Shown in pieces: positions 1 to 46,020 of a DNA stretch of 46,020 nt; within the stretch, counting starts at the first letter, position 1, and the number at the start of each line of letters is the position of its first letter. The position numbers and the translations under genes were made by a program. This DNA comes from Muribaculaceae bacterium (GTDB lineage: Bacteria; Bacteroidota; Bacteroidia; Bacteroidales; Muribaculaceae): contig JAIECF010000026.1 in assembly GCA_029068655.1 (NCBI GenBank), positions 1-46,020 on the forward strand. Reading direction: 5' to 3'. Under the pieces are notes generated by a model, which ran no database searches, was not told where the DNA came from, and saw nothing but the letters and a program-made list of their open reading frames with translations.

Positions 1-1
1 C

Positions 2-48
2 GAAAGGGATTGTGAGGCTCTTTCTTTATTCCGACCGATATGGCAGTA
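2..48 (+). CDS. 3' end of an upstream tail-module gene (partial)
   Basis: An open frame enters from the left edge and ends in TAG at 46-48, overlapping the next start codon by nine bases. Only about 15 residues are visible (ending RPIWQ). Short overlaps of this kind are the rule in this module, which is the only support. Nothing can be said about its function. Confidence 0.3.
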
Positions 49-564
49 GAATACACACTTTGGATGCAGAAAACGAAAGAGGGAAGCGAGGTCAAGGATT
101 CGCTCTCCGCTTTCGGGTTTGCTGTGTGCGCTATTCCGTGGCCTTCGGAGGAAACAGAGGATGTGTCGGTGCGCGTGTGGCCCGGTCAGCACGGAGAGGA
201 CGCATACATTCCCCCAAGCGGATTGAAACTGAAAGCGTATGACGTGGAGGTGGAGTTCTGTTTTAAGTCTTCAGTCTTGAGTCTTGAGTCTTCAGAAGGC
301 TCCGCTTATGAGGCATACAAGGCTTTGCGCAACTATCTGACCGGGATTGACGGAAGCGGTGGGGAACTGAAAATCTATGATCCCTATTGGCGCAGAGGAC
401 GCAAAAAGGTGCGTGTGAAGAAAATCGGTGACTTAGACCCTCACCGCTCCAATGTGGATGAGGTGCTGTCCGCTAAGGTGACTTTCCGCGTGGCTGATCC
501 GGTTACGGAAATCGGTGTCGGCAAGGATGCAAACGGTAACATTGTAAGTTTGGGTGCAGTATGA
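40..564 (+). CDS. Dit-like distal tail protein
   Basis: A 174-residue protein immediately upstream of the giant hub/fibre gene, with ATGA stop-start overlap (561-564). Its size, all-beta look and position match distal tail (Dit) proteins, which form the hexameric baseplate ring joining the tail tube to the hub. No signature motif confirms this, so the call rests on context. The coding sequence contains four 7-bp tandem units (266-293), encoding a Ser/Leu-rich stretch near residues 76-85, which is unusual inside a structural gene. Alternative: another small baseplate protein. Confidence 0.55.
   Translation: MAVEYTLWMQKTKEGSEVKDSLSAFGFAVCAIPWPSEETEDVSVRVWPGQHGEDAYIPPSGLKLKAYDVEVEFCFKSSVLSLESSEGSAYEAYKALRNYLTGIDGSGGELKIYDPYWRRGRKKVRVKKIGDLDPHRSNVDEVLSAKVTFRVADPVTEIGVGKDANGNIVSLGAV
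266..293 (+). repeat. 4 x 7-bp tandem repeat in the Dit-like gene
   Basis: Units AGTCTTC, AGTCTTG, AGTCTTG, AGTCTTC sit head to tail at 266-272, 273-279, 280-286 and 287-293. The unit length is not a multiple of three, so loss or gain of one unit shifts the reading frame of the surrounding gene. Confidence 0.85.
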
Positions 565-3500
565 GTTGGGAGATTAAGAGCAAGAACAACGAGGTCAAGT
601 TTGAGGTCGGGAAGGTAGAGTATAACGACGAATGGATGCAGGAGCGTTATGTAACCGTCACGATCGAATCCCCTGCGCCCATCAACTTTCAGATAGGCGA
701 CTATCTTATCTACAGAGGGGAGAGGTTTGAGATAAACTATGACCCCGGCAAAATCAAGTCGGCAGAGGCATACGACAAGGGAGATGCTTTCCGCTATGAA
801 AACGTGAAGTTCAACTCGCTTGCAGATGAACTGACGCGGTGTGACTTCTTAGATGTTGTTCTCAATGACAACCAACTTCACTTTACCGGGTTGCCCAAAT
901 TCAGTTTCTATGGAGGAGTGAAGACGCTTGCGGATAGGATCCAGGCTAACCTGGACAGGGCTTATCCGGGGATGTGGACTGTGGAATGCCTCTCTAACGG
1001 AGCCGGAGGCTCCGACACCGGGACAAACAGCGATATTGAATTGAATGTCGCAGTTGATACCATCAAGGTGTCGGGTGCGCTGGAGATACTTGTCAATCAA
1101 TTCAAGACATACTACACTATCAAAGGGCGCACACTCACTATCGGGGCGGCTGGCGTTCCGGCTGACCATCTTTTCAAGTATGGCAAGGGTAACGGGCTCT
1201 ATGAAATTGAGGAAAACGCGGAGGCAGACCAGCAGATTGTAACAAGACTTCGCGCCTACGGCTCTACGCGGAATATTCCGCATCGCTATTACAATTCGCT
1301 GACGGACGCTGACGGCGTCAAGCTGATACCCGATAATATGGCGGTGCAGTATCTTATGCTTCCGTCGTTCCCTTATACCACTCAAGACCCCTATATTAAC
1401 TCCAAAAACATTGACGCGCTCGGAGTGAGGGAAGGTACTATCTTCTTTGACGGAAGCGGTGAGTTGGAGGAAATCTACCCATCAATCGAGGGAATGACCG
1501 CAGAGCAACTGAAAGCGGCTGGCGTACCCTGCAATGCCGAGGGCGCGCTTGACGTGCTTGTGAGTGCGGAGCAGATGACTGATAACGGTGTCGGCAAGAT
1601 TGAGGGGGATGCTTTTGAGGGGAACGCTACCACTACGGCAGAGCCGGAGACGTTCAAGGTAACTATAAAAGACGTTGGCTTTGACATCAACGACCATATC
1701 ATTGAGGGCAATTCGGAGAGTCCTACACTTTCCTTCAAGTCCGGAATGCTCGGTGGGCGCGACTTCGAGATTGTGGAGTGCAAGAAGGAGGGTAACAACT
1801 ATGTGCTGGAACTTAACCGCGTCTATGACGAGGATATAAAGTTGTGGTTCCCTTACAAGGATTACAATGCCAAGAAGGATGATAAGTTCGTGCTTCTCAA
1901 TATCCGTATGCCGGAGGTCTATATCAAAGCGGCTTCGCAACGTCTTTTGGAGGCGGCGGAGAAATGGCTGGCTAAGAACGACTATTCACGCTCCATCTAC
2001 GCTCCGAAGATTGACGAGAACTTTATGGCTCGTCAGCATGACGCGGCTATGGCGAGCGGTGGCACTATCAAGAGCCTTCACGATACGCTGTGCGCCGGTA
2101 TGCAGTTGCTTTTCGAGGATGAAGACCTCGGAATAGACGCGGCTATCTTTATCGACCGTCTTACCATCATCGAGGGCGAGGGTTCGATACCGACATACGA
2201 GGTGGTGCTGAAGGAGGAGAAGACTGTCGGACGGCTTGACAAGATGCAGAATCAGATAGATTCGCTCGCGGCAGGGCAGGGGCAGGGTAGCGGTGGCTAC
2301 AACGCTTCGCAGATCCGGAGTCTTATCAACGCCTACGGCGGTCAGCTATTCCTATCCAAACTGAAAGACGATAGGAGCGCGGGCAAGGTCGCATCAGACA
2401 AAGGTTTTGAGGTCGGTGACTTTCTTGCGGGAGTGTCGGGGGCGATGATCGGCATTGACGCGCAGGACGGAGAGTCGTTTGCCGAAGTCGGCAGACTATG
2501 GGTTCGCGTGAAGGCTTACTTTGAGTCGCTTACCATCATAGATGCGCAGACGCTTGCAGGGAAGCAATATATCACTCCGGGAGGGTCGGTTAAGATTACC
2601 TCTGTGGAGGAAGTTTTCACCTCCGACAAACCTGCTTCGCTGAGAGGGTGGCGTTGCTATTTCCTTTCGGAGCAGGACGGAGAAAAGACGGAGACGAAGA
2701 TGATCGTGGGCGATCAGGCGATCTCTGAGATGTTCAACGCTAAAGCTGGAACCTCAAACAAAATAAGTAATCACCGCTATTGGCGATTGGTGACCGGTGT
2801 CAGCAATGACGCATACGAAGAGAACGGCAACCATTACGGCTATATCGAATTGTCAGCTTCTAACTGCGAGGCTGATAGTGACGTGCCCGAAGAAGGTGAC
2901 GTGCTGTGCCAACTCGGTTATCAGGGGACTAACAACGCGGAGAGACAGACGGCGATGGTGTTCTCCACCGTTGACGCGGACGCTCCGAGCATCAAGATGT
3001 ATTCGGGCATCAACTCGTATTCGCTCAACGACAAGGCGATCATATCCTTCGGGCGCGACCCGCTGACAAGCAAGGTCTATTTCCGTCTCGGAAATTCAAG
3101 CGCAAAGCAGTATCTTGACTATACTCAGGACGGAGGCCTTAAATTGGCCGGCGAGTTTTCAATTTTAGCAAATTCTCAGATCGGCGGCAAGTCGGTGGCA
3201 GACTATATTCTTGACATTGCGCCTGACGCCTATGATGATACGGAATTGAGGGACAAGGTGGATGACGCTCAATCTTCCGCTGACACAGCGCAGAGCACAG
3301 CAGACTCGGCCTTGTCGGCGGCAGGCGACGCGCAACAGACGGCAGACAATGCGCAGACCGCGGCCCAGCAGGCTAAGGATGCGGCCGATTCATACAAGTA
3401 TCTGAAGGAATCGCTTCTTGATGCCACTAAAGGCTCCACGCAGATCAGTGGCGGCCTTATCCTCTCGCGGATGATGGCTCTCGGCTATACGGACAATGCC

Positions 3501-6500
3501 GACATGTTCCACATCCTCTCGGGAATGAACGGAGCGTATAACGACTCTCTCGGTGTCAAGACTCCGTTCCTATGGGGAGGGGGCACGATGATCGACCTCT
3601 TCAATCCCGACGGGACCAAAAAGACGGGGCTGACGGACTATGCCAAGGCGATGATCCGCATGGACGGCTCGTCCTATTTCGGCGGTGGCGCCCACGCATT
3701 CAACGCTGACGGCACGGGATGGCTCGGCGACAAGGACAACGGCATAAAGTTTGACGCTCTCGGCAGGATAACCGTAGGGAGCGGTGTCACCATCAACATC
3801 AACAACGAGGACAAGGGAATCAAGGAGACCATCGAATCTGTCCTCAACTTCCAATTGGGCTTCGAGAATCTGCTGACTCCGTGCGATGCCAACGGCAACC
3901 CTATCTCATGGGCGGAGGCGACGCAATCAGACGGGGCGGGAGGCATCAAGGCGAAGTCGCTGAAGGCTAACGTCGGTCTTTGGTCTGAGTCGTTTGTTTC
4001 AGCAAGGGGCAGGAATCCTTGGCAGAACAGCGGGCCGGTCGGTTCCACGTCGCTGAGCGGTCTTGACGATGTGGCCCTATCCAACCTTGCAAGCGGTCAG
4101 AGCCTTGTCTACAACGGCACGGAGTGGGTGAATCAGACGATTCAGCAAGGCCTCAATACGACTGAGCTTGCAAACTACCTTACCACGAATAACTACGCCA
4201 AGACGGCTGACATTCAGCAGTGGGTGGAAGATAAGAATTATCTTACCGACCATCAGGACATCTACAAGCTGACGTTCCAATCGGGCGTATTCTCTGCAAA
4301 GACCTACACGCCAAATTCGTCGGCTCAGACGGTCAATATCCCGACAACGACAAGCCATATCTCCGAGGGAGCAAATCTCTATTTCACGGATGCACGTGCG
4401 CAGTCGGCACTTGCAAGCACGGTCTCTGCCCTAAACACTGCAATCGGCACTAAACTTCCGACTGCCACTTTCGATACTTTCAAGAGCGGATATGACTCTT
4501 GGAAGTCTGACGTGGATGCTTTCATTGCGGAGTTCGGCTCGATGTTCGACAAGGAGGCCGACTCTTCTCTTCCGAAAGGCTACCGCATCAAGGCTCTCTT
4601 CGGTCTATACACCGACGAGTTCCTTTCCGCAAGGGGAATGAACGGCAATAGCGGAGGGGGTGCAATCGGGAATCGTCTTGATTCCTGGAGTGCGTATGTG
4701 TCGGGCAATGGCGACGTTCTTTCGGCAGACTTGGGCTATGAACTTAAGCAACGCATAGACAATCTGCCGACAACGAGCGTGAACCCCTATGCGCTGACAA
4801 TTCAGAAGAACGGCACGGCACTCGGCACTTACGACGGCTCCTCGGCTCTGACGATAAACATCAGCGACGTTGCATCAGCATCTGCATTGTCTACGCACAC
4901 AAGCAACACCACAATCCACATAACCGCCACCGAGCGGACGCTGTGGAATCAGACGGCCACAAACCTCTCGGCTATCCTCGGCTCGGATGCGAGCGGAGTG
5001 ATTGACAAGTGGGATGAGATTGTGGCGTTCCTTGCAACGTACACGGAGGCCGACACATTGGCAGGGTTGCTGTCAAATAAGGCCGACAAGACCACTAAGA
5101 TAAGCGCAGGGACGGGTCTGAGCGGTGGCGGTGACCTCACTGCAAACAGAACGCTCTCATTGGCTACGAGCGGAGTGACGGCAGGGACATATTTCAAGAC
5201 CACGGTTGACGCATACGGACGTGTGACGGCAGGTAGCAATCCGACAACGCTTGCGGGCTACGGCATCACTGACGCTTATACCAAGACCGAAGCCGAGGGC
5301 GCGTTTGTCAAGAAGTCGGGCGACACGATGACGGGGACGCTTAAGATTACCAACGGCTATCTAAATATTAACGGGAGCTACATCACGGGGCTGGACAATG
5401 GCGGATTTCAGTTTATGCCGAAAAATAGTCTAACGGCTGAGATGAGCAAAAATGGTTTCTATCCAATCGTGACAATGTTTCTCGGTACGACGACAAACCG
5501 CTGGCATCGCTTATATGCGAATAGCGTTGACGTCAGCGAGAAAATCAAGATAGGCGATGGTGAGATTATCTGGGATGCGGAAAAAGGTGGATTCAAGTTC
5601 ACGCACGGCATCTACTCGGAGGAATGGATTTCCGCGAGGGGAGCGAATGCCAGCGCAGGCGGTGGCTCGCTCGGTCTTGACGAGTCTCAGCTTGCCGATT
5701 ACCTTACGGACCACGGCTATGCCACTCAGACATGGGTCAACACGCAGGGATTCCTTAAGTCAGTCGCTTGGGCTGACGTGACGGGCAAGCCTACGACCCT
5801 CGCTGGGTACGGCATAACTGACGCTAAGATTGCAAACGGCGTGATAACGCTCGGTGGTAATTCGATTACGCCTTTGACATCGCATCAGAGTCTTTCAGGC
5901 TACGCAACTCAATCATGGGTTCAGAGCCAAGGGTATCTGACGGGACATCAGAGTCTTTCGAACTATGTCACGCTCAACACAGCACAGACAATCAGCGCCA
6001 AAAAGACGTTTACGGGAGGAATAGCTTTCAATCAAGGTGTTTCAGAAAATACCGCAATGCCGTTCTTCCTCGGTATCAAGGCATTCTCGGATGGAGGCGA
6101 CTTGCAATGGATAACAGCTTCAAAAGTCTGCGCGGCTATTGGGGCGGCTACTGCAAGTTCTCTTGCCAATTACGTCACTTTGGACGGGGCTCAGACGATT
6201 AGCGGAGTAAAGACTTATACTAATGGATTTAAGCTGAAAACAGATACATCATGGTCAAACTCTGACAGAACAATCCCTTTCGGTCTTAATGGCGATTCAT
6301 CAACTATAGCGTGGTATTATGATAATGCGGACAAGGGACTTACTTTCAATCCAAGTACCGGAGCATTAAAGGCTGGCTCGTTCGTTAAGCGCGGCGGCAC
6401 CTCCTCCCAATTCCTCAAGGCAGACGGGTCGGTTGATTCCAACTCTTATGCCCTTGCGTCTTCGCTTGGAAGCTATCTGCCTTTGAGCGGTGGAACATTA

Positions 6501-9278
6501 AAGAACGGAACGAGCATTGTGCCTTTGCAGATTGATACAGATTCCGCAGATGAAATCGGATTGCGATTCAAGATGTCTGGCACTTTTAAAGGTTGGCTCG
6601 GCTATCATCCGACATATGGCACGAATCTATATAATTACACAGCCAAAACATATCTTGGTCTGCGTGACAACGGCAATGCCTATGTCGGAAACAATCTTGT
6701 CCTCACTTCCGCAAACATCGGCAGTTACGCCATCACCTCGCATCAGTCGTTGGCGAATTATGTTGATAGGACTACTGCTCAGACGATTGGAGGAAATAAG
6801 ACATTTACGGGTTGTTCTAGGGTTGAGATGGCGTTGATGTTCAAGGAGAGCAGTACTACTAAGGGTCTGTATTTCACGCCGAACACAGAGGGAGGACTTG
6901 CCATATGCAGACATGAAAGCTATGCTTGGAAGTCTACGCCTATTATTATCGACTATAATGGCGCTATCCACTCGTACTTGACCACTACTTCATATTTGGC
7001 AGGAAACAAGGGCACTGCAATCATTAGCTCCGATGCGACGGGAGGGAAAGGCAGGTACACCATGCTCGCTAAGATGAACTCCACAAACGGAGTAATGACG
7101 TTCGGAACATACGAAAGCAGATTAGAGTTTCACTATACCGCCAATACACTCATTAACGAGGCAAAGAACACTATCTCATGGGGTATCACGCTTCTTGACG
7201 AGGATGGCAACTCCACGTTCAATAAAATCATCAAAAGCGGTGGTACGTCAAGTCAGTTCCTAAAGGCTGACGGAAGTGTAGATGGAACTGCATATCTCCC
7301 TCTGACGGGAGGGACGCTGAATGGTGGTTCTGATACGCCTTTATACCTCAATTCCAATACTACCAATACTTGCTACCTCGGGTTAAAAGCCAGCGGCACT
7401 ATTCTTGGCTATTACGGAGCGAATGCAAATGGCCCCATCTGGTATAAGAGCGGAGCCAACACCATCTGGCACTCCGGCAACGACGGCGCAGGGTCGGGTC
7501 TTGACGCAGATTTGCTGGATGGGGTGCATAACGGGGATTTGACGGCGAAATATCTTGTCGCCATCAATGATGCGACCACCGACCTCAATACTCTTGGGGC
7601 GAAATCGGACAAAATTACATATTATTATGCGGGGGGCGGCTCCACCAACGCAAACCGACCTACGACAGCCCATCCGTTCGGAGTTTTCAATCTCCGTGTC
7701 GCAGACGGATATATGGCTCAGCTTGCAATTCAGTATGGCCGACTATATGCGCGGTATTATGATAGTTCAACATGGGGCGCATGGAATACATTGGCACTCA
7801 CTACCGACAACGTCGCCTCCGCCACCCGTCTGCAAGGCTCCTACTCGCTTTGGGGACAGACGTTCTACGGCAATAATGTGAGCGGAAATATGACGGGGGT
7901 GGGAACCATATCCCGCTCCGGCACGGAAGCCCCTTACTTGCTGGCCGCTTCAACTCCGGCGAACGCAGGAGCTCTCGGAACCGCCGTCGGCATCGGAATC
8001 GCGCCCCTTTCTTACGGAATGTTCTTCTGGGGAGAAGGCACCGGCAAAGGCCACATTCAGGTCGGGCGCAAGGATGGCACTGCCACCGCCTATAATCTCA
8101 TCCTTCAAGAGTTCGGCGGCAACGTCGGAATAGGCACCACCGCACCAGCCTACAAGTTGGATGTCAACGGGACATCACGATTCTCTAATACAATGATAGT
8201 CGCTGTTCCAGATTCATGTGCTAACTATAATCAAGGCATAAGGCTCTACGGCTCGGCTACGGATTCAACATGGTCGTTGATATGCTTCGGATGTGACATT
8301 ACCAAAGCATCAGGCACACATAGCAATCAATGGCTTGTAGGAAGAAGCGAGAATAATGCCTTTGTGATTGACAAAGGAGGTTCGACAGGTGCAAATGGAA
8401 TCATCATTACCGCAGATCTGAAGGTCGGCATCGGCAAGACCAACCCCTCCTATAAACTTGATGTCAACGGAGAGATACGCGCATCGGGATGGCTAAGGCA
8501 GACAGGAATAGCGGGATGGTATAACGAGACCTATGCAGGCGGTTGGTACATGAATGACACCACTTGGATAAAGACATACAACCAAAAGTCCATATACTCA
8601 GGCACGGGAACAATCCGCACCGACGGCGCTTTGCAGGTAGGAGCAAACGGAGCAACGTTCATCGCCACAAATGGCGGAAATGTGGGTATCAACAACACAG
8701 ATCCGACCTACGCCCTTGACGTTACGGGCGACATCCGCGCTTCCGCAAACCTCAGAAGCAACTATCTCTACAGCGGTGGCATTGAGCTGAATGCCCATAA
8801 CACCCCATACATCGACTTCCATTGCAACAAGACGACGGCAGACTACGACGTGCGCCTAATCAATCAGACATCGGGCGAACTGAAATGCGTCGGAACGTTC
8901 CGCGCTACCGTCGGAATGTGGTCGGACGGGTATGTGAGCGCGAGGGGACAGAACACAAGTTCGGACGCAAGGCTGAAACAGAATCTCAATGCCTTTGAGA
9001 TTGCGCTTCATCAGATAGCGAATGCGCCAAGTGTGGCATTTAATTGGAAAAATGGAGGGCATGATGTCGGCTCTATCGCGCAGTATTGGCAGGGCGTGAA
9101 CCCGTTGCTGACGCCTAAAGCCCCCAACGGCTATCTTACATTGCAGTATGGGAAGACGGCGTTGTTGGCTTCGATTTCTATTGCCAAGAAAGTGATTAGC
9201 CATGAGGAAAGGATTGCTCAGTTGGAGAGAGAGAACAAGGAACTTAAACGTAAGATTGAAATTTTGGAAAGGAGGTAA
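561..9278 (+). CDS. Giant tail hub/fibre protein with S74-type C-terminal chaperone domain
   Basis: A 2905-residue protein. The first ~560 residues resemble a tail-hub (Tal-type) domain. An Ala/Gln-rich coiled coil lies around residues 905-945. Then come repeated fibre modules: SGLDDVALS, LAGYGITDA, GDTMTGTL, GGTSSQFLKADGSVD and GNVGIGTT-type units. Four copies of a G-[LIM]-[WY]-[ST]-[DE]-x-[FWY]-x-SARG-x-N motif occur near residues 1138, 1349, 1683 and 2785. The C-terminus from residue ~2800 starts SSDARLKQ and ends in a coiled coil, as in the intramolecular chaperone of endosialidases (peptidase S74), which trimerises the fibre and then self-cleaves near the Ser-Asp. It probably forms the central tail tip and binds the host surface. 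The start is fixed by ATGA coupling to the Dit-like gene. Confidence 0.9.
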   Translation: MSWEIKSKNNEVKFEVGKVEYNDEWMQERYVTVTIESPAPINFQIGDYLIYRGERFEINYDPGKIKSAEAYDKGDAFRYENVKFNSLADELTRCDFLDVVLNDNQLHFTGLPKFSFYGGVKTLADRIQANLDRAYPGMWTVECLSNGAGGSDTGTNSDIELNVAVDTIKVSGALEILVNQFKTYYTIKGRTLTIGAAGVPADHLFKYGKGNGLYEIEENAEADQQIVTRLRAYGSTRNIPHRYYNSLTDADGVKLIPDNMAVQYLMLPSFPYTTQDPYINSKNIDALGVREGTIFFDGSGELEEIYPSIEGMTAEQLKAAGVPCNAEGALDVLVSAEQMTDNGVGKIEGDAFEGNATTTAEPETFKVTIKDVGFDINDHIIEGNSESPTLSFKSGMLGGRDFEIVECKKEGNNYVLELNRVYDEDIKLWFPYKDYNAKKDDKFVLLNIRMPEVYIKAASQRLLEAAEKWLAKNDYSRSIYAPKIDENFMARQHDAAMASGGTIKSLHDTLCAGMQLLFEDEDLGIDAAIFIDRLTIIEGEGSIPTYEVVLKEEKTVGRLDKMQNQIDSLAAGQGQGSGGYNASQIRSLINAYGGQLFLSKLKDDRSAGKVASDKGFEVGDFLAGVSGAMIGIDAQDGESFAEVGRLWVRVKAYFESLTIIDAQTLAGKQYITPGGSVKITSVEEVFTSDKPASLRGWRCYFLSEQDGEKTETKMIVGDQAISEMFNAKAGTSNKISNHRYWRLVTGVSNDAYEENGNHYGYIELSASNCEADSDVPEEGDVLCQLGYQGTNNAERQTAMVFSTVDADAPSIKMYSGINSYSLNDKAIISFGRDPLTSKVYFRLGNSSAKQYLDYTQDGGLKLAGEFSILANSQIGGKSVADYILDIAPDAYDDTELRDKVDDAQSSADTAQSTADSALSAAGDAQQTADNAQTAAQQAKDAADSYKYLKESLLDATKGSTQISGGLILSRMMALGYTDNADMFHILSGMNGAYNDSLGVKTPFLWGGGTMIDLFNPDGTKKTGLTDYAKAMIRMDGSSYFGGGAHAFNADGTGWLGDKDNGIKFDALGRITVGSGVTININNEDKGIKETIESVLNFQLGFENLLTPCDANGNPISWAEATQSDGAGGIKAKSLKANVGLWSESFVSARGRNPWQNSGPVGSTSLSGLDDVALSNLASGQSLVYNGTEWVNQTIQQGLNTTELANYLTTNNYAKTADIQQWVEDKNYLTDHQDIYKLTFQSGVFSAKTYTPNSSAQTVNIPTTTSHISEGANLYFTDARAQSALASTVSALNTAIGTKLPTATFDTFKSGYDSWKSDVDAFIAEFGSMFDKEADSSLPKGYRIKALFGLYTDEFLSARGMNGNSGGGAIGNRLDSWSAYVSGNGDVLSADLGYELKQRIDNLPTTSVNPYALTIQKNGTALGTYDGSSALTINISDVASASALSTHTSNTTIHITATERTLWNQTATNLSAILGSDASGVIDKWDEIVAFLATYTEADTLAGLLSNKADKTTKISAGTGLSGGGDLTANRTLSLATSGVTAGTYFKTTVDAYGRVTAGSNPTTLAGYGITDAYTKTEAEGAFVKKSGDTMTGTLKITNGYLNINGSYITGLDNGGFQFMPKNSLTAEMSKNGFYPIVTMFLGTTTNRWHRLYANSVDVSEKIKIGDGEIIWDAEKGGFKFTHGIYSEEWISARGANASAGGGSLGLDESQLADYLTDHGYATQTWVNTQGFLKSVAWADVTGKPTTLAGYGITDAKIANGVITLGGNSITPLTSHQSLSGYATQSWVQSQGYLTGHQSLSNYVTLNTAQTISAKKTFTGGIAFNQGVSENTAMPFFLGIKAFSDGGDLQWITASKVCAAIGAATASSLANYVTLDGAQTISGVKTYTNGFKLKTDTSWSNSDRTIPFGLNGDSSTIAWYYDNADKGLTFNPSTGALKAGSFVKRGGTSSQFLKADGSVDSNSYALASSLGSYLPLSGGTLKNGTSIVPLQIDTDSADEIGLRFKMSGTFKGWLGYHPTYGTNLYNYTAKTYLGLRDNGNAYVGNNLVLTSANIGSYAITSHQSLANYVDRTTAQTIGGNKTFTGCSRVEMALMFKESSTTKGLYFTPNTEGGLAICRHESYAWKSTPIIIDYNGAIHSYLTTTSYLAGNKGTAIISSDATGGKGRYTMLAKMNSTNGVMTFGTYESRLEFHYTANTLINEAKNTISWGITLLDEDGNSTFNKIIKSGGTSSQFLKADGSVDGTAYLPLTGGTLNGGSDTPLYLNSNTTNTCYLGLKASGTILGYYGANANGPIWYKSGANTIWHSGNDGAGSGLDADLLDGVHNGDLTAKYLVAINDATTDLNTLGAKSDKITYYYAGGGSTNANRPTTAHPFGVFNLRVADGYMAQLAIQYGRLYARYYDSSTWGAWNTLALTTDNVASATRLQGSYSLWGQTFYGNNVSGNMTGVGTISRSGTEAPYLLAASTPANAGALGTAVGIGIAPLSYGMFFWGEGTGKGHIQVGRKDGTATAYNLILQEFGGNVGIGTTAPAYKLDVNGTSRFSNTMIVAVPDSCANYNQGIRLYGSATDSTWSLICFGCDITKASGTHSNQWLVGRSENNAFVIDKGGSTGANGIIITADLKVGIGKTNPSYKLDVNGEIRASGWLRQTGIAGWYNETYAGGWYMNDTTWIKTYNQKSIYSGTGTIRTDGALQVGANGATFIATNGGNVGINNTDPTYALDVTGDIRASANLRSNYLYSGGIELNAHNTPYIDFHCNKTTADYDVRLINQTSGELKCVGTFRATVGMWSDGYVSARGQNTSSDARLKQNLNAFEIALHQIANAPSVAFNWKNGGHDVGSIAQYWQGVNPLLTPKAPNGYLTLQYGKTALLASISIAKKVISHEERIAQLERENKELKRKIEILERR

Positions 9279-9280
9279 TT

Positions 9281-10756
9281 GTGCCACATAGTAATGGAAA
9301 AATCTATAGCGAGGTTGTCAACGGGGAAAAGATCGGTATCAATGAAAGCGACGTGGCCTCTACAATCGGCGTTAACAGCTACGACTGGGTTACACTCGGT
9401 ACATCAGAGAAAAACAACAAATGGTCGAAGAAGAAGCCTGTGCGTGGCGAATCTCCAGCAGACTATCCTGAACCATGGGATAGAAACACTGGCAATGTGC
9501 GTGGCGTAGTCGGCTATCCTATCTATTGGGGTCTGCAAATGCCTTTCAATACTTACCAGCAGTGTAGTCTTTCCGTACATCAGGCATGGCTTAAGCCTCT
9601 TGCCATAAGGGCGGCCCGTCTATTATCTGCGGCCCAATGTATAGGTGTCAAGAATTATGTTTACGCGAGACCTGTCGCGGGGACAGATTGTGTTCGTTGG
9701 ACAGACTACGATGGATACGATCATAAAGCACCCGAACCCTGGACGTGCGGAGTGCAGGGAGCCGAAGCCATTGCAGGTTCCTCAGATTATACGGGTAGTC
9801 CAGGTATGCTGATAAATGTGGATTCTTTCGACACTTCGGAAGTAGGCTTCTATATAGGCATGCCGTCTAACGCATCGTTATCTTTCAAAGACCTGTATGA
9901 TTTCGGCGACTACAGGTTTGTGGTGGAACTTTATAAATATGACGATCGACTGACCGACAGCGCGACACCCGTCGCGGTGCTCGTCTGCATGACCCCCATA
10001 AAGAATATGTCTTTTGGTGCGACGTGCTCCGTGACCGTGAAGTGGCTCAACGCAAAGTTCGGCTTTTCGGGAGACAGTGAGCATAACATATTTGCGGTTA
10101 CAGGCGTCCTCAGATTCGCGTCCCCTCCTACACTCACGGAACTTAAGAGGGATAACAATACAGGGCTTGGATGCGCTTTGCTGACGAATAACAGTTCCAT
10201 TATAGGAATGGGCGATGGCTCTATTCCTCCGTGGACGAATAACTACAAGCCGTTCGTCTGTCAGATAAAGCTAAGGTCGTTCTCCAAGCTGTTCGTGTCG
10301 GCATTGCAGTATATGAGTCCTCCTCCCGCATCGCCGACAAGCTATACGGATTTTCCTTCGACAGCAGTCAATCACAGATCTGACGGGCTGAGGGTCAAGA
10401 CGAGCGTAAAGAACAATGGCACGAGTTCAGTGACGCTTAACCGCAACACAACATCTTCTCCAAGATTTCAGTTTCAGTCGCACGGCTCATACGACACAAC
10501 TCATGCGTCATATTCTGCGATGTGTGATTCTCCATCGGACGGCAAATGGCATGACGTTACGCTCTCGCCGACAGAAACGTTTCCATCATCCACACCTATA
10601 ACAATTCCATCAGGAGCGACCATAAACGTGTACATGCAGTGCCTCGGATTCCTGCCGATAGGACGGACATCATCAATTACAATCCGCACATCTACTGACG
10701 GCGGTACTACATGGGCGATTACGGGAAGTTTCTCGGCTCCGTTCATAGTATCATAA
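9281..10756 (+). CDS. Tail-fibre-associated protein, unknown
   Basis: A 491-residue protein starting with GTG at 9281. A near-perfect Shine-Dalgarno, GGAGGT (9271-9276), overlaps the stop codon of the fibre gene and sits five bases before the GTG. This strong site supports the unusual start and tight coupling. The sequence is rich in Ser, Thr, Gly and aromatics with few charged runs, as in receptor-binding or capping proteins, and has no signal peptide or membrane segment. No domain is recognised. Its place directly after the fibre suggests a virion surface role. Confidence 0.75.
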   Translation: MPHSNGKIYSEVVNGEKIGINESDVASTIGVNSYDWVTLGTSEKNNKWSKKKPVRGESPADYPEPWDRNTGNVRGVVGYPIYWGLQMPFNTYQQCSLSVHQAWLKPLAIRAARLLSAAQCIGVKNYVYARPVAGTDCVRWTDYDGYDHKAPEPWTCGVQGAEAIAGSSDYTGSPGMLINVDSFDTSEVGFYIGMPSNASLSFKDLYDFGDYRFVVELYKYDDRLTDSATPVAVLVCMTPIKNMSFGATCSVTVKWLNAKFGFSGDSEHNIFAVTGVLRFASPPTLTELKRDNNTGLGCALLTNNSSIIGMGDGSIPPWTNNYKPFVCQIKLRSFSKLFVSALQYMSPPPASPTSYTDFPSTAVNHRSDGLRVKTSVKNNGTSSVTLNRNTTSSPRFQFQSHGSYDTTHASYSAMCDSPSDGKWHDVTLSPTETFPSSTPITIPSGATINVYMQCLGFLPIGRTSSITIRTSTDGGTTWAITGSFSAPFIVS

Positions 10757-10796
10757 ATCAGATTTCTACTTATCAATAAAATCAATATCTTACACA

Positions 10797-11285
10797 ATGA
10801 AAGAGACTAAGAACAACAAGGCGGCAAAGACCGCAGGAAAGGTGACGATCAAGGTAGCGTACGCAGTCGATGCGTTCAGACTCCTCAGCCAGCAGAACGA
10901 ACAGGGCAAGCAAGGCTTCAAGCTCTCAGGTCTTGAGACCGAAGACATCTTCAAGGTTCTCTTTGCCATCAAGGCGCTCAAACCTATAGCAGTGGAGCTT
11001 GTAGAGTTCGAGAAGGACGTGCGCAAGCAGTTTGAGCCGGAAGACTGGAATGAGCGCAAAAGCAAGTTTGACGAAATGTCGAATGAGGAACAGGCGGCCA
11101 TGAACAGGGAGTTCCTGAAAATCGAGGGCAAGGTGCGTGAATGTCTCACCAAGGAGCGTGAGAAAGAGAAGGAGATAGAGGGTTACGAGCGCCTCGATAA
11201 GGAAACCTTCGCCAAGCTCATCAAGAGCAATGAACATATCGAGGACTCGGCCGTCAACATGCTTCTCATGGAAGTGCTTATGTAA
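10797..11285 (+). CDS. Hypothetical, Lys/Glu-rich helical protein
   Basis: 162 residues with a basic, Lys-rich N-terminus (KNNKAAKTAGK) followed by long charged helices; the segment from about residue 75 to 145 is strongly alpha-helical. No catalytic motif or membrane segment is visible. It lies between the fibre-associated gene and the lysis cassette and is separated from the next gene by only 19 bases, so it is probably co-transcribed with the late genes. Function unknown; a chaperone or assembly role would be a guess. Confidence 0.7.
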   Translation: MKETKNNKAAKTAGKVTIKVAYAVDAFRLLSQQNEQGKQGFKLSGLETEDIFKVLFAIKALKPIAVELVEFEKDVRKQFEPEDWNERKSKFDEMSNEEQAAMNREFLKIEGKVRECLTKEREKEKEIEGYERLDKETFAKLIKSNEHIEDSAVNMLLMEVLM

Positions 11286-11304
11286 TCATATAATATTAAG
11301 GATT

Positions 11305-11565
11305 ATGAAACTTGTAAAGACAAACGAAAGATGGGACCGTCCGTTTGAGAACGGGCAGGAGGGTACAAGCAAGCTTGAGAGCGTGCAGTTCAACGTGACC
11401 GACAGCGAGGGCAACTCCGTAGGTTCGGCCAACGTAGGTCAGTATAACGGCAACGCCAACGTCACCATCCCCGAGGTGGGGCACGCTGACATCAACATCA
11501 ACGGCTATTCCTCGATCGAGAAGGGCGAGGAACTGCTTAAGGCCGCTATGGGCATCACGGAGTAA
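11305..11565 (+). CDS. Hypothetical small beta-rich protein
   Basis: 86 residues from the ATG at 11305. An earlier in-frame ATG at 11230 would run through the 3' end of the previous gene and encode an unlikely Cys/Arg-rich leader, so it was rejected. The chain has alternating polar/hydrophobic strands (QYNGNANVTIP, ADININGYS) and a short C-terminal helix. A strong hairpin follows its stop. Unknown function; late-operon context. Confidence 0.65.
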   Translation: MKLVKTNERWDRPFENGQEGTSKLESVQFNVTDSEGNSVGSANVGQYNGNANVTIPEVGHADININGYSSIEKGEELLKAAMGITE

Positions 11566-11573
11566 TGAATAAG

Positions 11574-11603
11574 GGTCACGGAGGCGTGGGTGTCTCCGTG
11601 ACC
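11574..11603 (+). terminator. 10-bp inverted repeat, possible terminator or attenuator
   Basis: GGTCACGGAG at 11574-11583 is perfectly complementary to CTCCGTGACC at 11594-11603, with a 10-base loop. No T-run follows, so it may pause transcription, protect mRNA ends or attenuate rather than fully terminate before the lysis genes. Confidence 0.5.
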
Positions 11604-11619
11604 GCAACACCACATTTAT

Positions 11620-12198
11620 ATGCTAAGCGAACTGAATGAAGTATGGACCACGATCCTCGGAACACTCTCTGCTTGCGGAGGCATAGGAGGCTTGCTCGCT
11701 TGGAGGCATAACAAGAAGATGCGCCGTCTTGAGGCCAAGCTTAAGGCTACGGAGGTCGATAAGGCCAAGGTGGAGAGCAAGACTGACGAGTTCCATCTAT
11801 ACAAAGAAATGCTCGAGCACGCCAACCAACGCAATCTTGAACTTGAGAAACGCATAGACGAGAGGGAGAATTATTGGCAAGGAGAGTGTGCTAAAAAGGA
11901 TGCGAGATATGATGAGCAGACGAAGTTGCTCCGCGCAAAAAACTCCGAGGTCAATGCCAAGGACGAGCAGATCCAGGCGGAGAAGGATCTTAATACAGAG
12001 TATGAGCGTACGATCGCCGAACTTATGGAGGAGAATACCTATCTGCATTCATGGGTTTGCCGTAAAGGGGACTGCGATAACGGGGAGCCTCCGCGTGGCC
12101 GGCTGAAGGGATCCACTTTCGACGTGACTCGTCTTGTGCGCACGGGACAGAGGTTGAAGTTGCTTGAACGTAAACATCGGGACAATGGCACAGATTGA
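11620..12198 (+). CDS. Membrane-anchored coiled-coil protein of the lysis cassette (holin-like?)
   Basis: 192 residues: a short N-terminal segment, one hydrophobic helix with small residues (about residues 11-28, ILGTLSACGGIGGLLAW), a basic stop-transfer patch, then a long charged coiled coil to about residue 140. A motif WVCRKGDC..G.PPRGR is found near 145-165. It directly precedes and overlaps the endolysin by 14 bases, the place where a holin usually sits. A holin with so long a cytoplasmic coiled coil would be unusual, so the role is uncertain. Confidence 0.6.
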   Translation: MLSELNEVWTTILGTLSACGGIGGLLAWRHNKKMRRLEAKLKATEVDKAKVESKTDEFHLYKEMLEHANQRNLELEKRIDERENYWQGECAKKDARYDEQTKLLRAKNSEVNAKDEQIQAEKDLNTEYERTIAELMEENTYLHSWVCRKGDCDNGEPPRGRLKGSTFDVTRLVRTGQRLKLLERKHRDNGTD

Positions 12199-12763
12199 GA
12201 AACTGATTCCGCATATCCTTTTGTGGGAATGCAGTGTGACCGTGCAGAAAGGGGAGACCCTGCAACACGCATACGAGAGAGCGAGGGCTAAGGGGGTTGT
12301 GACCCTTAAGAACGATTCCGGGGGCGCCACGATGTGCGGTGTGACAATAAGGACGTTCCAGGAGTGGAGAGTAAAGCGCGGAGAGCGGAGACCTACGGTC
12401 AATGACTTGAAGGCACTCAGTTATTCGGAATGGCTCGCTATCCTCAAATCGGTGTTCTGGGATCCGTGCAAGGGAGACCAAATAGTCAATCAGTCAATAG
12501 CGAATATGCTTATTGATTGGAGGTGGGTCAACGGCACTCAGGCTATCAGGGATGCGCAGACAATCCTTTCTCTTGTGGCTGACGGGATTGTGGGACCTAA
12601 GACATTGGGGGCGCTGAATGCACCTCCGGCCGTAAGTGTATTCAACCGGCTGAAAGTTGCGAGGGAGAAGGCGTACCGCAAGATTGTGGAGCGGAGTCCG
12701 GCCAAGAAGGGGTTTCTTGTCGGATGGCTGAATCGGACTGACTCTATTGAGTTTGAGAAATAA
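12185..12763 (+). CDS. Endolysin, GH108-type N-acetylmuramidase
   Basis: 192 residues from the ATG at 12185. The upstream ATG at 12164 gives only seven extra, unlikely residues. The N-terminal half has the family pattern: a Glu in LLWE (Glu15, likely catalytic acid) and NDSGGATMCGVT at 43-54, matching the [ND]-x-GG-A/T-x-x-G-[IV]-T block of glycoside hydrolase 108. The segment near residues 118-142 (AIRDAQ...DGIVGPKTLGALN) resembles the peptidoglycan-binding region commonly paired with it. It would cut the glycan backbone of peptidoglycan at lysis. No signal peptide, so export would need a holin. An insertion of about 20 residues separates the Glu from the GG motif compared with typical members. 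Confidence 0.85.
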   Translation: MAQIEKLIPHILLWECSVTVQKGETLQHAYERARAKGVVTLKNDSGGATMCGVTIRTFQEWRVKRGERRPTVNDLKALSYSEWLAILKSVFWDPCKGDQIVNQSIANMLIDWRWVNGTQAIRDAQTILSLVADGIVGPKTLGALNAPPAVSVFNRLKVAREKAYRKIVERSPAKKGFLVGWLNRTDSIEFEK

Positions 12764-12791
12764 GAATGCCGAACTTCACAGCCCGGCATTC
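12764..12791 (+). terminator. 8-bp hairpin between endolysin and spanin genes
   Basis: GAATGCCG (12764-12771) pairs with CGGCATTC (12784-12791) across a 12-base loop immediately after the endolysin stop. There is no T-run, so it is a weak terminator or mRNA-stability element. Its position argues that the spanin starts downstream, at 12862, and not at 12766. Confidence 0.45.
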
Positions 12792-12861
12792 CCTCATAGA
12801 AATAACTAACCCGGTCCATGAAAACCGAATCAGCGCTACAAAATTACTAAAATTTTTGCTT

Positions 12862-13422
12862 ATGACAAACTTTGACAAGAAAATAATGGGGGAGTGGGGC
12901 AGGGCGTTTTTATCGGCTGTCATAGCATTCATCCTGCTTCTGCTTGCTTGCGTGATGTGCGGATGCAAGACGCAGTATGTTCCGGTGGAGACGGTTAGGA
13001 CGGAGTATCGGGAAGCCGACACCACAGCCATCTATAACCGATTGCTTGCGATTTTTGAGTCGCGAAAGGAGAAGGAATCGCAATCGGATTCTTTGATTGA
13101 CCGGATGAAGGAGACTGTGGTGATCAATGAGCAGGGCGATACCACGCGCCATGATAAGGAGCGCATCGTCTATCGTGCTACGGCAAGGGAAAAAGAGTTG
13201 GAGCAGATGCTTGAACAAGCAGATAGACTTCTTCGTGATATGCACACACAACTCTTATCAGTAAAATCTGATTCCATTCAGGTGCCTTATCCGGTGGAGA
13301 GGGAGCTGACAAGATGGGAGAAGACTAAGATGGACTTCGGGGGGATTGCTTTCGGGGGATTAGGGGCTTCGGTGTTTGTCATCGCCTTGCTCGCTTGGCT
13401 GGCAAGGAAACGCCGGAAATAA
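12862..13422 (+). CDS. Probable unimolecular spanin (u-spanin)
   Basis: 186 residues from the ATG at 12862. The N-terminus is a signal sequence with a hydrophobic core (residues 17-32) and two candidate lipobox cysteines (Cys30 in LLAC, Cys35 in MCGC). A periplasmic-type region with a heptad-rich stretch (about residues 55-130) follows, then a C-terminal transmembrane helix (about 160-180, IAFGGLGASVFVIALLAWLA) ending in RKRRK. An outer-membrane lipoprotein anchor plus an inner-membrane C-terminal helix is the topology of u-spanins such as phage T1 gp11, which fuse inner and outer membranes in the last step of lysis. The location after the endolysin agrees. Confidence 0.7.
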   Translation: MTNFDKKIMGEWGRAFLSAVIAFILLLLACVMCGCKTQYVPVETVRTEYREADTTAIYNRLLAIFESRKEKESQSDSLIDRMKETVVINEQGDTTRHDKERIVYRATAREKELEQMLEQADRLLRDMHTQLLSVKSDSIQVPYPVERELTRWEKTKMDFGGIAFGGLGASVFVIALLAWLARKRRK

Positions 13423-13424
13423 AA

Positions 13425-13458
13425 AATCCCCGACACCCACAAAGGAGCGCCGGGGATT
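13425..13458. terminator. Bidirectional terminator between late (+) and early (-) operons
   Basis: AATCCCCG (13425-13432) pairs with CGGGGATT (13451-13458). On the minus strand the stem is followed by TTTTT, a good intrinsic terminator for the long early operon; on the plus strand it is followed by GTATTATT. It sits between convergent stops at 13422 and 13466. Confidence 0.8.
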
Positions 13459-13465
13459 GTATTAT

Positions 13466-13678
13466 TCATTCTTCCGCCTTTACGAAGTAAACGTGTTTCT
13501 TATCCTCCCGTGTTTTGGCATCGCACTTCTTCCGGGGACATGGATGATGATAGTCCGCATGAAGGCTGAAGCAACATTCATCGCATGAGTTGTTGAATGA
13601 GAACTCCTTTGCCATCACCCTCATTCCCTCAATTACTCCGATTCCACCGATCGGTATTTCATTGTTCTTTTTCATCAC
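13466..13678 (-). CDS. Small Cys-rich protein, possible zinc-binding
   Basis: 70 residues, last gene of the early block. Cysteines cluster as C-x2-CC ... C-x4-C (CDECC, then CPRKKC) with two adjacent His, suggesting a metal-binding knuckle. The start overlaps the stop of the preceding frame at 13675-13678. It resembles, in style but not in clear alignment, the other Cys-rich miniproteins of this block (15486, 15802, 17313, 17474). Function unknown. Confidence 0.6.
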   Translation of the reverse strand: MMKKNNEIPIGGIGVIEGMRVMAKEFSFNNSCDECCFSLHADYHHPCPRKKCDAKTREDKKHVYFVKAEE

Positions 13679-13984
13679 TCATACATCATCTTAAAGTCCT
13701 TCCTTTCAAATTCTTTGAAAATTAATGCAGTCGCATGTTCAGTCCTACATCCGCACGACTTCTCCCAACCCTTACAGAAGAGGATCGCGTCGCAGTCAAG
13801 CATGGCGCGGAGGTCATAACATATGTAGTCCTCATAGGTCGGTTCCTTACCTGCATACACATCGAATGGCGACACAACCTCGTTGCCTTCGCGTGAGAGT
13901 TTGGCTTTTATGAGGTCAGCTTTCTCTCTTGCTTTGATCGGATCTGCCGATATTGGCAGATCCGATGTAAATCTTTTGCTTCAT
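13675..13984 (-). pseudogene. DUF4406 (deoxyribosyltransferase-like) gene, apparently frameshifted
   Basis: An ATG at 13984, ATGA-coupled to the upstream gene, begins MKQKIYI, the typical start of DUF4406 proteins, but this frame stops after 22 codons. The family sequence resumes one base over: LPISADPIKAREKAD, then NEVVSPFDVY, then LDCDAILFCKGWEKSCG at 13675 onward. The two halves join only if one base is removed near 13955-13966, exactly where a perfect 12-bp palindrome lies. The intact family has a nucleoside 2-deoxyribosyltransferase-like fold. The downstream part could still be translated from GTG at 13875 (66 residues), but would lack the first strand and substrate loop. Confidence 0.7.
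13937..13966. repeat. Perfect 12-bp inverted repeat inside the broken DUF4406 gene
   Basis: ATCGGATCTGCC (13937-13948) and GGCAGATCCGAT (13955-13966) are exact reverse complements separated by six bases. It coincides with the point where the reading frame of the gene changes. Confidence 0.9.
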
Positions 13985-14379
13985 TTTGATATTTCGTTAA
14001 GTTTATATCCGTTTTGGGTGAGCCATTCAATCATCCGTACAACGGCTTCAATTAGATTCTCAGCCACAACCCTATGCAGATTATTCAGCACGGATAGGTC
14101 GTTGTATTCAATCTCCCATCCGTATTCATTGGGACCCATCACAAGCCGATAATATAGACCTTGCCACATCAAATCTTTCGGCAATAAAGCCATAAGCCTA
14201 CCCAACGACCACCCATACCCCACGATGTAAGGATTGGAGCCCTCAATTATCTCGGTGCGCAGTGTCAGTCGCGGATTGGGTTTATCATCCATCCACACGA
14301 AGTCCGCACTCTTCGGGTCAACTCCGCAGGTTAATATCCTCTTTCCCTGCTCGGGTGTGGTTGCAATGTTTTGTTTCAT
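13981..14379 (-). CDS. Hypothetical early protein, paralogous to the 16548 gene
   Basis: 132 residues. The start, IATTPEQGKRLxxxGVDPxSAD, then a Trp/Ser-Leu-x2-L-x-x-LLP block in the middle and a C-terminal [IW]-x2-L-x3-G-x-x-LN ending recur in the protein at 16548-16925 (IEESARLIELGVDAKQAS ... SLADLISILP ... EKGINLN). The two are therefore divergent copies of one family, which I recognise as common in Bacteroidales phages but without known function. Start and stop are coupled to neighbours by ATGA and base-sharing overlaps. Confidence 0.75.
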   Translation of the reverse strand: MKQNIATTPEQGKRILTCGVDPKSADFVWMDDKPNPRLTLRTEIIEGSNPYIVGYGWSLGRLMALLPKDLMWQGLYYRLVMGPNEYGWEIEYNDLSVLNNLHRVVAENLIEAVVRMIEWLTQNGYKLNEISK

Positions 14380-14738
14380 CAGTCCATCGGTGTTATTGTG
14401 ATTCTATACCTCTTTGGTTCTCTTGATGAGAGGTCAGGGAACAACGATTGTGCGAATAGATATGTACTTCCTATGCTTTCCCATATTTCTATATCATCGG
14501 GATAGTCTTTTCTCAAATAAGGTCTATTGAAGTGGAATATAACATCATCATCGGGGGAGTCCTTTGTAACCCATCCTTCAATAACTTTATCGGAAGTGTC
14601 GGGGTTAAGTTCAAGCTCATTCTCCTGATAGAAGTTTCCATCCTTGTCGGCATATCCTACATAGACCACACCACCGATGTTATCCCAATCCTTTACCACG
14701 TCAATTATGTCTTCCGTGGCTAATACCTTTGCCTTCAT
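14379..14738 (-). CDS. Hypothetical early protein
   Basis: 119 residues, acidic, mixed alpha/beta, with no signal peptide, membrane helix or recognised motif. It shares one base with the stop of the 13981 gene's start codon and overlaps the upstream stop by four bases, so it belongs to the same transcript. No function can be assigned. Confidence 0.65.
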   Translation of the reverse strand: MKAKVLATEDIIDVVKDWDNIGGVVYVGYADKDGNFYQENELELNPDTSDKVIEGWVTKDSPDDDVIFHFNRPYLRKDYPDDIEIWESIGSTYLFAQSLFPDLSSREPKRYRITITPMD

Positions 14739-15073
14739 CCCTTCACCTCCTTTCCGATTAAATCCTCCTTGCTGAAATACGAATCCAACACTTCCTTGTT
14801 GCCTAAGACGCGACCATAATCAAAATACTCATCCCGCTCTGTCTTTTCAATAAGCTTCCAATCTGCCAACGCCTTCTTTATGTCGGCATAGTCACTTCTG
14901 ATTACGTCTTTCTCCACGATGCAGAACTTCTCCAAAAGGAAGTTGCCGAATGAATTGCAAATCTCCCATACATCGTGATATTCGTCGATATTTCCCGAAT
15001 CCGACATATCGTCATCCTTGAACAACTCATCTGCGAATTGGGTTGCGAGTTTCCTTATCTCTTCGTCTGTCAT
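14735..15073 (-). CDS. Hypothetical acidic early protein
   Basis: 112 residues from the ATG at 15073 (MTDEEIRKLATQFADEL). An upstream in-frame ATG at 15118 overlaps the neighbouring gene by 44 bases and adds an unlikely leader, so the internal start is preferred; it lies two bases after the neighbour's stop. Strongly acidic, largely helical. Unknown function. Confidence 0.65.
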   Translation of the reverse strand: MTDEEIRKLATQFADELFKDDDMSDSGNIDEYHDVWEICNSFGNFLLEKFCIVEKDVIRSDYADIKKALADWKLIEKTERDEYFDYGRVLGNKEVLDSYFSKEDLIGKEVKG

Positions 15074-15074
15074 A

Positions 15075-15263
15075 TCATTCTCCTTTCTTGAAAAAGTTCT
15101 CTCCGAAAAGCCACTCAAAATAACTTATGGCATCCTCTGCAAATACCAGTTTCTCTTCAAATTCGCAAACTGGAAACGCATCCTCTCTTATCTCTTTGAC
15201 GCATTTCCTTACTTCCTCTCTCTGCTCATTCGTGAGAGTATTTGGGTCAATTATCGGGGTCAT
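15075..15263 (-). CDS. Small helical protein, paralogous to the 21727 gene
   Basis: 62 residues. It shares a pattern with the protein at 21727-21924: a Pro-x-x-Leu-Thr-x-Glu-Gln-Arg start, a Cys about ten residues on, and the ending F-x-WLFGE-[DN]-FF. Two copies of one small family thus occur in this early block. Function unknown. Confidence 0.65.
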   Translation of the reverse strand: MTPIIDPNTLTNEQREEVRKCVKEIREDAFPVCEFEEKLVFAEDAISYFEWLFGENFFKKGE

Positions 15264-15267
15264 ATTA

Positions 15268-15489
15268 TTAATCTTTCAATGCTCGTTCTATATCTTGTAT
15301 GATGCTTCCCACATCTTCCCAATCCTGCGACTTTACGGCATTCATCAAGTCGTTTTTGATGTCTTCAAGAAGCTCCTTGTATTCGCATTCTTGGGTGTTC
15401 GCGCCCATCGCATAGGCTTCATAAAGCGTGGTCTGCAAAGGTTGTGTGATTTCACGCTTTGCTCTATCTTCTAATTCTCTGTATGTCAT
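15268..15489 (-). CDS. Hypothetical small helical protein
   Basis: 73 residues, almost entirely amphipathic helix (LEDRAKREITQP, ELLEDIKNDLMNAV, IIQDIERAL). Its ATG at 15489 overlaps the stop of the upstream 58-residue gene as ATGA. No motif is recognised. Confidence 0.6.
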   Translation of the reverse strand: MTYRELEDRAKREITQPLQTTLYEAYAMGANTQECEYKELLEDIKNDLMNAVKSQDWEDVGSIIQDIERALKD

Positions 15490-15662
15490 TTGCCGTTGAT
15501 TTTATCGGTCAGGGGTTGAGAGAAGCGGAAGAAACAATCGTGCGAATCACAATACTTGCGCCAATACTCACATTCTTTTGCCTCGTGATAAAATGCGCAG
15601 TTTGGATTGCATTCTCCTTGCTCAATTTCATATACCGCTCCACCCTTGATTATTCCGTTCAT
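15486..15662 (-). CDS. Cys-rich miniprotein
   Basis: 58 residues. Six cysteines form the pattern C-x3-C-x8-C-x6-C-x4-C with His and Tyr neighbours (CNPNCAFYH, CEYWRKYC, HDC), typical of a small metal-binding or disulfide module. Reality is supported by ATGA overlaps at both ends (15486-15489 and 15659-15662) rather than by similarity. One of several Cys-rich miniproteins in this operon. Confidence 0.6.
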   Translation of the reverse strand: MNGIIKGGAVYEIEQGECNPNCAFYHEAKECEYWRKYCDSHDCFFRFSQPLTDKINGK

Positions 15663-15805
15663 TTCTTTCTTAATGTTTTCTGATTTCTGAAAGCCTTGCT
15701 CTTCTGGTATGTCTTAGGCATAGGCTTCGGTGCTTGAATAGAGTGTGCCTTTGCGACGCACCGCTCTATAGCTCGCATACCGGCAATAAGATCATTTATA
15801 TTCAT
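15659..15805 (-). CDS. Tiny basic hypothetical protein
   Basis: 48 residues, with Lys, Arg and Gln dominating the second half (KTYQKSKAFRNQKTLRKK). ATGA stop-start overlaps on both sides support translation. No recognisable domain; a nucleic-acid-binding tail is possible from the charge alone. Confidence 0.55.
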   Translation of the reverse strand: MNINDLIAGMRAIERCVAKAHSIQAPKPMPKTYQKSKAFRNQKTLRKK

Positions 15806-15966
15806 TCATCTTTCTTTGTTTCGGTTTCAAGATCATCACAGCCAACTTCGGGATTAGCTGCCAAACGGCAATTCTCGCCGTCGTGCTTTGTGCATATATT
15901 TGTCTTGATGCCACAGCACTTCATTTCCATATAGTGCTTGCATTTCTTAAATGTGTTTGCTTTCAT
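15802..15966 (-). CDS. CKHY-type Cys-rich miniprotein
   Basis: 54 residues beginning with a Lys-rich stretch then CKHYMEMKCC, followed by further Cys (NICTKHD, NCRL, VGCDD). The CKHY signature also occurs in the miniproteins at 17313 and 17474. The Cys/His density suggests metal binding. Coupled by ATGA to both neighbours. Function unknown. Confidence 0.6.
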   Translation of the reverse strand: MKANTFKKCKHYMEMKCCGIKTNICTKHDGENCRLAANPEVGCDDLETETKKDE

Positions 15967-16163
15967 TTTCTCTTCTTCTTATGGTGAAACTTGTCGAATT
16001 TAGCGTAGGGAGAGACGGGGCGTTTGGGCTCTGGAGTATGTGGGATAATGCAGGATGTACCCCTTGCAGGAGAATCAACCCACTCACGGAATACACCCTC
16101 TTGTTGATTTGTCATGGCTACAATCCCATATTCCTCAGCTAATATCTTTTCGAGGTCGGTCAT
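15963..16163 (-). CDS. Hypothetical small protein with basic tail
   Basis: 66 residues: a helical N-terminus (TDLEKILAEEYG), a Pro-rich middle (HTPEPKRPVSPY) and a very basic C-terminus (HHKKKRK). The ATG shares bases with the upstream lipoprotein's stop and the stop overlaps the next ATG. No motif is recognised. Confidence 0.55.
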   Translation of the reverse strand: MTDLEKILAEEYGIVAMTNQQEGVFREWVDSPARGTSCIIPHTPEPKRPVSPYAKFDKFHHKKKRK

Positions 16164-16372
16164 CTCCTACCTCCCTTTCCGATACTTACTATTTGGGGTG
16201 GTTGGGTTGAATAACTTGATACATACAATAGAGTGGTATCATTGATTTGATACACATACCATCCAGCACCACGCGCCACTTCATCATATTCAGGATATTT
16301 CCTACTGCCCCCGCATCCGCACAACATCAGTATGGCGGCGAGGGCGTATAGGTATTTTAGTTTGGGTTTCAT
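16160..16372 (-). CDS. Small predicted lipoprotein
   Basis: 70 residues with a short basic start, a hydrophobic core (about residues 7-17) and a lipobox LCGC with the lipidation cysteine at position 20, followed by GGSRKYP. It would be processed by signal peptidase II and anchored at the cell envelope. A lipoprotein in the middle of an early phage operon could act in exclusion or host-envelope modification, but nothing in the sequence identifies the target. Confidence 0.65.
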   Translation of the reverse strand: MKPKLKYLYALAAILMLCGCGGSRKYPEYDEVARGAGWYVYQINDTTLLYVSSYSTQPPQIVSIGKGGRR

Positions 16373-16551
16373 TTCCTTCCGTATGATTTAAGATGAGATG
16401 CTAATGTCTTAGCATCATTTACTACTTGCTCGGCATAGGCTGTGAGGTGATTTGTGCCTTGACTGATGTTCCAAAAAGACCTATCCCAAGATTCTATATC
16501 ACTAATTGTGTCTTTAAGCCTATCAAGGGCTTTCTTTGTCCGTTCATTCAT
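16369..16551 (-). CDS. Hypothetical small helical protein
   Basis: 60 residues, predicted mostly helical with a Trp-rich centre (SWDRSFWNISQG). Four-base overlaps with both neighbours. Unknown function. Confidence 0.55.
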   Translation of the reverse strand: MNERTKKALDRLKDTISDIESWDRSFWNISQGTNHLTAYAEQVVNDAKTLASHLKSYGRK

Positions 16552-16925
16552 TGCTTCTCCTGATTTAAGTTAATCCCCTTTTCGGTTAAGCACCAAATAG
16601 CCAACTGATTGAGCGAGTCTATGAGTTCGGGATCTGTAGGAATTGCTCCAAGAAACAACAACCCATCATTTCTATCATAGAGAATATATGCAACATCATA
16701 TCCCTCGTCTGATGCTTCTATACTCATGTGATAGCCGTCAATCTCTTTCGGCAAAATTGAGATCAAATCCGCGAGGCTAAACAGAGGTGATACACTGTCA
16801 GGGTCTGGATAAGATCCATTGCTATAATGCTCCCATCTTCCTACATGATGCTCACTCGCCTGCTTCGCATCAACGCCAAGTTCAATGAGGCGGGCAGACT
16901 CTTCAATAGAAAGTTGTGTCTTCAT
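16548..16925 (-). CDS. Hypothetical early protein, paralogous to the 13981 gene
   Basis: 125 residues. The N-terminal IEESARLIELGVDAKQAS, the central SLADLISILPK and the C-terminal LTEKGINLN align in order with the 132-residue protein at 13981-14379. The family has no known activity; the duplication within one operon suggests either diversification or recombination between related phages. Confidence 0.7.
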   Translation of the reverse strand: MKTQLSIEESARLIELGVDAKQASEHHVGRWEHYSNGSYPDPDSVSPLFSLADLISILPKEIDGYHMSIEASDEGYDVAYILYDRNDGLLFLGAIPTDPELIDSLNQLAIWCLTEKGINLNQEKQ

Positions 16926-17170
16926 TTCAGTTTATCTATTGCTTTCGCAACAATGTCGTGAATTGGGCTATTTATAGACTTAAATAGCTGCGTGGTCATT
17001 TCATTGCTAATATCTTTAGACCAATAATTACTACATATCTCATTGCGAATGTCCGCAACTAAATCTCGGACAACCTGCACGTTATTGCGGTATCTCTTAT
17101 TGAGTCTTTCTTTCCGCATCTGCTTGAACTCTGCAAGCGATGTGGGGATTCGGAATGTTATTGTTTTCAT
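16922..17170 (-). CDS. Hypothetical basic protein
   Basis: 82 residues beginning MKTITFRIPTSLAEFKQ, a ribbon-like start followed by an Arg/Lys-rich helix (MRKERLNKRYRNNVQ) and further helices. The basic N-terminal strand plus helices recalls small ribbon-helix-helix regulators, but no clear match is visible. Its start shares one base with the stop of the 48-residue upstream gene (TAATG). Confidence 0.55.
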   Translation of the reverse strand: MKTITFRIPTSLAEFKQMRKERLNKRYRNNVQVVRDLVADIRNEICSNYWSKDISNEMTTQLFKSINSPIHDIVAKAIDKLK

Positions 17171-17316
17171 TACTTGTTGGTTTTAAATCCAAATATCTCC
17201 ATCAGCCTTTTCTGTGTATTGTAGGAGATTCCGTTGGAGTTTATAAGATCGGTTATCTCTGTGCGCATGGTTTTGGGTATGCGACTCCATGCTGACGCTC
17301 TTTCTGCGTAGGTCAT
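17170..17316 (-). CDS. Tiny hypothetical protein
   Basis: 48 residues, helical, with a TYAERASAW start and KRLMEIFGF near the end. TAATG and ATGA couplings at its two ends support it as a real gene. Not recognised. Confidence 0.5.
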   Translation of the reverse strand: MTYAERASAWSRIPKTMRTEITDLINSNGISYNTQKRLMEIFGFKTNK

Positions 17317-17477
17317 TTCTTATCGTCTTTAGGTTCAAACTTTAAACATACCCCTCCATATTTGCCTTCACAATATGGGAAATCCAGCGTATAGTTGGGT
17401 TTCAACAAGCAACAATGAATCCATCCCCCACTGAGATTCTTGTGGTAATGCTTGCAGTTCTTGTAATCGCATTTCAT
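17313..17477 (-). CDS. CKHY-type Cys-rich miniprotein
   Basis: 54 residues starting MKCDYKNCKHYH, with later HCC, YC and VC. The C-x4-CKHY start matches the miniproteins at 15802 and 17474. ATGA couplings on both sides. Probably metal-binding; no function known. Confidence 0.6.
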   Translation of the reverse strand: MKCDYKNCKHYHKNLSGGWIHCCLLKPNYTLDFPYCEGKYGGVCLKFEPKDDKK

Positions 17478-17626
17478 TCCTTATCGGTTTTATGGGTGAA
17501 GTTGAAACACGCCAAAGATTGGATTCCAAATAAACGAGATTCAAGTATACATAACTTGATGAAGCAAGTTTTCATACACGCGAATCGGTAATAATGCTTG
17601 CACTCTCGCGGGTCTTGGGCGGTCAT
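17474..17626 (-). CDS. CKHY-type Cys-rich miniprotein
   Basis: 50 residues with ECKHYYRFACMKTCF and two later cysteines (LCIL, LACFN). Third member of the CKHY group, immediately upstream of the second, suggesting tandem duplication and divergence. ATGA overlaps with the DUF551 gene and with the next miniprotein. Confidence 0.6.
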   Translation of the reverse strand: MTAQDPRECKHYYRFACMKTCFIKLCILESRLFGIQSLACFNFTHKTDKE

Positions 17627-17979
17627 TCGCTTTCGTCTTTAGGGGGTTCGGGAATAGACATCCAATATCGGATTTTGTCAAGAGGGAAAGTGTCATCATA
17701 GGAATACCAACGTAGAGTGCCGTTGCTTAATGTAGAAAGCCACGCAAACGCGAATTGATGATTGGTCTGTGTGTCAATTGCCACTAATACGTCTTGTTCG
17801 GCTTTCGGCAACTCATCCTCCACGCTCCGCCACTGCCCTGCGAGTGCTTCGGTGGCGCCTGCGAGGTAGGCGAGTTTGATCTGTTTCGATATGTCAACCT
17901 TTACATCCGGATTATAGAATATCGGTATGGTGGCGTTGTTTGTCGCATAGGCTTTCGCCTTTTCTTCAATTGTCTTCAT
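17623..17979 (-). CDS. DUF551-containing protein
   Basis: 118 residues. An N-terminal helix is followed by the DUF551 core: WRSVEDELPKAEQDVLVAID (about residues 51-70), a central FAWLSTL strand, and the closing IRYWMSIPEPPK (about 103-114). The family is small, common in phages, and functionally uncharacterised. Four-base overlap with the large gene upstream. Confidence 0.8.
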   Translation of the reverse strand: MKTIEEKAKAYATNNATIPIFYNPDVKVDISKQIKLAYLAGATEALAGQWRSVEDELPKAEQDVLVAIDTQTNHQFAFAWLSTLSNGTLRWYSYDDTFPLDKIRYWMSIPEPPKDESE

Positions 17980-19088
17980 TGCTCTGTGTGGTCTTTGTGA
18001 AACCTCTCCAATGTCTCCCTGACGGCTTCGGCGGCTTGCTGGGCTAACTCTTCGGTGCGGAAGTAGTTACCACACTTATACAATTTATCATTAGAAGGAT
18101 TTCCGGAATCAATATTATTATTTACCTGAAAAAGACAATTTAGATAATAAAAATTAGGTTCTTCTGAATTAGCCCTCCACCGCTTCGGCTTCCTCTCACT
18201 CGCCCATTCGTCCCACGCTTTCTTTGCGTCAAGCGGATATTTCTCGTAGAGGGCGCGGGAGGGATAAAGGATAACGCTTCCATACGCTTTTCTCTTCCCA
18301 TTTGGATTGATGATGATTGACCCACTATCAAAATTTGTTGAGCGAAGTGATAAAAACTTTATGCTATCTCCTCGTGAGTTATTTGTCTGTATTCCATCAA
18401 GAGTTGCATTTCCACAATCAAGTAGATAGAACTCTTCTCCCTCGCAACCTTTGAGCAGTTGCGTCAAATCAAGTTCCTTTTCTTCCATATTGTCTTTCAG
18501 TTGGTTGTCTTCTGACTTATCGCAATTTGCGATATTTTGCGATAAATTGCGAGATTCTTCGGTGTAGGGCGTGAGATAATTTTCAGTAAGGTCGGTATAC
18601 AATCCACTTTCAAGCCTTATGGCATATAAGGGATAATTATCAGTCGGGAGTCTTTCGACAACACCTATCTTGCCCCTGATGGATTGGTTTGCGACTTCTC
18701 CTATGATTACCTTATCCCCGACCTTGAACTTCTGCTTAGACTTTAATTCCGTCGAATCTGACGGAATTGGGTTGTCGGGCAGGCATTTATTGCCGAAAAA
18801 ATCGTTTAAGGCATTTATATACCCACTACACCACCTACTACCAGAGGTAGCGTAGTCCTCTGTAATCTCATTACATTTTTCTATGACTTTCTTCCTCTCC
18901 ACCATCAGCATTTCCTCCGGCTCGGTGTCAGATTCCAAGTTGCTTTTGCCGTATGTCATTTCCAAAGCGTATCTCTTGCCTTTATGAAACTTATATTCCT
19001 GATCGGCTGTTTTGTACATCTCTCTAATAAAGTCCCTCGCTTCCTTCGGAAGACATTTCCAAGTAAGGTTTTGAATTTCCTTATCCAT
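17976..19088 (-). CDS. Large hypothetical early protein, composite
   Basis: 370 residues that look like three parts: a helical N-terminus (1-110); a small beta domain (about 118-175, FKVGDKVIIGEVANQSIRGKIGVV ... reminiscent of SH3-like barrels); and a C-terminal half with an EEFYLLDCGNATLDGI block, a YEKYPLDAKKAWDEWASER block and a final charged helix. I recognise the last parts as recurrent in Bacteroidales phages but not their function. Weakly matched linker regions suggest a mosaic gene. Confidence 0.7.
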   Translation of the reverse strand: MDKEIQNLTWKCLPKEARDFIREMYKTADQEYKFHKGKRYALEMTYGKSNLESDTEPEEMLMVERKKVIEKCNEITEDYATSGSRWCSGYINALNDFFGNKCLPDNPIPSDSTELKSKQKFKVGDKVIIGEVANQSIRGKIGVVERLPTDNYPLYAIRLESGLYTDLTENYLTPYTEESRNLSQNIANCDKSEDNQLKDNMEEKELDLTQLLKGCEGEEFYLLDCGNATLDGIQTNNSRGDSIKFLSLRSTNFDSGSIIINPNGKRKAYGSVILYPSRALYEKYPLDAKKAWDEWASERKPKRWRANSEEPNFYYLNCLFQVNNNIDSGNPSNDKLYKCGNYFRTEELAQQAAEAVRETLERFHKDHTEQ

Positions 19089-19089
19089 G

Positions 19090-19176
19090 TTACTTCTCCT
19101 TTCTCCAATGAAGGTAGCCGATAAATGCCACGAGTACCGCGGCTATGATTATGATTGTTGTCTGTGCTGGTGTCAT
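19090..19176 (-). CDS. 28-residue membrane peptide
   Basis: A 28-residue ORF that is almost wholly one transmembrane helix (TTIIIIAAVLVAFIGYL) ending HWRKEK, giving an N-out/C-in prediction. Its ATG overlaps the upstream stop as ATGA and its stop lies one base before the 370-residue gene's start, after an AGGAG-like site. It is compact enough to be missed by gene finders. Possible roles are membrane signalling or toxicity; none is shown. Confidence 0.55.
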   Translation of the reverse strand: MTPAQTTIIIIAAVLVAFIGYLHWRKEK

Positions 19177-19448
19177 GATTGTTGGGTGTTAAGTAAAGTT
19201 TCTACATAGTCAGCGAGTTGCTGAATCGTGAATTTGTCTTTGTCAATGCCGGGAGGGGCATAGATATATTTAGCCGGTTTCATCGGTATGTCAACTGAAA
19301 ATTCGGATGCTATGTCGCTCATCAGCTCGTCAAAGTCTTCTTGATCGAAGCTCCGCTCTTCCGTGAGTGCTTTGGCATCATAATTCTTTGTTTCAGGATG
19401 CCTGAAGAACACGTCAAGCATCTTTTGGGCTGTTTCGGATTGTGTCAT
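19173..19448 (-). CDS. Hypothetical protein with acyl-carrier-protein-like pattern
   Basis: 91 residues from the ATG at 19448, chosen because it forms an ATGA overlap with the upstream stop; a start at 19502 adds a Cys/Lys leader inside the neighbour. The middle, FDELMSDIASEFSVDIP (about residues 38-54), and the end, FTIQQLADYVETLL, follow the helix II-IV layout of acyl carrier proteins. The canonical DSL phosphopantetheine serine is not present, so it would be an ACP-like fold at most. Confidence 0.55.
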   Translation of the reverse strand: MTQSETAQKMLDVFFRHPETKNYDAKALTEERSFDQEDFDELMSDIASEFSVDIPMKPAKYIYAPPGIDKDKFTIQQLADYVETLLNTQQS

Positions 19449-19675
19449 GATTGTTCCTCCTTTCTTAGTGCTTTGATTAGCGCATTGTCTTTTCTTACAC
19501 AATCCTCCGCAGTCATATCAAGTTCTCGGTTGCAAAATGCTCTCACATCGCCGTCTTCGTGTGAAAGGCATCGGGCAAATATATCCTTTGCGATTTCCGC
19601 CCTCAGTTCCCTCTCGCGGTCATGGAGGGCGGCATTGTAGCCGGCAGAGAACCCTGCGTCAAAATCCGCTTGCAT
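19445..19675 (-). CDS. Hypothetical protein, downstream part of a gene with an in-frame stop
   Basis: 76 residues from the ATG at 19675. The same frame extends upstream to an ATG at 19765, but is cut by TAA at 19733-19735 after ten codons (METNQPKPYD-stop-AREKALADHIS...). The residues after the stop read as normal helical protein, so the original gene was probably about 106 residues and now restarts internally. The visible part is helical and charged (FSAGYNAALHDREREL). Function unknown. Confidence 0.55.
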   Translation of the reverse strand: MQADFDAGFSAGYNAALHDRERELRAEIAKDIFARCLSHEDGDVRAFCNRELDMTAEDCVRKDNALIKALRKEEQS

Positions 19676-19782
19676 GTATTCCGATCTGCCTCCGGAATTG
19701 GATATATGATCGGCAAGGGCTTTCTCTCGGGCTTAGTCGTATGGTTTGGGTTGGTTTGTTTCCATGATTGGTGATGTTTAAG

Positions 19783-19862
19783 AAATCCCCGGACGCATAG
19801 GTGCTAACTTTAAAATTCATTTTATGGATATGAGAAAAATGATTTTGTGCATCCGGGGATTT
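19783..19862. repeat. 15-bp inverted repeat arms around the 19902 promoter
   Basis: AAATCCCCGGACGCA (19783-19797) pairs with TGCATCCGGGGATTT (19848-19862), with one G-T wobble, across 50 bases. The right arm fills the spacer between the -33 and -7 boxes of the plus promoter. The same intergenic stretch carries a diverged direct repeat (19799-19840 and 19876-19917). Confidence 0.75.
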
Positions 19863-19874
19863 GTGTTATATTTG
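19844..19874 (+). promoter_or_regulatory. Bacteroidota-type promoter for the 19902 gene
   Basis: TTTG at 19844-19847, 19-base spacer, TATATTTG at 19867-19874, matching the TTTG / TAnnTTTG consensus of the primary sigma factor of Bacteroidota. Transcription would start near 19880, about 20 bases before the gene and against the direction of the surrounding early operon. Confidence 0.8.
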
Positions 19875-19901
19875 CGGTGCTAATTTTTAAATTTATGTTT
19901 T

Positions 19902-20198
19902 ATGGATTATCAGAAATGTAACATTCCTGATTTCGCGAAAGCTGTCTCTCATATGGGAAGACTGACTGGAGTAGAGTGTGAAATCAACGAAATCCCATCT
20001 TTAAAGGAACTTGGTCTTTATTCTGTCTATGCAGTGTCAGAAGACATGATGAAAATATCGGCCAAATATGATCTCAATGAAGAATTTGCGGGAGAAGCCG
20101 AGGCTTTGAGGCTTCAATTTATCCGCATTATACATAAACTCGTCTCAAGAGGTATCTGTGCGGAGAATGAATTTGACAGATTCTTCATTGAGCCTTAG
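19902..20198 (+). CDS. Unknown plus-strand accessory (moron) protein
   Basis: 98 residues, acidic, helical, no signal peptide or membrane segment. It lies in reverse orientation inside the early operon, with its own promoter, and its stop abuts that of the convergent 20199 gene. Such autonomously expressed, opposite-strand genes are the classic layout of phage morons expressed during lysogeny. No homology is recognised, so the benefit to phage or host is unknown. Confidence 0.7.
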   Translation: MDYQKCNIPDFAKAVSHMGRLTGVECEINEIPSLKELGLYSVYAVSEDMMKISAKYDLNEEFAGEAEALRLQFIRIIHKLVSRGICAENEFDRFFIEP

Positions 20199-20597
20199 TT
20201 ACTCTTTCTTGTGAGGACAACGAAATACGAGGATTTTTAGATCGGGGTATTTTCTTTCTATCTCCTTGATGGTGTTATCCTCCCATTCGCGATAGGTAGT
20301 GGATAAGCCGTAGGCTGAAAGATGGCCTGATGCGCATAAGCTTCCTTTCAGCTCAAAGACATCTTTATAGCCTTGCATCATCTGGATCTTGTCTGCAAAA
20401 CTTGCCATTTCAGGATAAGCTTCAACAAACATCTGCCTGAACATCGCAATTGCTTGCTCTTTCGTGGTTCTACCTTTCTTTGAGACGTAGCCATCTGAAT
20501 AAAAAGCATCAAACTTCCGTCCCCAAATGGCTCTGCATCTTCTCTTGTGGAGCCATTTGTCGTATACCTCCTTAATCTTCCTTATAATCTTTTTCAT
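20199..20597 (-). CDS. Hypothetical protein with fibre-like motif
   Basis: 132 residues: a very basic N-terminal helix (MKKIIRKIKEVYDKWLHKRR) and then FYSDGYVSKKGRTTKEQ at about residues 32-48, which resembles the SDGYVSARG-type motif of the tail fibre. A second loose copy, LCASGHLSAYG, occurs near residue 87. The N-terminus is similar to that of the next gene (20613), so the two are probably distant paralogs. Function unknown. Confidence 0.65.
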   Translation of the reverse strand: MKKIIRKIKEVYDKWLHKRRCRAIWGRKFDAFYSDGYVSKKGRTTKEQAIAMFRQMFVEAYPEMASFADKIQMMQGYKDVFELKGSLCASGHLSAYGLSTTYREWEDNTIKEIERKYPDLKILVFRCPHKKE

Positions 20598-20612
20598 ATT
20601 GATTATTTGTTA

Positions 20613-20951
20613 TTAATTCTTTCCTCTCGCTGATTCAAATCCGTCCGTATAGAGACTTTTCCTGGTGCATACCTGCTTGCCGTCCTTTATCGGTCCGCGT
20701 CCACTTATGAATCCCGACGCTCCGACCTTCTTTCCTACCACATAGATGTTATCAACCTCCATGTCGCCCTCTATGATTATGCCGTGTTTGAGGTCTACTG
20801 ATTCGTAGGGGACCTGAGATTCCACTTTGGCAGGTTTGCTCCAACTGGAACAATAGCCCCAACTTGTAAGATTTCCGTGAACATATAGATCAAATCTCCT
20901 TTTCTTTTTCTTGGAGAATAGATCCTTAATCTTTCTAAAAATCTTCTTCAT
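20613..20951 (-). CDS. Hypothetical protein with repeated fibre-like 'SARG' motifs
   Basis: 112 residues: Lys/Arg-rich start (MKKIFRKIKDLFSKKKKRR), then short beta repeats each ending in a related motif: VHGNLTSWG, ASGFISGRG and a terminal LYTDGFESARGKN. The last is nearly the same as LYTDEFLSARGMN in the tail fibre. The pattern suggests a small beta-solenoid-like domain on a basic helix. Role unknown. Confidence 0.65.
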   Translation of the reverse strand: MKKIFRKIKDLFSKKKKRRFDLYVHGNLTSWGYCSSWSKPAKVESQVPYESVDLKHGIIIEGDMEVDNIYVVGKKVGASGFISGRGPIKDGKQVCTRKSLYTDGFESARGKN

Positions 20952-20952
20952 A

Positions 20953-21330
20953 TCACTTCTCCTTTAAATGGTCCTTTAACTCCTGTGCTTCGAGTCTCGC
21001 AAACTCTTTATCATCTTCTATCGGGAAGGACTTGATAAGCACGTCTGCATATACACCTTTGTCTACGATATATCTTGCAAACACGCCTATCTCTTTGCCG
21101 TTATTTTTGATAGGGAATGCAACCGGGAGCTGATCGCCTTTGATTTCAGTGCGCTTATAATAGTCAAGTTGCTTTTGAAGTGAAGCAAGTTCTTCCTTCA
21201 CGCTCTCGCATTTAATATTGGCTTCCTTGGCAATCTTCTTTGCCTTGCTGAGGATTGTGTTCGACCATATTGTCAGTCCTCCTGCCAATACAAAGAGGAC
21301 GATGGCTGTTGTTAATTCCGGTGGTGTCAT
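20953..21330 (-). CDS. Membrane-anchored coiled-coil protein
   Basis: 125 residues with an N-terminal transmembrane helix (about 7-25, TTAIVLFVLAGGLTIW), a coiled coil (about 28-60), and a mixed C-terminal domain. The charge pattern predicts the C-terminal part in the cytoplasm. It overlaps the YopX gene by four bases. Function unknown. Confidence 0.65.
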   Translation of the reverse strand: MTPPELTTAIVLFVLAGGLTIWSNTILSKAKKIAKEANIKCESVKEELASLQKQLDYYKRTEIKGDQLPVAFPIKNNGKEIGVFARYIVDKGVYADVLIKSFPIEDDKEFARLEAQELKDHLKEK

Positions 21331-21725
21331 TGTTCTAATAGGTTTTTATTGTCAATAATATTTCCGATCACGTTGAACTCGTCTGAAAATTCCTCCCACC
21401 AATCCACTCCGGGATGCTGGAGGTTCATAATCCAGAAGTATTTGTCGTGGAAATATTCGGTCGGCATCAATGACCAGCACATCTTATCCCAAAGCACCAC
21501 TCTGGGGTATTTGCCATTTACTGTTATGATGTCTCCCTCATAAACCTCCTTGCCGGCCTTGTCCTTTAGTCCGGTGTACTGCCCCAACGTCTCCGGCAAT
21601 ATGCAGTATCGTCTGTCTCCGTCATAGATCACCCAATTGCCAAGTCCGGTCTTGCGTGGGAATCCGTAGACCCAGCGTCCGGTAAACTTGTCTTTGGCGC
21701 GATACTTTATTCTTTCAAGTTCCAT
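21327..21725 (-). CDS. YopX family protein
   Basis: 132 residues with the family features in order: YRAKDKFTGRWVYGF at the start, LPETLGQYTGLKDKAGKEVYEGDII (about residues 43-67), a variable middle, and VIGNIIDNKNLL near the end. YopX proteins are widespread in phages and named after an SPbeta gene; they form multimeric beta-rich proteins of unknown function. Confidence 0.85.
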   Translation of the reverse strand: MELERIKYRAKDKFTGRWVYGFPRKTGLGNWVIYDGDRRYCILPETLGQYTGLKDKAGKEVYEGDIITVNGKYPRVVLWDKMCWSLMPTEYFHDKYFWIMNLQHPGVDWWEEFSDEFNVIGNIIDNKNLLEQ

Positions 21726-21726
21726 A

Positions 21727-21924
21727 TCATTCTACGTTAAAGAAGTCCTCTCCGAATAGCCACAGAAAGGCATCAGTGTGACCTCCTGCGTTATCGTCGT
21801 CAAATGGTTTGCTTTCGTAATAAGCGAAGCATTGCTTTATTATGCTTCTCTGTTCCTCGGTAAGAGTTGAAGGATATATTACCGGTATCTGAATCTTAGA
21901 GGGATTACTTATGGTCGCGCTCAT
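21727..21924 (-). CDS. Small helical protein, paralogous to the 15075 gene
   Basis: 65 residues with YPSTLTEEQRSIIKQC and the end AFLWLFGEDFF, matching in order the 62-residue protein at 15075. The stop lies one base before the YopX gene's region. Unknown function. Confidence 0.65.
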   Translation of the reverse strand: MSATISNPSKIQIPVIYPSTLTEEQRSIIKQCFAYYESKPFDDDNAGGHTDAFLWLFGEDFFNVE

Positions 21925-22027
21925 TCATACCTCCTTTCCTCGGTGTCACCTGCCACGCTATGTACGCCAGCATAAGGCAGATGAAGAAAAACATAAAGAC
22001 TATCAAGTCCGAATTAAGCATATTCAT
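21905..22027 (-). CDS. 40-residue membrane peptide
   Basis: A short ORF with one strongly hydrophobic helix (LIVFMFFFICLMLAYIAW) then a basic tail (TPRKGGMNERDHK). It begins two bases after the stop of the upstream gene and overlaps the next gene's start by 20 bases; that overlap contains a good AGGAGG site (GAAAGGAGGT) for the downstream ATG. Small size makes it less certain. Confidence 0.5.
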   Translation of the reverse strand: MNMLNSDLIVFMFFFICLMLAYIAWQVTPRKGGMNERDHK

Positions 22028-22029
22028 TA

Positions 22030-22242
22030 TCATAGCCAACCGAACTCCCTTTGCAAGTCATCTACTTTAGAGCTATAGATGTTCATTAAATCTTCTATAA
22101 CTTTATTGTCATTGACCTTGACTTCGGTTTCACCGGCCTTCAGTATCACGTCACAACCTCCCTTTAGAAGATTGAGGGCATTCGTAGCCACCTTGAGATT
22201 TTCTTTGATGATGGTAGCTTTCTCAAATTTCTCGTCTGTCAC
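22030..22242 (-). CDS. Hypothetical small protein
   Basis: 70 residues: helices flanking a short beta hairpin (CDVILKAGETEVKVND). Located in the run of early genes, ten bases downstream of the 22253 gene. No recognised domain. Confidence 0.6.
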   Translation of the reverse strand: MTDEKFEKATIIKENLKVATNALNLLKGGCDVILKAGETEVKVNDNKVIEDLMNIYSSKVDDLQREFGWL

Positions 22243-22252
22243 AATGTTTAAT

Positions 22253-22906
22253 TTATTTCGGTTCTATTCCTTTTGATTTCAAGTAATTTCTTCTGAATCT
22301 CTGAAACTCGGCCTCCTTGCGGTCGCGTTCCTCGTCGGTAGGCTGCGCCTTGCCGAAGCGTCCGTTGGCAAGATAGTTCTTCTCCTTAGGAGCCTTGGCG
22401 CACCACTCTTCGTATGTGATTGGCTTATCAGATGGCTTGAATTGCTTGTCTTCTTCCTCCAGTCGTTTCCGCTTAGCCTCCATGCACTCCTGCTTGTACT
22501 CGTCAAGCCATTGGAGGATGTCGCTTCCGTCAAGTTTGCCGTAAAGTTTCGCTGTGCGCATCATCTTCTGGAAGCACCCCTTGATGTCGTTGAGTGACAA
22601 ATCCCAATGGACTTCAACAATCATTTCGGCAATCATTGCGATCTGTCGGTCGGTAAGGTTCTTCTGCACGTTGAACCACTCGCTCAGTTCCAGCAAAGCC
22701 ACAGAGACTGCCAGCCTCGCGCCCGTGGCTCCGAGACCGCGCTGGATCTGCACAAGCGTAGGGGTTTCATCCGTCAGCTCCTCGTCAGCCTTGATAGGGG
22801 TCAGTGCGGCGTAGTATCTCTCCGGCGATTCCCTTAAGGCGTTCAGAGCGTCCTGCGTCTTGGCAGGGAGCATAGCCCCCTTGCCTTTGGTTATTTCGTT
22901 GCTCAC
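22253..22906 (-). CDS. Putative replication-associated protein (DUF6633-like)
   Basis: 217 residues. GTG at 22906 is the first start; an ATG at 22873 (MLPAKTQDAL) is a reasonable alternative that shortens the overlap with the upstream ORF. The central part (about 60-145: LTDRQIAMIAEMIVEVHWDLSLNDIKGCFQKMM..AKLYGKLDGSDILQWLDEY) is the pattern of a Bacteroidales phage family I associate, with limited confidence, with DUF6633 and with replication gene clusters. The C-terminal 70 residues are highly charged. Confidence 0.65.
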   Translation of the reverse strand: MSNEITKGKGAMLPAKTQDALNALRESPERYYAALTPIKADEELTDETPTLVQIQRGLGATGARLAVSVALLELSEWFNVQKNLTDRQIAMIAEMIVEVHWDLSLNDIKGCFQKMMRTAKLYGKLDGSDILQWLDEYKQECMEAKRKRLEEEDKQFKPSDKPITYEEWCAKAPKEKNYLANGRFGKAQPTDEERDRKEAEFQRFRRNYLKSKGIEPK

Positions 22907-23159
22907 GTATCTTAATGCGTAAATGGTTGATTAAGTGTCGGACTGCATCCTTTCGGTCGCGGTGGGTCTGCTCGGTGAGTTCCCATTCGACAAGGATTGC
23001 ATCTATCATTGGAGGGAGAGAATCGGGGTCTATCCCTTCATTCTTCATAAACCCTTCAAGCAGAATCTGATTGTGTTCAAGAAACCACCTTGCAAAGTTG
23101 TAGGAAGTGCAGTGGGGATAGACCTCATATTCATACGCTGGTTGTAGTGTGGGTATCAT
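22785..23159 (-). CDS. Hypothetical protein with unusually long downstream overlap
   Basis: 124 residues. The first ~85 look like an ordinary folded protein (NFARWFLEHNQILLEGF, DRKDAVRHLINHL). The last ~40 overlap the 22253 gene in another frame for 122 bases and have biased, Arg/Gln/Gly-rich content. The natural end may have been lost to a frameshift, or the long overlap may be genuine. The start overlaps the upstream stop by four bases. Confidence 0.55.
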   Translation of the reverse strand: MIPTLQPAYEYEVYPHCTSYNFARWFLEHNQILLEGFMKNEGIDPDSLPPMIDAILVEWELTEQTHRDRKDAVRHLINHLRIKIREQRNNQRQGGYAPCQDAGRSERLKGIAGEILRRTDPYQG

Positions 23160-23674
23160 TCCTCATCCTTTATCACATATCCGAACGGCACAACGCCATT
23201 GACAATAGATTCCATGTGCTTGCGCACTTCGGGATGCAAGGAATGTCCGTTTATGCTCTCATCTTCATCTGCCTTAGCAAGCCTTTCCTTTGCTTTCTCT
23301 TGCAACCCCTCAAAGATTCCACGGGATATGGTCTTTTCAAATCTTTCCTCATATTGAGGGTAAAGCATATTCTCCCAATCTATGATTGTAAGACCGCAAT
23401 CGCCTACGCTCATAAACTTCTTTACCATTTCCCAACCGATAAAGCCTGCTTGGAATCCCGTAATACCTCCTTGCTCACCCTCGTTCATAACGTGTTGTGC
23501 GGCAAGCATAGCGGCACATTGAGCATAGGCGGCTGTTCCGTAGTCAAGCGGAGTATTGCTTATGAATTTGACAAACTCAGCTAGTTCCTCGGTAGTGTTT
23601 ACGCTTTTGGCGATTTCGTAGGCTTGCTCTCTAAACTCTTGTTCAGTTGTTGCTGTAATCTTTAGTTCTTTCAT
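23156..23674 (-). CDS. Hypothetical early protein
   Basis: 172 residues, largely helical: an N-terminal acidic part, a central helix rich in small residues and Cys (YGTAAYAQCAAMLAAQHVM), and a DCGLTIIDWENMLYPQYEERFEKTIS block that recurs in Bacteroidales phages. No known activity. Four-base overlaps at both ends. Confidence 0.7.
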   Translation of the reverse strand: MKELKITATTEQEFREQAYEIAKSVNTTEELAEFVKFISNTPLDYGTAAYAQCAAMLAAQHVMNEGEQGGITGFQAGFIGWEMVKKFMSVGDCGLTIIDWENMLYPQYEERFEKTISRGIFEGLQEKAKERLAKADEDESINGHSLHPEVRKHMESIVNGVVPFGYVIKDEE

Positions 23675-24123
23675 ATCTTTTCTTCTGATTTATATTCGTA
23701 TTTGAACACATCCATTATCGGGGTCTCGCTGATGGAAGCTATGCGGTAGTCAGCCACCGTCCCCTTCATTCCGTCCTGGAAGCGTCCCAGCGCGTTCTCG
23801 AAGTCTCCTGCCTGCACGAGAATCTGCGTAAGGGTCTTCTTCTCCTTGCCGCTCTTCTCGTCAAGCGTTATGAAGTTGACCTTGACAAGCCACCACTTGT
23901 CCGCGTAGTCGCTCTCGTCGAAGAAAATCTCCGCTATCTTGGTTTTCTTCGTAGCCGATACCGAAAACTCTCCGCTGATGAAGGGAGTCAGTTTCTCAAC
24001 CGTCCGCGCCTCCGCGTCAGTGAACGTAAGGGCATCGAAAAGGTATTTCTCGGTCACTTTCCTTACCGTGCCGTTCTCCTGCATCTTATCGTACCTCAAA
24101 GAGGTTTCTATCCATAACGCCAT
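23671..24123 (-). CDS. DUF4494 protein
   Basis: 150 residues from the ATG at 24123, two bases after the upstream stop; the ATG at 24144 would add seven residues and more overlap. Family features: WIETSLRYDKMQENG..RKVTEKYLFDALTFTDAEAR (1-45), a central WWLVKVNFITLDEKSGKEKK, and the C-terminal ISETPIMDVFKY. DUF4494 is typical of Bacteroidota phages and mobile elements and has no known role. Confidence 0.85.
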   Translation of the reverse strand: MALWIETSLRYDKMQENGTVRKVTEKYLFDALTFTDAEARTVEKLTPFISGEFSVSATKKTKIAEIFFDESDYADKWWLVKVNFITLDEKSGKEKKTLTQILVQAGDFENALGRFQDGMKGTVADYRIASISETPIMDVFKYEYKSEEKI

Positions 24124-24124
24124 A

Positions 24125-24553
24125 TCAATCTCGTGTTGGGGCAATTAGTTTCACATCTATTTCACTACTCCACGAATGTTCAAAAGTGCCCTCCAAACCT
24201 CTGAGGAGCGCATCCGCCACAAGGTTTGCACCTTGCTCTGAGCGCAATTTCTTGATAAGGGACTTACGGATAGCCGCGCTCATTGATTTCATCTGCTCTT
24301 TAAGCTCGTTTTCAACGGCTTCTTTGATTTGTTTTGAAAAGACCAGCTCAAACCAATCGTACGTGTTATTGTAGCTACTGCTGTTTACTTTGCCATTGAT
24401 ATCTACTTTCTGATGAATCATCGCAGTAACTACCTTGTTGATGATTTCATCCGCTCCACCGAACATTTCGGTAACTGCGGCTTTTATCTGCTTTTCCACG
24501 ATAGGCTTAACCAAATCGGGGCTAATGCCTAAGTTAATCATGTTGTCTGTCAT
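24125..24553 (-). CDS. Hypothetical early protein
   Basis: 142 residues, helical with amphipathic segments (LVKPIVEKQIKAAVTEMFG, IKEAVENELKEQMKSMSAAIRKSLIKKL). No transmembrane segment or catalytic motif. It precedes the DUF4494 gene by one base, a pairing that suggests linked function. Unknown. Confidence 0.65.
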   Translation of the reverse strand: MTDNMINLGISPDLVKPIVEKQIKAAVTEMFGGADEIINKVVTAMIHQKVDINGKVNSSSYNNTYDWFELVFSKQIKEAVENELKEQMKSMSAAIRKSLIKKLRSEQGANLVADALLRGLEGTFEHSWSSEIDVKLIAPTRD

Positions 24554-24566
24554 TTCTCTTAATTTT

Positions 24567-24941
24567 TTAATCGTTTAAATAATCAAATATAGAATACTGC
24601 TTCAAGTAGGGTTTCTTCCCCGATTCCTCCGCTATTATGCGGTCGAGTTCTGCGATCGCCTTTGTCGCGCCTTTGTCGTTGCCATACCATTCCTTGATGC
24701 GCTCAGCACAAGCGACAATAGCCTTTGACTTGGAGGTGTATGTGGTTTCGGAATGATGCCAGCAACCTTTTCCGCATCCTCCTGTGCCGACATGGCAGTT
24801 GTGACCATGTACCCAACCTCGCGGTGTTTCGGAAATGCTTATAGAGAAGTAGCAATCCTTGAAACTGCCGAACTCATAAGGTACATCCGGATTCACACAC
24901 ACTCCGCAGTCGTTGTACTCGTAGCCGTTGAAGGTTGTCAT
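24567..24941 (-). CDS. Hypothetical Cys/His-rich protein
   Basis: 124 residues. A cluster at about residues 46-62 (HGHNCHVGTGGCGKGCWHH) has three Cys and five His, a clear metal-binding candidate, with two more Cys near the N-terminus (DCGVCV). The C-terminal half is helical with a final YSIFDYLND. Unknown activity; located one gene downstream of MazG. Confidence 0.65.
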   Translation of the reverse strand: MTTFNGYEYNDCGVCVNPDVPYEFGSFKDCYFSISISETPRGWVHGHNCHVGTGGCGKGCWHHSETTYTSKSKAIVACAERIKEWYGNDKGATKAIAELDRIIAEESGKKPYLKQYSIFDYLND

Positions 24942-24943
24942 AA

Positions 24944-25267
24944 CTATCTGTTGTCTCCGCTTCCGTGAAGTGTTCCGTGGGATATGCGCTCGGAAACCTT
25001 AAGCTTATTCATTTCCATTATTTCAGATAGGGAATAACCCATCTGAGCCGCTTGATTCGCAACATACCACATCACATCCGAAAGTTCCAATGCAATTCCG
25101 AGCTTGTGCTGAGCGTCAAATACGCCACCATTGTCGCGTATAATCTTCTTCACTTTCCCAGCCACTTCCCCTGCTTCCTCACATAGACCGCAAGCGAGAT
25201 ATAGAGGGTCTTTGGCACAAGGGTCTGCCGTAGAGAGGGCAAATCTCTGATATTCGTTTGAATCCAT
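24944..25267 (-). CDS. MazG-like nucleotide pyrophosphohydrolase
   Basis: 107 residues with the all-alpha NTP pyrophosphohydrolase motifs: EEAGE at 30-34, ELSDVMWY at 61-68 (Glu61 and Asp64 as metal ligands) and Asn87 in the next helix. Such enzymes hydrolyse (d)NTPs to NMP and pyrophosphate; phage copies may alter the nucleotide pool or lower host ppGpp. Size is normal for single-domain members. Confidence 0.85.
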   Translation of the reverse strand: MDSNEYQRFALSTADPCAKDPLYLACGLCEEAGEVAGKVKKIIRDNGGVFDAQHKLGIALELSDVMWYVANQAAQMGYSLSEIMEMNKLKVSERISHGTLHGSGDNR

Positions 25268-25271
25268 TGTC

Positions 25272-25490
25272 TTATTGCTTAATCAATAATCTCAAAACTC
25301 TGTCATACTCCGATGACACATAGCCGTAGTTCTCCGTAACCTTATCGGGAGTCACCACGATGATGTGACCGCTCGGGCATCTGACCTTGATGTTTCCGCT
25401 TGCGTAGACGTGAAGCACCACGACCCTCATTCCTCCTGCGGTGCTGATGCTTAGGGTGTCCCACGGCTGAATGTTGTTGTCTTCATCCAT
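25272..25490 (-). CDS. Hypothetical small beta protein
   Basis: 72 residues with alternating strands (DTLSISTAGGMRVVVLHVYASGNIKVRC...HIIVVTPDKV), suggesting a small beta barrel, and a short C-terminal helix. Overlaps the upstream DNA-binding gene by eight bases. No recognised family. Confidence 0.6.
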   Translation of the reverse strand: MDEDNNIQPWDTLSISTAGGMRVVVLHVYASGNIKVRCPSGHIIVVTPDKVTENYGYVSSEYDRVLRLLIKQ

Positions 25491-25929
25491 TTCTTTCCAT
25501 TGGTTTGAATTGATATTTTTCTCCTTTCCGTAGATTGGGCGAATACCATCCCTTTGCAGGATATGTGCCGTTTCGCAGATGGCTCTCTTTCGCCCTCTTA
25601 GCCGTATGCGCCTGACACTCCTTCATGAACTGAGGTGTCTTATTGAAGCCATACCAGCGTGCGAGCCTTACGACCGTCCGAAGGCTTACGCCCAACTTCA
25701 TGGCGCATATCTCGTTGCTCATGTGAGGGAAGTTGAGTTGTAGCCACAATCTGTCTTCCCTTGAAAGCCTTATCCTTGCGTGGTCGTAGCCTTTCTTCAG
25801 TCCGAGTTTATAGCACTTTTGGTGTATAGCCATTTCAGTCGTTCCGAACCGCTCCGCAAGTTGCTTGGCGGTCATTGTGTGGAAGATGCGCCTAAGTTCC
25901 TCAACTTCCTCGTCAGTCCATCTTTTCAT
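25483..25929 (-). CDS. Helix-turn-helix DNA-binding protein
   Basis: 148 residues from the ATG at 25929, four bases after the upstream stop; a start at 25956 would overlap that gene. Two helical DNA-binding units are visible: RWTDEEVEELRRIFHTMTAKQLAERFGTTEMAIHQKCYKLG (Myb/SANT- or HTH-like, residues 3-43) and a second HMSNEICAMKLGVSLRTVVRLARWYG (about 65-90). The basic C-terminal tail may add DNA contacts. Likely a phage regulator or replication accessory. Confidence 0.7.
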   Translation of the reverse strand: MKRWTDEEVEELRRIFHTMTAKQLAERFGTTEMAIHQKCYKLGLKKGYDHARIRLSREDRLWLQLNFPHMSNEICAMKLGVSLRTVVRLARWYGFNKTPQFMKECQAHTAKRAKESHLRNGTYPAKGWYSPNLRKGEKYQFKPMERNG

Positions 25930-25933
25930 ATCT

Positions 25934-26179
25934 CTATTTCGGTGGCGTGAACTCAAAGGTGGTGGAATTGAGGGTGCGGTGGAAAGTCAGCAGACCGGAG
26001 CGCACCATGTTGTTGAGCGCGTCCCTCACGTCCTTGTTGACCCTCGCCATTATCTCCTGCATATCGGCTACCGCAGGGGCAATCTTCCGCTCCTCCTTGT
26101 CCTTTATCACGTCCGCTATCACTGCCGCGAGATGTTCCTCCAGCGGTGTTGTCTGTTCAAGTTCCTCCTTGCTCATCAT
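25934..26179 (-). CDS. Small protein with winged-helix-like C-terminus
   Basis: 81 residues. The second half (MARVNKDVRDALNNMVRSGLLTFHRTLNSTTFEFTPP) looks like the recognition helix and wing of a small winged helix, following a helical N-terminal half. It overlaps the 26157 gene by 23 bases. Function unknown. Confidence 0.6.
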   Translation of the reverse strand: MMSKEELEQTTPLEEHLAAVIADVIKDKEERKIAPAVADMQEIMARVNKDVRDALNNMVRSGLLTFHRTLNSTTFEFTPPK

Positions 26180-26864
26180 CTATCTCTGTAAATTCAATTC
26201 CCTTCACACGCTTCACGAGGATTTCAGCCGTCAGCCGGCGCGCCTCGATGTGCTGCTTGTAGCAATCGCCGGCGAACTGCGGGACGAGTCCGAAAAGCGG
26301 AAGGAATCCCTCGGGCGCCATGTGGTAGTCATCGCACTTATAGCCGAGTTTCCGCACCTCCTTGTCGCAGTCCTTAAGGAAAATCTTCGTCGCATCAAGT
26401 ATCGTCATGGCCTGCTGAGTGGCGATCGCCAGCGTCTCGTAGTCCTTTTCAAGTCCGATCTTCCTGGTCTCGAACTCCAGGCCGTTGAAAAGACGCCGGA
26501 AGTCCTGGTCGAACTGATCCTCAAACTCCTCGGCGTTCTGCCTCTCGTCTCTGCGCGACTGATCGCTCACGCCTCCGTAGTAACTGCGGTCCTGCTCGAA
26601 TATCCGCTTCAGTTCCCTTATCCTGCGTATGAGGGGTTTGGTCTCCTTGATGCGCATACGGATGCAGATGTCAATAATAGTCTCTATATAGTCCCATGCA
26701 AGGCAGGTCAGCAGGTCGATGCGCAGGATCCAGCCGCCGAACACATCACAGCCGACGGCTTCCTCTTCCTTCACCGGACGGCTACGTGGTATCTGCGAGG
26801 GTACGAGACTGCCCGCTCCGTTCATCGGAAGGAATGTGCTCATTTTATGGGGGGGGGTATTCAT
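26157..26864 (-). CDS. Hypothetical protein starting in a poly-C tract
   Basis: 235 residues if started at ATG 26864; the next in-frame ATG is at 26843 (residue 8). Between the two lies a run of nine C on the coding strand (26849-26857), so slippage would switch between the long and short starts. The body is helical with conserved-looking stretches (CLAWDYIETIIDICIRMRIKE, YYGGVSDQSRRDERQNAEEF, DCDKEVRKLGY). No recognised domain; found next to RecT. Confidence 0.7.
   Translation of the reverse strand: MNTPPHKMSTFLPMNGAGSLVPSQIPRSRPVKEEEAVGCDVFGGWILRIDLLTCLAWDYIETIIDICIRMRIKETKPLIRRIRELKRIFEQDRSYYGGVSDQSRRDERQNAEEFEDQFDQDFRRLFNGLEFETRKIGLEKDYETLAIATQQAMTILDATKIFLKDCDKEVRKLGYKCDDYHMAPEGFLPLFGLVPQFAGDCYKQHIEARRLTAEILVKRVKGIEFTEIDDEQGGT
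26849..26857. repeat. Homopolymer of nine G (C on the coding strand)
   Basis: Nine consecutive G at 26849-26857, between two alternative start codons of the 26157 gene. Tracts of this length slip readily in replication. Confidence 0.95.
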
Positions 26865-26884
26865 TTCTCATAATGTTTGAAAAT

Positions 26885-26913
26885 TACCGCCCTATCCATC
26901 GCGGACAGGGCGG
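26885..26913 (-). terminator. Hairpin downstream of RecT, intrinsic terminator
   Basis: ACCGCCCT (26885-26892) pairs with AGGGCGGT (26906-26913), extended by TCC/GGA. On the minus strand the stem is followed by AATTTTC. It lies between recT and the next gene with no room for a new promoter, so it probably attenuates rather than ends the operon. Its apical part resembles the hairpins at 31009-31208. Confidence 0.65.
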
Positions 26914-26953
26914 TCACAACTTACAGGTATAATTATCGCTAAAAAGAAAGTCT

Positions 26954-27766
26954 CTATCTTACTTCTCCTCCGAAAAGATTCTGAGGGTCTTCGATAACCT
27001 CGCCGGTCTCAGGATTGACGTTGTCCGGTATCGGATTTTCGTTGTCTTCGTCGAAAGCGTCCATCGCAGGGATTTTCGGCACCTTCGGCACTGCCGCGAG
27101 GTCAACGTAGGGTACATCCTCAATGTCGCGTAATTCCTCGACAGTGTTGAAGCCCATTGAGATTTCCGGGGCGTACATCCTTTGCCAGAAGGCGGCGGCG
27201 CGGTACTTGAACATCACCTCCGGCATGGTCTTCCATTTCGATCCGTTCTTATTGAGCCAGCCTTCCGCCTTTACCATCGCCCATGTGACCCATGTGCCTT
27301 CAAGACGGTCCTTCTTCTCGCGGTCGCTGATCTCGTAAGAGAAGCACCGCCATCCGTATTCGTCGCCCTCCTTGCCGTTACACTCATAGCGAAGCGGAGT
27401 AAAACGACCGCAGGTGTTGATTGTCGCGATGAGGAACTTGGAAGACCAACCGGGGTTGCCGTGCACCATGTATAGGTTCTGCATCACCATAAGAGGATTG
27501 GCGTTCATGCGGATTGCCATGTCGTAGGCTATCGCGCAGTTGGCGACGTTGTTCTGATATGTCGCGGGGACGATGGTCGATTTAGCGTACATCTGTCCGA
27601 CGCGTTGGTTGATTTCAAACTGCTTCAACGCCTGTCCGGCCTTTGTGAGGGCGAACGCCGCGTTGGATTTCGCTTCAAGAAGCGCGAGCTCATGCTTTAT
27701 CTGCGCTTCATCCACTACTGCAAGAGCCGTCTGCTCCTGCATCTGATCTGTCTTTTCTGTTGCCAT
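26954..27766 (-). CDS. recT: RecT-family single-strand annealing protein
   Basis: 270 residues. The central region carries the RecT pattern: NCAIAYDMAIRMNANPLMVMQNLYMVHGNPGWSSKFLIATINTCGRF, then a beta-rich core (GWRCFSYEISDREK.. EGTWVTWAMVKAEGW) and MFKYRAAAFWQRMYAPEI. It binds single-stranded DNA and pairs homologous strands in phage recombination. The acidic tail with DNVNPETGEVI is often seen in phage members. The PD-(D/E)XK exonuclease two genes upstream is the expected partner, making a two-component recombination system. Confidence 0.9.
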   Translation of the reverse strand: MATEKTDQMQEQTALAVVDEAQIKHELALLEAKSNAAFALTKAGQALKQFEINQRVGQMYAKSTIVPATYQNNVANCAIAYDMAIRMNANPLMVMQNLYMVHGNPGWSSKFLIATINTCGRFTPLRYECNGKEGDEYGWRCFSYEISDREKKDRLEGTWVTWAMVKAEGWLNKNGSKWKTMPEVMFKYRAAAFWQRMYAPEISMGFNTVEELRDIEDVPYVDLAAVPKVPKIPAMDAFDEDNENPIPDNVNPETGEVIEDPQNLFGGEVR

Positions 27767-27767
27767 A

Positions 27768-28144
27768 TTATAGTTTGTCTGCTAATGTCTGTAATAAGTC
27801 TTTGAGCGAACTCTTGATTGAGGATTTCTTCTCCTGCTCCTCTTCGTCCATCGGAAAGCCGTGCTCTTTCTTGAACTCTTTCCACGTTTCAAGCAGATCT
27901 TCTGCTATCAATGGGTTGTTCTTTGGAAGATAGACTCCCTTGACTATCTCGTCATAGATCTCACTCCGGATTGTGTTTGCCAGAAGCGCCATTACAAGCG
28001 GGAGCGAATATCCTCCGAGGATTGAGTAAGTGTCACATGTGTCAGTCGCAACGCAGATTACCGAGCGGTGCTCGGTGTCTTCCTTCTGCCATTTCTGCAT
28101 ATCCTCCACCCATTGGGGGGGGTAGCCGTTGTTTTCTGTTCCAT
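27768..28144 (-). CDS. Hypothetical gene apparently out of frame at a poly-C tract
   Basis: The natural start appears to be ATG at 28144 (MEQKTTATPP), 12 bases after the upstream stop, but that frame ends after 28 codons because the C-run at 28115-28122 has eight bases. The long frame (…QWVEDMQKWQKEDTEHRSVICVATD… to 27768) would be reached if the run had nine. As sequenced, the long frame can be read from ATG 28256, which overlaps the upstream gene by 100 bases, or from ATG 28100 (110 residues). The product has a hydrophobic segment (YSLPLVMALLANTI) and a charged C-terminus. Function unknown. Confidence 0.6.
28115..28122. repeat. Homopolymer of eight G (C on the coding strand)
   Basis: Eight consecutive G at the point where the reading frame of the 27768 gene changes relative to its best start codon. 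Confidence 0.95.
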
Positions 28145-28156
28145 TTTGATTTGAAT

Positions 28157-28399
28157 TTATTTCATTGTTAAAAGTAGTGTTTCTTTCGGTTTTGGTTTCT
28201 CGTTGCGGTATCGCCACGGGTATGCTTGTCTGTGCTGCTCCTCGGTCATCATCCAACTTCTGCGACTGAAATTCTTAGGGGCAGTTAAGGATATTATTAG
28301 ACCTAACATTTCATCCCAACCCATCCAATCGGCGTATCTGTCGCCTTGTCGGACGATAAATCCGTCATCCTCGTTGTATTCTATCGTTATAGGTTCCAT
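28157..28399 (-). CDS. Hypothetical small protein
   Basis: 80 residues: an N-terminal beta pair (MEPITIEYNEDDGFIVRQG), then DWMGWDEMLGLIISL and a basic C-terminus (YPWRYRNEKPKPKETLLLT). It sits between the exonuclease and the poly-C gene, one base after the exonuclease stop. Not recognised. Confidence 0.65.
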   Translation of the reverse strand: MEPITIEYNEDDGFIVRQGDRYADWMGWDEMLGLIISLTAPKNFSRRSWMMTEEQHRQAYPWRYRNEKPKPKETLLLTMK

Positions 28400-28400
28400 G

Positions 28401-29357
28401 TCAGTCCTCCATGAATCTGTTTGCGTAATACCTCGGTGGCTCTATCTCCATGATGCGGTATCTGTCGCCGGGGATGAATGTCTCGGCTCCAGGCCACTCA
28501 TTTGTCTTGACACATCGTGTGTGCAGGTCAAGCAACCGCTGAAACTCCACCGCCCCCGGTCCAGTCTGCACCATGTCCCATTCCTTGATGTAGCGGTAGC
28601 CGTAGTTTGACATATCCACCATCACGCAGTCGTAGGGAGGTTGCTTCTGTATGAAGACAAGGTAGAATGTCACCCACTTGCCCGTGACCTTGTTATAGAC
28701 ATATTGGTATTGGGCGGCCGATATGTGGTAGCCGTATTTGAGGATCACGCGGTTGATGCTTTCCTCCGTGAGATCGTCGCCGGCGAACGACTTCCAATCC
28801 ACGATCTTGTTTGAGGTAAGGAGGTCGGGGCGTATCTTGATCTTGATGCCGTCCTCGGTCTCGTAGAAGATACTCACCTCCGGCTTGCCCCATTTCAGCA
28901 GTTTGCGGACTTGCTCGGAGGTGAAGCCACAACCGAAAAGCACCGACTGCAACATTCCTTGCAGTGCCTCCTGCTCCTGCCTGCCGACAATCTCCGTGAA
29001 GGGGTAGGTATCCTTGATATTTTCAAGAGCCTCGTTGTAGGCTTTCGTGCCGACTCCGTAGGGTTTGCCCGTCTTATCATTGATTGGGGGCTCAAAGACT
29101 ATCGTGTGATAGTTGACCTGCTTCTCTACAAGGTCTTTGGGTATCTCGCCCTTGACATCCGAGAAACTCGCCATCAAGTCATGGAAGATAGACCCGAACC
29201 TCTGCGCCTCCGTCTGCGGTTGCGGATTGTCCTGCATGAACTTGAAAAATCGGGGCGATTTCAGGTAATGCTTAAGGGAAGTTGAGCTGATGTAGTCGCG
29301 GAATCTCTCTCCGAAATGATACTCATCATTGCTGAGTCCGTAGATGATGTTCTCCAT
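28401..29357 (-). CDS. PD-(D/E)XK exonuclease (RecE/YqaJ-like)
   Basis: 318 residues. Catalytic layout: RFGSIFHDLM (about 53-62, with the conserved Gly and His), Glu160 in KPEVS, Asp178 in KIRPDLL, and IVDWKS at 185-190 (Asp187, Lys189), followed by SAAQYQYVY, the Gln-Tyr helix typical of viral recombination exonucleases. It would resect double-stranded DNA 5'-3' to provide substrate for the RecT protein encoded downstream. Normal length for the group. Confidence 0.88.
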   Translation of the reverse strand: MENIIYGLSNDEYHFGERFRDYISSTSLKHYLKSPRFFKFMQDNPQPQTEAQRFGSIFHDLMASFSDVKGEIPKDLVEKQVNYHTIVFEPPINDKTGKPYGVGTKAYNEALENIKDTYPFTEIVGRQEQEALQGMLQSVLFGCGFTSEQVRKLLKWGKPEVSIFYETEDGIKIKIRPDLLTSNKIVDWKSFAGDDLTEESINRVILKYGYHISAAQYQYVYNKVTGKWVTFYLVFIQKQPPYDCVMVDMSNYGYRYIKEWDMVQTGPGAVEFQRLLDLHTRCVKTNEWPGAETFIPGDRYRIMEIEPPRYYANRFMED

Positions 29358-29358
29358 A

Positions 29359-29553
29359 TCAGTCTATTCCACAGCTATGTTCGGCGCGTCTGCGATTCCG
29401 GTGCATTATCTCACGTGCTTCCTTCTTACCTCTCTCACTCTTGCATTCCCACCAATTGATGTCCTCCCAGCACATATCCTCGAACTGATATAGAAGCCGT
29501 TTGTCGAACTCAGGGATAGGCAGGGACTCAATGTAGTTATTCTTTATAGCCAT
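29359..29553 (-). CDS. Hypothetical small charged protein
   Basis: 64 residues from the ATG at 29553; the longer start at 29625 lies deep inside the neighbour and adds an unlikely leader. The sequence is helical with a Trp-rich centre (FEDMCWEDINWWEC) and a basic end (REIMHRNRRRAEH). Overlaps the membrane protein gene by 17 bases. Unknown. Confidence 0.55.
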   Translation of the reverse strand: MAIKNNYIESLPIPEFDKRLLYQFEDMCWEDINWWECKSERGKKEAREIMHRNRRRAEHSCGID

Positions 29554-29737
29554 ACACCCTCCATTCTTTGTTGATTTTAACTGCGAGTCCGAAAGCAAGG
29601 ACTCCGAGCGTCTTGAAGGCAACAAGCCTTACTGCAGTTGCTCCGAGCGATAACGACTCCGGCGGAATATCGCCCAACATCAAGAGCGCAAGGGCGATCA
29701 GAGCGCCTATCACGCATTGTCTGATAAATTTCTCCAT
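29537..29737 (-). CDS. Small membrane protein
   Basis: 66 residues with two hydrophobic stretches (CVIGALIALALLMLG at 8-22 and AVRLVAFKTLGVLAFGLAV at 35-53), a short loop between them and a C-terminal VYGYKE. Probably two transmembrane helices with both ends in the cytoplasm. Unknown role. Confidence 0.6.
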   Translation of the reverse strand: MEKFIRQCVIGALIALALLMLGDIPPESLSLGATAVRLVAFKTLGVLAFGLAVKINKEWRVYGYKE

Positions 29738-29748
29738 ATGATTGTTGA

Positions 29749-30696
29749 TTAATTGTTAAAATCGAATAATGTAGGCGGCTCTTCATCGGGCAGATAGAGC
29801 CTATTCACGGCAAGCACTTTACGCAATGCCTCTCGGAACGTCACACCATTGTTGGTGTAGTTCATCACCATATCATAGCACTTGGGATATTCGCGTAATA
29901 ATGTGCGGAAACGTGTATCATCGGCAAACTGCGCTCCGAAACCGCAACCCATACACCCCGTGCGTGTCGCTCCCTTGTGGTAGATGTCGGCTATCGGCAA
30001 ATTGCACTTGGCTATGTAGTCCCAAATATCCTGCTCCAGCCAAATTGAGAGGGACATTGACTTTGAACGCCCTTTGCCTGCGAAAACATTACACCCTCCG
30101 TGACGGATATAATCTTTCTCTCTTAATTGACTCTCACTCGCCATTACTCCGAGAATAGGTGAACGTCCGCTATCTTTCTCCCACTTGTGAAATGGGGCTT
30201 TTTTCAGCACCTTGCAACATTTATGGCAAGTATTAAACTTCTGTGTAATAAGGAAACGCCAACATTTAGAGAGTGCAAATTGCTCATTATTTAGACGCTT
30301 TATACTCGTAGGACTATTGGGATTCGTTCTTATCTCGTGTATGCTTTGACTAATCTCCTTGCTTACCAAAGGAAAACCATATTTCTCCCAAACTTGCCGA
30401 GGCGTGAACTTCGGACGGATAAACTGAATGTTCGCTCCGTCTGCTTGCATCTGTCTTACAAAGCGGATGATGTCGGGATATTCGTTGCCAGTGTTGCAGA
30501 ACACTGCGAGAATGTCGGGGTAAAGAATCCTTGCAAGGTGGAGAAGTACCGTGGAATCCTTGCCACCGCTGAACGACACATAGACCTTATCAATTCCACC
30601 CATACGGCTGATGAAAGCCTCAAGAGTACCGAGTGAGTGATCTATCTTCTGTTCAAGCGACCACGATTGCCGTTCCTGTAATTCCTTTAGTGTCAT
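29749..30696 (-). CDS. PAPS reductase / adenine-nucleotide alpha-hydrolase family protein
   Basis: 315 residues. The PP-loop SGGKDST at 43-49 marks the ATP-pyrophosphatase fold shared by PAPS reductases, sulfurtransferases and DndC. Five cysteines fit a metal or Fe-S site: CHKCC at 157-161 and CMGC at 248-251. Phage copies of COG0175 are common; substrates proposed for relatives include sulfate activation products and DNA phosphorothioation, but no dnd partner is seen here, so the substrate is unknown. First protein gene after the non-coding, structured stretch. Confidence 0.85.
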   Translation of the reverse strand: MTLKELQERQSWSLEQKIDHSLGTLEAFISRMGGIDKVYVSFSGGKDSTVLLHLARILYPDILAVFCNTGNEYPDIIRFVRQMQADGANIQFIRPKFTPRQVWEKYGFPLVSKEISQSIHEIRTNPNSPTSIKRLNNEQFALSKCWRFLITQKFNTCHKCCKVLKKAPFHKWEKDSGRSPILGVMASESQLREKDYIRHGGCNVFAGKGRSKSMSLSIWLEQDIWDYIAKCNLPIADIYHKGATRTGCMGCGFGAQFADDTRFRTLLREYPKCYDMVMNYTNNGVTFREALRKVLAVNRLYLPDEEPPTLFDFNN

Positions 30697-30715
30697 TTTT
30701 GATGATTGTAAAAAG

Positions 30716-30864
30716 AAAAGCCCCTTTCATTGCGGTATTCAACGGCAGTAGACGCACGGCAGAAAATAACAACCCAGACATCATGAAACGTCCGTGCGTC
30801 CGACATTCCTTATTCCCGCTTTTTATCCCCTTACGGAGACCGATTCCACTCGGCAGGGGCTTTT
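30716..30864 (-). ncRNA. Structured RNA or leader element upstream of the PAPS-reductase gene
   Basis: The ends AAAAGCCCCT (30716-30725) and AGGGGCTTTT (30855-30864) form a 10-bp closing stem. Inside are a perfect 9-bp stem (GACGCACGG 30751-30759 with CCGTGCGTC 30792-30800) and a small hairpin (CCGA/TCGG, 30840-30853). On the minus strand the outer stem is followed by CTTTTCTTTTT, so it could be a terminated small RNA or a leader controlling the downstream gene. No known riboswitch was recognised. A spurious ORF covers it. Confidence 0.5.
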
Positions 30865-30883
30865 TGAAGATAGATTTGTATAG

Positions 30884-30999
30884 TGCAAGCGGAGGGAGTC
30901 GAACCCTCATGGACTTACGAGGTCTTTAGCATCCGGACTCTCAGAACCTCTGCCACCCGATAAAGAATCGGGCGCGTCTGCCAATTCCGCCACGCTTGC
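30884..30999 (-). tRNA. tRNA-like gene with a 47-nt variable region
   Basis: 116 nt. Acceptor GCAAGCG/CGCTTGC (7 bp), D-arm GCG...CGC of leucine-tRNA style, an anticodon-sized arm CCCGA-TTCTTTA-TCGGG in the right place (bases 34-36 CTT, i.e. Lys-type, with an unusual U at 37), and a T-arm GAGGG-TTCGACT-CCCTC. Between anticodon arm and T-arm lie 47 bases instead of 5-20, which can pair as GAGGT/ACCTC. No CCA is encoded. It may be a functional tRNA with an enlarged variable arm, a degraded tRNA, or a tRNA mimic. Confidence 0.5.
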
Positions 31000-31008
31000 T
31001 TGTGAAAA

Positions 31009-31208
31009 CCTGCCTATCCTCACGGACGGGCAGGGTGTAAAAGTGTAGTTTCAAGATTTAACCTACATAAATCGCGGCGCCATCCTCGCGGACATCCGCA
31101 ATACAATAACTTTTATGAATTTCCTAAAATTTGACTTTTGCTGTGTGCCTACAAGATGTGTCACGACCTTATAGACTGTATTTTACCGGGCGTCCTCACG
31201 GATTGCCC
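31009..31208 (-). repeat. Three dispersed GNRA-capped hairpins in non-coding DNA
   Basis: Hairpins at 31009-31034, 31074-31099 and 31188-31208 have different outer stems (CCTGCC/GGCAGG, GCGG/CCGC, GGGC/GCCC) but the same apical part on the minus strand, TCC-G(T/C)GA-GGA, a GNRA tetraloop. The first is followed by TTTT on the minus strand and could terminate transcription before the tRNA-like gene. The whole 31000-31375 stretch has no convincing gene. Confidence 0.6.
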
Positions 31209-31320
31209 TACGGGGAATTAACATGTTTTCTTTAGAGTTAATATCACTATGCTTTAATCGGCACATCATCACGACGTTCCTTAGTCCAATCTTTAAATAG
31301 TATCACTTGCATCATGTGGT

Positions 31321-31352
31321 GCCCGCGAGGGTTCTCGTGTGTCCGCGCGGGC
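31321..31352. repeat. GC-rich hairpin upstream of the 31409 promoter
   Basis: GCCCGCG (31321-31327) pairs with CGCGGGC (31346-31352), ending directly before the -33 box of the plus promoter. It may insulate the plus gene from read-through or act as a regulator site. Confidence 0.5.
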
Positions 31353-31383
31353 TTGGCGTTTCCGCCGATTTTCATTAACTTTG
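31353..31383 (+). promoter_or_regulatory. Bacteroidota-type promoter for the 31409 gene
   Basis: TTG at 31353-31355, 20-base spacer, TAACTTTG at 31376-31383. Predicted start near 31390, about 19 bases before the ATG. Confidence 0.75.
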
Positions 31384-31408
31384 CAGTCGGAAAATAAAAT
31401 AATGAAAT

Positions 31409-31732
31409 ATGGATAAATTTATCGAAAGGGCGAATGAACTGATCGCCCGCCTGGAATCCTTTGGCAACACATCAAGGCTTGATACCATTATCGCCTTGTC
31501 TTGTGCCTCGGAAGACGGAGGTGAATCATACAGAACAAAGAAACACAATAGAGATGCGTTAGAAGACTGTCTGCTTGACACCAAAATCTTACTCTATGAG
31601 TTTAATTGCCCACCGCTTTATGATGAAGCGATGAAGGCTATTGGGTCACAAGATCCCGAAGGTCCTGAGCTTTGTCGCCTTCTTCGGAAACTGATTGAGA
31701 CCGCTGAGCTCCGTAGACAAGGCTGCGACTGA
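31409..31732 (+). CDS. Unknown plus-strand accessory (moron) protein
   Basis: 107 residues, helical and acidic (FIERANELIARLESFG, DCLLDTKILLYEF, LCRLLRKLIETAELRRQGCD), no signal or membrane segment. Like the 19902 gene it faces against the early operon and has its own promoter. Its last 95 bases overlap the end of the convergent 31638 gene. No family recognised. Confidence 0.7.
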   Translation: MDKFIERANELIARLESFGNTSRLDTIIALSCASEDGGESYRTKKHNRDALEDCLLDTKILLYEFNCPPLYDEAMKAIGSQDPEGPELCRLLRKLIETAELRRQGCD

Positions 31733-31925
31733 TTTCCTCAGCCTGCCCCTCTTTATTATATCCGTGACATCGCAGGATTGATTCCAACTGCGATCTTACC
31801 ATCTCCCTTATCTCATCGGCATTGAGAGAGGGAAGTCCGTCTATGCCCATTCCCGTTATATGAAGGTCGCACTCAAAAGACAACTGTATGCCCTTGTTGA
31901 GCCTTGTGTTTACTGATATTTCCAT
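31638..31925 (-). CDS. Hypothetical protein convergent with the 31409 gene
   Basis: 95 residues from the ATG at 31925; a start at 31952 would run into the tRNA-like gene. The body is beta then helical (MEISVNTRLNKGIQLSFECDL..., LNADEIREMVRSQLESIL). The last ~30 residues lie antisense to the end of the plus gene and are less protein-like, so the natural end is uncertain. Function unknown. Confidence 0.55.
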   Translation of the reverse strand: MEISVNTRLNKGIQLSFECDLHITGMGIDGLPSLNADEIREMVRSQLESILRCHGYNKEGQAEEISRSLVYGAQRSQSVSEEGDKAQDLRDLVTQ

Positions 31926-31945
31926 ACTCTTTGAATTTTGATTAG

Positions 31946-32074
31946 CAGCCACAGAAGGATTCGAACCTCCGACCTGCTCAATGTCTTGGATTCCCGTACT
32001 CTGTTTTCAAACCGGGTGTCTATTACCGTTACCACCAAGCCTATGTGCCGCTCTGACCAACTGAGCTATATGGC
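31946..32074 (-). tRNA. tRNA-like gene with a ~78-nt central region
   Basis: 129 nt. Acceptor AGCCATA/TGTGGCT (7 bp with one wobble), TA linker, canonical D-arm GCTC-AGTTGGTCA-GAGC, and T-arm GGAGG-TTCGAAT-CCTTC. The part between D- and T-arm, normally about 23-35 bases, is 78. It shows nested stems CTTGG/CCAAG and CCCG/CGGG and no anticodon arm of normal geometry, so no amino acid can be assigned. Together with the element at 30884 it is a second tRNA-like gene with an expanded centre in the same operon. Confidence 0.5.
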
Positions 32075-32106
32075 TTCCGTAATTATTATGGCAAAATTAG
32101 TAGATG

Positions 32107-32232
32107 CTATGCCAGTTGCCTTATATCGGGTGCGCCGTCATACGCGCTCACTGCCACCCTCGGCTTTCTTATCGTGTCCTTGGTTAATGACCTTACCTGT
32201 ACTCGGCTTTTTACGACCTTTCCTTTTTTCAT
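32107..32232 (-). CDS. Possible 41-residue basic peptide
   Basis: A short ORF beginning MKKGKVVKSRVQVRS and continuing TKDTIRKPRVAV, net very basic, suggesting nucleic-acid binding if real. It is one of two short frames in the otherwise gene-free 32075-32495 stretch. No Shine-Dalgarno or overlap evidence, so confidence is low. Confidence 0.3.
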   Translation of the reverse strand: MKKGKVVKSRVQVRSLTKDTIRKPRVAVSAYDGAPDIRQLA

Positions 32233-32340
32233 CGGTTCAGGTACAAGGACTAAATGTTAAAGGGTTAATCACTCTGCATCATGTTTTCCTGCTCTCGGTT
32301 GATGCGATATAAACCTCACGCCTCGTTTATCGGTCAGACG

Positions 32341-32457
32341 CTACCTCCAGCTATTTCTCATCTTGGCTTGCATAGCCATGTGCCTCATCCTATACACCGT
32401 TTGCGTACAAGGGAACTCCTTGCCGACGTATAGGACCCGCGTTATCATTGTGCTCAT
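32341..32457 (-). CDS. Possible 38-residue peptide
   Basis: A short basic, Met-rich ORF (STMITRVLYVGKEF, MRHMAMQAKMRNSW) starting 39 bases after the 32496 gene. Translation is plausible from position alone; nothing else supports it. Confidence 0.3.
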   Translation of the reverse strand: MSTMITRVLYVGKEFPCTQTVYRMRHMAMQAKMRNSWR

Positions 32458-32495
32458 TTCCGTCACTTGCGGCGGACGGTGTGCCGTTTAGTAAT

Positions 32496-32705
32496 TTAGA
32501 AAGATTTCCAGTAGCGTTTCACTTCCTTGCCGAGAAATTGTTTTCGGCCGTTCTTTCCGGGGTGCCAGTCTATGCCGCCGTTGCGCTTGCCCTTGATGGC
32601 ATCACGCCTTATCTTCTCGCGGCTCAGTCCGAGGATTTTGCATACCTCGTTCACGCCTCCTTTCCAGCTGTCGGGGATGTCGGGGCATTCAGTCACGAGG
32701 TTCAT
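32496..32705 (-). CDS. Small helix-turn-helix protein, excisionase-like
   Basis: 69 residues from the ATG at 32705, which keeps the overlap with the upstream gene to 17 bases; the start at 32768 would overlap by 80. The core GGVNEVCKILGLSREKIRRDAIKGKRNGGIDW (about 16-47) is a winged helix-turn-helix of the type in phage excisionases and MerR-like regulators, followed by a basic strand (KNGRKQFLGKEVKRYW). It could help the distal integrase in excision, or regulate early genes. Confidence 0.6.
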   Translation of the reverse strand: MNLVTECPDIPDSWKGGVNEVCKILGLSREKIRRDAIKGKRNGGIDWHPGKNGRKQFLGKEVKRYWKSF

Positions 32706-32871
32706 GGCTCTCAGTGTTAATTTCGCGTTCCCGCTTAAGGAAGATCCGGTAACAATCGCCGTTCTCATGGACCGCCACGACTTCCCATCCGTTACTTCCC
32801 CACATGTCGGTGGTTATCTCGTACTTGTCGCGGGGAACATTCTCAAGGACGTGGTTGTAGAATTTCTTCAT
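32689..32871 (-). CDS. Hypothetical small protein
   Basis: 60 residues with alternating strands and helices (YEITTDMWGSNGWEVVAVHENGDCYRIFLKRE). Four-base overlap with the antirepressor gene. No recognised family. Confidence 0.6.
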   Translation of the reverse strand: MKKFYNHVLENVPRDKYEITTDMWGSNGWEVVAVHENGDCYRIFLKREREINTESHEPRD

Positions 32872-33647
32872 GGCTTCTGCTCGATCAAGGGAATGATACC
32901 GTTCTTCTTCAGCTCGTTATAGAGGAAGAGTCTTCCCTTCTGAAGCCACTTTGTGTTCATCACAACCCTTCCCGTAGTAGAAGCCTCCGGAACGAACGTC
33001 TCCGAATGCGTGTAACCCATCGTGTTGTAGGGAGCGTAGAGGATCCATTGACCTCCAACCTTGCGCTGAATCCGGAGATTGCGCAGGATAATGTTAAACT
33101 TCTTCGCGCTCATGCCGTAGTCGGCGGCGATCTGGGTCGTGGTTACGGTCGACTTGCTCTGGAGTATCTGGTCGAGATAGCTCGTCCTCTCATGAAGCGA
33201 CGCTATCGCCCGGTCCTTCTGCTCTATCTGCTCGCCCTGCGCCAGAAGAAGCGTGTTCTGACGTTCGATCTCCCTCTGCTGTTCCTCGATCCGGCCCTGC
33301 TGCTCGGCGGCGAGGAGAAGGGCCTCACGGAACGATGTCGGCACCTTCGGCCGGTTGGCGAGCTCAAGTTCCTGCCATCTGAGCACCAGCTTCGCCCTCG
33401 CCTCGTCATTGAACTTAGTCGCGATGTAGAGGCATTCGGTCTTTGTCAGTTCGTAACAGGGTGTTTCCCTTACGCCTCCGTTTGGCTGTGCTACCTGTCG
33501 GGATGTGAGGGAAAATTTTCCCTGAGATACTCTCTCCCATGCTGTCTCCATTTTACGGATGGCCTTCATTACGTCGTTGTGGGGTTTTCCTGTCACCTCA
33601 GCTATCTGAAGGGAGGTCATTGTATTTGTCTTAGTCAGCTCATTCAT
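32868..33647 (-). CDS. Rha/KilA-C phage antirepressor
   Basis: 259 residues with two domains. Residues ~10-95 match phage Rha proteins: TSLQIAEVTGKPHNDVMKAIRKM ... and a YELTKTECLYIATKFNDEARAKLVLRWQELE segment. A Gln/Glu-rich coiled coil links to a KilA-C (ANT) domain from ~150: STVTTTQIAADYGMSAKKFNIILRNLRIQRKVGGQWILY..., ending GRLFLYNELKKNGIIPL. Such proteins relieve repressor action and help commit to lytic growth. It is the second gene of the early transcript, as expected for a rapid-acting regulator. Confidence 0.88.
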   Translation of the reverse strand: MNELTKTNTMTSLQIAEVTGKPHNDVMKAIRKMETAWERVSQGKFSLTSRQVAQPNGGVRETPCYELTKTECLYIATKFNDEARAKLVLRWQELELANRPKVPTSFREALLLAAEQQGRIEEQQREIERQNTLLLAQGEQIEQKDRAIASLHERTSYLDQILQSKSTVTTTQIAADYGMSAKKFNIILRNLRIQRKVGGQWILYAPYNTMGYTHSETFVPEASTTGRVVMNTKWLQKGRLFLYNELKKNGIIPLIEQKP

Positions 33648-33850
33648 CGCGCACCTCCTTTCTCCTCCACTCTTATTCCTACCGTCATTGTCTTTCCAGA
33701 CCGAGAGATTATGACATTATAGTCACTTATCTCCTTACGCGCCTGCAAGGCCACCTGATAGGTCGAATCAAGTTCAGGAGTGTCGGTGCAGGCGATCGCA
33801 AGGGTCTGCCCGGGCAACATCTTCTTTACTTGCTCTTTCGTTAATTTCAT
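33644..33850 (-). CDS. First gene of the early operon, unknown
   Basis: 68 residues, basic, with a helical start (LTKEQVKKML) and strands (YNVIISRSGKTMTVGIRVEE). Its ATG lies about 140 bases downstream of the predicted early promoter start, leaving a long leader. A four-base overlap couples it to the antirepressor. Unknown function. Confidence 0.65.
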   Translation of the reverse strand: MKLTKEQVKKMLPGQTLAIACTDTPELDSTYQVALQARKEISDYNVIISRSGKTMTVGIRVEEKGGAR

Positions 33851-33878
33851 CTTATTTTCTCTTTTTTCAATTAAGAAA

Positions 33879-33910
33879 TTTGGAAAATAGCGGGGAAAAC
33901 GTTAACTTTG
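33879..33910 (+). promoter_or_regulatory. Plus-strand promoter in the switch region
   Basis: TTTG at 33879-33882, 20-base spacer, TAACTTTG at 33903-33910. It points toward the repressor and would give a start near 33917, converging on the minus early promoter 75 bases away. Confidence 0.75.
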
Positions 33911-33921
33911 CAGTTGAGAAT

Positions 33922-34014
33922 ATGATAGATAGCGTAGTCAACGCCATCCCCTTTGCTATTGTCTTTTGCGCTCCTTTTCAAAAGCACGATGCAAAGTTAA
34001 TACAAACTTTATGA
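33922..34014 (+). CDS. Possible 30-residue leader peptide
   Basis: An ORF starting 11 bases after the plus promoter -7 box, with a hydrophobic middle (NAIPFAIVFCAPF). It would be translated from a nearly leaderless message and lies opposite the early promoter. Only its location supports it. Confidence 0.25.
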   Translation: MIDSVVNAIPFAIVFCAPFQKHDAKLIQTL

Positions 34015-34022
34015 AATATCAA
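33992..34022 (-). promoter_or_regulatory. Early minus-strand promoter
   Basis: On the minus strand TTG at 34022-34020, 20-base spacer, TAACTTTG at 33999-33992, an exact Bacteroidota match. The -33 element is inside the operator palindrome. It would drive the whole early block to 13466. Confidence 0.8.
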
Positions 34023-34033
34023 GTTTACTTGAT
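34018..34033. promoter_or_regulatory. Palindromic repressor operator
   Basis: ATCAAG (34018-34023) and CTTGAT (34028-34033) form a perfect 6-bp dyad around TTTA, 22 bases before the repressor ATG and overlapping the -33 box of the early promoter. Binding there would block early transcription and could autoregulate the repressor. Confidence 0.65.
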
Positions 34034-34054
34034 GTTTTTAACTTTTATTAACCT

Positions 34055-34378
34055 ATGAATGTAAGTAGACTTAAATCGGCGATTGAAACTTCTGCGTTGA
34101 CAAAGAAGCAGATAGCGGCAGATAGTGGTATATCACCTCAGGCTCTTCATGGGATATTGGAGCAAAAGGTTGACCCGAAGGTGTCTACCCTTGAGGCAAT
34201 CGCCAATGTAGTCGGAATAAAAATGGGATCTCTTTTTGAAGACAGCAATATCGAAATCAAGGATAACGACCGAAGTTTCAACTCCAACGCCGACGAAATC
34301 ATCAAGGAACTTACTTCAATCATCAAGTCGCAGGAAGAACGCATCAAACAACTCACAGATAAGCTGCTTGGGATATGA
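34055..34378 (+). CDS. XRE-family phage repressor
   Basis: 107 residues. Residues 3-60 form an XRE helix-turn-helix: LKSAIETSALTKKQIAADSGISPQALHGIL...VSTLEAIANVVGIKMGSLF, with the recognition helix at SPQALHGIL. The C-terminal part (about 78-105) is a coiled coil likely to dimerise. No LexA-type peptidase domain, so induction would not be by RecA-stimulated self-cleavage; the antirepressor is the likelier trigger. Divergent from the early operon. Confidence 0.85.
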   Translation: MNVSRLKSAIETSALTKKQIAADSGISPQALHGILEQKVDPKVSTLEAIANVVGIKMGSLFEDSNIEIKDNDRSFNSNADEIIKELTSIIKSQEERIKQLTDKLLGI

Positions 34379-35022
34379 ATACTTGGATCAAAATACTGAC
34401 AATAATTGTTATTATTGAAACTCTTATGATTTTCATTTACCTATGTGGTTTAATGGAAATTGACACAAATAGCGCAAGCGTTCTCATAGGTTCTCTTAGT
34501 GTAATCGTAACATTTGTTGTTGGATGGAATATATATCAAGTAATTGATACAAAGGAAATAGTCAAAGAGGTCCCCTTATTACAAAGCAATTTCAATTCTT
34601 TAAGAAAAGAAATAGATACCCTTCACGAAGTCCATGAAGCGTATGTCTTAAGTATGGATGCAGAGGATTTAAGAAGAAGGGGTTATTCTTCATTGGCTTT
34701 TGAGCAACATATGCAAAGTGCTTTTATATTTGCCAAAGATTTGCAACATTACGAATTAAGATTTATGCAAGCACTCAGCCTCATGAGGGTTTCTTACGAT
34801 GATATGTTTCGATCCGCTATGGAGTCAAGAGATAATGAAATTAAACAATTTGTAAATAAAAAAGAGGATTATATAAATCAACTTGAAAATCTATTAAGTT
34901 TAATCAATAATCTATCTCGCTTTTCAGAGCAAGCCAAGCATGATATAAAAGGATTAATAAACGATTTGAGAAAACTAAGATATATAAGTCCAGGGGAGAG
35001 ATTTGAAGAAAACGAAGAATAA
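34375..35022 (+). CDS. Membrane protein of the lysogenic accessory module
   Basis: 215 residues with two N-terminal transmembrane helices (about 5-26, IKILTIIVIIETLMIFIYLC, and 36-54, VLIGSLSVIVTFVVGWNIY) and a long cytoplasmic, helical domain (60-205). It overlaps the repressor by four bases and is AT-rich compared with the tail genes, which suggests separate ancestry. The topology fits superinfection-exclusion or abortive-infection proteins, but no specific family is recognised. Confidence 0.7.
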   Translation: MNTWIKILTIIVIIETLMIFIYLCGLMEIDTNSASVLIGSLSVIVTFVVGWNIYQVIDTKEIVKEVPLLQSNFNSLRKEIDTLHEVHEAYVLSMDAEDLRRRGYSSLAFEQHMQSAFIFAKDLQHYELRFMQALSLMRVSYDDMFRSAMESRDNEIKQFVNKKEDYINQLENLLSLINNLSRFSEQAKHDIKGLINDLRKLRYISPGERFEENEE

Positions 35023-35046
35023 ACAACTAAATAACACCCAGCCAAT

Positions 35047-35517
35047 ATGAAAAAAATTCTGACGATCCTGACACTGATGGTATCTATAACGACTCTTGTC
35101 GGCTGTAAGCAAAAGGAAAATATTTCTGATTTAGCTTCTAATCAAGTATCTTTAAGCATCAAAGAAAAATGTGGGACATTTCCTGAGTTTGAATCAATAA
35201 AGACAGCTTATAAGGCCGACAACGATTCTCTAATCGCCCTAAGATGCAAGATTAATACCCCAATGACAATAAATGGAATAACTACTGATGATTTCACTTA
35301 TGTTTATATCATTGGAGATAAGGATACAAATTTTGAAGTGTTCTTGGGAGGTGCTATTGATCTTGATGGGTATGCTCATGATGCTATAAAAGATTTAAAC
35401 AACTCAGGCAAGGTGTTTACAGGAGACGAGTTAAAGCGACTGAAAGACAATATTGTAAAAATGGCCGCTCTCCAAGCTGTAACCACAGGTGGCAGGGCAG
35501 TTAAATCAAACCCATAA
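35047..35517 (+). CDS. Predicted lipoprotein of the lysogenic accessory module
   Basis: 156 residues with a signal sequence (ILTILTLMVSITTLVG) and lipobox LVGC, lipidated at Cys20, followed by KQKEN. The mature domain is mixed (FTYVYIIGDKDTNFEVFLGG, LKRLKDNIVKMAAL). Phage-encoded lipoproteins expressed from a prophage often block DNA entry of related phages; whether this one does is inference from context. AT-rich like its neighbours. Confidence 0.7.
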   Translation: MKKILTILTLMVSITTLVGCKQKENISDLASNQVSLSIKEKCGTFPEFESIKTAYKADNDSLIALRCKINTPMTINGITTDDFTYVYIIGDKDTNFEVFLGGAIDLDGYAHDAIKDLNNSGKVFTGDELKRLKDNIVKMAALQAVTTGGRAVKSNP

Positions 35518-35549
35518 GCCACTCCCCATTTATTTTTTTTCATAACCTC

Positions 35550-36005
35550 ATGGAACTGAAAGAGAGGTATTACAGAAAACTTGAAGATGTATTGTCAACG
35601 TTAGCCGCCGAGGAAGATCTCAAGATTGCCGACAAAAGCATTAAAGAAATAGCAGGAACAGACTGGACGAGCATCAAGGAGTACATCAAGACTCACAAAG
35701 TCGCCTCTTTTGCATCCGGTACGTTATGGCATGTCAATCATAGCAGACTCGAGCAGGCTCTGACGGAGATTCGCATAAAACTTGACAGATTTAGACAGAA
35801 TAAGAAGACAACCCGGAAGAATACTTTCAGGCAGATATGGCTTGCTGTAATATCAGCCTTCCTCGGGAGTATTGTCACGCTTGCAGTACAAGATTTGTGG
35901 AGCAAATTAGTTCGTAATAATAAGAGTGAGGATAGAACCGAGCAAAGCACATATGAAGTAGAGCACCCATTGGATAGCCTTAAGACGCGTAATAATTTCA
36001 GATAA
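35550..36005 (+). CDS. Small protein with C-terminal membrane helix
   Basis: 151 residues: a helical, charged soluble part (1-95), a basic stretch (RQNKKTTRKNTFRQ), and one transmembrane helix (about 95-113, IWLAVISAFLGSIVTLAVQD), then a short hydrophilic tail. Third membrane-linked protein in a row in this module. Its last 99 bases lie opposite the small minus-strand ORF at 35907-36023. Confidence 0.65.
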   Translation: MELKERYYRKLEDVLSTLAAEEDLKIADKSIKEIAGTDWTSIKEYIKTHKVASFASGTLWHVNHSRLEQALTEIRIKLDRFRQNKKTTRKNTFRQIWLAVISAFLGSIVTLAVQDLWSKLVRNNKSEDRTEQSTYEVEHPLDSLKTRNNFR

Positions 36006-36023
36006 TTTTTCTCCTTCTTTCAT
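35907..36023 (-). CDS. Antisense 38-residue membrane peptide
   Basis: The ORF reads MKEGEKLSEIITRLKAI then one membrane helix (WVLYFICALLGSILTLIIT). It starts five bases after a perfect minus-strand promoter. Its helix resembles that of the opposite-strand 35550 protein (SAFLGSIVTLA versus CALLGSILTLI). The promoter, not its length, is the reason to list it; the message would be nearly leaderless. Confidence 0.45.
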   Translation of the reverse strand: MKEGEKLSEIITRLKAIQWVLYFICALLGSILTLIITN

Positions 36024-36027
36024 ACCA

Positions 36028-36059
36028 CAAAGATAGTTATTTTCTCTGAATATGGCAAA
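36028..36059 (-). promoter_or_regulatory. Minus-strand promoter inside the 5' end of the 36052 gene
   Basis: On the minus strand TTTG at 36059-36056, 20-base spacer, TATCTTTG at 36035-36028. It would produce a transcript antisense to the 35550 gene and, being over the 36052 start codon, would be subject to interference with that gene's expression. Confidence 0.65.
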
Positions 36060-36402
36060 TAATGATACAATAAATAATACAACTCCCATACTACGTCTCC
36101 GCGAGTTTGTCGCGTGGGCGAAAAGCGAAGGACTGTGCAAGTCTGAGCATGACTTCGAGAAGCAATGCGGACTCAGCCCAAAATACTTAGCCAACAACAG
36201 CTCGAACGGAAGAGGAAATATCGGCACAAAAATGCTTGGGTTGATTGTGCGCCAATATCCCATGCTCAATCTTTCGTGGTTATGCACTGGCGAGGGAGGG
36301 ATGGTCTGCAAGAAGACAGAACTTAACACGGACTACAAAGAGGCGTATGAGGCGGCAATGGCGCATATCGAGGCGTTGAATCGGATAATTGGGAAGAAGT
36401 AA
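36052..36402 (+). CDS. Phage regulator with XRE-type end motif
   Basis: 116 residues. The helical N-terminal half (REFVAWAKSEGLCKSEHDFEKQCGLSPKYLANN) is a divergent helix-turn-helix, and YPMLNLSWLCTGEGGM (about 70-85) is the hallmark that closes many Bacteroidota XRE regulators (...LNWLLTGEGxM). A C-terminal helix (YKEAYEAAMAHIEALN) would dimerise. It may act as a second switch component. Confidence 0.75.
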   Translation: MANNDTINNTTPILRLREFVAWAKSEGLCKSEHDFEKQCGLSPKYLANNSSNGRGNIGTKMLGLIVRQYPMLNLSWLCTGEGGMVCKKTELNTDYKEAYEAAMAHIEALNRIIGKK

Positions 36403-36436
36403 CACCCGACACCTACCAATCAGTGCCGGGTGTTTT
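36402..36436 (+). terminator. Intrinsic terminator after the lysogeny module
   Basis: ACACCCG-a-CAC (36402-36412) pairs with GTG-c-CGGGTGT (36423-36433), followed by TTTT. It ends the transcript that begins at the repressor. Confidence 0.85.
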
Positions 36437-36444
36437 CGTTCATA

Positions 36445-36476
36445 TTTGCACATTCCCCATAAAATAGTTATCTTTG
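36445..36476 (+). promoter_or_regulatory. Promoter for the HNH/tape-measure unit
   Basis: TTTG at 36445-36448, 20-base spacer, TATCTTTG at 36469-36476: one of the closest matches to the Bacteroidota consensus in the window. It lies just after the terminator and would start near 36483. Confidence 0.8.
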
Positions 36477-36482
36477 CACTCA

Positions 36483-36560
36483 GTTAATTAACCATCAGGG
36501 CATATCGCCACAAAGCCAAAAGAGCTTATTACGGAGAAATCCGCGATAGGCTCTTTTTAA
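36483..36560 (+). ncRNA. Possible small RNA or attenuated leader
   Basis: Between the promoter start and the HNH gene lies a terminator-like hairpin: AAAAGAGC (36518-36525) with GCTCTTTT (36550-36557), capped by CGGA-GAAA-TCCG (36532-36543), followed by a T-run. Transcription would either stop here, giving an RNA of about 75 bases, or read through into the HNH and tape measure genes. Confidence 0.5.
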
Positions 36561-36572
36561 TTTTGTGTGATT

Positions 36573-37310
36573 ATGGCAAAAGTAAAACCTATTGAAGGTG
36601 AAATTTGGAAGGTAGCTGAATTGGATTCCAAAGGCACTTATATGGTGTCAAATATGGGGCGCGTTATTGGTCCCAGCGGGAAATTGCTAAAACTTCCCAA
36701 ACTACATGGTTATCCAAAAGTAAAATTTTGGAATGGGCGTTATGTTGATTCCGAATCTGTTCACAGACTCGTAGCAAAAGCCTTCATCCTCAACCCCGAC
36801 AACAAACCCGAAGTGGATCATATAAATACGATACGTGATGATAACCGTGTTGAAAACCTGCGTTGGGTTACAACAAAAGAGAACTTAAACAATCCTCTCA
36901 CAAAAAAGAAATTCAGCGAAGTCCGAAAAGGACACGTTGAGTCTGAGGAATGGAGACGCAATAAATCGCTTGCTCGAATGGGTAAACGATACGCATTGGG
37001 CTACCGATGGACGGCTGAGCAAAGAGCAAGATGTTCTGAAAGACAAAAGGGAGAGGGAAATCCCTTTTACGGGAAGAAACATTCTCCTGAAACCATCGCT
37101 AAAATGTCCGATGCGCATAAGAAAACAGCTCGCAAGGTTCGCCAATATACTCTTGAAGGAGTATTCATACGAGAATTTGAAAGCTCTCGTATGGCGTCTG
37201 AAGAATTGAAAATATGCAAGCGTAATATCAACGCATGCGCGGCGGGACGAGCGAAAACCGCCGGAGGATTCGTATGGGAATACGTAGGAAAGGAGGTGAG
37301 AAATGCCTAA
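36573..37310 (+). CDS. HNH homing-type endonuclease
   Basis: 245 residues from the ATG at 36573 (a GTG two codons earlier is less likely). Domains in order: NUMOD4-like (about 8-50, EGEIWKVAELDSKGTYMVSNMGRV), HNH core (about 62-105, VHRLVAKAFI...EVDHINTIRDDNRVENLRWVT, with the catalytic DH), NUMOD3-like DNA-binding repeat (GNPFYGKKHSPETIAKMS) and an IENR/NUMOD1 end (GVFIREFESSRMASEEL... GGFVWEYV). Free-standing enzymes of this kind cut a specific site and copy themselves by repair. It overlaps the tape measure gene by eight bases. Confidence 0.88.
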   Translation: MAKVKPIEGEIWKVAELDSKGTYMVSNMGRVIGPSGKLLKLPKLHGYPKVKFWNGRYVDSESVHRLVAKAFILNPDNKPEVDHINTIRDDNRVENLRWVTTKENLNNPLTKKKFSEVRKGHVESEEWRRNKSLARMGKRYALGYRWTAEQRARCSERQKGEGNPFYGKKHSPETIAKMSDAHKKTARKVRQYTLEGVFIREFESSRMASEELKICKRNINACAAGRAKTAGGFVWEYVGKEVRNA

Positions 37311-40300
37311 TTTAGGAGCATTATGGTATGCCCTAAGCTTAGACACCAAGCAGCTTGAGGCAGACCTTCAAAGGATAAACAACAAACTCAAAGACGCAGG
37401 TGCCACCATCACGGTCAATCCCGTCCTCGGCAAAACAATCAACGACATTCTCCCCAAGGGCGTTGATGTGGAGATAACACCCAACAAGGTGGCGCAGGAC
37501 GCTCTTGACAAAGCCATCGAGGGAAAGGCGATGAAGGCTGAGATACTTCCCCTCGCCGACAAACTGAAATCGGCGGTCGTTGAAGCATTGAAAGACACCG
37601 TCGTTCCCCTTAACGGTATCACCATCCCTCCCGACAAGATTACGGCGGCTGTCACGTCCGCGCTTTCATCGTCAAACTTCACGGCGGTGGGGGAGAAGGC
37701 CGGGGATGAACTCACCAAAGCCATCAAGGTCAAGGTGGAGGGGCAGACGTATCACGCCACCGTCTCCGCCAAGACCGACAAACTTACCGATACCGTCACC
37801 AAGGCACTCGACAAGATATTAAGCAAGGAGCAGAAGATAAAACTTGACAAGAGCGACATTAGGGCGTTCCGCGATGAACTGAAAAACAAGATCTCGGAGA
37901 GCGTCAAGGTGACTCCGACACTTAACGTCACGCAGGAGGCTTTGCAGAGAGCCGTCGAGGGCAAGGTTATGAGGGTGGAGATAATGCCGCTTGTCACCAA
38001 TCTGCGCAAGAACATCAAGGATGCCTTCGCAGGGAATCCGGCTGAGATTGAGGTGGGAGCCAACGCCGCAAAACTCCGCGACACCGTCACCCGTGTCCTC
38101 CTCGCCCAGGGATACATGGTCAACATCTCCACTGTCACCGGACTGGAGAAGTCCATCACCACTCAGCTCAACGGCAGGGTCTACAACGTCAGGATCCGAG
38201 CCAATGCCACCGAGATAGCCAACAGCGTCCAGGCCTCCCTCATGCAGGTGCAGAGCCGTACATTCGGATTGACTGTAGCGAAGGATGTGCTGCATAAGTC
38301 TATTGACGATGCCCTGATAGGAAAGCCGTTTCATATCAATATCGCGGTACATCAGGATCAGGCTCGGAAGGCGGTGCAGGACGCGCTTCTTCGCGCTCAG
38401 ATCATGGGTAAGGATCAGGCTCTCGCTTACCAACGTTTGCAGACCGGAGAACTGAGAGCGGCACAAGCGGAACTTGCAAGGCTTAGGGCAGAGCAGTTAG
38501 GGGCGGCGAAGGCGGCTAACACCCACGCTTCGGCTTCGATAAACCTCGGCGGTGCATTGGGTAGCAACATCAAGATAGCGGGCGAATTGGGCGCGGCTAT
38601 GGCTTCCCTCTATTCAGTCCATGCCGCCAAGCAGTTCCTCTCGCAGGTCATTGAGATAGGCGGTGAGCTGGAGCACCAGAAGATTGCACTTGAAACCATC
38701 TACGGCACACCATCAAAGATGGAATCGCTTTATGGCAATATCAAGAGTCTTGCCCGTCAGTCACCCTTCGGCGTGATGGAACTGACAAAGAATGTGAAGC
38801 AGCTCTCCGCCTACGGGGTGGCATATAACGAGGTCTACGACACCGCCAAGCGACTTGCAGACATATCCGCCGCGACTTCGGTAGACATTCAGCGTCTCAT
38901 CCTCGCTTTCGGAAAGACTAAGAACAGAACGTTCCTTGACGGTCTGGAGGCGAAGCAGTTCGCCTATGCCAATATCCCTATCTACGATGCGCTGTCGAAG
39001 AAACTGACTGAACTTGAAGGAAAGTTTGTCTCTGTCAAGGACGTGATGGGGCGTATCAAGAAGCGCGAGATTGGCTTCGATATGGTCAAGGACATCCTTT
39101 GGGACATGACCGACGAGGGCGGCAAGTTCTACAACATGCAGGAGAAGCTGGCCGACTCCCTTCTGACATCAAAAAAGCTCATTAAGGATAATTTTGAGCT
39201 CATGCTTGGAGAAATCGCTGAGTCAAGTGCCGGAGATGCGATGAAGACTTTCTTCCAGTTTATTCAAAAACTTACTCGGGAATGGAAGACATTGTTTGCC
39301 GTTGTTGCTTCCGGAGCGGGAATATTCGGAATTTACAAACTGGCGGTCTTTGCGACCAACGTCATGATGGGGAGGATGAATGCGGCAAATCTGGCTCAGA
39401 TACAATCACAAGCGAAGCTAAACGCAAGTCTTGCCCAGACCGCAACAATGTATCGTGGGTTGTCTGCCGAGGAGAGTAAGCAGATAATGCTGAAATCCAC
39501 ATTGGATAAGGTCAACTCGAAGAATATCTTTTCGAATAAGGCTTTGACTTCTGCCGAAATCAAGTTATTGGTAGCGGAAAAGGCTCTGACAAGAGATTCT
39601 GCGGCAAGAGTTATTGCAATGGGGAAAATCAGTCCTATTCAGGCGAGATACCTTGTTCAGCAGAAACTCATAACCGTAGGCGATCTACGGGCGGCAGTCG
39701 CGGCAAGGAAACACGGATTGTCTCTCAATATCCTTGGAAAGGATGTAAAGATAGCGTCCTTCCGATTCAAAATGCTTGGTGCGGCTGTATGGTCTTCAGT
39801 AAAGGCTCTCGGAGCAATGGTTGTCAATCCATTGACTGCGATAATGGCGGCTGTTGGGGCTGGAATGGCACTTTGGTCTCGCAATAATGAGGAGATGGAG
39901 AAGGCCAAGGAGATTGGAGAAGGCATGTTTACTAAAGCTGCGGATGGTGCGAAAGAACTTGATGACATCCTTAAGGGAATGAAGCCAGCCGAGAATATGA
40001 ACGCCGCCGAGTTGATGCAGAATGTAGAGAAACTCAAGGAGGCGATCAAGGACTATGCCATCAACCCCATCGAAGACATCAACAAGTCACTCTACGACCA
40101 GAACGGTCTGCTTCTGCCACTGCAGCAACAATACGAGAATCTGCTGGATAAGTTGAAAAGCCTGAAGGCTGAGTTTGACCTTATAACAGAAAAGAACATA
40201 GGGCAAGCCGTCGGCAACGCTATCGCAGACTCCAACGGAGGAATATTCAACGATGATGTAAACACCAACGCCAAAGATTATGACAAGGCACTGAAGGAAC

Positions 40301-43300
40301 AGTCTGACGCTATCCGAAAATATATCTCCGACAATGCCATAGAGGCGCAGAAGGCAGTGAAGGAAGCAATGGATCACAGCGAGGCTTTCAAAATTGCCGC
40401 CGGAGACATGAGGAACTGGCAGGCACAGTTCGCAGAACTTGTGAAAAACCGCGAGAGATACGGCAAGGATCTTGTCGGTCTTATAGATATAAACGAAGCA
40501 ATCAACAAGGGTGGAGGCTCAAAACTAACTGCTATCCGGTCTACATGGGAAACCCTTGTGGATGATATGAAAAAGGCTTGGGAGAGTCTGAATGCGGATG
40601 CGAAACTAAAAGATCTTATCGGTGACGAGGAAACTATCAAGGATGCAACCGACGAGATAAGGGAAGCATACGCCCTCTCACTCGCTGAATGGATACGCAA
40701 TCTTGAGGTAAGTGACGAGCTTAAGCAGAAGATGCGCGGTTTTTACGGCGACCTCCTTGGGATCGACATGCAAGGCATAGACTGGGAGCTACGGTTCTCC
40801 GAAAATCTCGAACGACAGCTTGCCGACAATAAGCCTGAACTGTTCTCAAAACTCAAGAAAGGCATCACTCTTTCCGAGGATGAGAAGGCCGAACTGAAGA
40901 ATCAGGCCGTAGTGTCATACAACAATCTGTTCCGTAATCTTTCCGATGAGCTCAAGACTTCACTTCAAGATTCCTTTACCGTCTTCGGCGAAAACGGCAA
41001 TCGCGGACTTGACTTTGACAAGGCGTTCCGCGTTTCGGCACGCATGTATCTTCTCGCCGATGAGGAGCAGTGGAAGCAGGAGATAGACCGCGCCGCTTCT
41101 AATCTCCCAGAGGTGCAGACATGGCTCAAAGGGGCTGCGGACACACAGTCATTCATCAAGGCAGTCAAAGAAGGCTACAAGGCCGCCAAAGACGGTCTTG
41201 ACGATCTCCAGAAACGAACACCGCTTGAACTAAAGGGCTCCGTCAGCTTTGACATCAGCAACCTTCAGGCTATACCGCTCGTATCGAAGCAGTTTTCCGA
41301 GGCTTCTGCTCTCACTCAGCAGTGGATAACGGAATACAATCAGTTTGTCGCTACGGTAAATGCTGCACGCAAGGCCGGAGAATCCATGAGTTTCGACCCC
41401 GCTGAGACTAAGAAATCTTCATCCTCCTCCGATGGTCGCCCCCACCGCGACATGCTCGCTTCCAAGTTCAAGGAGGAATTCGCCGACCTCCGCGACGGAT
41501 GGGCCGAAGTCCAGAAACTCGCCGACTCCCTCGGCATCGACGCCGCGTTCCGTAAGGTCGAGCAGTCATCCCTCTTCGGTCACTTCGACTGGGGCAACGG
41601 ACCCAAGTCGTTCGAGGATTACCGCAAGGCCCTCGTAGACCTCCGCCAGCGTCTCTACGACGCCGGCATAAAGGGACATCCCGAGCGCGAGACCCTCTTC
41701 AACGACCTTACCAAGAAGATCTTCGAGGTAGACCGCACCCTCCTTGAGCGGAACATCCAGGACGCGCTCGATGCCGTGAGCCAGGAGCTCCAGCGTCAGA
41801 CCGCCGACTGGAGCCTCTTCGACAAGATACGGAAAGCCACCGGCAATCAGGATCTCGCCGTCAGCATCGCATTCGGCCTTGACTCCGACGCCGAGACCGA
41901 CTACCCGGCCCTCGTCCGCCATCGCTACGACCGCATCGCAGAGGAAGTCCGCAAGGTCTCCCCCAAGGCCGACATATTCATGTTCGATGACGTCACTCAG
42001 GCCAACCTGTCGAAGATGCCGAAGGAACTCCAGAAAGCCTACAAGGAAGCCCGCACCGATCTGATGAAGTATGCCCGAGAGCAGAAAGATGCCATAGCCG
42101 ACATTCTCAACGAGTATCAGTCGCTTTCGGATAAGCTGGCGAAGATTGACGCTGACCGCGACCGCAAGCTCAAGACCATCCGCGAGTCCGACATGTCCGA
42201 AGCCGACAAGGCGAAGTACATACAGCGTATCAATGTGGAGGCGGACTACCAGAAGTTCACGCAGAGCAACGAGTATCTGCAATTCTTCGGAGGCATCTAT
42301 GCGCTCACCATGTCGCAGGCACAGCAGATTGGAGACCTCATAGAAGAAAATCTTAACCGCAAGCTGCAGGCCGGATCAATATCCGCCGAGGACTACTACA
42401 AGGAGATCGAGCGCGTCCGCCAGCAGCTTGACAAGCTCCGCAATATCAAATCCAACGCCCTCACCTTCATGACTGAAGGTTTCAAGGGCCTTAACAAGAA
42501 AGAATGGGAAAAAAATGAAGCTGAACGCCTTAAAGCATCCCAAAAAGTTGAGAAACTTGAGGAGAATCTCGCCAAAGTCAAAGCCAACGGCAATATGTAT
42601 GAGATTCAGTCTGCCGAGGCTCAACTTGAAGCAGCCAAGAAGGAACTTGCCGTACAGGATGCTATACGAAAGAAGCTTGTAGAAAACCAGCAGTGGATGG
42701 AGAATACCCTTGGGGTTGTCAATGTAATCGCCAACATAGCCGGAGGTATGTCGGACGCATTCAACACCCTCCGCGACATGGCTGACTCCTTCGGCTTTGA
42801 CACCGACAGTAATGCTTGGAACACCGCCGCCTCCGTGATGGATACGCTTACGACCGTCACGGGAGGGGTGCAGAAAGTCCTGCAAGGCCTCATGTCGGGA
42901 GACATCGGCGGCGTCATCTCCGGAGTATTCGACACTCTCCTCTCTCCCATCACAATATGGAACAAACTCCACGATAAGAAACTCGACAAGATGATCGAGA
43001 AGAGCAAGGAGGCGGCTCAGATTATGCAGAACCAATACGACATATTGGAGAAGCAGATGGCGAACTTCCTCGGCAATGCTGCCCTTATGCGCACCGGTAC
43101 GCTCGGAGGTGGCTACGGCAAGCAGAGGGAGCTGATGCAGGGTCAGCTTGCCGAACTCCAAAAGCAGCGCCAGGCTGAGATTGACAAGAAGAAGACCGAT
43201 GACTCCGTCGTGAGGGACTACGAGCAACAGATTGACGAGATGAAGATACAGATCCGAGACTTCGCGCTTGAAGTCGCAAAGGATTTGTACGGCATTGACC

Positions 43301-43980
43301 TCAACAGCTGGGCCGAGCAGTTGGGCGACGCCCTCGTTGATGCCTTCGCCACCGGAGAAGACGCCGCCGAGGCCTTCGACAAGACGGTGGGCGACATCAT
43401 GCGCGATGTGACATCGAAGATGATTTCTCAGGACATTCTCGCCCCTATGTTCGGAGACCTGCGCGACTATCTCTTCGGGAAGGACGGAACGGGCGGCGCG
43501 TTCGGCTCCGACTTCCAGCTTGACCCCTCCGAAATGGGAGCGATGAAGGAATACCTCGACAAGATAAAGAACGAGGGTATTCCGGCGGCCCAGGAACTCT
43601 TCGACGCCATCAATAACGCAACTGGGGGTATGCTCAATGATACGGAGAAGTCGAAGAGCGGAACGACTAAGGGGTTGCAGTCGTTGACCGAGAACACGGG
43701 GGATCTCCTTGCATCGTATGTAAACGGCATTCGTGGTGATACCTCCGTTATCCGACTTAATTGGGATAAACTGATGGAGTCTGCATTACCGCAGATGAAC
43801 GTCATTGCCGAGGCTCAGTTGACCGCTCAAAGGCAGATTGCGGAGAATACACTTAGGAACGCAATCGCGGCAGAGGCGATACGGTCTTCGGCTGAATTGA
43901 TGGCAAAATACAGCAAGAGTATTGATGATAGGTTACGCCGAGCGCAGGCGGACAAGAGTATGGGATTTTATCTTAGATAA
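37303..43980 (+). CDS. Tail tape measure protein
   Basis: 2225 residues. The RBS AGGAGGT at 37292-37298 lies in the HNH gene. Residues 1-420 are repeats of amphipathic units. The tape-measure N-terminal domain follows (about 425-645: GELEHQKIALETIYGTPSKM..., SPFGVMELTKNVKQLSAYGV...), then hydrophobic segments (about 662-690 and 825-860), and a long helical, coiled-coil remainder. It sets tail length by spanning the tube and is ejected at infection; the length suggests a tail of roughly 300 nm by the usual 1.5 angstrom per residue rule. It is not next to the Dit-like gene. Confidence 0.92.
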   Translation: MPNLGALWYALSLDTKQLEADLQRINNKLKDAGATITVNPVLGKTINDILPKGVDVEITPNKVAQDALDKAIEGKAMKAEILPLADKLKSAVVEALKDTVVPLNGITIPPDKITAAVTSALSSSNFTAVGEKAGDELTKAIKVKVEGQTYHATVSAKTDKLTDTVTKALDKILSKEQKIKLDKSDIRAFRDELKNKISESVKVTPTLNVTQEALQRAVEGKVMRVEIMPLVTNLRKNIKDAFAGNPAEIEVGANAAKLRDTVTRVLLAQGYMVNISTVTGLEKSITTQLNGRVYNVRIRANATEIANSVQASLMQVQSRTFGLTVAKDVLHKSIDDALIGKPFHINIAVHQDQARKAVQDALLRAQIMGKDQALAYQRLQTGELRAAQAELARLRAEQLGAAKAANTHASASINLGGALGSNIKIAGELGAAMASLYSVHAAKQFLSQVIEIGGELEHQKIALETIYGTPSKMESLYGNIKSLARQSPFGVMELTKNVKQLSAYGVAYNEVYDTAKRLADISAATSVDIQRLILAFGKTKNRTFLDGLEAKQFAYANIPIYDALSKKLTELEGKFVSVKDVMGRIKKREIGFDMVKDILWDMTDEGGKFYNMQEKLADSLLTSKKLIKDNFELMLGEIAESSAGDAMKTFFQFIQKLTREWKTLFAVVASGAGIFGIYKLAVFATNVMMGRMNAANLAQIQSQAKLNASLAQTATMYRGLSAEESKQIMLKSTLDKVNSKNIFSNKALTSAEIKLLVAEKALTRDSAARVIAMGKISPIQARYLVQQKLITVGDLRAAVAARKHGLSLNILGKDVKIASFRFKMLGAAVWSSVKALGAMVVNPLTAIMAAVGAGMALWSRNNEEMEKAKEIGEGMFTKAADGAKELDDILKGMKPAENMNAAELMQNVEKLKEAIKDYAINPIEDINKSLYDQNGLLLPLQQQYENLLDKLKSLKAEFDLITEKNIGQAVGNAIADSNGGIFNDDVNTNAKDYDKALKEQSDAIRKYISDNAIEAQKAVKEAMDHSEAFKIAAGDMRNWQAQFAELVKNRERYGKDLVGLIDINEAINKGGGSKLTAIRSTWETLVDDMKKAWESLNADAKLKDLIGDEETIKDATDEIREAYALSLAEWIRNLEVSDELKQKMRGFYGDLLGIDMQGIDWELRFSENLERQLADNKPELFSKLKKGITLSEDEKAELKNQAVVSYNNLFRNLSDELKTSLQDSFTVFGENGNRGLDFDKAFRVSARMYLLADEEQWKQEIDRAASNLPEVQTWLKGAADTQSFIKAVKEGYKAAKDGLDDLQKRTPLELKGSVSFDISNLQAIPLVSKQFSEASALTQQWITEYNQFVATVNAARKAGESMSFDPAETKKSSSSSDGRPHRDMLASKFKEEFADLRDGWAEVQKLADSLGIDAAFRKVEQSSLFGHFDWGNGPKSFEDYRKALVDLRQRLYDAGIKGHPERETLFNDLTKKIFEVDRTLLERNIQDALDAVSQELQRQTADWSLFDKIRKATGNQDLAVSIAFGLDSDAETDYPALVRHRYDRIAEEVRKVSPKADIFMFDDVTQANLSKMPKELQKAYKEARTDLMKYAREQKDAIADILNEYQSLSDKLAKIDADRDRKLKTIRESDMSEADKAKYIQRINVEADYQKFTQSNEYLQFFGGIYALTMSQAQQIGDLIEENLNRKLQAGSISAEDYYKEIERVRQQLDKLRNIKSNALTFMTEGFKGLNKKEWEKNEAERLKASQKVEKLEENLAKVKANGNMYEIQSAEAQLEAAKKELAVQDAIRKKLVENQQWMENTLGVVNVIANIAGGMSDAFNTLRDMADSFGFDTDSNAWNTAASVMDTLTTVTGGVQKVLQGLMSGDIGGVISGVFDTLLSPITIWNKLHDKKLDKMIEKSKEAAQIMQNQYDILEKQMANFLGNAALMRTGTLGGGYGKQRELMQGQLAELQKQRQAEIDKKKTDDSVVRDYEQQIDEMKIQIRDFALEVAKDLYGIDLNSWAEQLGDALVDAFATGEDAAEAFDKTVGDIMRDVTSKMISQDILAPMFGDLRDYLFGKDGTGGAFGSDFQLDPSEMGAMKEYLDKIKNEGIPAAQELFDAINNATGGMLNDTEKSKSGTTKGLQSLTENTGDLLASYVNGIRGDTSVIRLNWDKLMESALPQMNVIAEAQLTAQRQIAENTLRNAIAAEAIRSSAELMAKYSKSIDDRLRRAQADKSMGFYLR

Positions 43981-43984
43981 ATAT

Positions 43985-44434
43985 ATGGAAAATCTTAGCG
44001 AGACACTGAAACGTCAGGCAGAGGCATTGAACGCCTGCAAGAAGGGATTACGCAACTTCCCTGAGACCGAGCAAGGGATGATTGAGCGTTGGAAGGAAAA
44101 CCTCGACTTCGCTTTGGAGAATAACTTCCCTTCAGTGGAGATCATAAGGGACGGTTTCGACCGCTCCCTTCTCCACAAAAATCTTATATTTGTGGACGAG
44201 CATATTAACATCGACTATGCCCCAAACGGAGTCTATGTGCTGAATGGAGCGTGCACCGGTGTGCTTCACTTCCGCGAGTGGGCCGCGGCTGCCGTCTATG
44301 TCCGGCACGAGAGCCACATCCATATAATTGCCGATGACTTTGCCAAGGTGTTCGTGAGGCTGTATGATGGGGGAGAGGCTGATGTTTGTGACATAGGGGA
44401 TTCTGTTGTCAAAGAGTACGACAGAAGGAGGTAG
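43985..44434 (+). CDS. Hypothetical protein following the tape measure gene
   Basis: 149 residues from the ATG at 43985, four bases after the previous stop; the ATG at 43922 would overlap it. N-terminal charged helices, then a beta-rich part (IFVDEHINIDYAPNGVYVLNGACTGVLHF, AAAVYVRHESHIHIIADDFAKVFVRLYD) that looks like a stacked-strand domain. By position it may be a small tail-tip or baseplate component. Its stop is two bases from the convergent integrase stop. Confidence 0.7.
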   Translation: MENLSETLKRQAEALNACKKGLRNFPETEQGMIERWKENLDFALENNFPSVEIIRDGFDRSLLHKNLIFVDEHINIDYAPNGVYVLNGACTGVLHFREWAAAAVYVRHESHIHIIADDFAKVFVRLYDGGEADVCDIGDSVVKEYDRRR

Positions 44435-44436
44435 CA

Positions 44437-45699
44437 TTATTCTTTCCCATATAGTACATAGTTGAGAACGCGACGGTTGGCTTCATCCATCTTCTTCAGA
44501 TCGCGCTTGATGTATATGGCAGTAGTGGGATTCGTACCGCCGCTATGTCCGAGGGCAAGCGATATGGTTGCGTCGGGAATGTCAAGATCCGCCGCCAATG
44601 TAGCCCAGGAATGTCTCGCCCAATATGTCTGCAATTCCGGGAACGCCGGGGTTATCTTTATTTTCCCTCCGCGCCCCGGCACCTTCTGACGCTTGCCGAT
44701 CTTTTTAAGGGTAATGTTCATGTATTTATTGAACTCCTTCGGATTCGGCCATCTGTCGGCTATGCAGAGCAAATTCTTCTCGCCCTTCCATCTTTCGATT
44801 ATCTCCATCGCCTCCGGCTCTACCTTTATGGAATATAGGCGGTGCGTCTTTGCCCTCCGATACTCAATTCTGCCGTCAACTATCTCTGTAAGGTTGTAGA
44901 GATCAGTTGAGTTGATGCCTATGAGCATGAATATCAACTTGAACATGTCAAGGTATATTTTCTGATACTCCTCCACCGGATAATCGAAGAGTTCTCGCAG
45001 GCTCTCAATCGTCATTGAACGCTTGCGAGTTTCCTCCGGGTGTATCTTGAAGCGACGGAAGGGATATTTCTCAGTCAGTTCCTCGTCGATTGCGCGGTTG
45101 ATGACAGTGCGGATATTCTTGAAATGGATATTGCGCGAGTTCTGCTTCAAGTCATCTTTTACCATCCACTCATCAAAGGCGTTGAGCCATCTGAGTGATA
45201 TATCTTCAAATGTCAGTTCGTCGAACGGCTTGCCGTGGTCTGAGTCCTTATCGGCACAGAACGCCTGCATCTTCTTGAAGGTGGATTCGATGGAAGCCTT
45301 GTACCCTTTATTGGCTTTCGCGTTCATACGTTTCTCATAGAACTTTCCGAACAGTTTTGTTTCATTCTCCTTCCGCTTTTCCTCTTCATCTTGATCTATT
45401 GCTTCCGATGCAGAGATTCTTCCCTTCACCAACTTCCCGAGTTGCTTTATCTCCATATTGTCAAGGTCGGTGTTGTCGCGGATAAAATCCAGCTGAATCT
45501 CCTTCAGGCGTTTCCTGACATCGCCTAAAGTAGACGAGAGGTATATGTTTTCAACTTTTGGAGAATCCGACAGGGCATCATCCAGCTGCTCTGCGGTAGC
45601 CTCATACCCAAGGCTCCATTCTACTTTCTTGCGGTTGTTGGTAATCCTAAGTTGAATAGCCTTACTTGTTGGTTTTAAGAAGAATTTGAACGTAAACAT
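44437..45699 (-). CDS. int: Tyrosine recombinase integrase
   Basis: 420 residues. An N-terminal arm-binding-type domain (1-95), a core-binding helical domain (about 112-215, FGKFYEKRMNAKANKGY...) and the catalytic domain (225-410). Visible catalytic residues: Lys284 (RRAKT), Arg362 in YWARHSWAT, His385 in LGHS, nucleophile Tyr396 (AIYIKRD). The first catalytic Arg is not at its usual place (GINSTDL, Asn263) and the HxxR His is Tyr359. Members of the Bacteroides IntDOT group also lack the first Arg. It would integrate the phage, most likely into the adjacent tRNA-Ala gene. Confidence 0.92.
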   Translation of the reverse strand: MFTFKFFLKPTSKAIQLRITNNRKKVEWSLGYEATAEQLDDALSDSPKVENIYLSSTLGDVRKRLKEIQLDFIRDNTDLDNMEIKQLGKLVKGRISASEAIDQDEEEKRKENETKLFGKFYEKRMNAKANKGYKASIESTFKKMQAFCADKDSDHGKPFDELTFEDISLRWLNAFDEWMVKDDLKQNSRNIHFKNIRTVINRAIDEELTEKYPFRRFKIHPEETRKRSMTIESLRELFDYPVEEYQKIYLDMFKLIFMLIGINSTDLYNLTEIVDGRIEYRRAKTHRLYSIKVEPEAMEIIERWKGEKNLLCIADRWPNPKEFNKYMNITLKKIGKRQKVPGRGGKIKITPAFPELQTYWARHSWATLAADLDIPDATISLALGHSGGTNPTTAIYIKRDLKKMDEANRRVLNYVLYGKE

Positions 45700-45733
45700 A
45701 TAATCAAATGTTAAATTATCTTAAAAGCGATAG

Positions 45734-45794
45734 TTTGTGAAAATTGTTCTATTTTTCAGTTTCACAAAAGTTCTATGTGAAACATATGTGAAAC
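45734..45794. repeat. TGTGAAA inverted and direct repeats in the att region
   Basis: TTTGTGAAA (45734-45742) is the reverse complement of TTTCACAAA (45760-45768), and TATGTGAAAC occurs twice at 45774-45783 and 45785-45794, 11 bp apart. These are likely binding sites for the integrase or an accessory factor, in front of the int start codon, so they may also regulate int. Confidence 0.65.
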
Positions 45795-45797
45795 GTT

Positions 45798-45834
45798 ATT
45801 GGCAAAGATAGGCATTTATTGGCATAAATTGGCA
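45798..45834. repeat. Iterons with exact 10-bp period
   Basis: GGCA boxes start at 45801, 45811, 45821 and 45831, three of them preceded by ATT (one by ATA). A 10-bp step places all boxes on the same face of the helix, as in arm-type integrase or excisionase sites. Confidence 0.75.
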
Positions 45835-45880
45835 ATAATGGATTAGAAAATTATCTTAAATAATCTTAAAAAGACATAGA

Positions 45881-45925
45881 AAATGTCCTATAATCAGCTT
45901 ATATTTTACTGATTATAAGACATTT
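45881..45925. repeat. 17-bp inverted repeat between the iterons and tRNA-Ala
   Basis: AAATGTCCTATAATCAG (45881-45897) pairs with CTGATTATAAGACATTT (45909-45925) with one G-T wobble and an 11-base loop. In minus-strand sense it lies 20 bases past the tRNA end and is followed by TTTTC, so it may terminate the tRNA transcript or be a recombination site. Confidence 0.7.
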
Positions 45926-45944
45926 ACAAATCTAATTTTTTAAG

Positions 45945-46018
45945 TGGAGCATATCGGACTCGAACCGACCACCTCTTGACTGCCAGTCAAACGCTCTAGC
46001 CAGATGAGCTAATGCCCC
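45945..46018 (-). tRNA. tRNA-Ala (GGC anticodon)
   Basis: 74 nt: acceptor GGGGCAT/ATGCTCC, D-arm GCTC...GAGC, anticodon arm TTTGA-CTGGCAG-TCAAG with anticodon GGC, T-arm GTCGG-TTCGAGT-CCGAT (one weak pair). Discriminator A, no encoded CCA. Its 3' end points toward the integrase, the usual arrangement when a phage has integrated at a tRNA 3' end. Confidence 0.9.
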
Positions 46019-46020
46019 GT

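Follow-up and report, generated by a model that had tools for sequence, protein, structure and literature searches.

Enlarged tRNA-like elements with conserved ends and variable centres in a Bacteroidales prophage

Results

Two tRNA-like elements with replaced centres

The window (the whole stretch of DNA analysed here, 46,020 nucleotides of contig JAIECF010000026.1 in the Muribaculaceae bacterium assembly GCA_029068655.1) represents a prophage located at the end of a contig in a genome assembly of 264 contigs, labelled G000 below. Besides an integrase-like gene and a tRNA-Ala gene (Table 1), it carries genes for a Rha/Ant-type antirepressor, an exonuclease VIII-like protein, a RecT-like protein and a PAPS reductase. 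Two tRNA-like elements, E1 and E2, are flanked by the antirepressor gene on one side and by the PAPS-reductase, exonuclease and RecT-like genes on the other; elements and genes share the minus strand and are co-directional. This region has no match among known phages.

Table 1 Positions of the two elements, their parts and selected neighbours in the window
Feature	Position	Strand	Remark
E1, tRNA-like element with tRNA-Leu-like ends	30884–30999	−	115 nt + discriminator A
E1 acceptor 5′ strand GCAAGCG	30993–30999	−	7/7 Watson–Crick with 30885–30891
E1 D-arm, tRNA-Leu type, GCGGAATTGGCAGACGC	30974–30990	−	sequence
E1 arm CCCGA-TTCTTTA-TCGGG, 5 bp/7 nt	30956–30972	−	formal anticodon CTT, U33 present, T at position 37
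E1 47-nt stretch in variable-loop position	30909–30955	−	centre unlike that of three counterparts
E1 T-arm GAGGG-TTCGACT-CCCTC	30892–30908	−	absent from unconstrained best fold
E1 acceptor 3′ strand CGCTTGC	30885–30891	−	pairs with 30993–30999
Small ORF, 95 aa from ATG	31638–31925	−	ATG 21 nt past E2 end
E2, tRNA-like element	31946–32075	−	129 nt + discriminator G
E2 acceptor 5′ strand AGCCATA	32069–32075	−	positions 5, 6, 7 changed on both sides among 4 copies
E2 D-arm GCTC-AGTTGGTCA-GAGC	32050–32066	−	sequence
E2 centre, 79 nt, replaces anticodon arm and variable loop	31971–32049	−	canonical anticodon arm absent, also after any single excision
E2 candidate nested stem CTTGG/CCAAG	32035–32039 with 31985–31989	−	not in best fold
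E2 candidate nested stem CCCG/CGGG	32013–32016 with 31993–31996	−	in best fold
E2 T-arm GGAGG-TTCGAAT-CCTTC, one G-U	31954–31970	−	4/5 pairs changed both-sidedly among 4 copies
E2 acceptor 3′ strand TGTGGCT	31947–31953	−	pairs with AGCCATA, one G-U
Integrase-like gene	44437–45699
tRNA-Ala(ggc)	45944–46018

The preliminary description of this DNA had proposed two enlarged tRNA-like genes, each with a paired acceptor stem, a D-arm and a T-arm. Both sequences indeed contain a 7-bp acceptor stem, a D-arm and a 5-bp T-arm with a TTCRA loop, and the covariance-model comparison that it had suggested places both above the cut-off of the Rfam tRNA family RF00005 (29 bits), E1 with 47.1 bits and E2 with 45.3 bits. 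Its reading of E1, a normal-sized arm with the loop TTCTTTA and the formal anticodon CTT followed by 47 nt, agrees with the letters. The element that it had placed at 31946–32074, with 78 nt between the D- and T-arms, is also present, with a 5′ end one base longer and a centre of 79 nt. An ordinary anticodon arm is absent from E2 as described, and the nested stems that were thought to take its place, which would lie within 31985–32039, are tentative because one of the two candidates does not appear in the best fold.

The ends of E1 resemble those of a tRNA-Leu. Its 27-nt 5′ part equals that of the tRNA-Leu(GAG) of a viral contig (L054) apart from one inserted base within the D-arm, and over the 25 nt of the 3′ part E1 and the viral tRNA-Leu(GAG) are identical. 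The exact 24-nt T-arm/acceptor string of E1 occurs in 5 of 297 relatives, at six places including the window, and also in one viral contig, of 323 kb, where it is part of this same tRNA-Leu(GAG), an ordinary one situated among a series of tRNA genes. Since its ends are nearly identical to those of a viral tRNA-Leu(GAG), E1 looks like a tRNA-Leu whose centre was swapped.

Detection and folding of the elements

Run without introns, ARAGORN called neither element in the window. With introns allowed, it interpreted E1 as Leu(cag) or Lys(ctt), each with 23 nt inserted, and E2 as Val(gac) or Ala(ggc), each with 56 nt inserted. RF00005 was the only Rfam family found at the elements' places, where no other family, ROOL and GOLLD included, was reported.

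A strict scan for an acceptor stem combined with a T-arm found three places in the window, namely E1, E2 and the tRNA-Ala, compared with a total of two in 100 dinucleotide shuffles. The scan was extended to 27 loci (375,585 bases) that comprised the window, 16 stretches chosen for carrying or adjoining elements, and 10 viral loci. It yielded 26 hits, compared with 0 or 1 in each of ten mononucleotide shuffles and 2 in the reversed sequence; three of these hits, the tRNA-Ala and two alternative long readings, were dropped. A set of 127 unrelated loci, 978,288 bases in all, gave eight hits, seven of them ordinary-looking tRNAs, and 48 other viral loci (464,988 bases) that included all 13 PAPS-reductase-related ones gave none. 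A looser scan that admitted any T-loop produced 72 hits compared with 62 in the reversed sequence and was rejected as a detector for being too noisy; we kept, by judgement, only those of its elements that recurred or were indicated by a covariance model or Rfam.

Single-sequence folding, as modelled, does not favour the tRNA shape of either element. The folding energy relative to shuffles corresponds to z = −2.06 for E1 and +0.08 for E2. The T-arm is missing from the unconstrained best fold of E1, and that of E2 lacks the D-arm, whose 5′ strand is paired with the closing TGAGC of the centre. With the tRNA-like stems imposed, the fold is less favourable by 2.8 kcal/mol for E1 and by 0.6 kcal/mol for E2; energy gaps this small fall within the error of folding programs, and still they lend the shape no support. 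When nine typed elements were folded singly, the acceptor stem was part of all nine best folds and the T-arm of eight, the exception being the E1 of the window.

Counterparts at the same locus

Used as a DNA query, 1,451 bases of the region matched 12 of 200 relatives. The expanded forms, which the preliminary description had proposed to seek in relatives, are found at the same place in three contigs of two genomes (G051:C3, G051:C30 and G090:C128), each of which carries both elements. The DNA match stops inside E1 in all three contigs and inside E2 in two of them, such that the ends of the elements align and the centres do not.

The E2 copies of the window and of G051:C3, which have near-identical centres, are both 129 nt long, and those of G090 and G051:C30 measure 94 and 194 nt, respectively. 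The four copies thus contain three unrelated versions of the centre, 44 to 144 nt long, that share no sequence by eye. In G090, the anticodon-like arm is a 7-bp stem, and in G051:C30 it is a 12-pair stem topped by a multibranch loop. All 48 cells of the 12 acceptor and T-stem pairs are paired in the four copies, and 7 of the 12 pairs have changed on both sides, including three consecutive pairs in the G090 acceptor. The counterparts were placed by DNA matches flanking the centre, and their exact ends were set with ARAGORN and the scan, both of which require pairing.

The three counterparts of E1 retain GYAAGCG/CGCTTGC and the T-arm, and they carry a different D-type arm, of 6 bp and with the loop ATTCGGAGC, as well as a long arm in the centre. 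The anticodon is not kept between homologues of either element. Selection has preserved the acceptor stem and the T-arm while the centre is exchanged.

A wider group of elements

We built a covariance model (R1) from six E1 homologues, leaving out the E1 of the window, to which the model assigns 40.7 bits. Among 397 genomes of the family, R1 found hits with an E-value of 0.01 or better in 59; many of these hits are ordinary tRNA-Leu of about 81 nt. Reading the fetched loci, which did not cover every hit, identified non-canonical elements in 12 of the 397 sampled genomes (G000, G023, G071, G090, G120, G227, G241, G341, G399, G401, G445 and G456); G051, which the R1 family search did not list, is a thirteenth. 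Among 295 genomes of the order, three had a hit, the window's own and two with an ordinary tRNA-Leu(UAG). In the 16 R1 hits with E-values of 2e-6 or better, which include the six training sequences of the model, 96.8% of 347 cells are paired, compared with 79.4% in shuffles and 43.8–51.9% in slid controls, a figure that leans towards structure because the alignment was fitted to the model. Both-sided changes occur at 19 of the 25 pairs of these hits.

The elements fall into several classes. In one, resembling E2, an ordinary D-arm is combined with an extended anticodon arm, as in a syntenic 87-nt pair of G241 and G399. Four of the 25 pairs of this element have changed on both sides, two of them inside the extended anticodon arm, and none is broken; among its unpaired bases, 11 of 37 have changed. 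A pattern derived for it matched 2 of 397 genomes, both already known. Also in this class, a 121-nt element of G341 combines a 5-bp anticodon stem with a long insert and scores 57.6 bits in Rfam. Yet another class has the D-type loop GAAAYGCC and a T-type loop that is mostly GUCGCA, under several different stems. A short module of approximately GCC-GNAA-GGC-UGAURACANUAGGA, delineated by eye, recurs within the anticodon-like arm of E1-type elements and in that of an E2-type element from the viral contig L258, and the viral contig L249 has it in free stems; it is absent from the window. A pattern search of viral contigs for the module returned 25 stretches, two of which contain strict-scan elements. 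The pattern CNNNCGATTCGGAGCCGNNNGG coincided with an element in 4 of 131 fetched loci, among the matches listed. In several classes, the centre is a conserved structure in its own right.

The compiled set comprises 45 elements, 29 identified by the strict scan and 16 only by R1, the noisy loose scan or Rfam. They were partly picked for their odd look, and ordinary tRNAs of the same contigs (Leu in L229, Val in L233, Met in L270) were omitted. A locus holds up to seven elements, and several loci have three to seven close together. Thirty distinct 5′ acceptor strands are present in the set, and each of the four bases serves as discriminator in some elements (A 24, G 14, C 5, T 2); this variety argues against one aminoacyl-tRNA synthetase as the partner of these RNAs. 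None of the 45 elements contains a canonical anticodon arm. By comparison, such an arm is present in 41 of 59 hits of tRNA size from control loci, and in 50 if a single mismatch is allowed, a test applied among the elements to E1 and E2 only; a few of the 59 are two readings of one tRNA.

Proteins encoded next to the elements (20 queries) matched PHROGs in 7/10 cases and Pfam families in 6/10. The former include exonucleases, a Gp2.5-like protein, a replication initiator, a large terminase and an invertase, and the latter DNA polymerase A, S24-like peptidase, Sipho_Gp157, rve, PD-(D/E)XK and AAA. The viral contigs L237 and L266 have no match among known phages. Five known-phage records match the viral contig L236 in one stretch only, the element at 8005–8074. 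This element is 80–84% similar to annotated tRNA-Ile of Escherichia coli, Pectobacterium and Enterobacter phages. E1 and E2 are members of a diverse group and not an isolated pair.

Discussion

A proposed role and its alternatives

Combining these findings, we propose, with a probability of roughly 0.6, that the E1 and E2 genes of this temperate phage encode small, tRNA-shaped RNAs that do not decode and in which tRNA-like ends carry an exchangeable payload centre. In this model, the acceptor stem, the D-type arm and the T-arm would be retained by selection, and the payload would replace the anticodon arm and the variable loop. The elements would be transcribed with the early genes of the same strand. 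Recognition by RNase P, RNase Z and the CCA-adding enzyme depends mainly on the acceptor stem and the T-arm, so RNAs of this type should mature like tRNAs, and the host tRNA enzymes may convert E1 and E2 into stable RNAs. These could then act in trans via the central arm, or the whole RNA could be a decoy that engages a tRNA-handling factor of the host or the phage. The suggestion of a phage tRNA mimic in the preliminary description fits this model. Antisense matches of the E1 and E2 centres in the window are at most 9–10 nt long, a length equalled in 186 and 198 of 200 shuffles, respectively. By a bolder extension, which we put forward tentatively and would not bet on, temperate phages of Bacteroidales might possess a natural tRNA-scaffold repertoire, that is, early RNAs with fast-evolving, cassette-swapped payload arms that are matured by the host tRNA line and act as decoys or regulators against tRNA-handling factors, including defence systems that attack tRNAs.

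The strongest rival is a role in cis as a processing signal, whereby RNase P and RNase Z would release the elements from a polycistronic early transcript and thereby define both the ends and the stability of neighbouring mRNAs, the freed RNA being a by-product. The spacing of the genes offers this idea some support: the start codon of a small ORF lies 21 nt beyond E2 in the window, in G090 and G051:C30, too, small ORFs come after E2, and CC-ATG comes immediately after the E1 of G051:C30. A processing signal, however, does not need a centre that is variable, structured and module-bearing, nor three to seven copies clustered in several loci, and the PAPS-reductase start is 188 nt away from the E1 of the window. 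We consider such a role unlikely.

The elements could also be working tRNAs from which a small insertion or an intron is removed before use, as the preliminary description had entertained. The ARAGORN solutions with introns, Leu(cag) for E1 and Val(gac) for E2, speak in favour of this, and group I introns are known in the anticodon loops of tRNA-Leu. We deleted in silico every possible single stretch of the centre and looked for a canonical anticodon arm (5 bp and 7 nt, with U33 and a purine at position 37; full rule) or for one with one mismatch and any base at position 37 (relaxed rule). For E2, neither rule gave an arm in any of the four copies, and the intron model was rejected. Furthermore, the ARAGORN solutions for the two 129-nt E2s are discordant (gac with 56 nt in the window, tac with 44 nt in G051:C3), and the unrelated E2 centres of the window, G090 and G051:C30 also speak against an intron. 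For E1, the model is rejected under the full rule alone, with no solutions. The relaxed rule gives 45 solutions compared with a shuffled mean of 8.93 (3 of 300 shuffles had as many), and because of this excess the excision test is not decisive for E1; the differing centres of its counterparts seem to weigh more heavily against an intron. The insertion proposal thus fails for E2 and has been put to a weaker test for E1, and overall we regard it as very improbable.

Alternatively, these could be unusual tRNAs that decode as they stand, E1 having a Leu body, the anticodon CUU and a 47-nt variable arm. Its arm is a clean one of 5 bp and 7 nt with U33, and its ends are those of a phage tRNA-Leu(GAG) bar one inserted base. 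Position 37 is occupied by T, however, such an arm is found neither in the counterparts of E1 nor in E2, and the canonical arm as defined above is absent from both elements even with one mismatch allowed. There is thus little room for decoding of this kind.

Decaying tRNA genes or assembly debris, which the distance of E1 and E2 from a canonical tRNA and the fragmentation of the genome into 264 contigs might bring to mind, are already largely contradicted: the same locus exists in other assemblies, non-canonical elements recur in the family, and decay as such is rejected on the strength of the covariation of the acceptor and T-stems, which are kept in relatives through compensatory changes and do not show the random decay that the preliminary description had named as evidence of mere tRNA remnants.

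Comparison with known systems

The RNA known as tmRNA joins a tRNA-like end to a non-tRNA centre, and in this respect it resembles E1 and E2; neither ARAGORN nor Rfam revealed one in the window. ROOL and GOLLD are structured non-coding RNAs of phages and prophages that are often located near tRNA islands; unlike E1 and E2, they are far larger (many GOLLD RNAs exceed 800 nt) and not tRNA-shaped (PMC12286853). Phage T5 encodes a tRNA-Lys that is reported to withstand the host anticodon nuclease of PARIS and that has a changed anticodon arm, an instance of a tRNA arms race (PMC11455837). A tRNA of this type still decodes, whereas E1 and E2 have no usable anticodon arm.

A further parallel is tRNA-Other of Bacillus cereus, which the accessible part of the report presents as a tRNA-shaped pseudo-tRNA thought to act outside translation and proposed to belong, as a tRNA-like portion, to a regulatory RNA of larger size (PMC3399842). 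It differs from E1 and E2 in having a Trp anticodon and in flanking a genomic island, and that same part describes no exchanged centre (PMC3399842). A class of tRNA-shaped phage RNAs devoid of an anticodon was not found described in the accessible text of the open-licence literature, subscription papers lying outside this scope. As tRNA finders miss genes of the E1/E2 type or assign them doubtful isotypes, a class of phage small RNAs may sit unseen in gut genomes.

The nearest known case is RNA C (species 1 RNA) of phage T4, which, together with RNA D, is listed among small phage RNAs of unknown function (PMC3014915, PMC9697503). Both are annotated as 'small, stable RNA'. RNA C is 139 nt long and has a T-arm, CCGGG-TTCGAAT-CCCGG, near its 3′ end; like E1 and E2, it thus combines a TTCRA T-arm with an acceptor-like 3′ strand downstream of it. 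R1 detects it weakly (16.2 bits, E-value of 7e-4 in 4 kb). Unlike E1 and E2, RNA C comes from a lytic phage, where it sits in a tRNA cluster and is classed as late, and its 3′ end pairs in an acceptor-like manner with an internal stretch (a 91-nt hit of the strict scan) and not with the annotated 5′ end. RNA D gave no hit in the strict scan for an acceptor stem and a T-arm. We do not assign E1 and E2 to the family of RNA C and claim no common descent. The elements described here nonetheless give the puzzle of T4 RNA C a comparative frame, with many examples that have exchangeable centres, and open the question of what use a phage has for a tRNA-like RNA that is unable to read codons.

Candidate structured RNAs around the tRNA-like elements

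The long stretch upstream of the tRNA-like element E2 is well conserved in two related genomes (contig G051:C3 and G090) and is diverged in G051:C30, another contig of the first of these. A consensus fold of four sequences contains 65 pairs, 14 of which carry both-sided changes, a raw count without a shuffled baseline, and the Rfam search of the window returned no match to this stretch. As modeled by the consensus fold, it is a candidate structured RNA.

A second candidate, just downstream of the tRNA-like element E1, contains the motifs GCGGGAATAAG ... GAATACCGCAATGAAAGGGGC; G090 also has it on the downstream side of E1, whereas in a further related genome, G401, it lies upstream of that element. 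Three TCC-GYGA-GGA hairpins are found between E1 and E2. A viral locus, L258, carries two similar hairpins, which match the Bacteroides sRNA BTnc201 with 24.8 bits, far below the cut-off of 105. The 107-aa gene on the opposite strand has counterparts in two relatives (60% and 30% identity) and no match in a PHROG search.

Features of the window and of the loci read for comparison
Feature	Locus	Position	Strand	Remark
Candidate RNA	window	30725-30850	-	downstream of E1
TCC-GYGA-GGA hairpins	window	31016, 31082, 31192	-
107-aa gene	window	31409-31732	+	antisense to E1-E2 interval
Candidate RNA	window	32096-32480	-	upstream of E2
HNH/NUMOD homing-endonuclease-like gene	window	36567-37310	+	directly before 2225-aa ORF
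tRNA-Ala	window	45944-46018		beside integrase
tRNA-Ala	G000:C1	2-75		end of another contig of the same genome
76-nt element	L281	1317-1392	-
76-nt element	L282	243-318	-
tRNA-Leu(GAG), ordinary	L054	1910-1991	-	in run of 21 tRNA genes, 323-kb viral contig

Possible integration site and homing-endonuclease-like gene

The two tRNA-Ala copies score equally, their likeness being one of score. A prophage inserted into this tRNA gene would be expected to have such a copy at either end. The 2225-aa ORF that follows the HNH/NUMOD gene has no Pfam match.

Elements in tRNA arrays elsewhere

Long tRNA arrays of other genomes (L281 and L282) each include a 76-nt element, nearly identical in both, in which the acceptor and T-arm are perfect and no canonical anticodon arm (5 bp and 7 nt, with U33 and a purine at 37) was found, even with one mismatch allowed. 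The ends of the tRNA-Leu(GAG) of L054 match those of E1 almost exactly and, judged by sequence, this ordinary tRNA is a possible source of E1.
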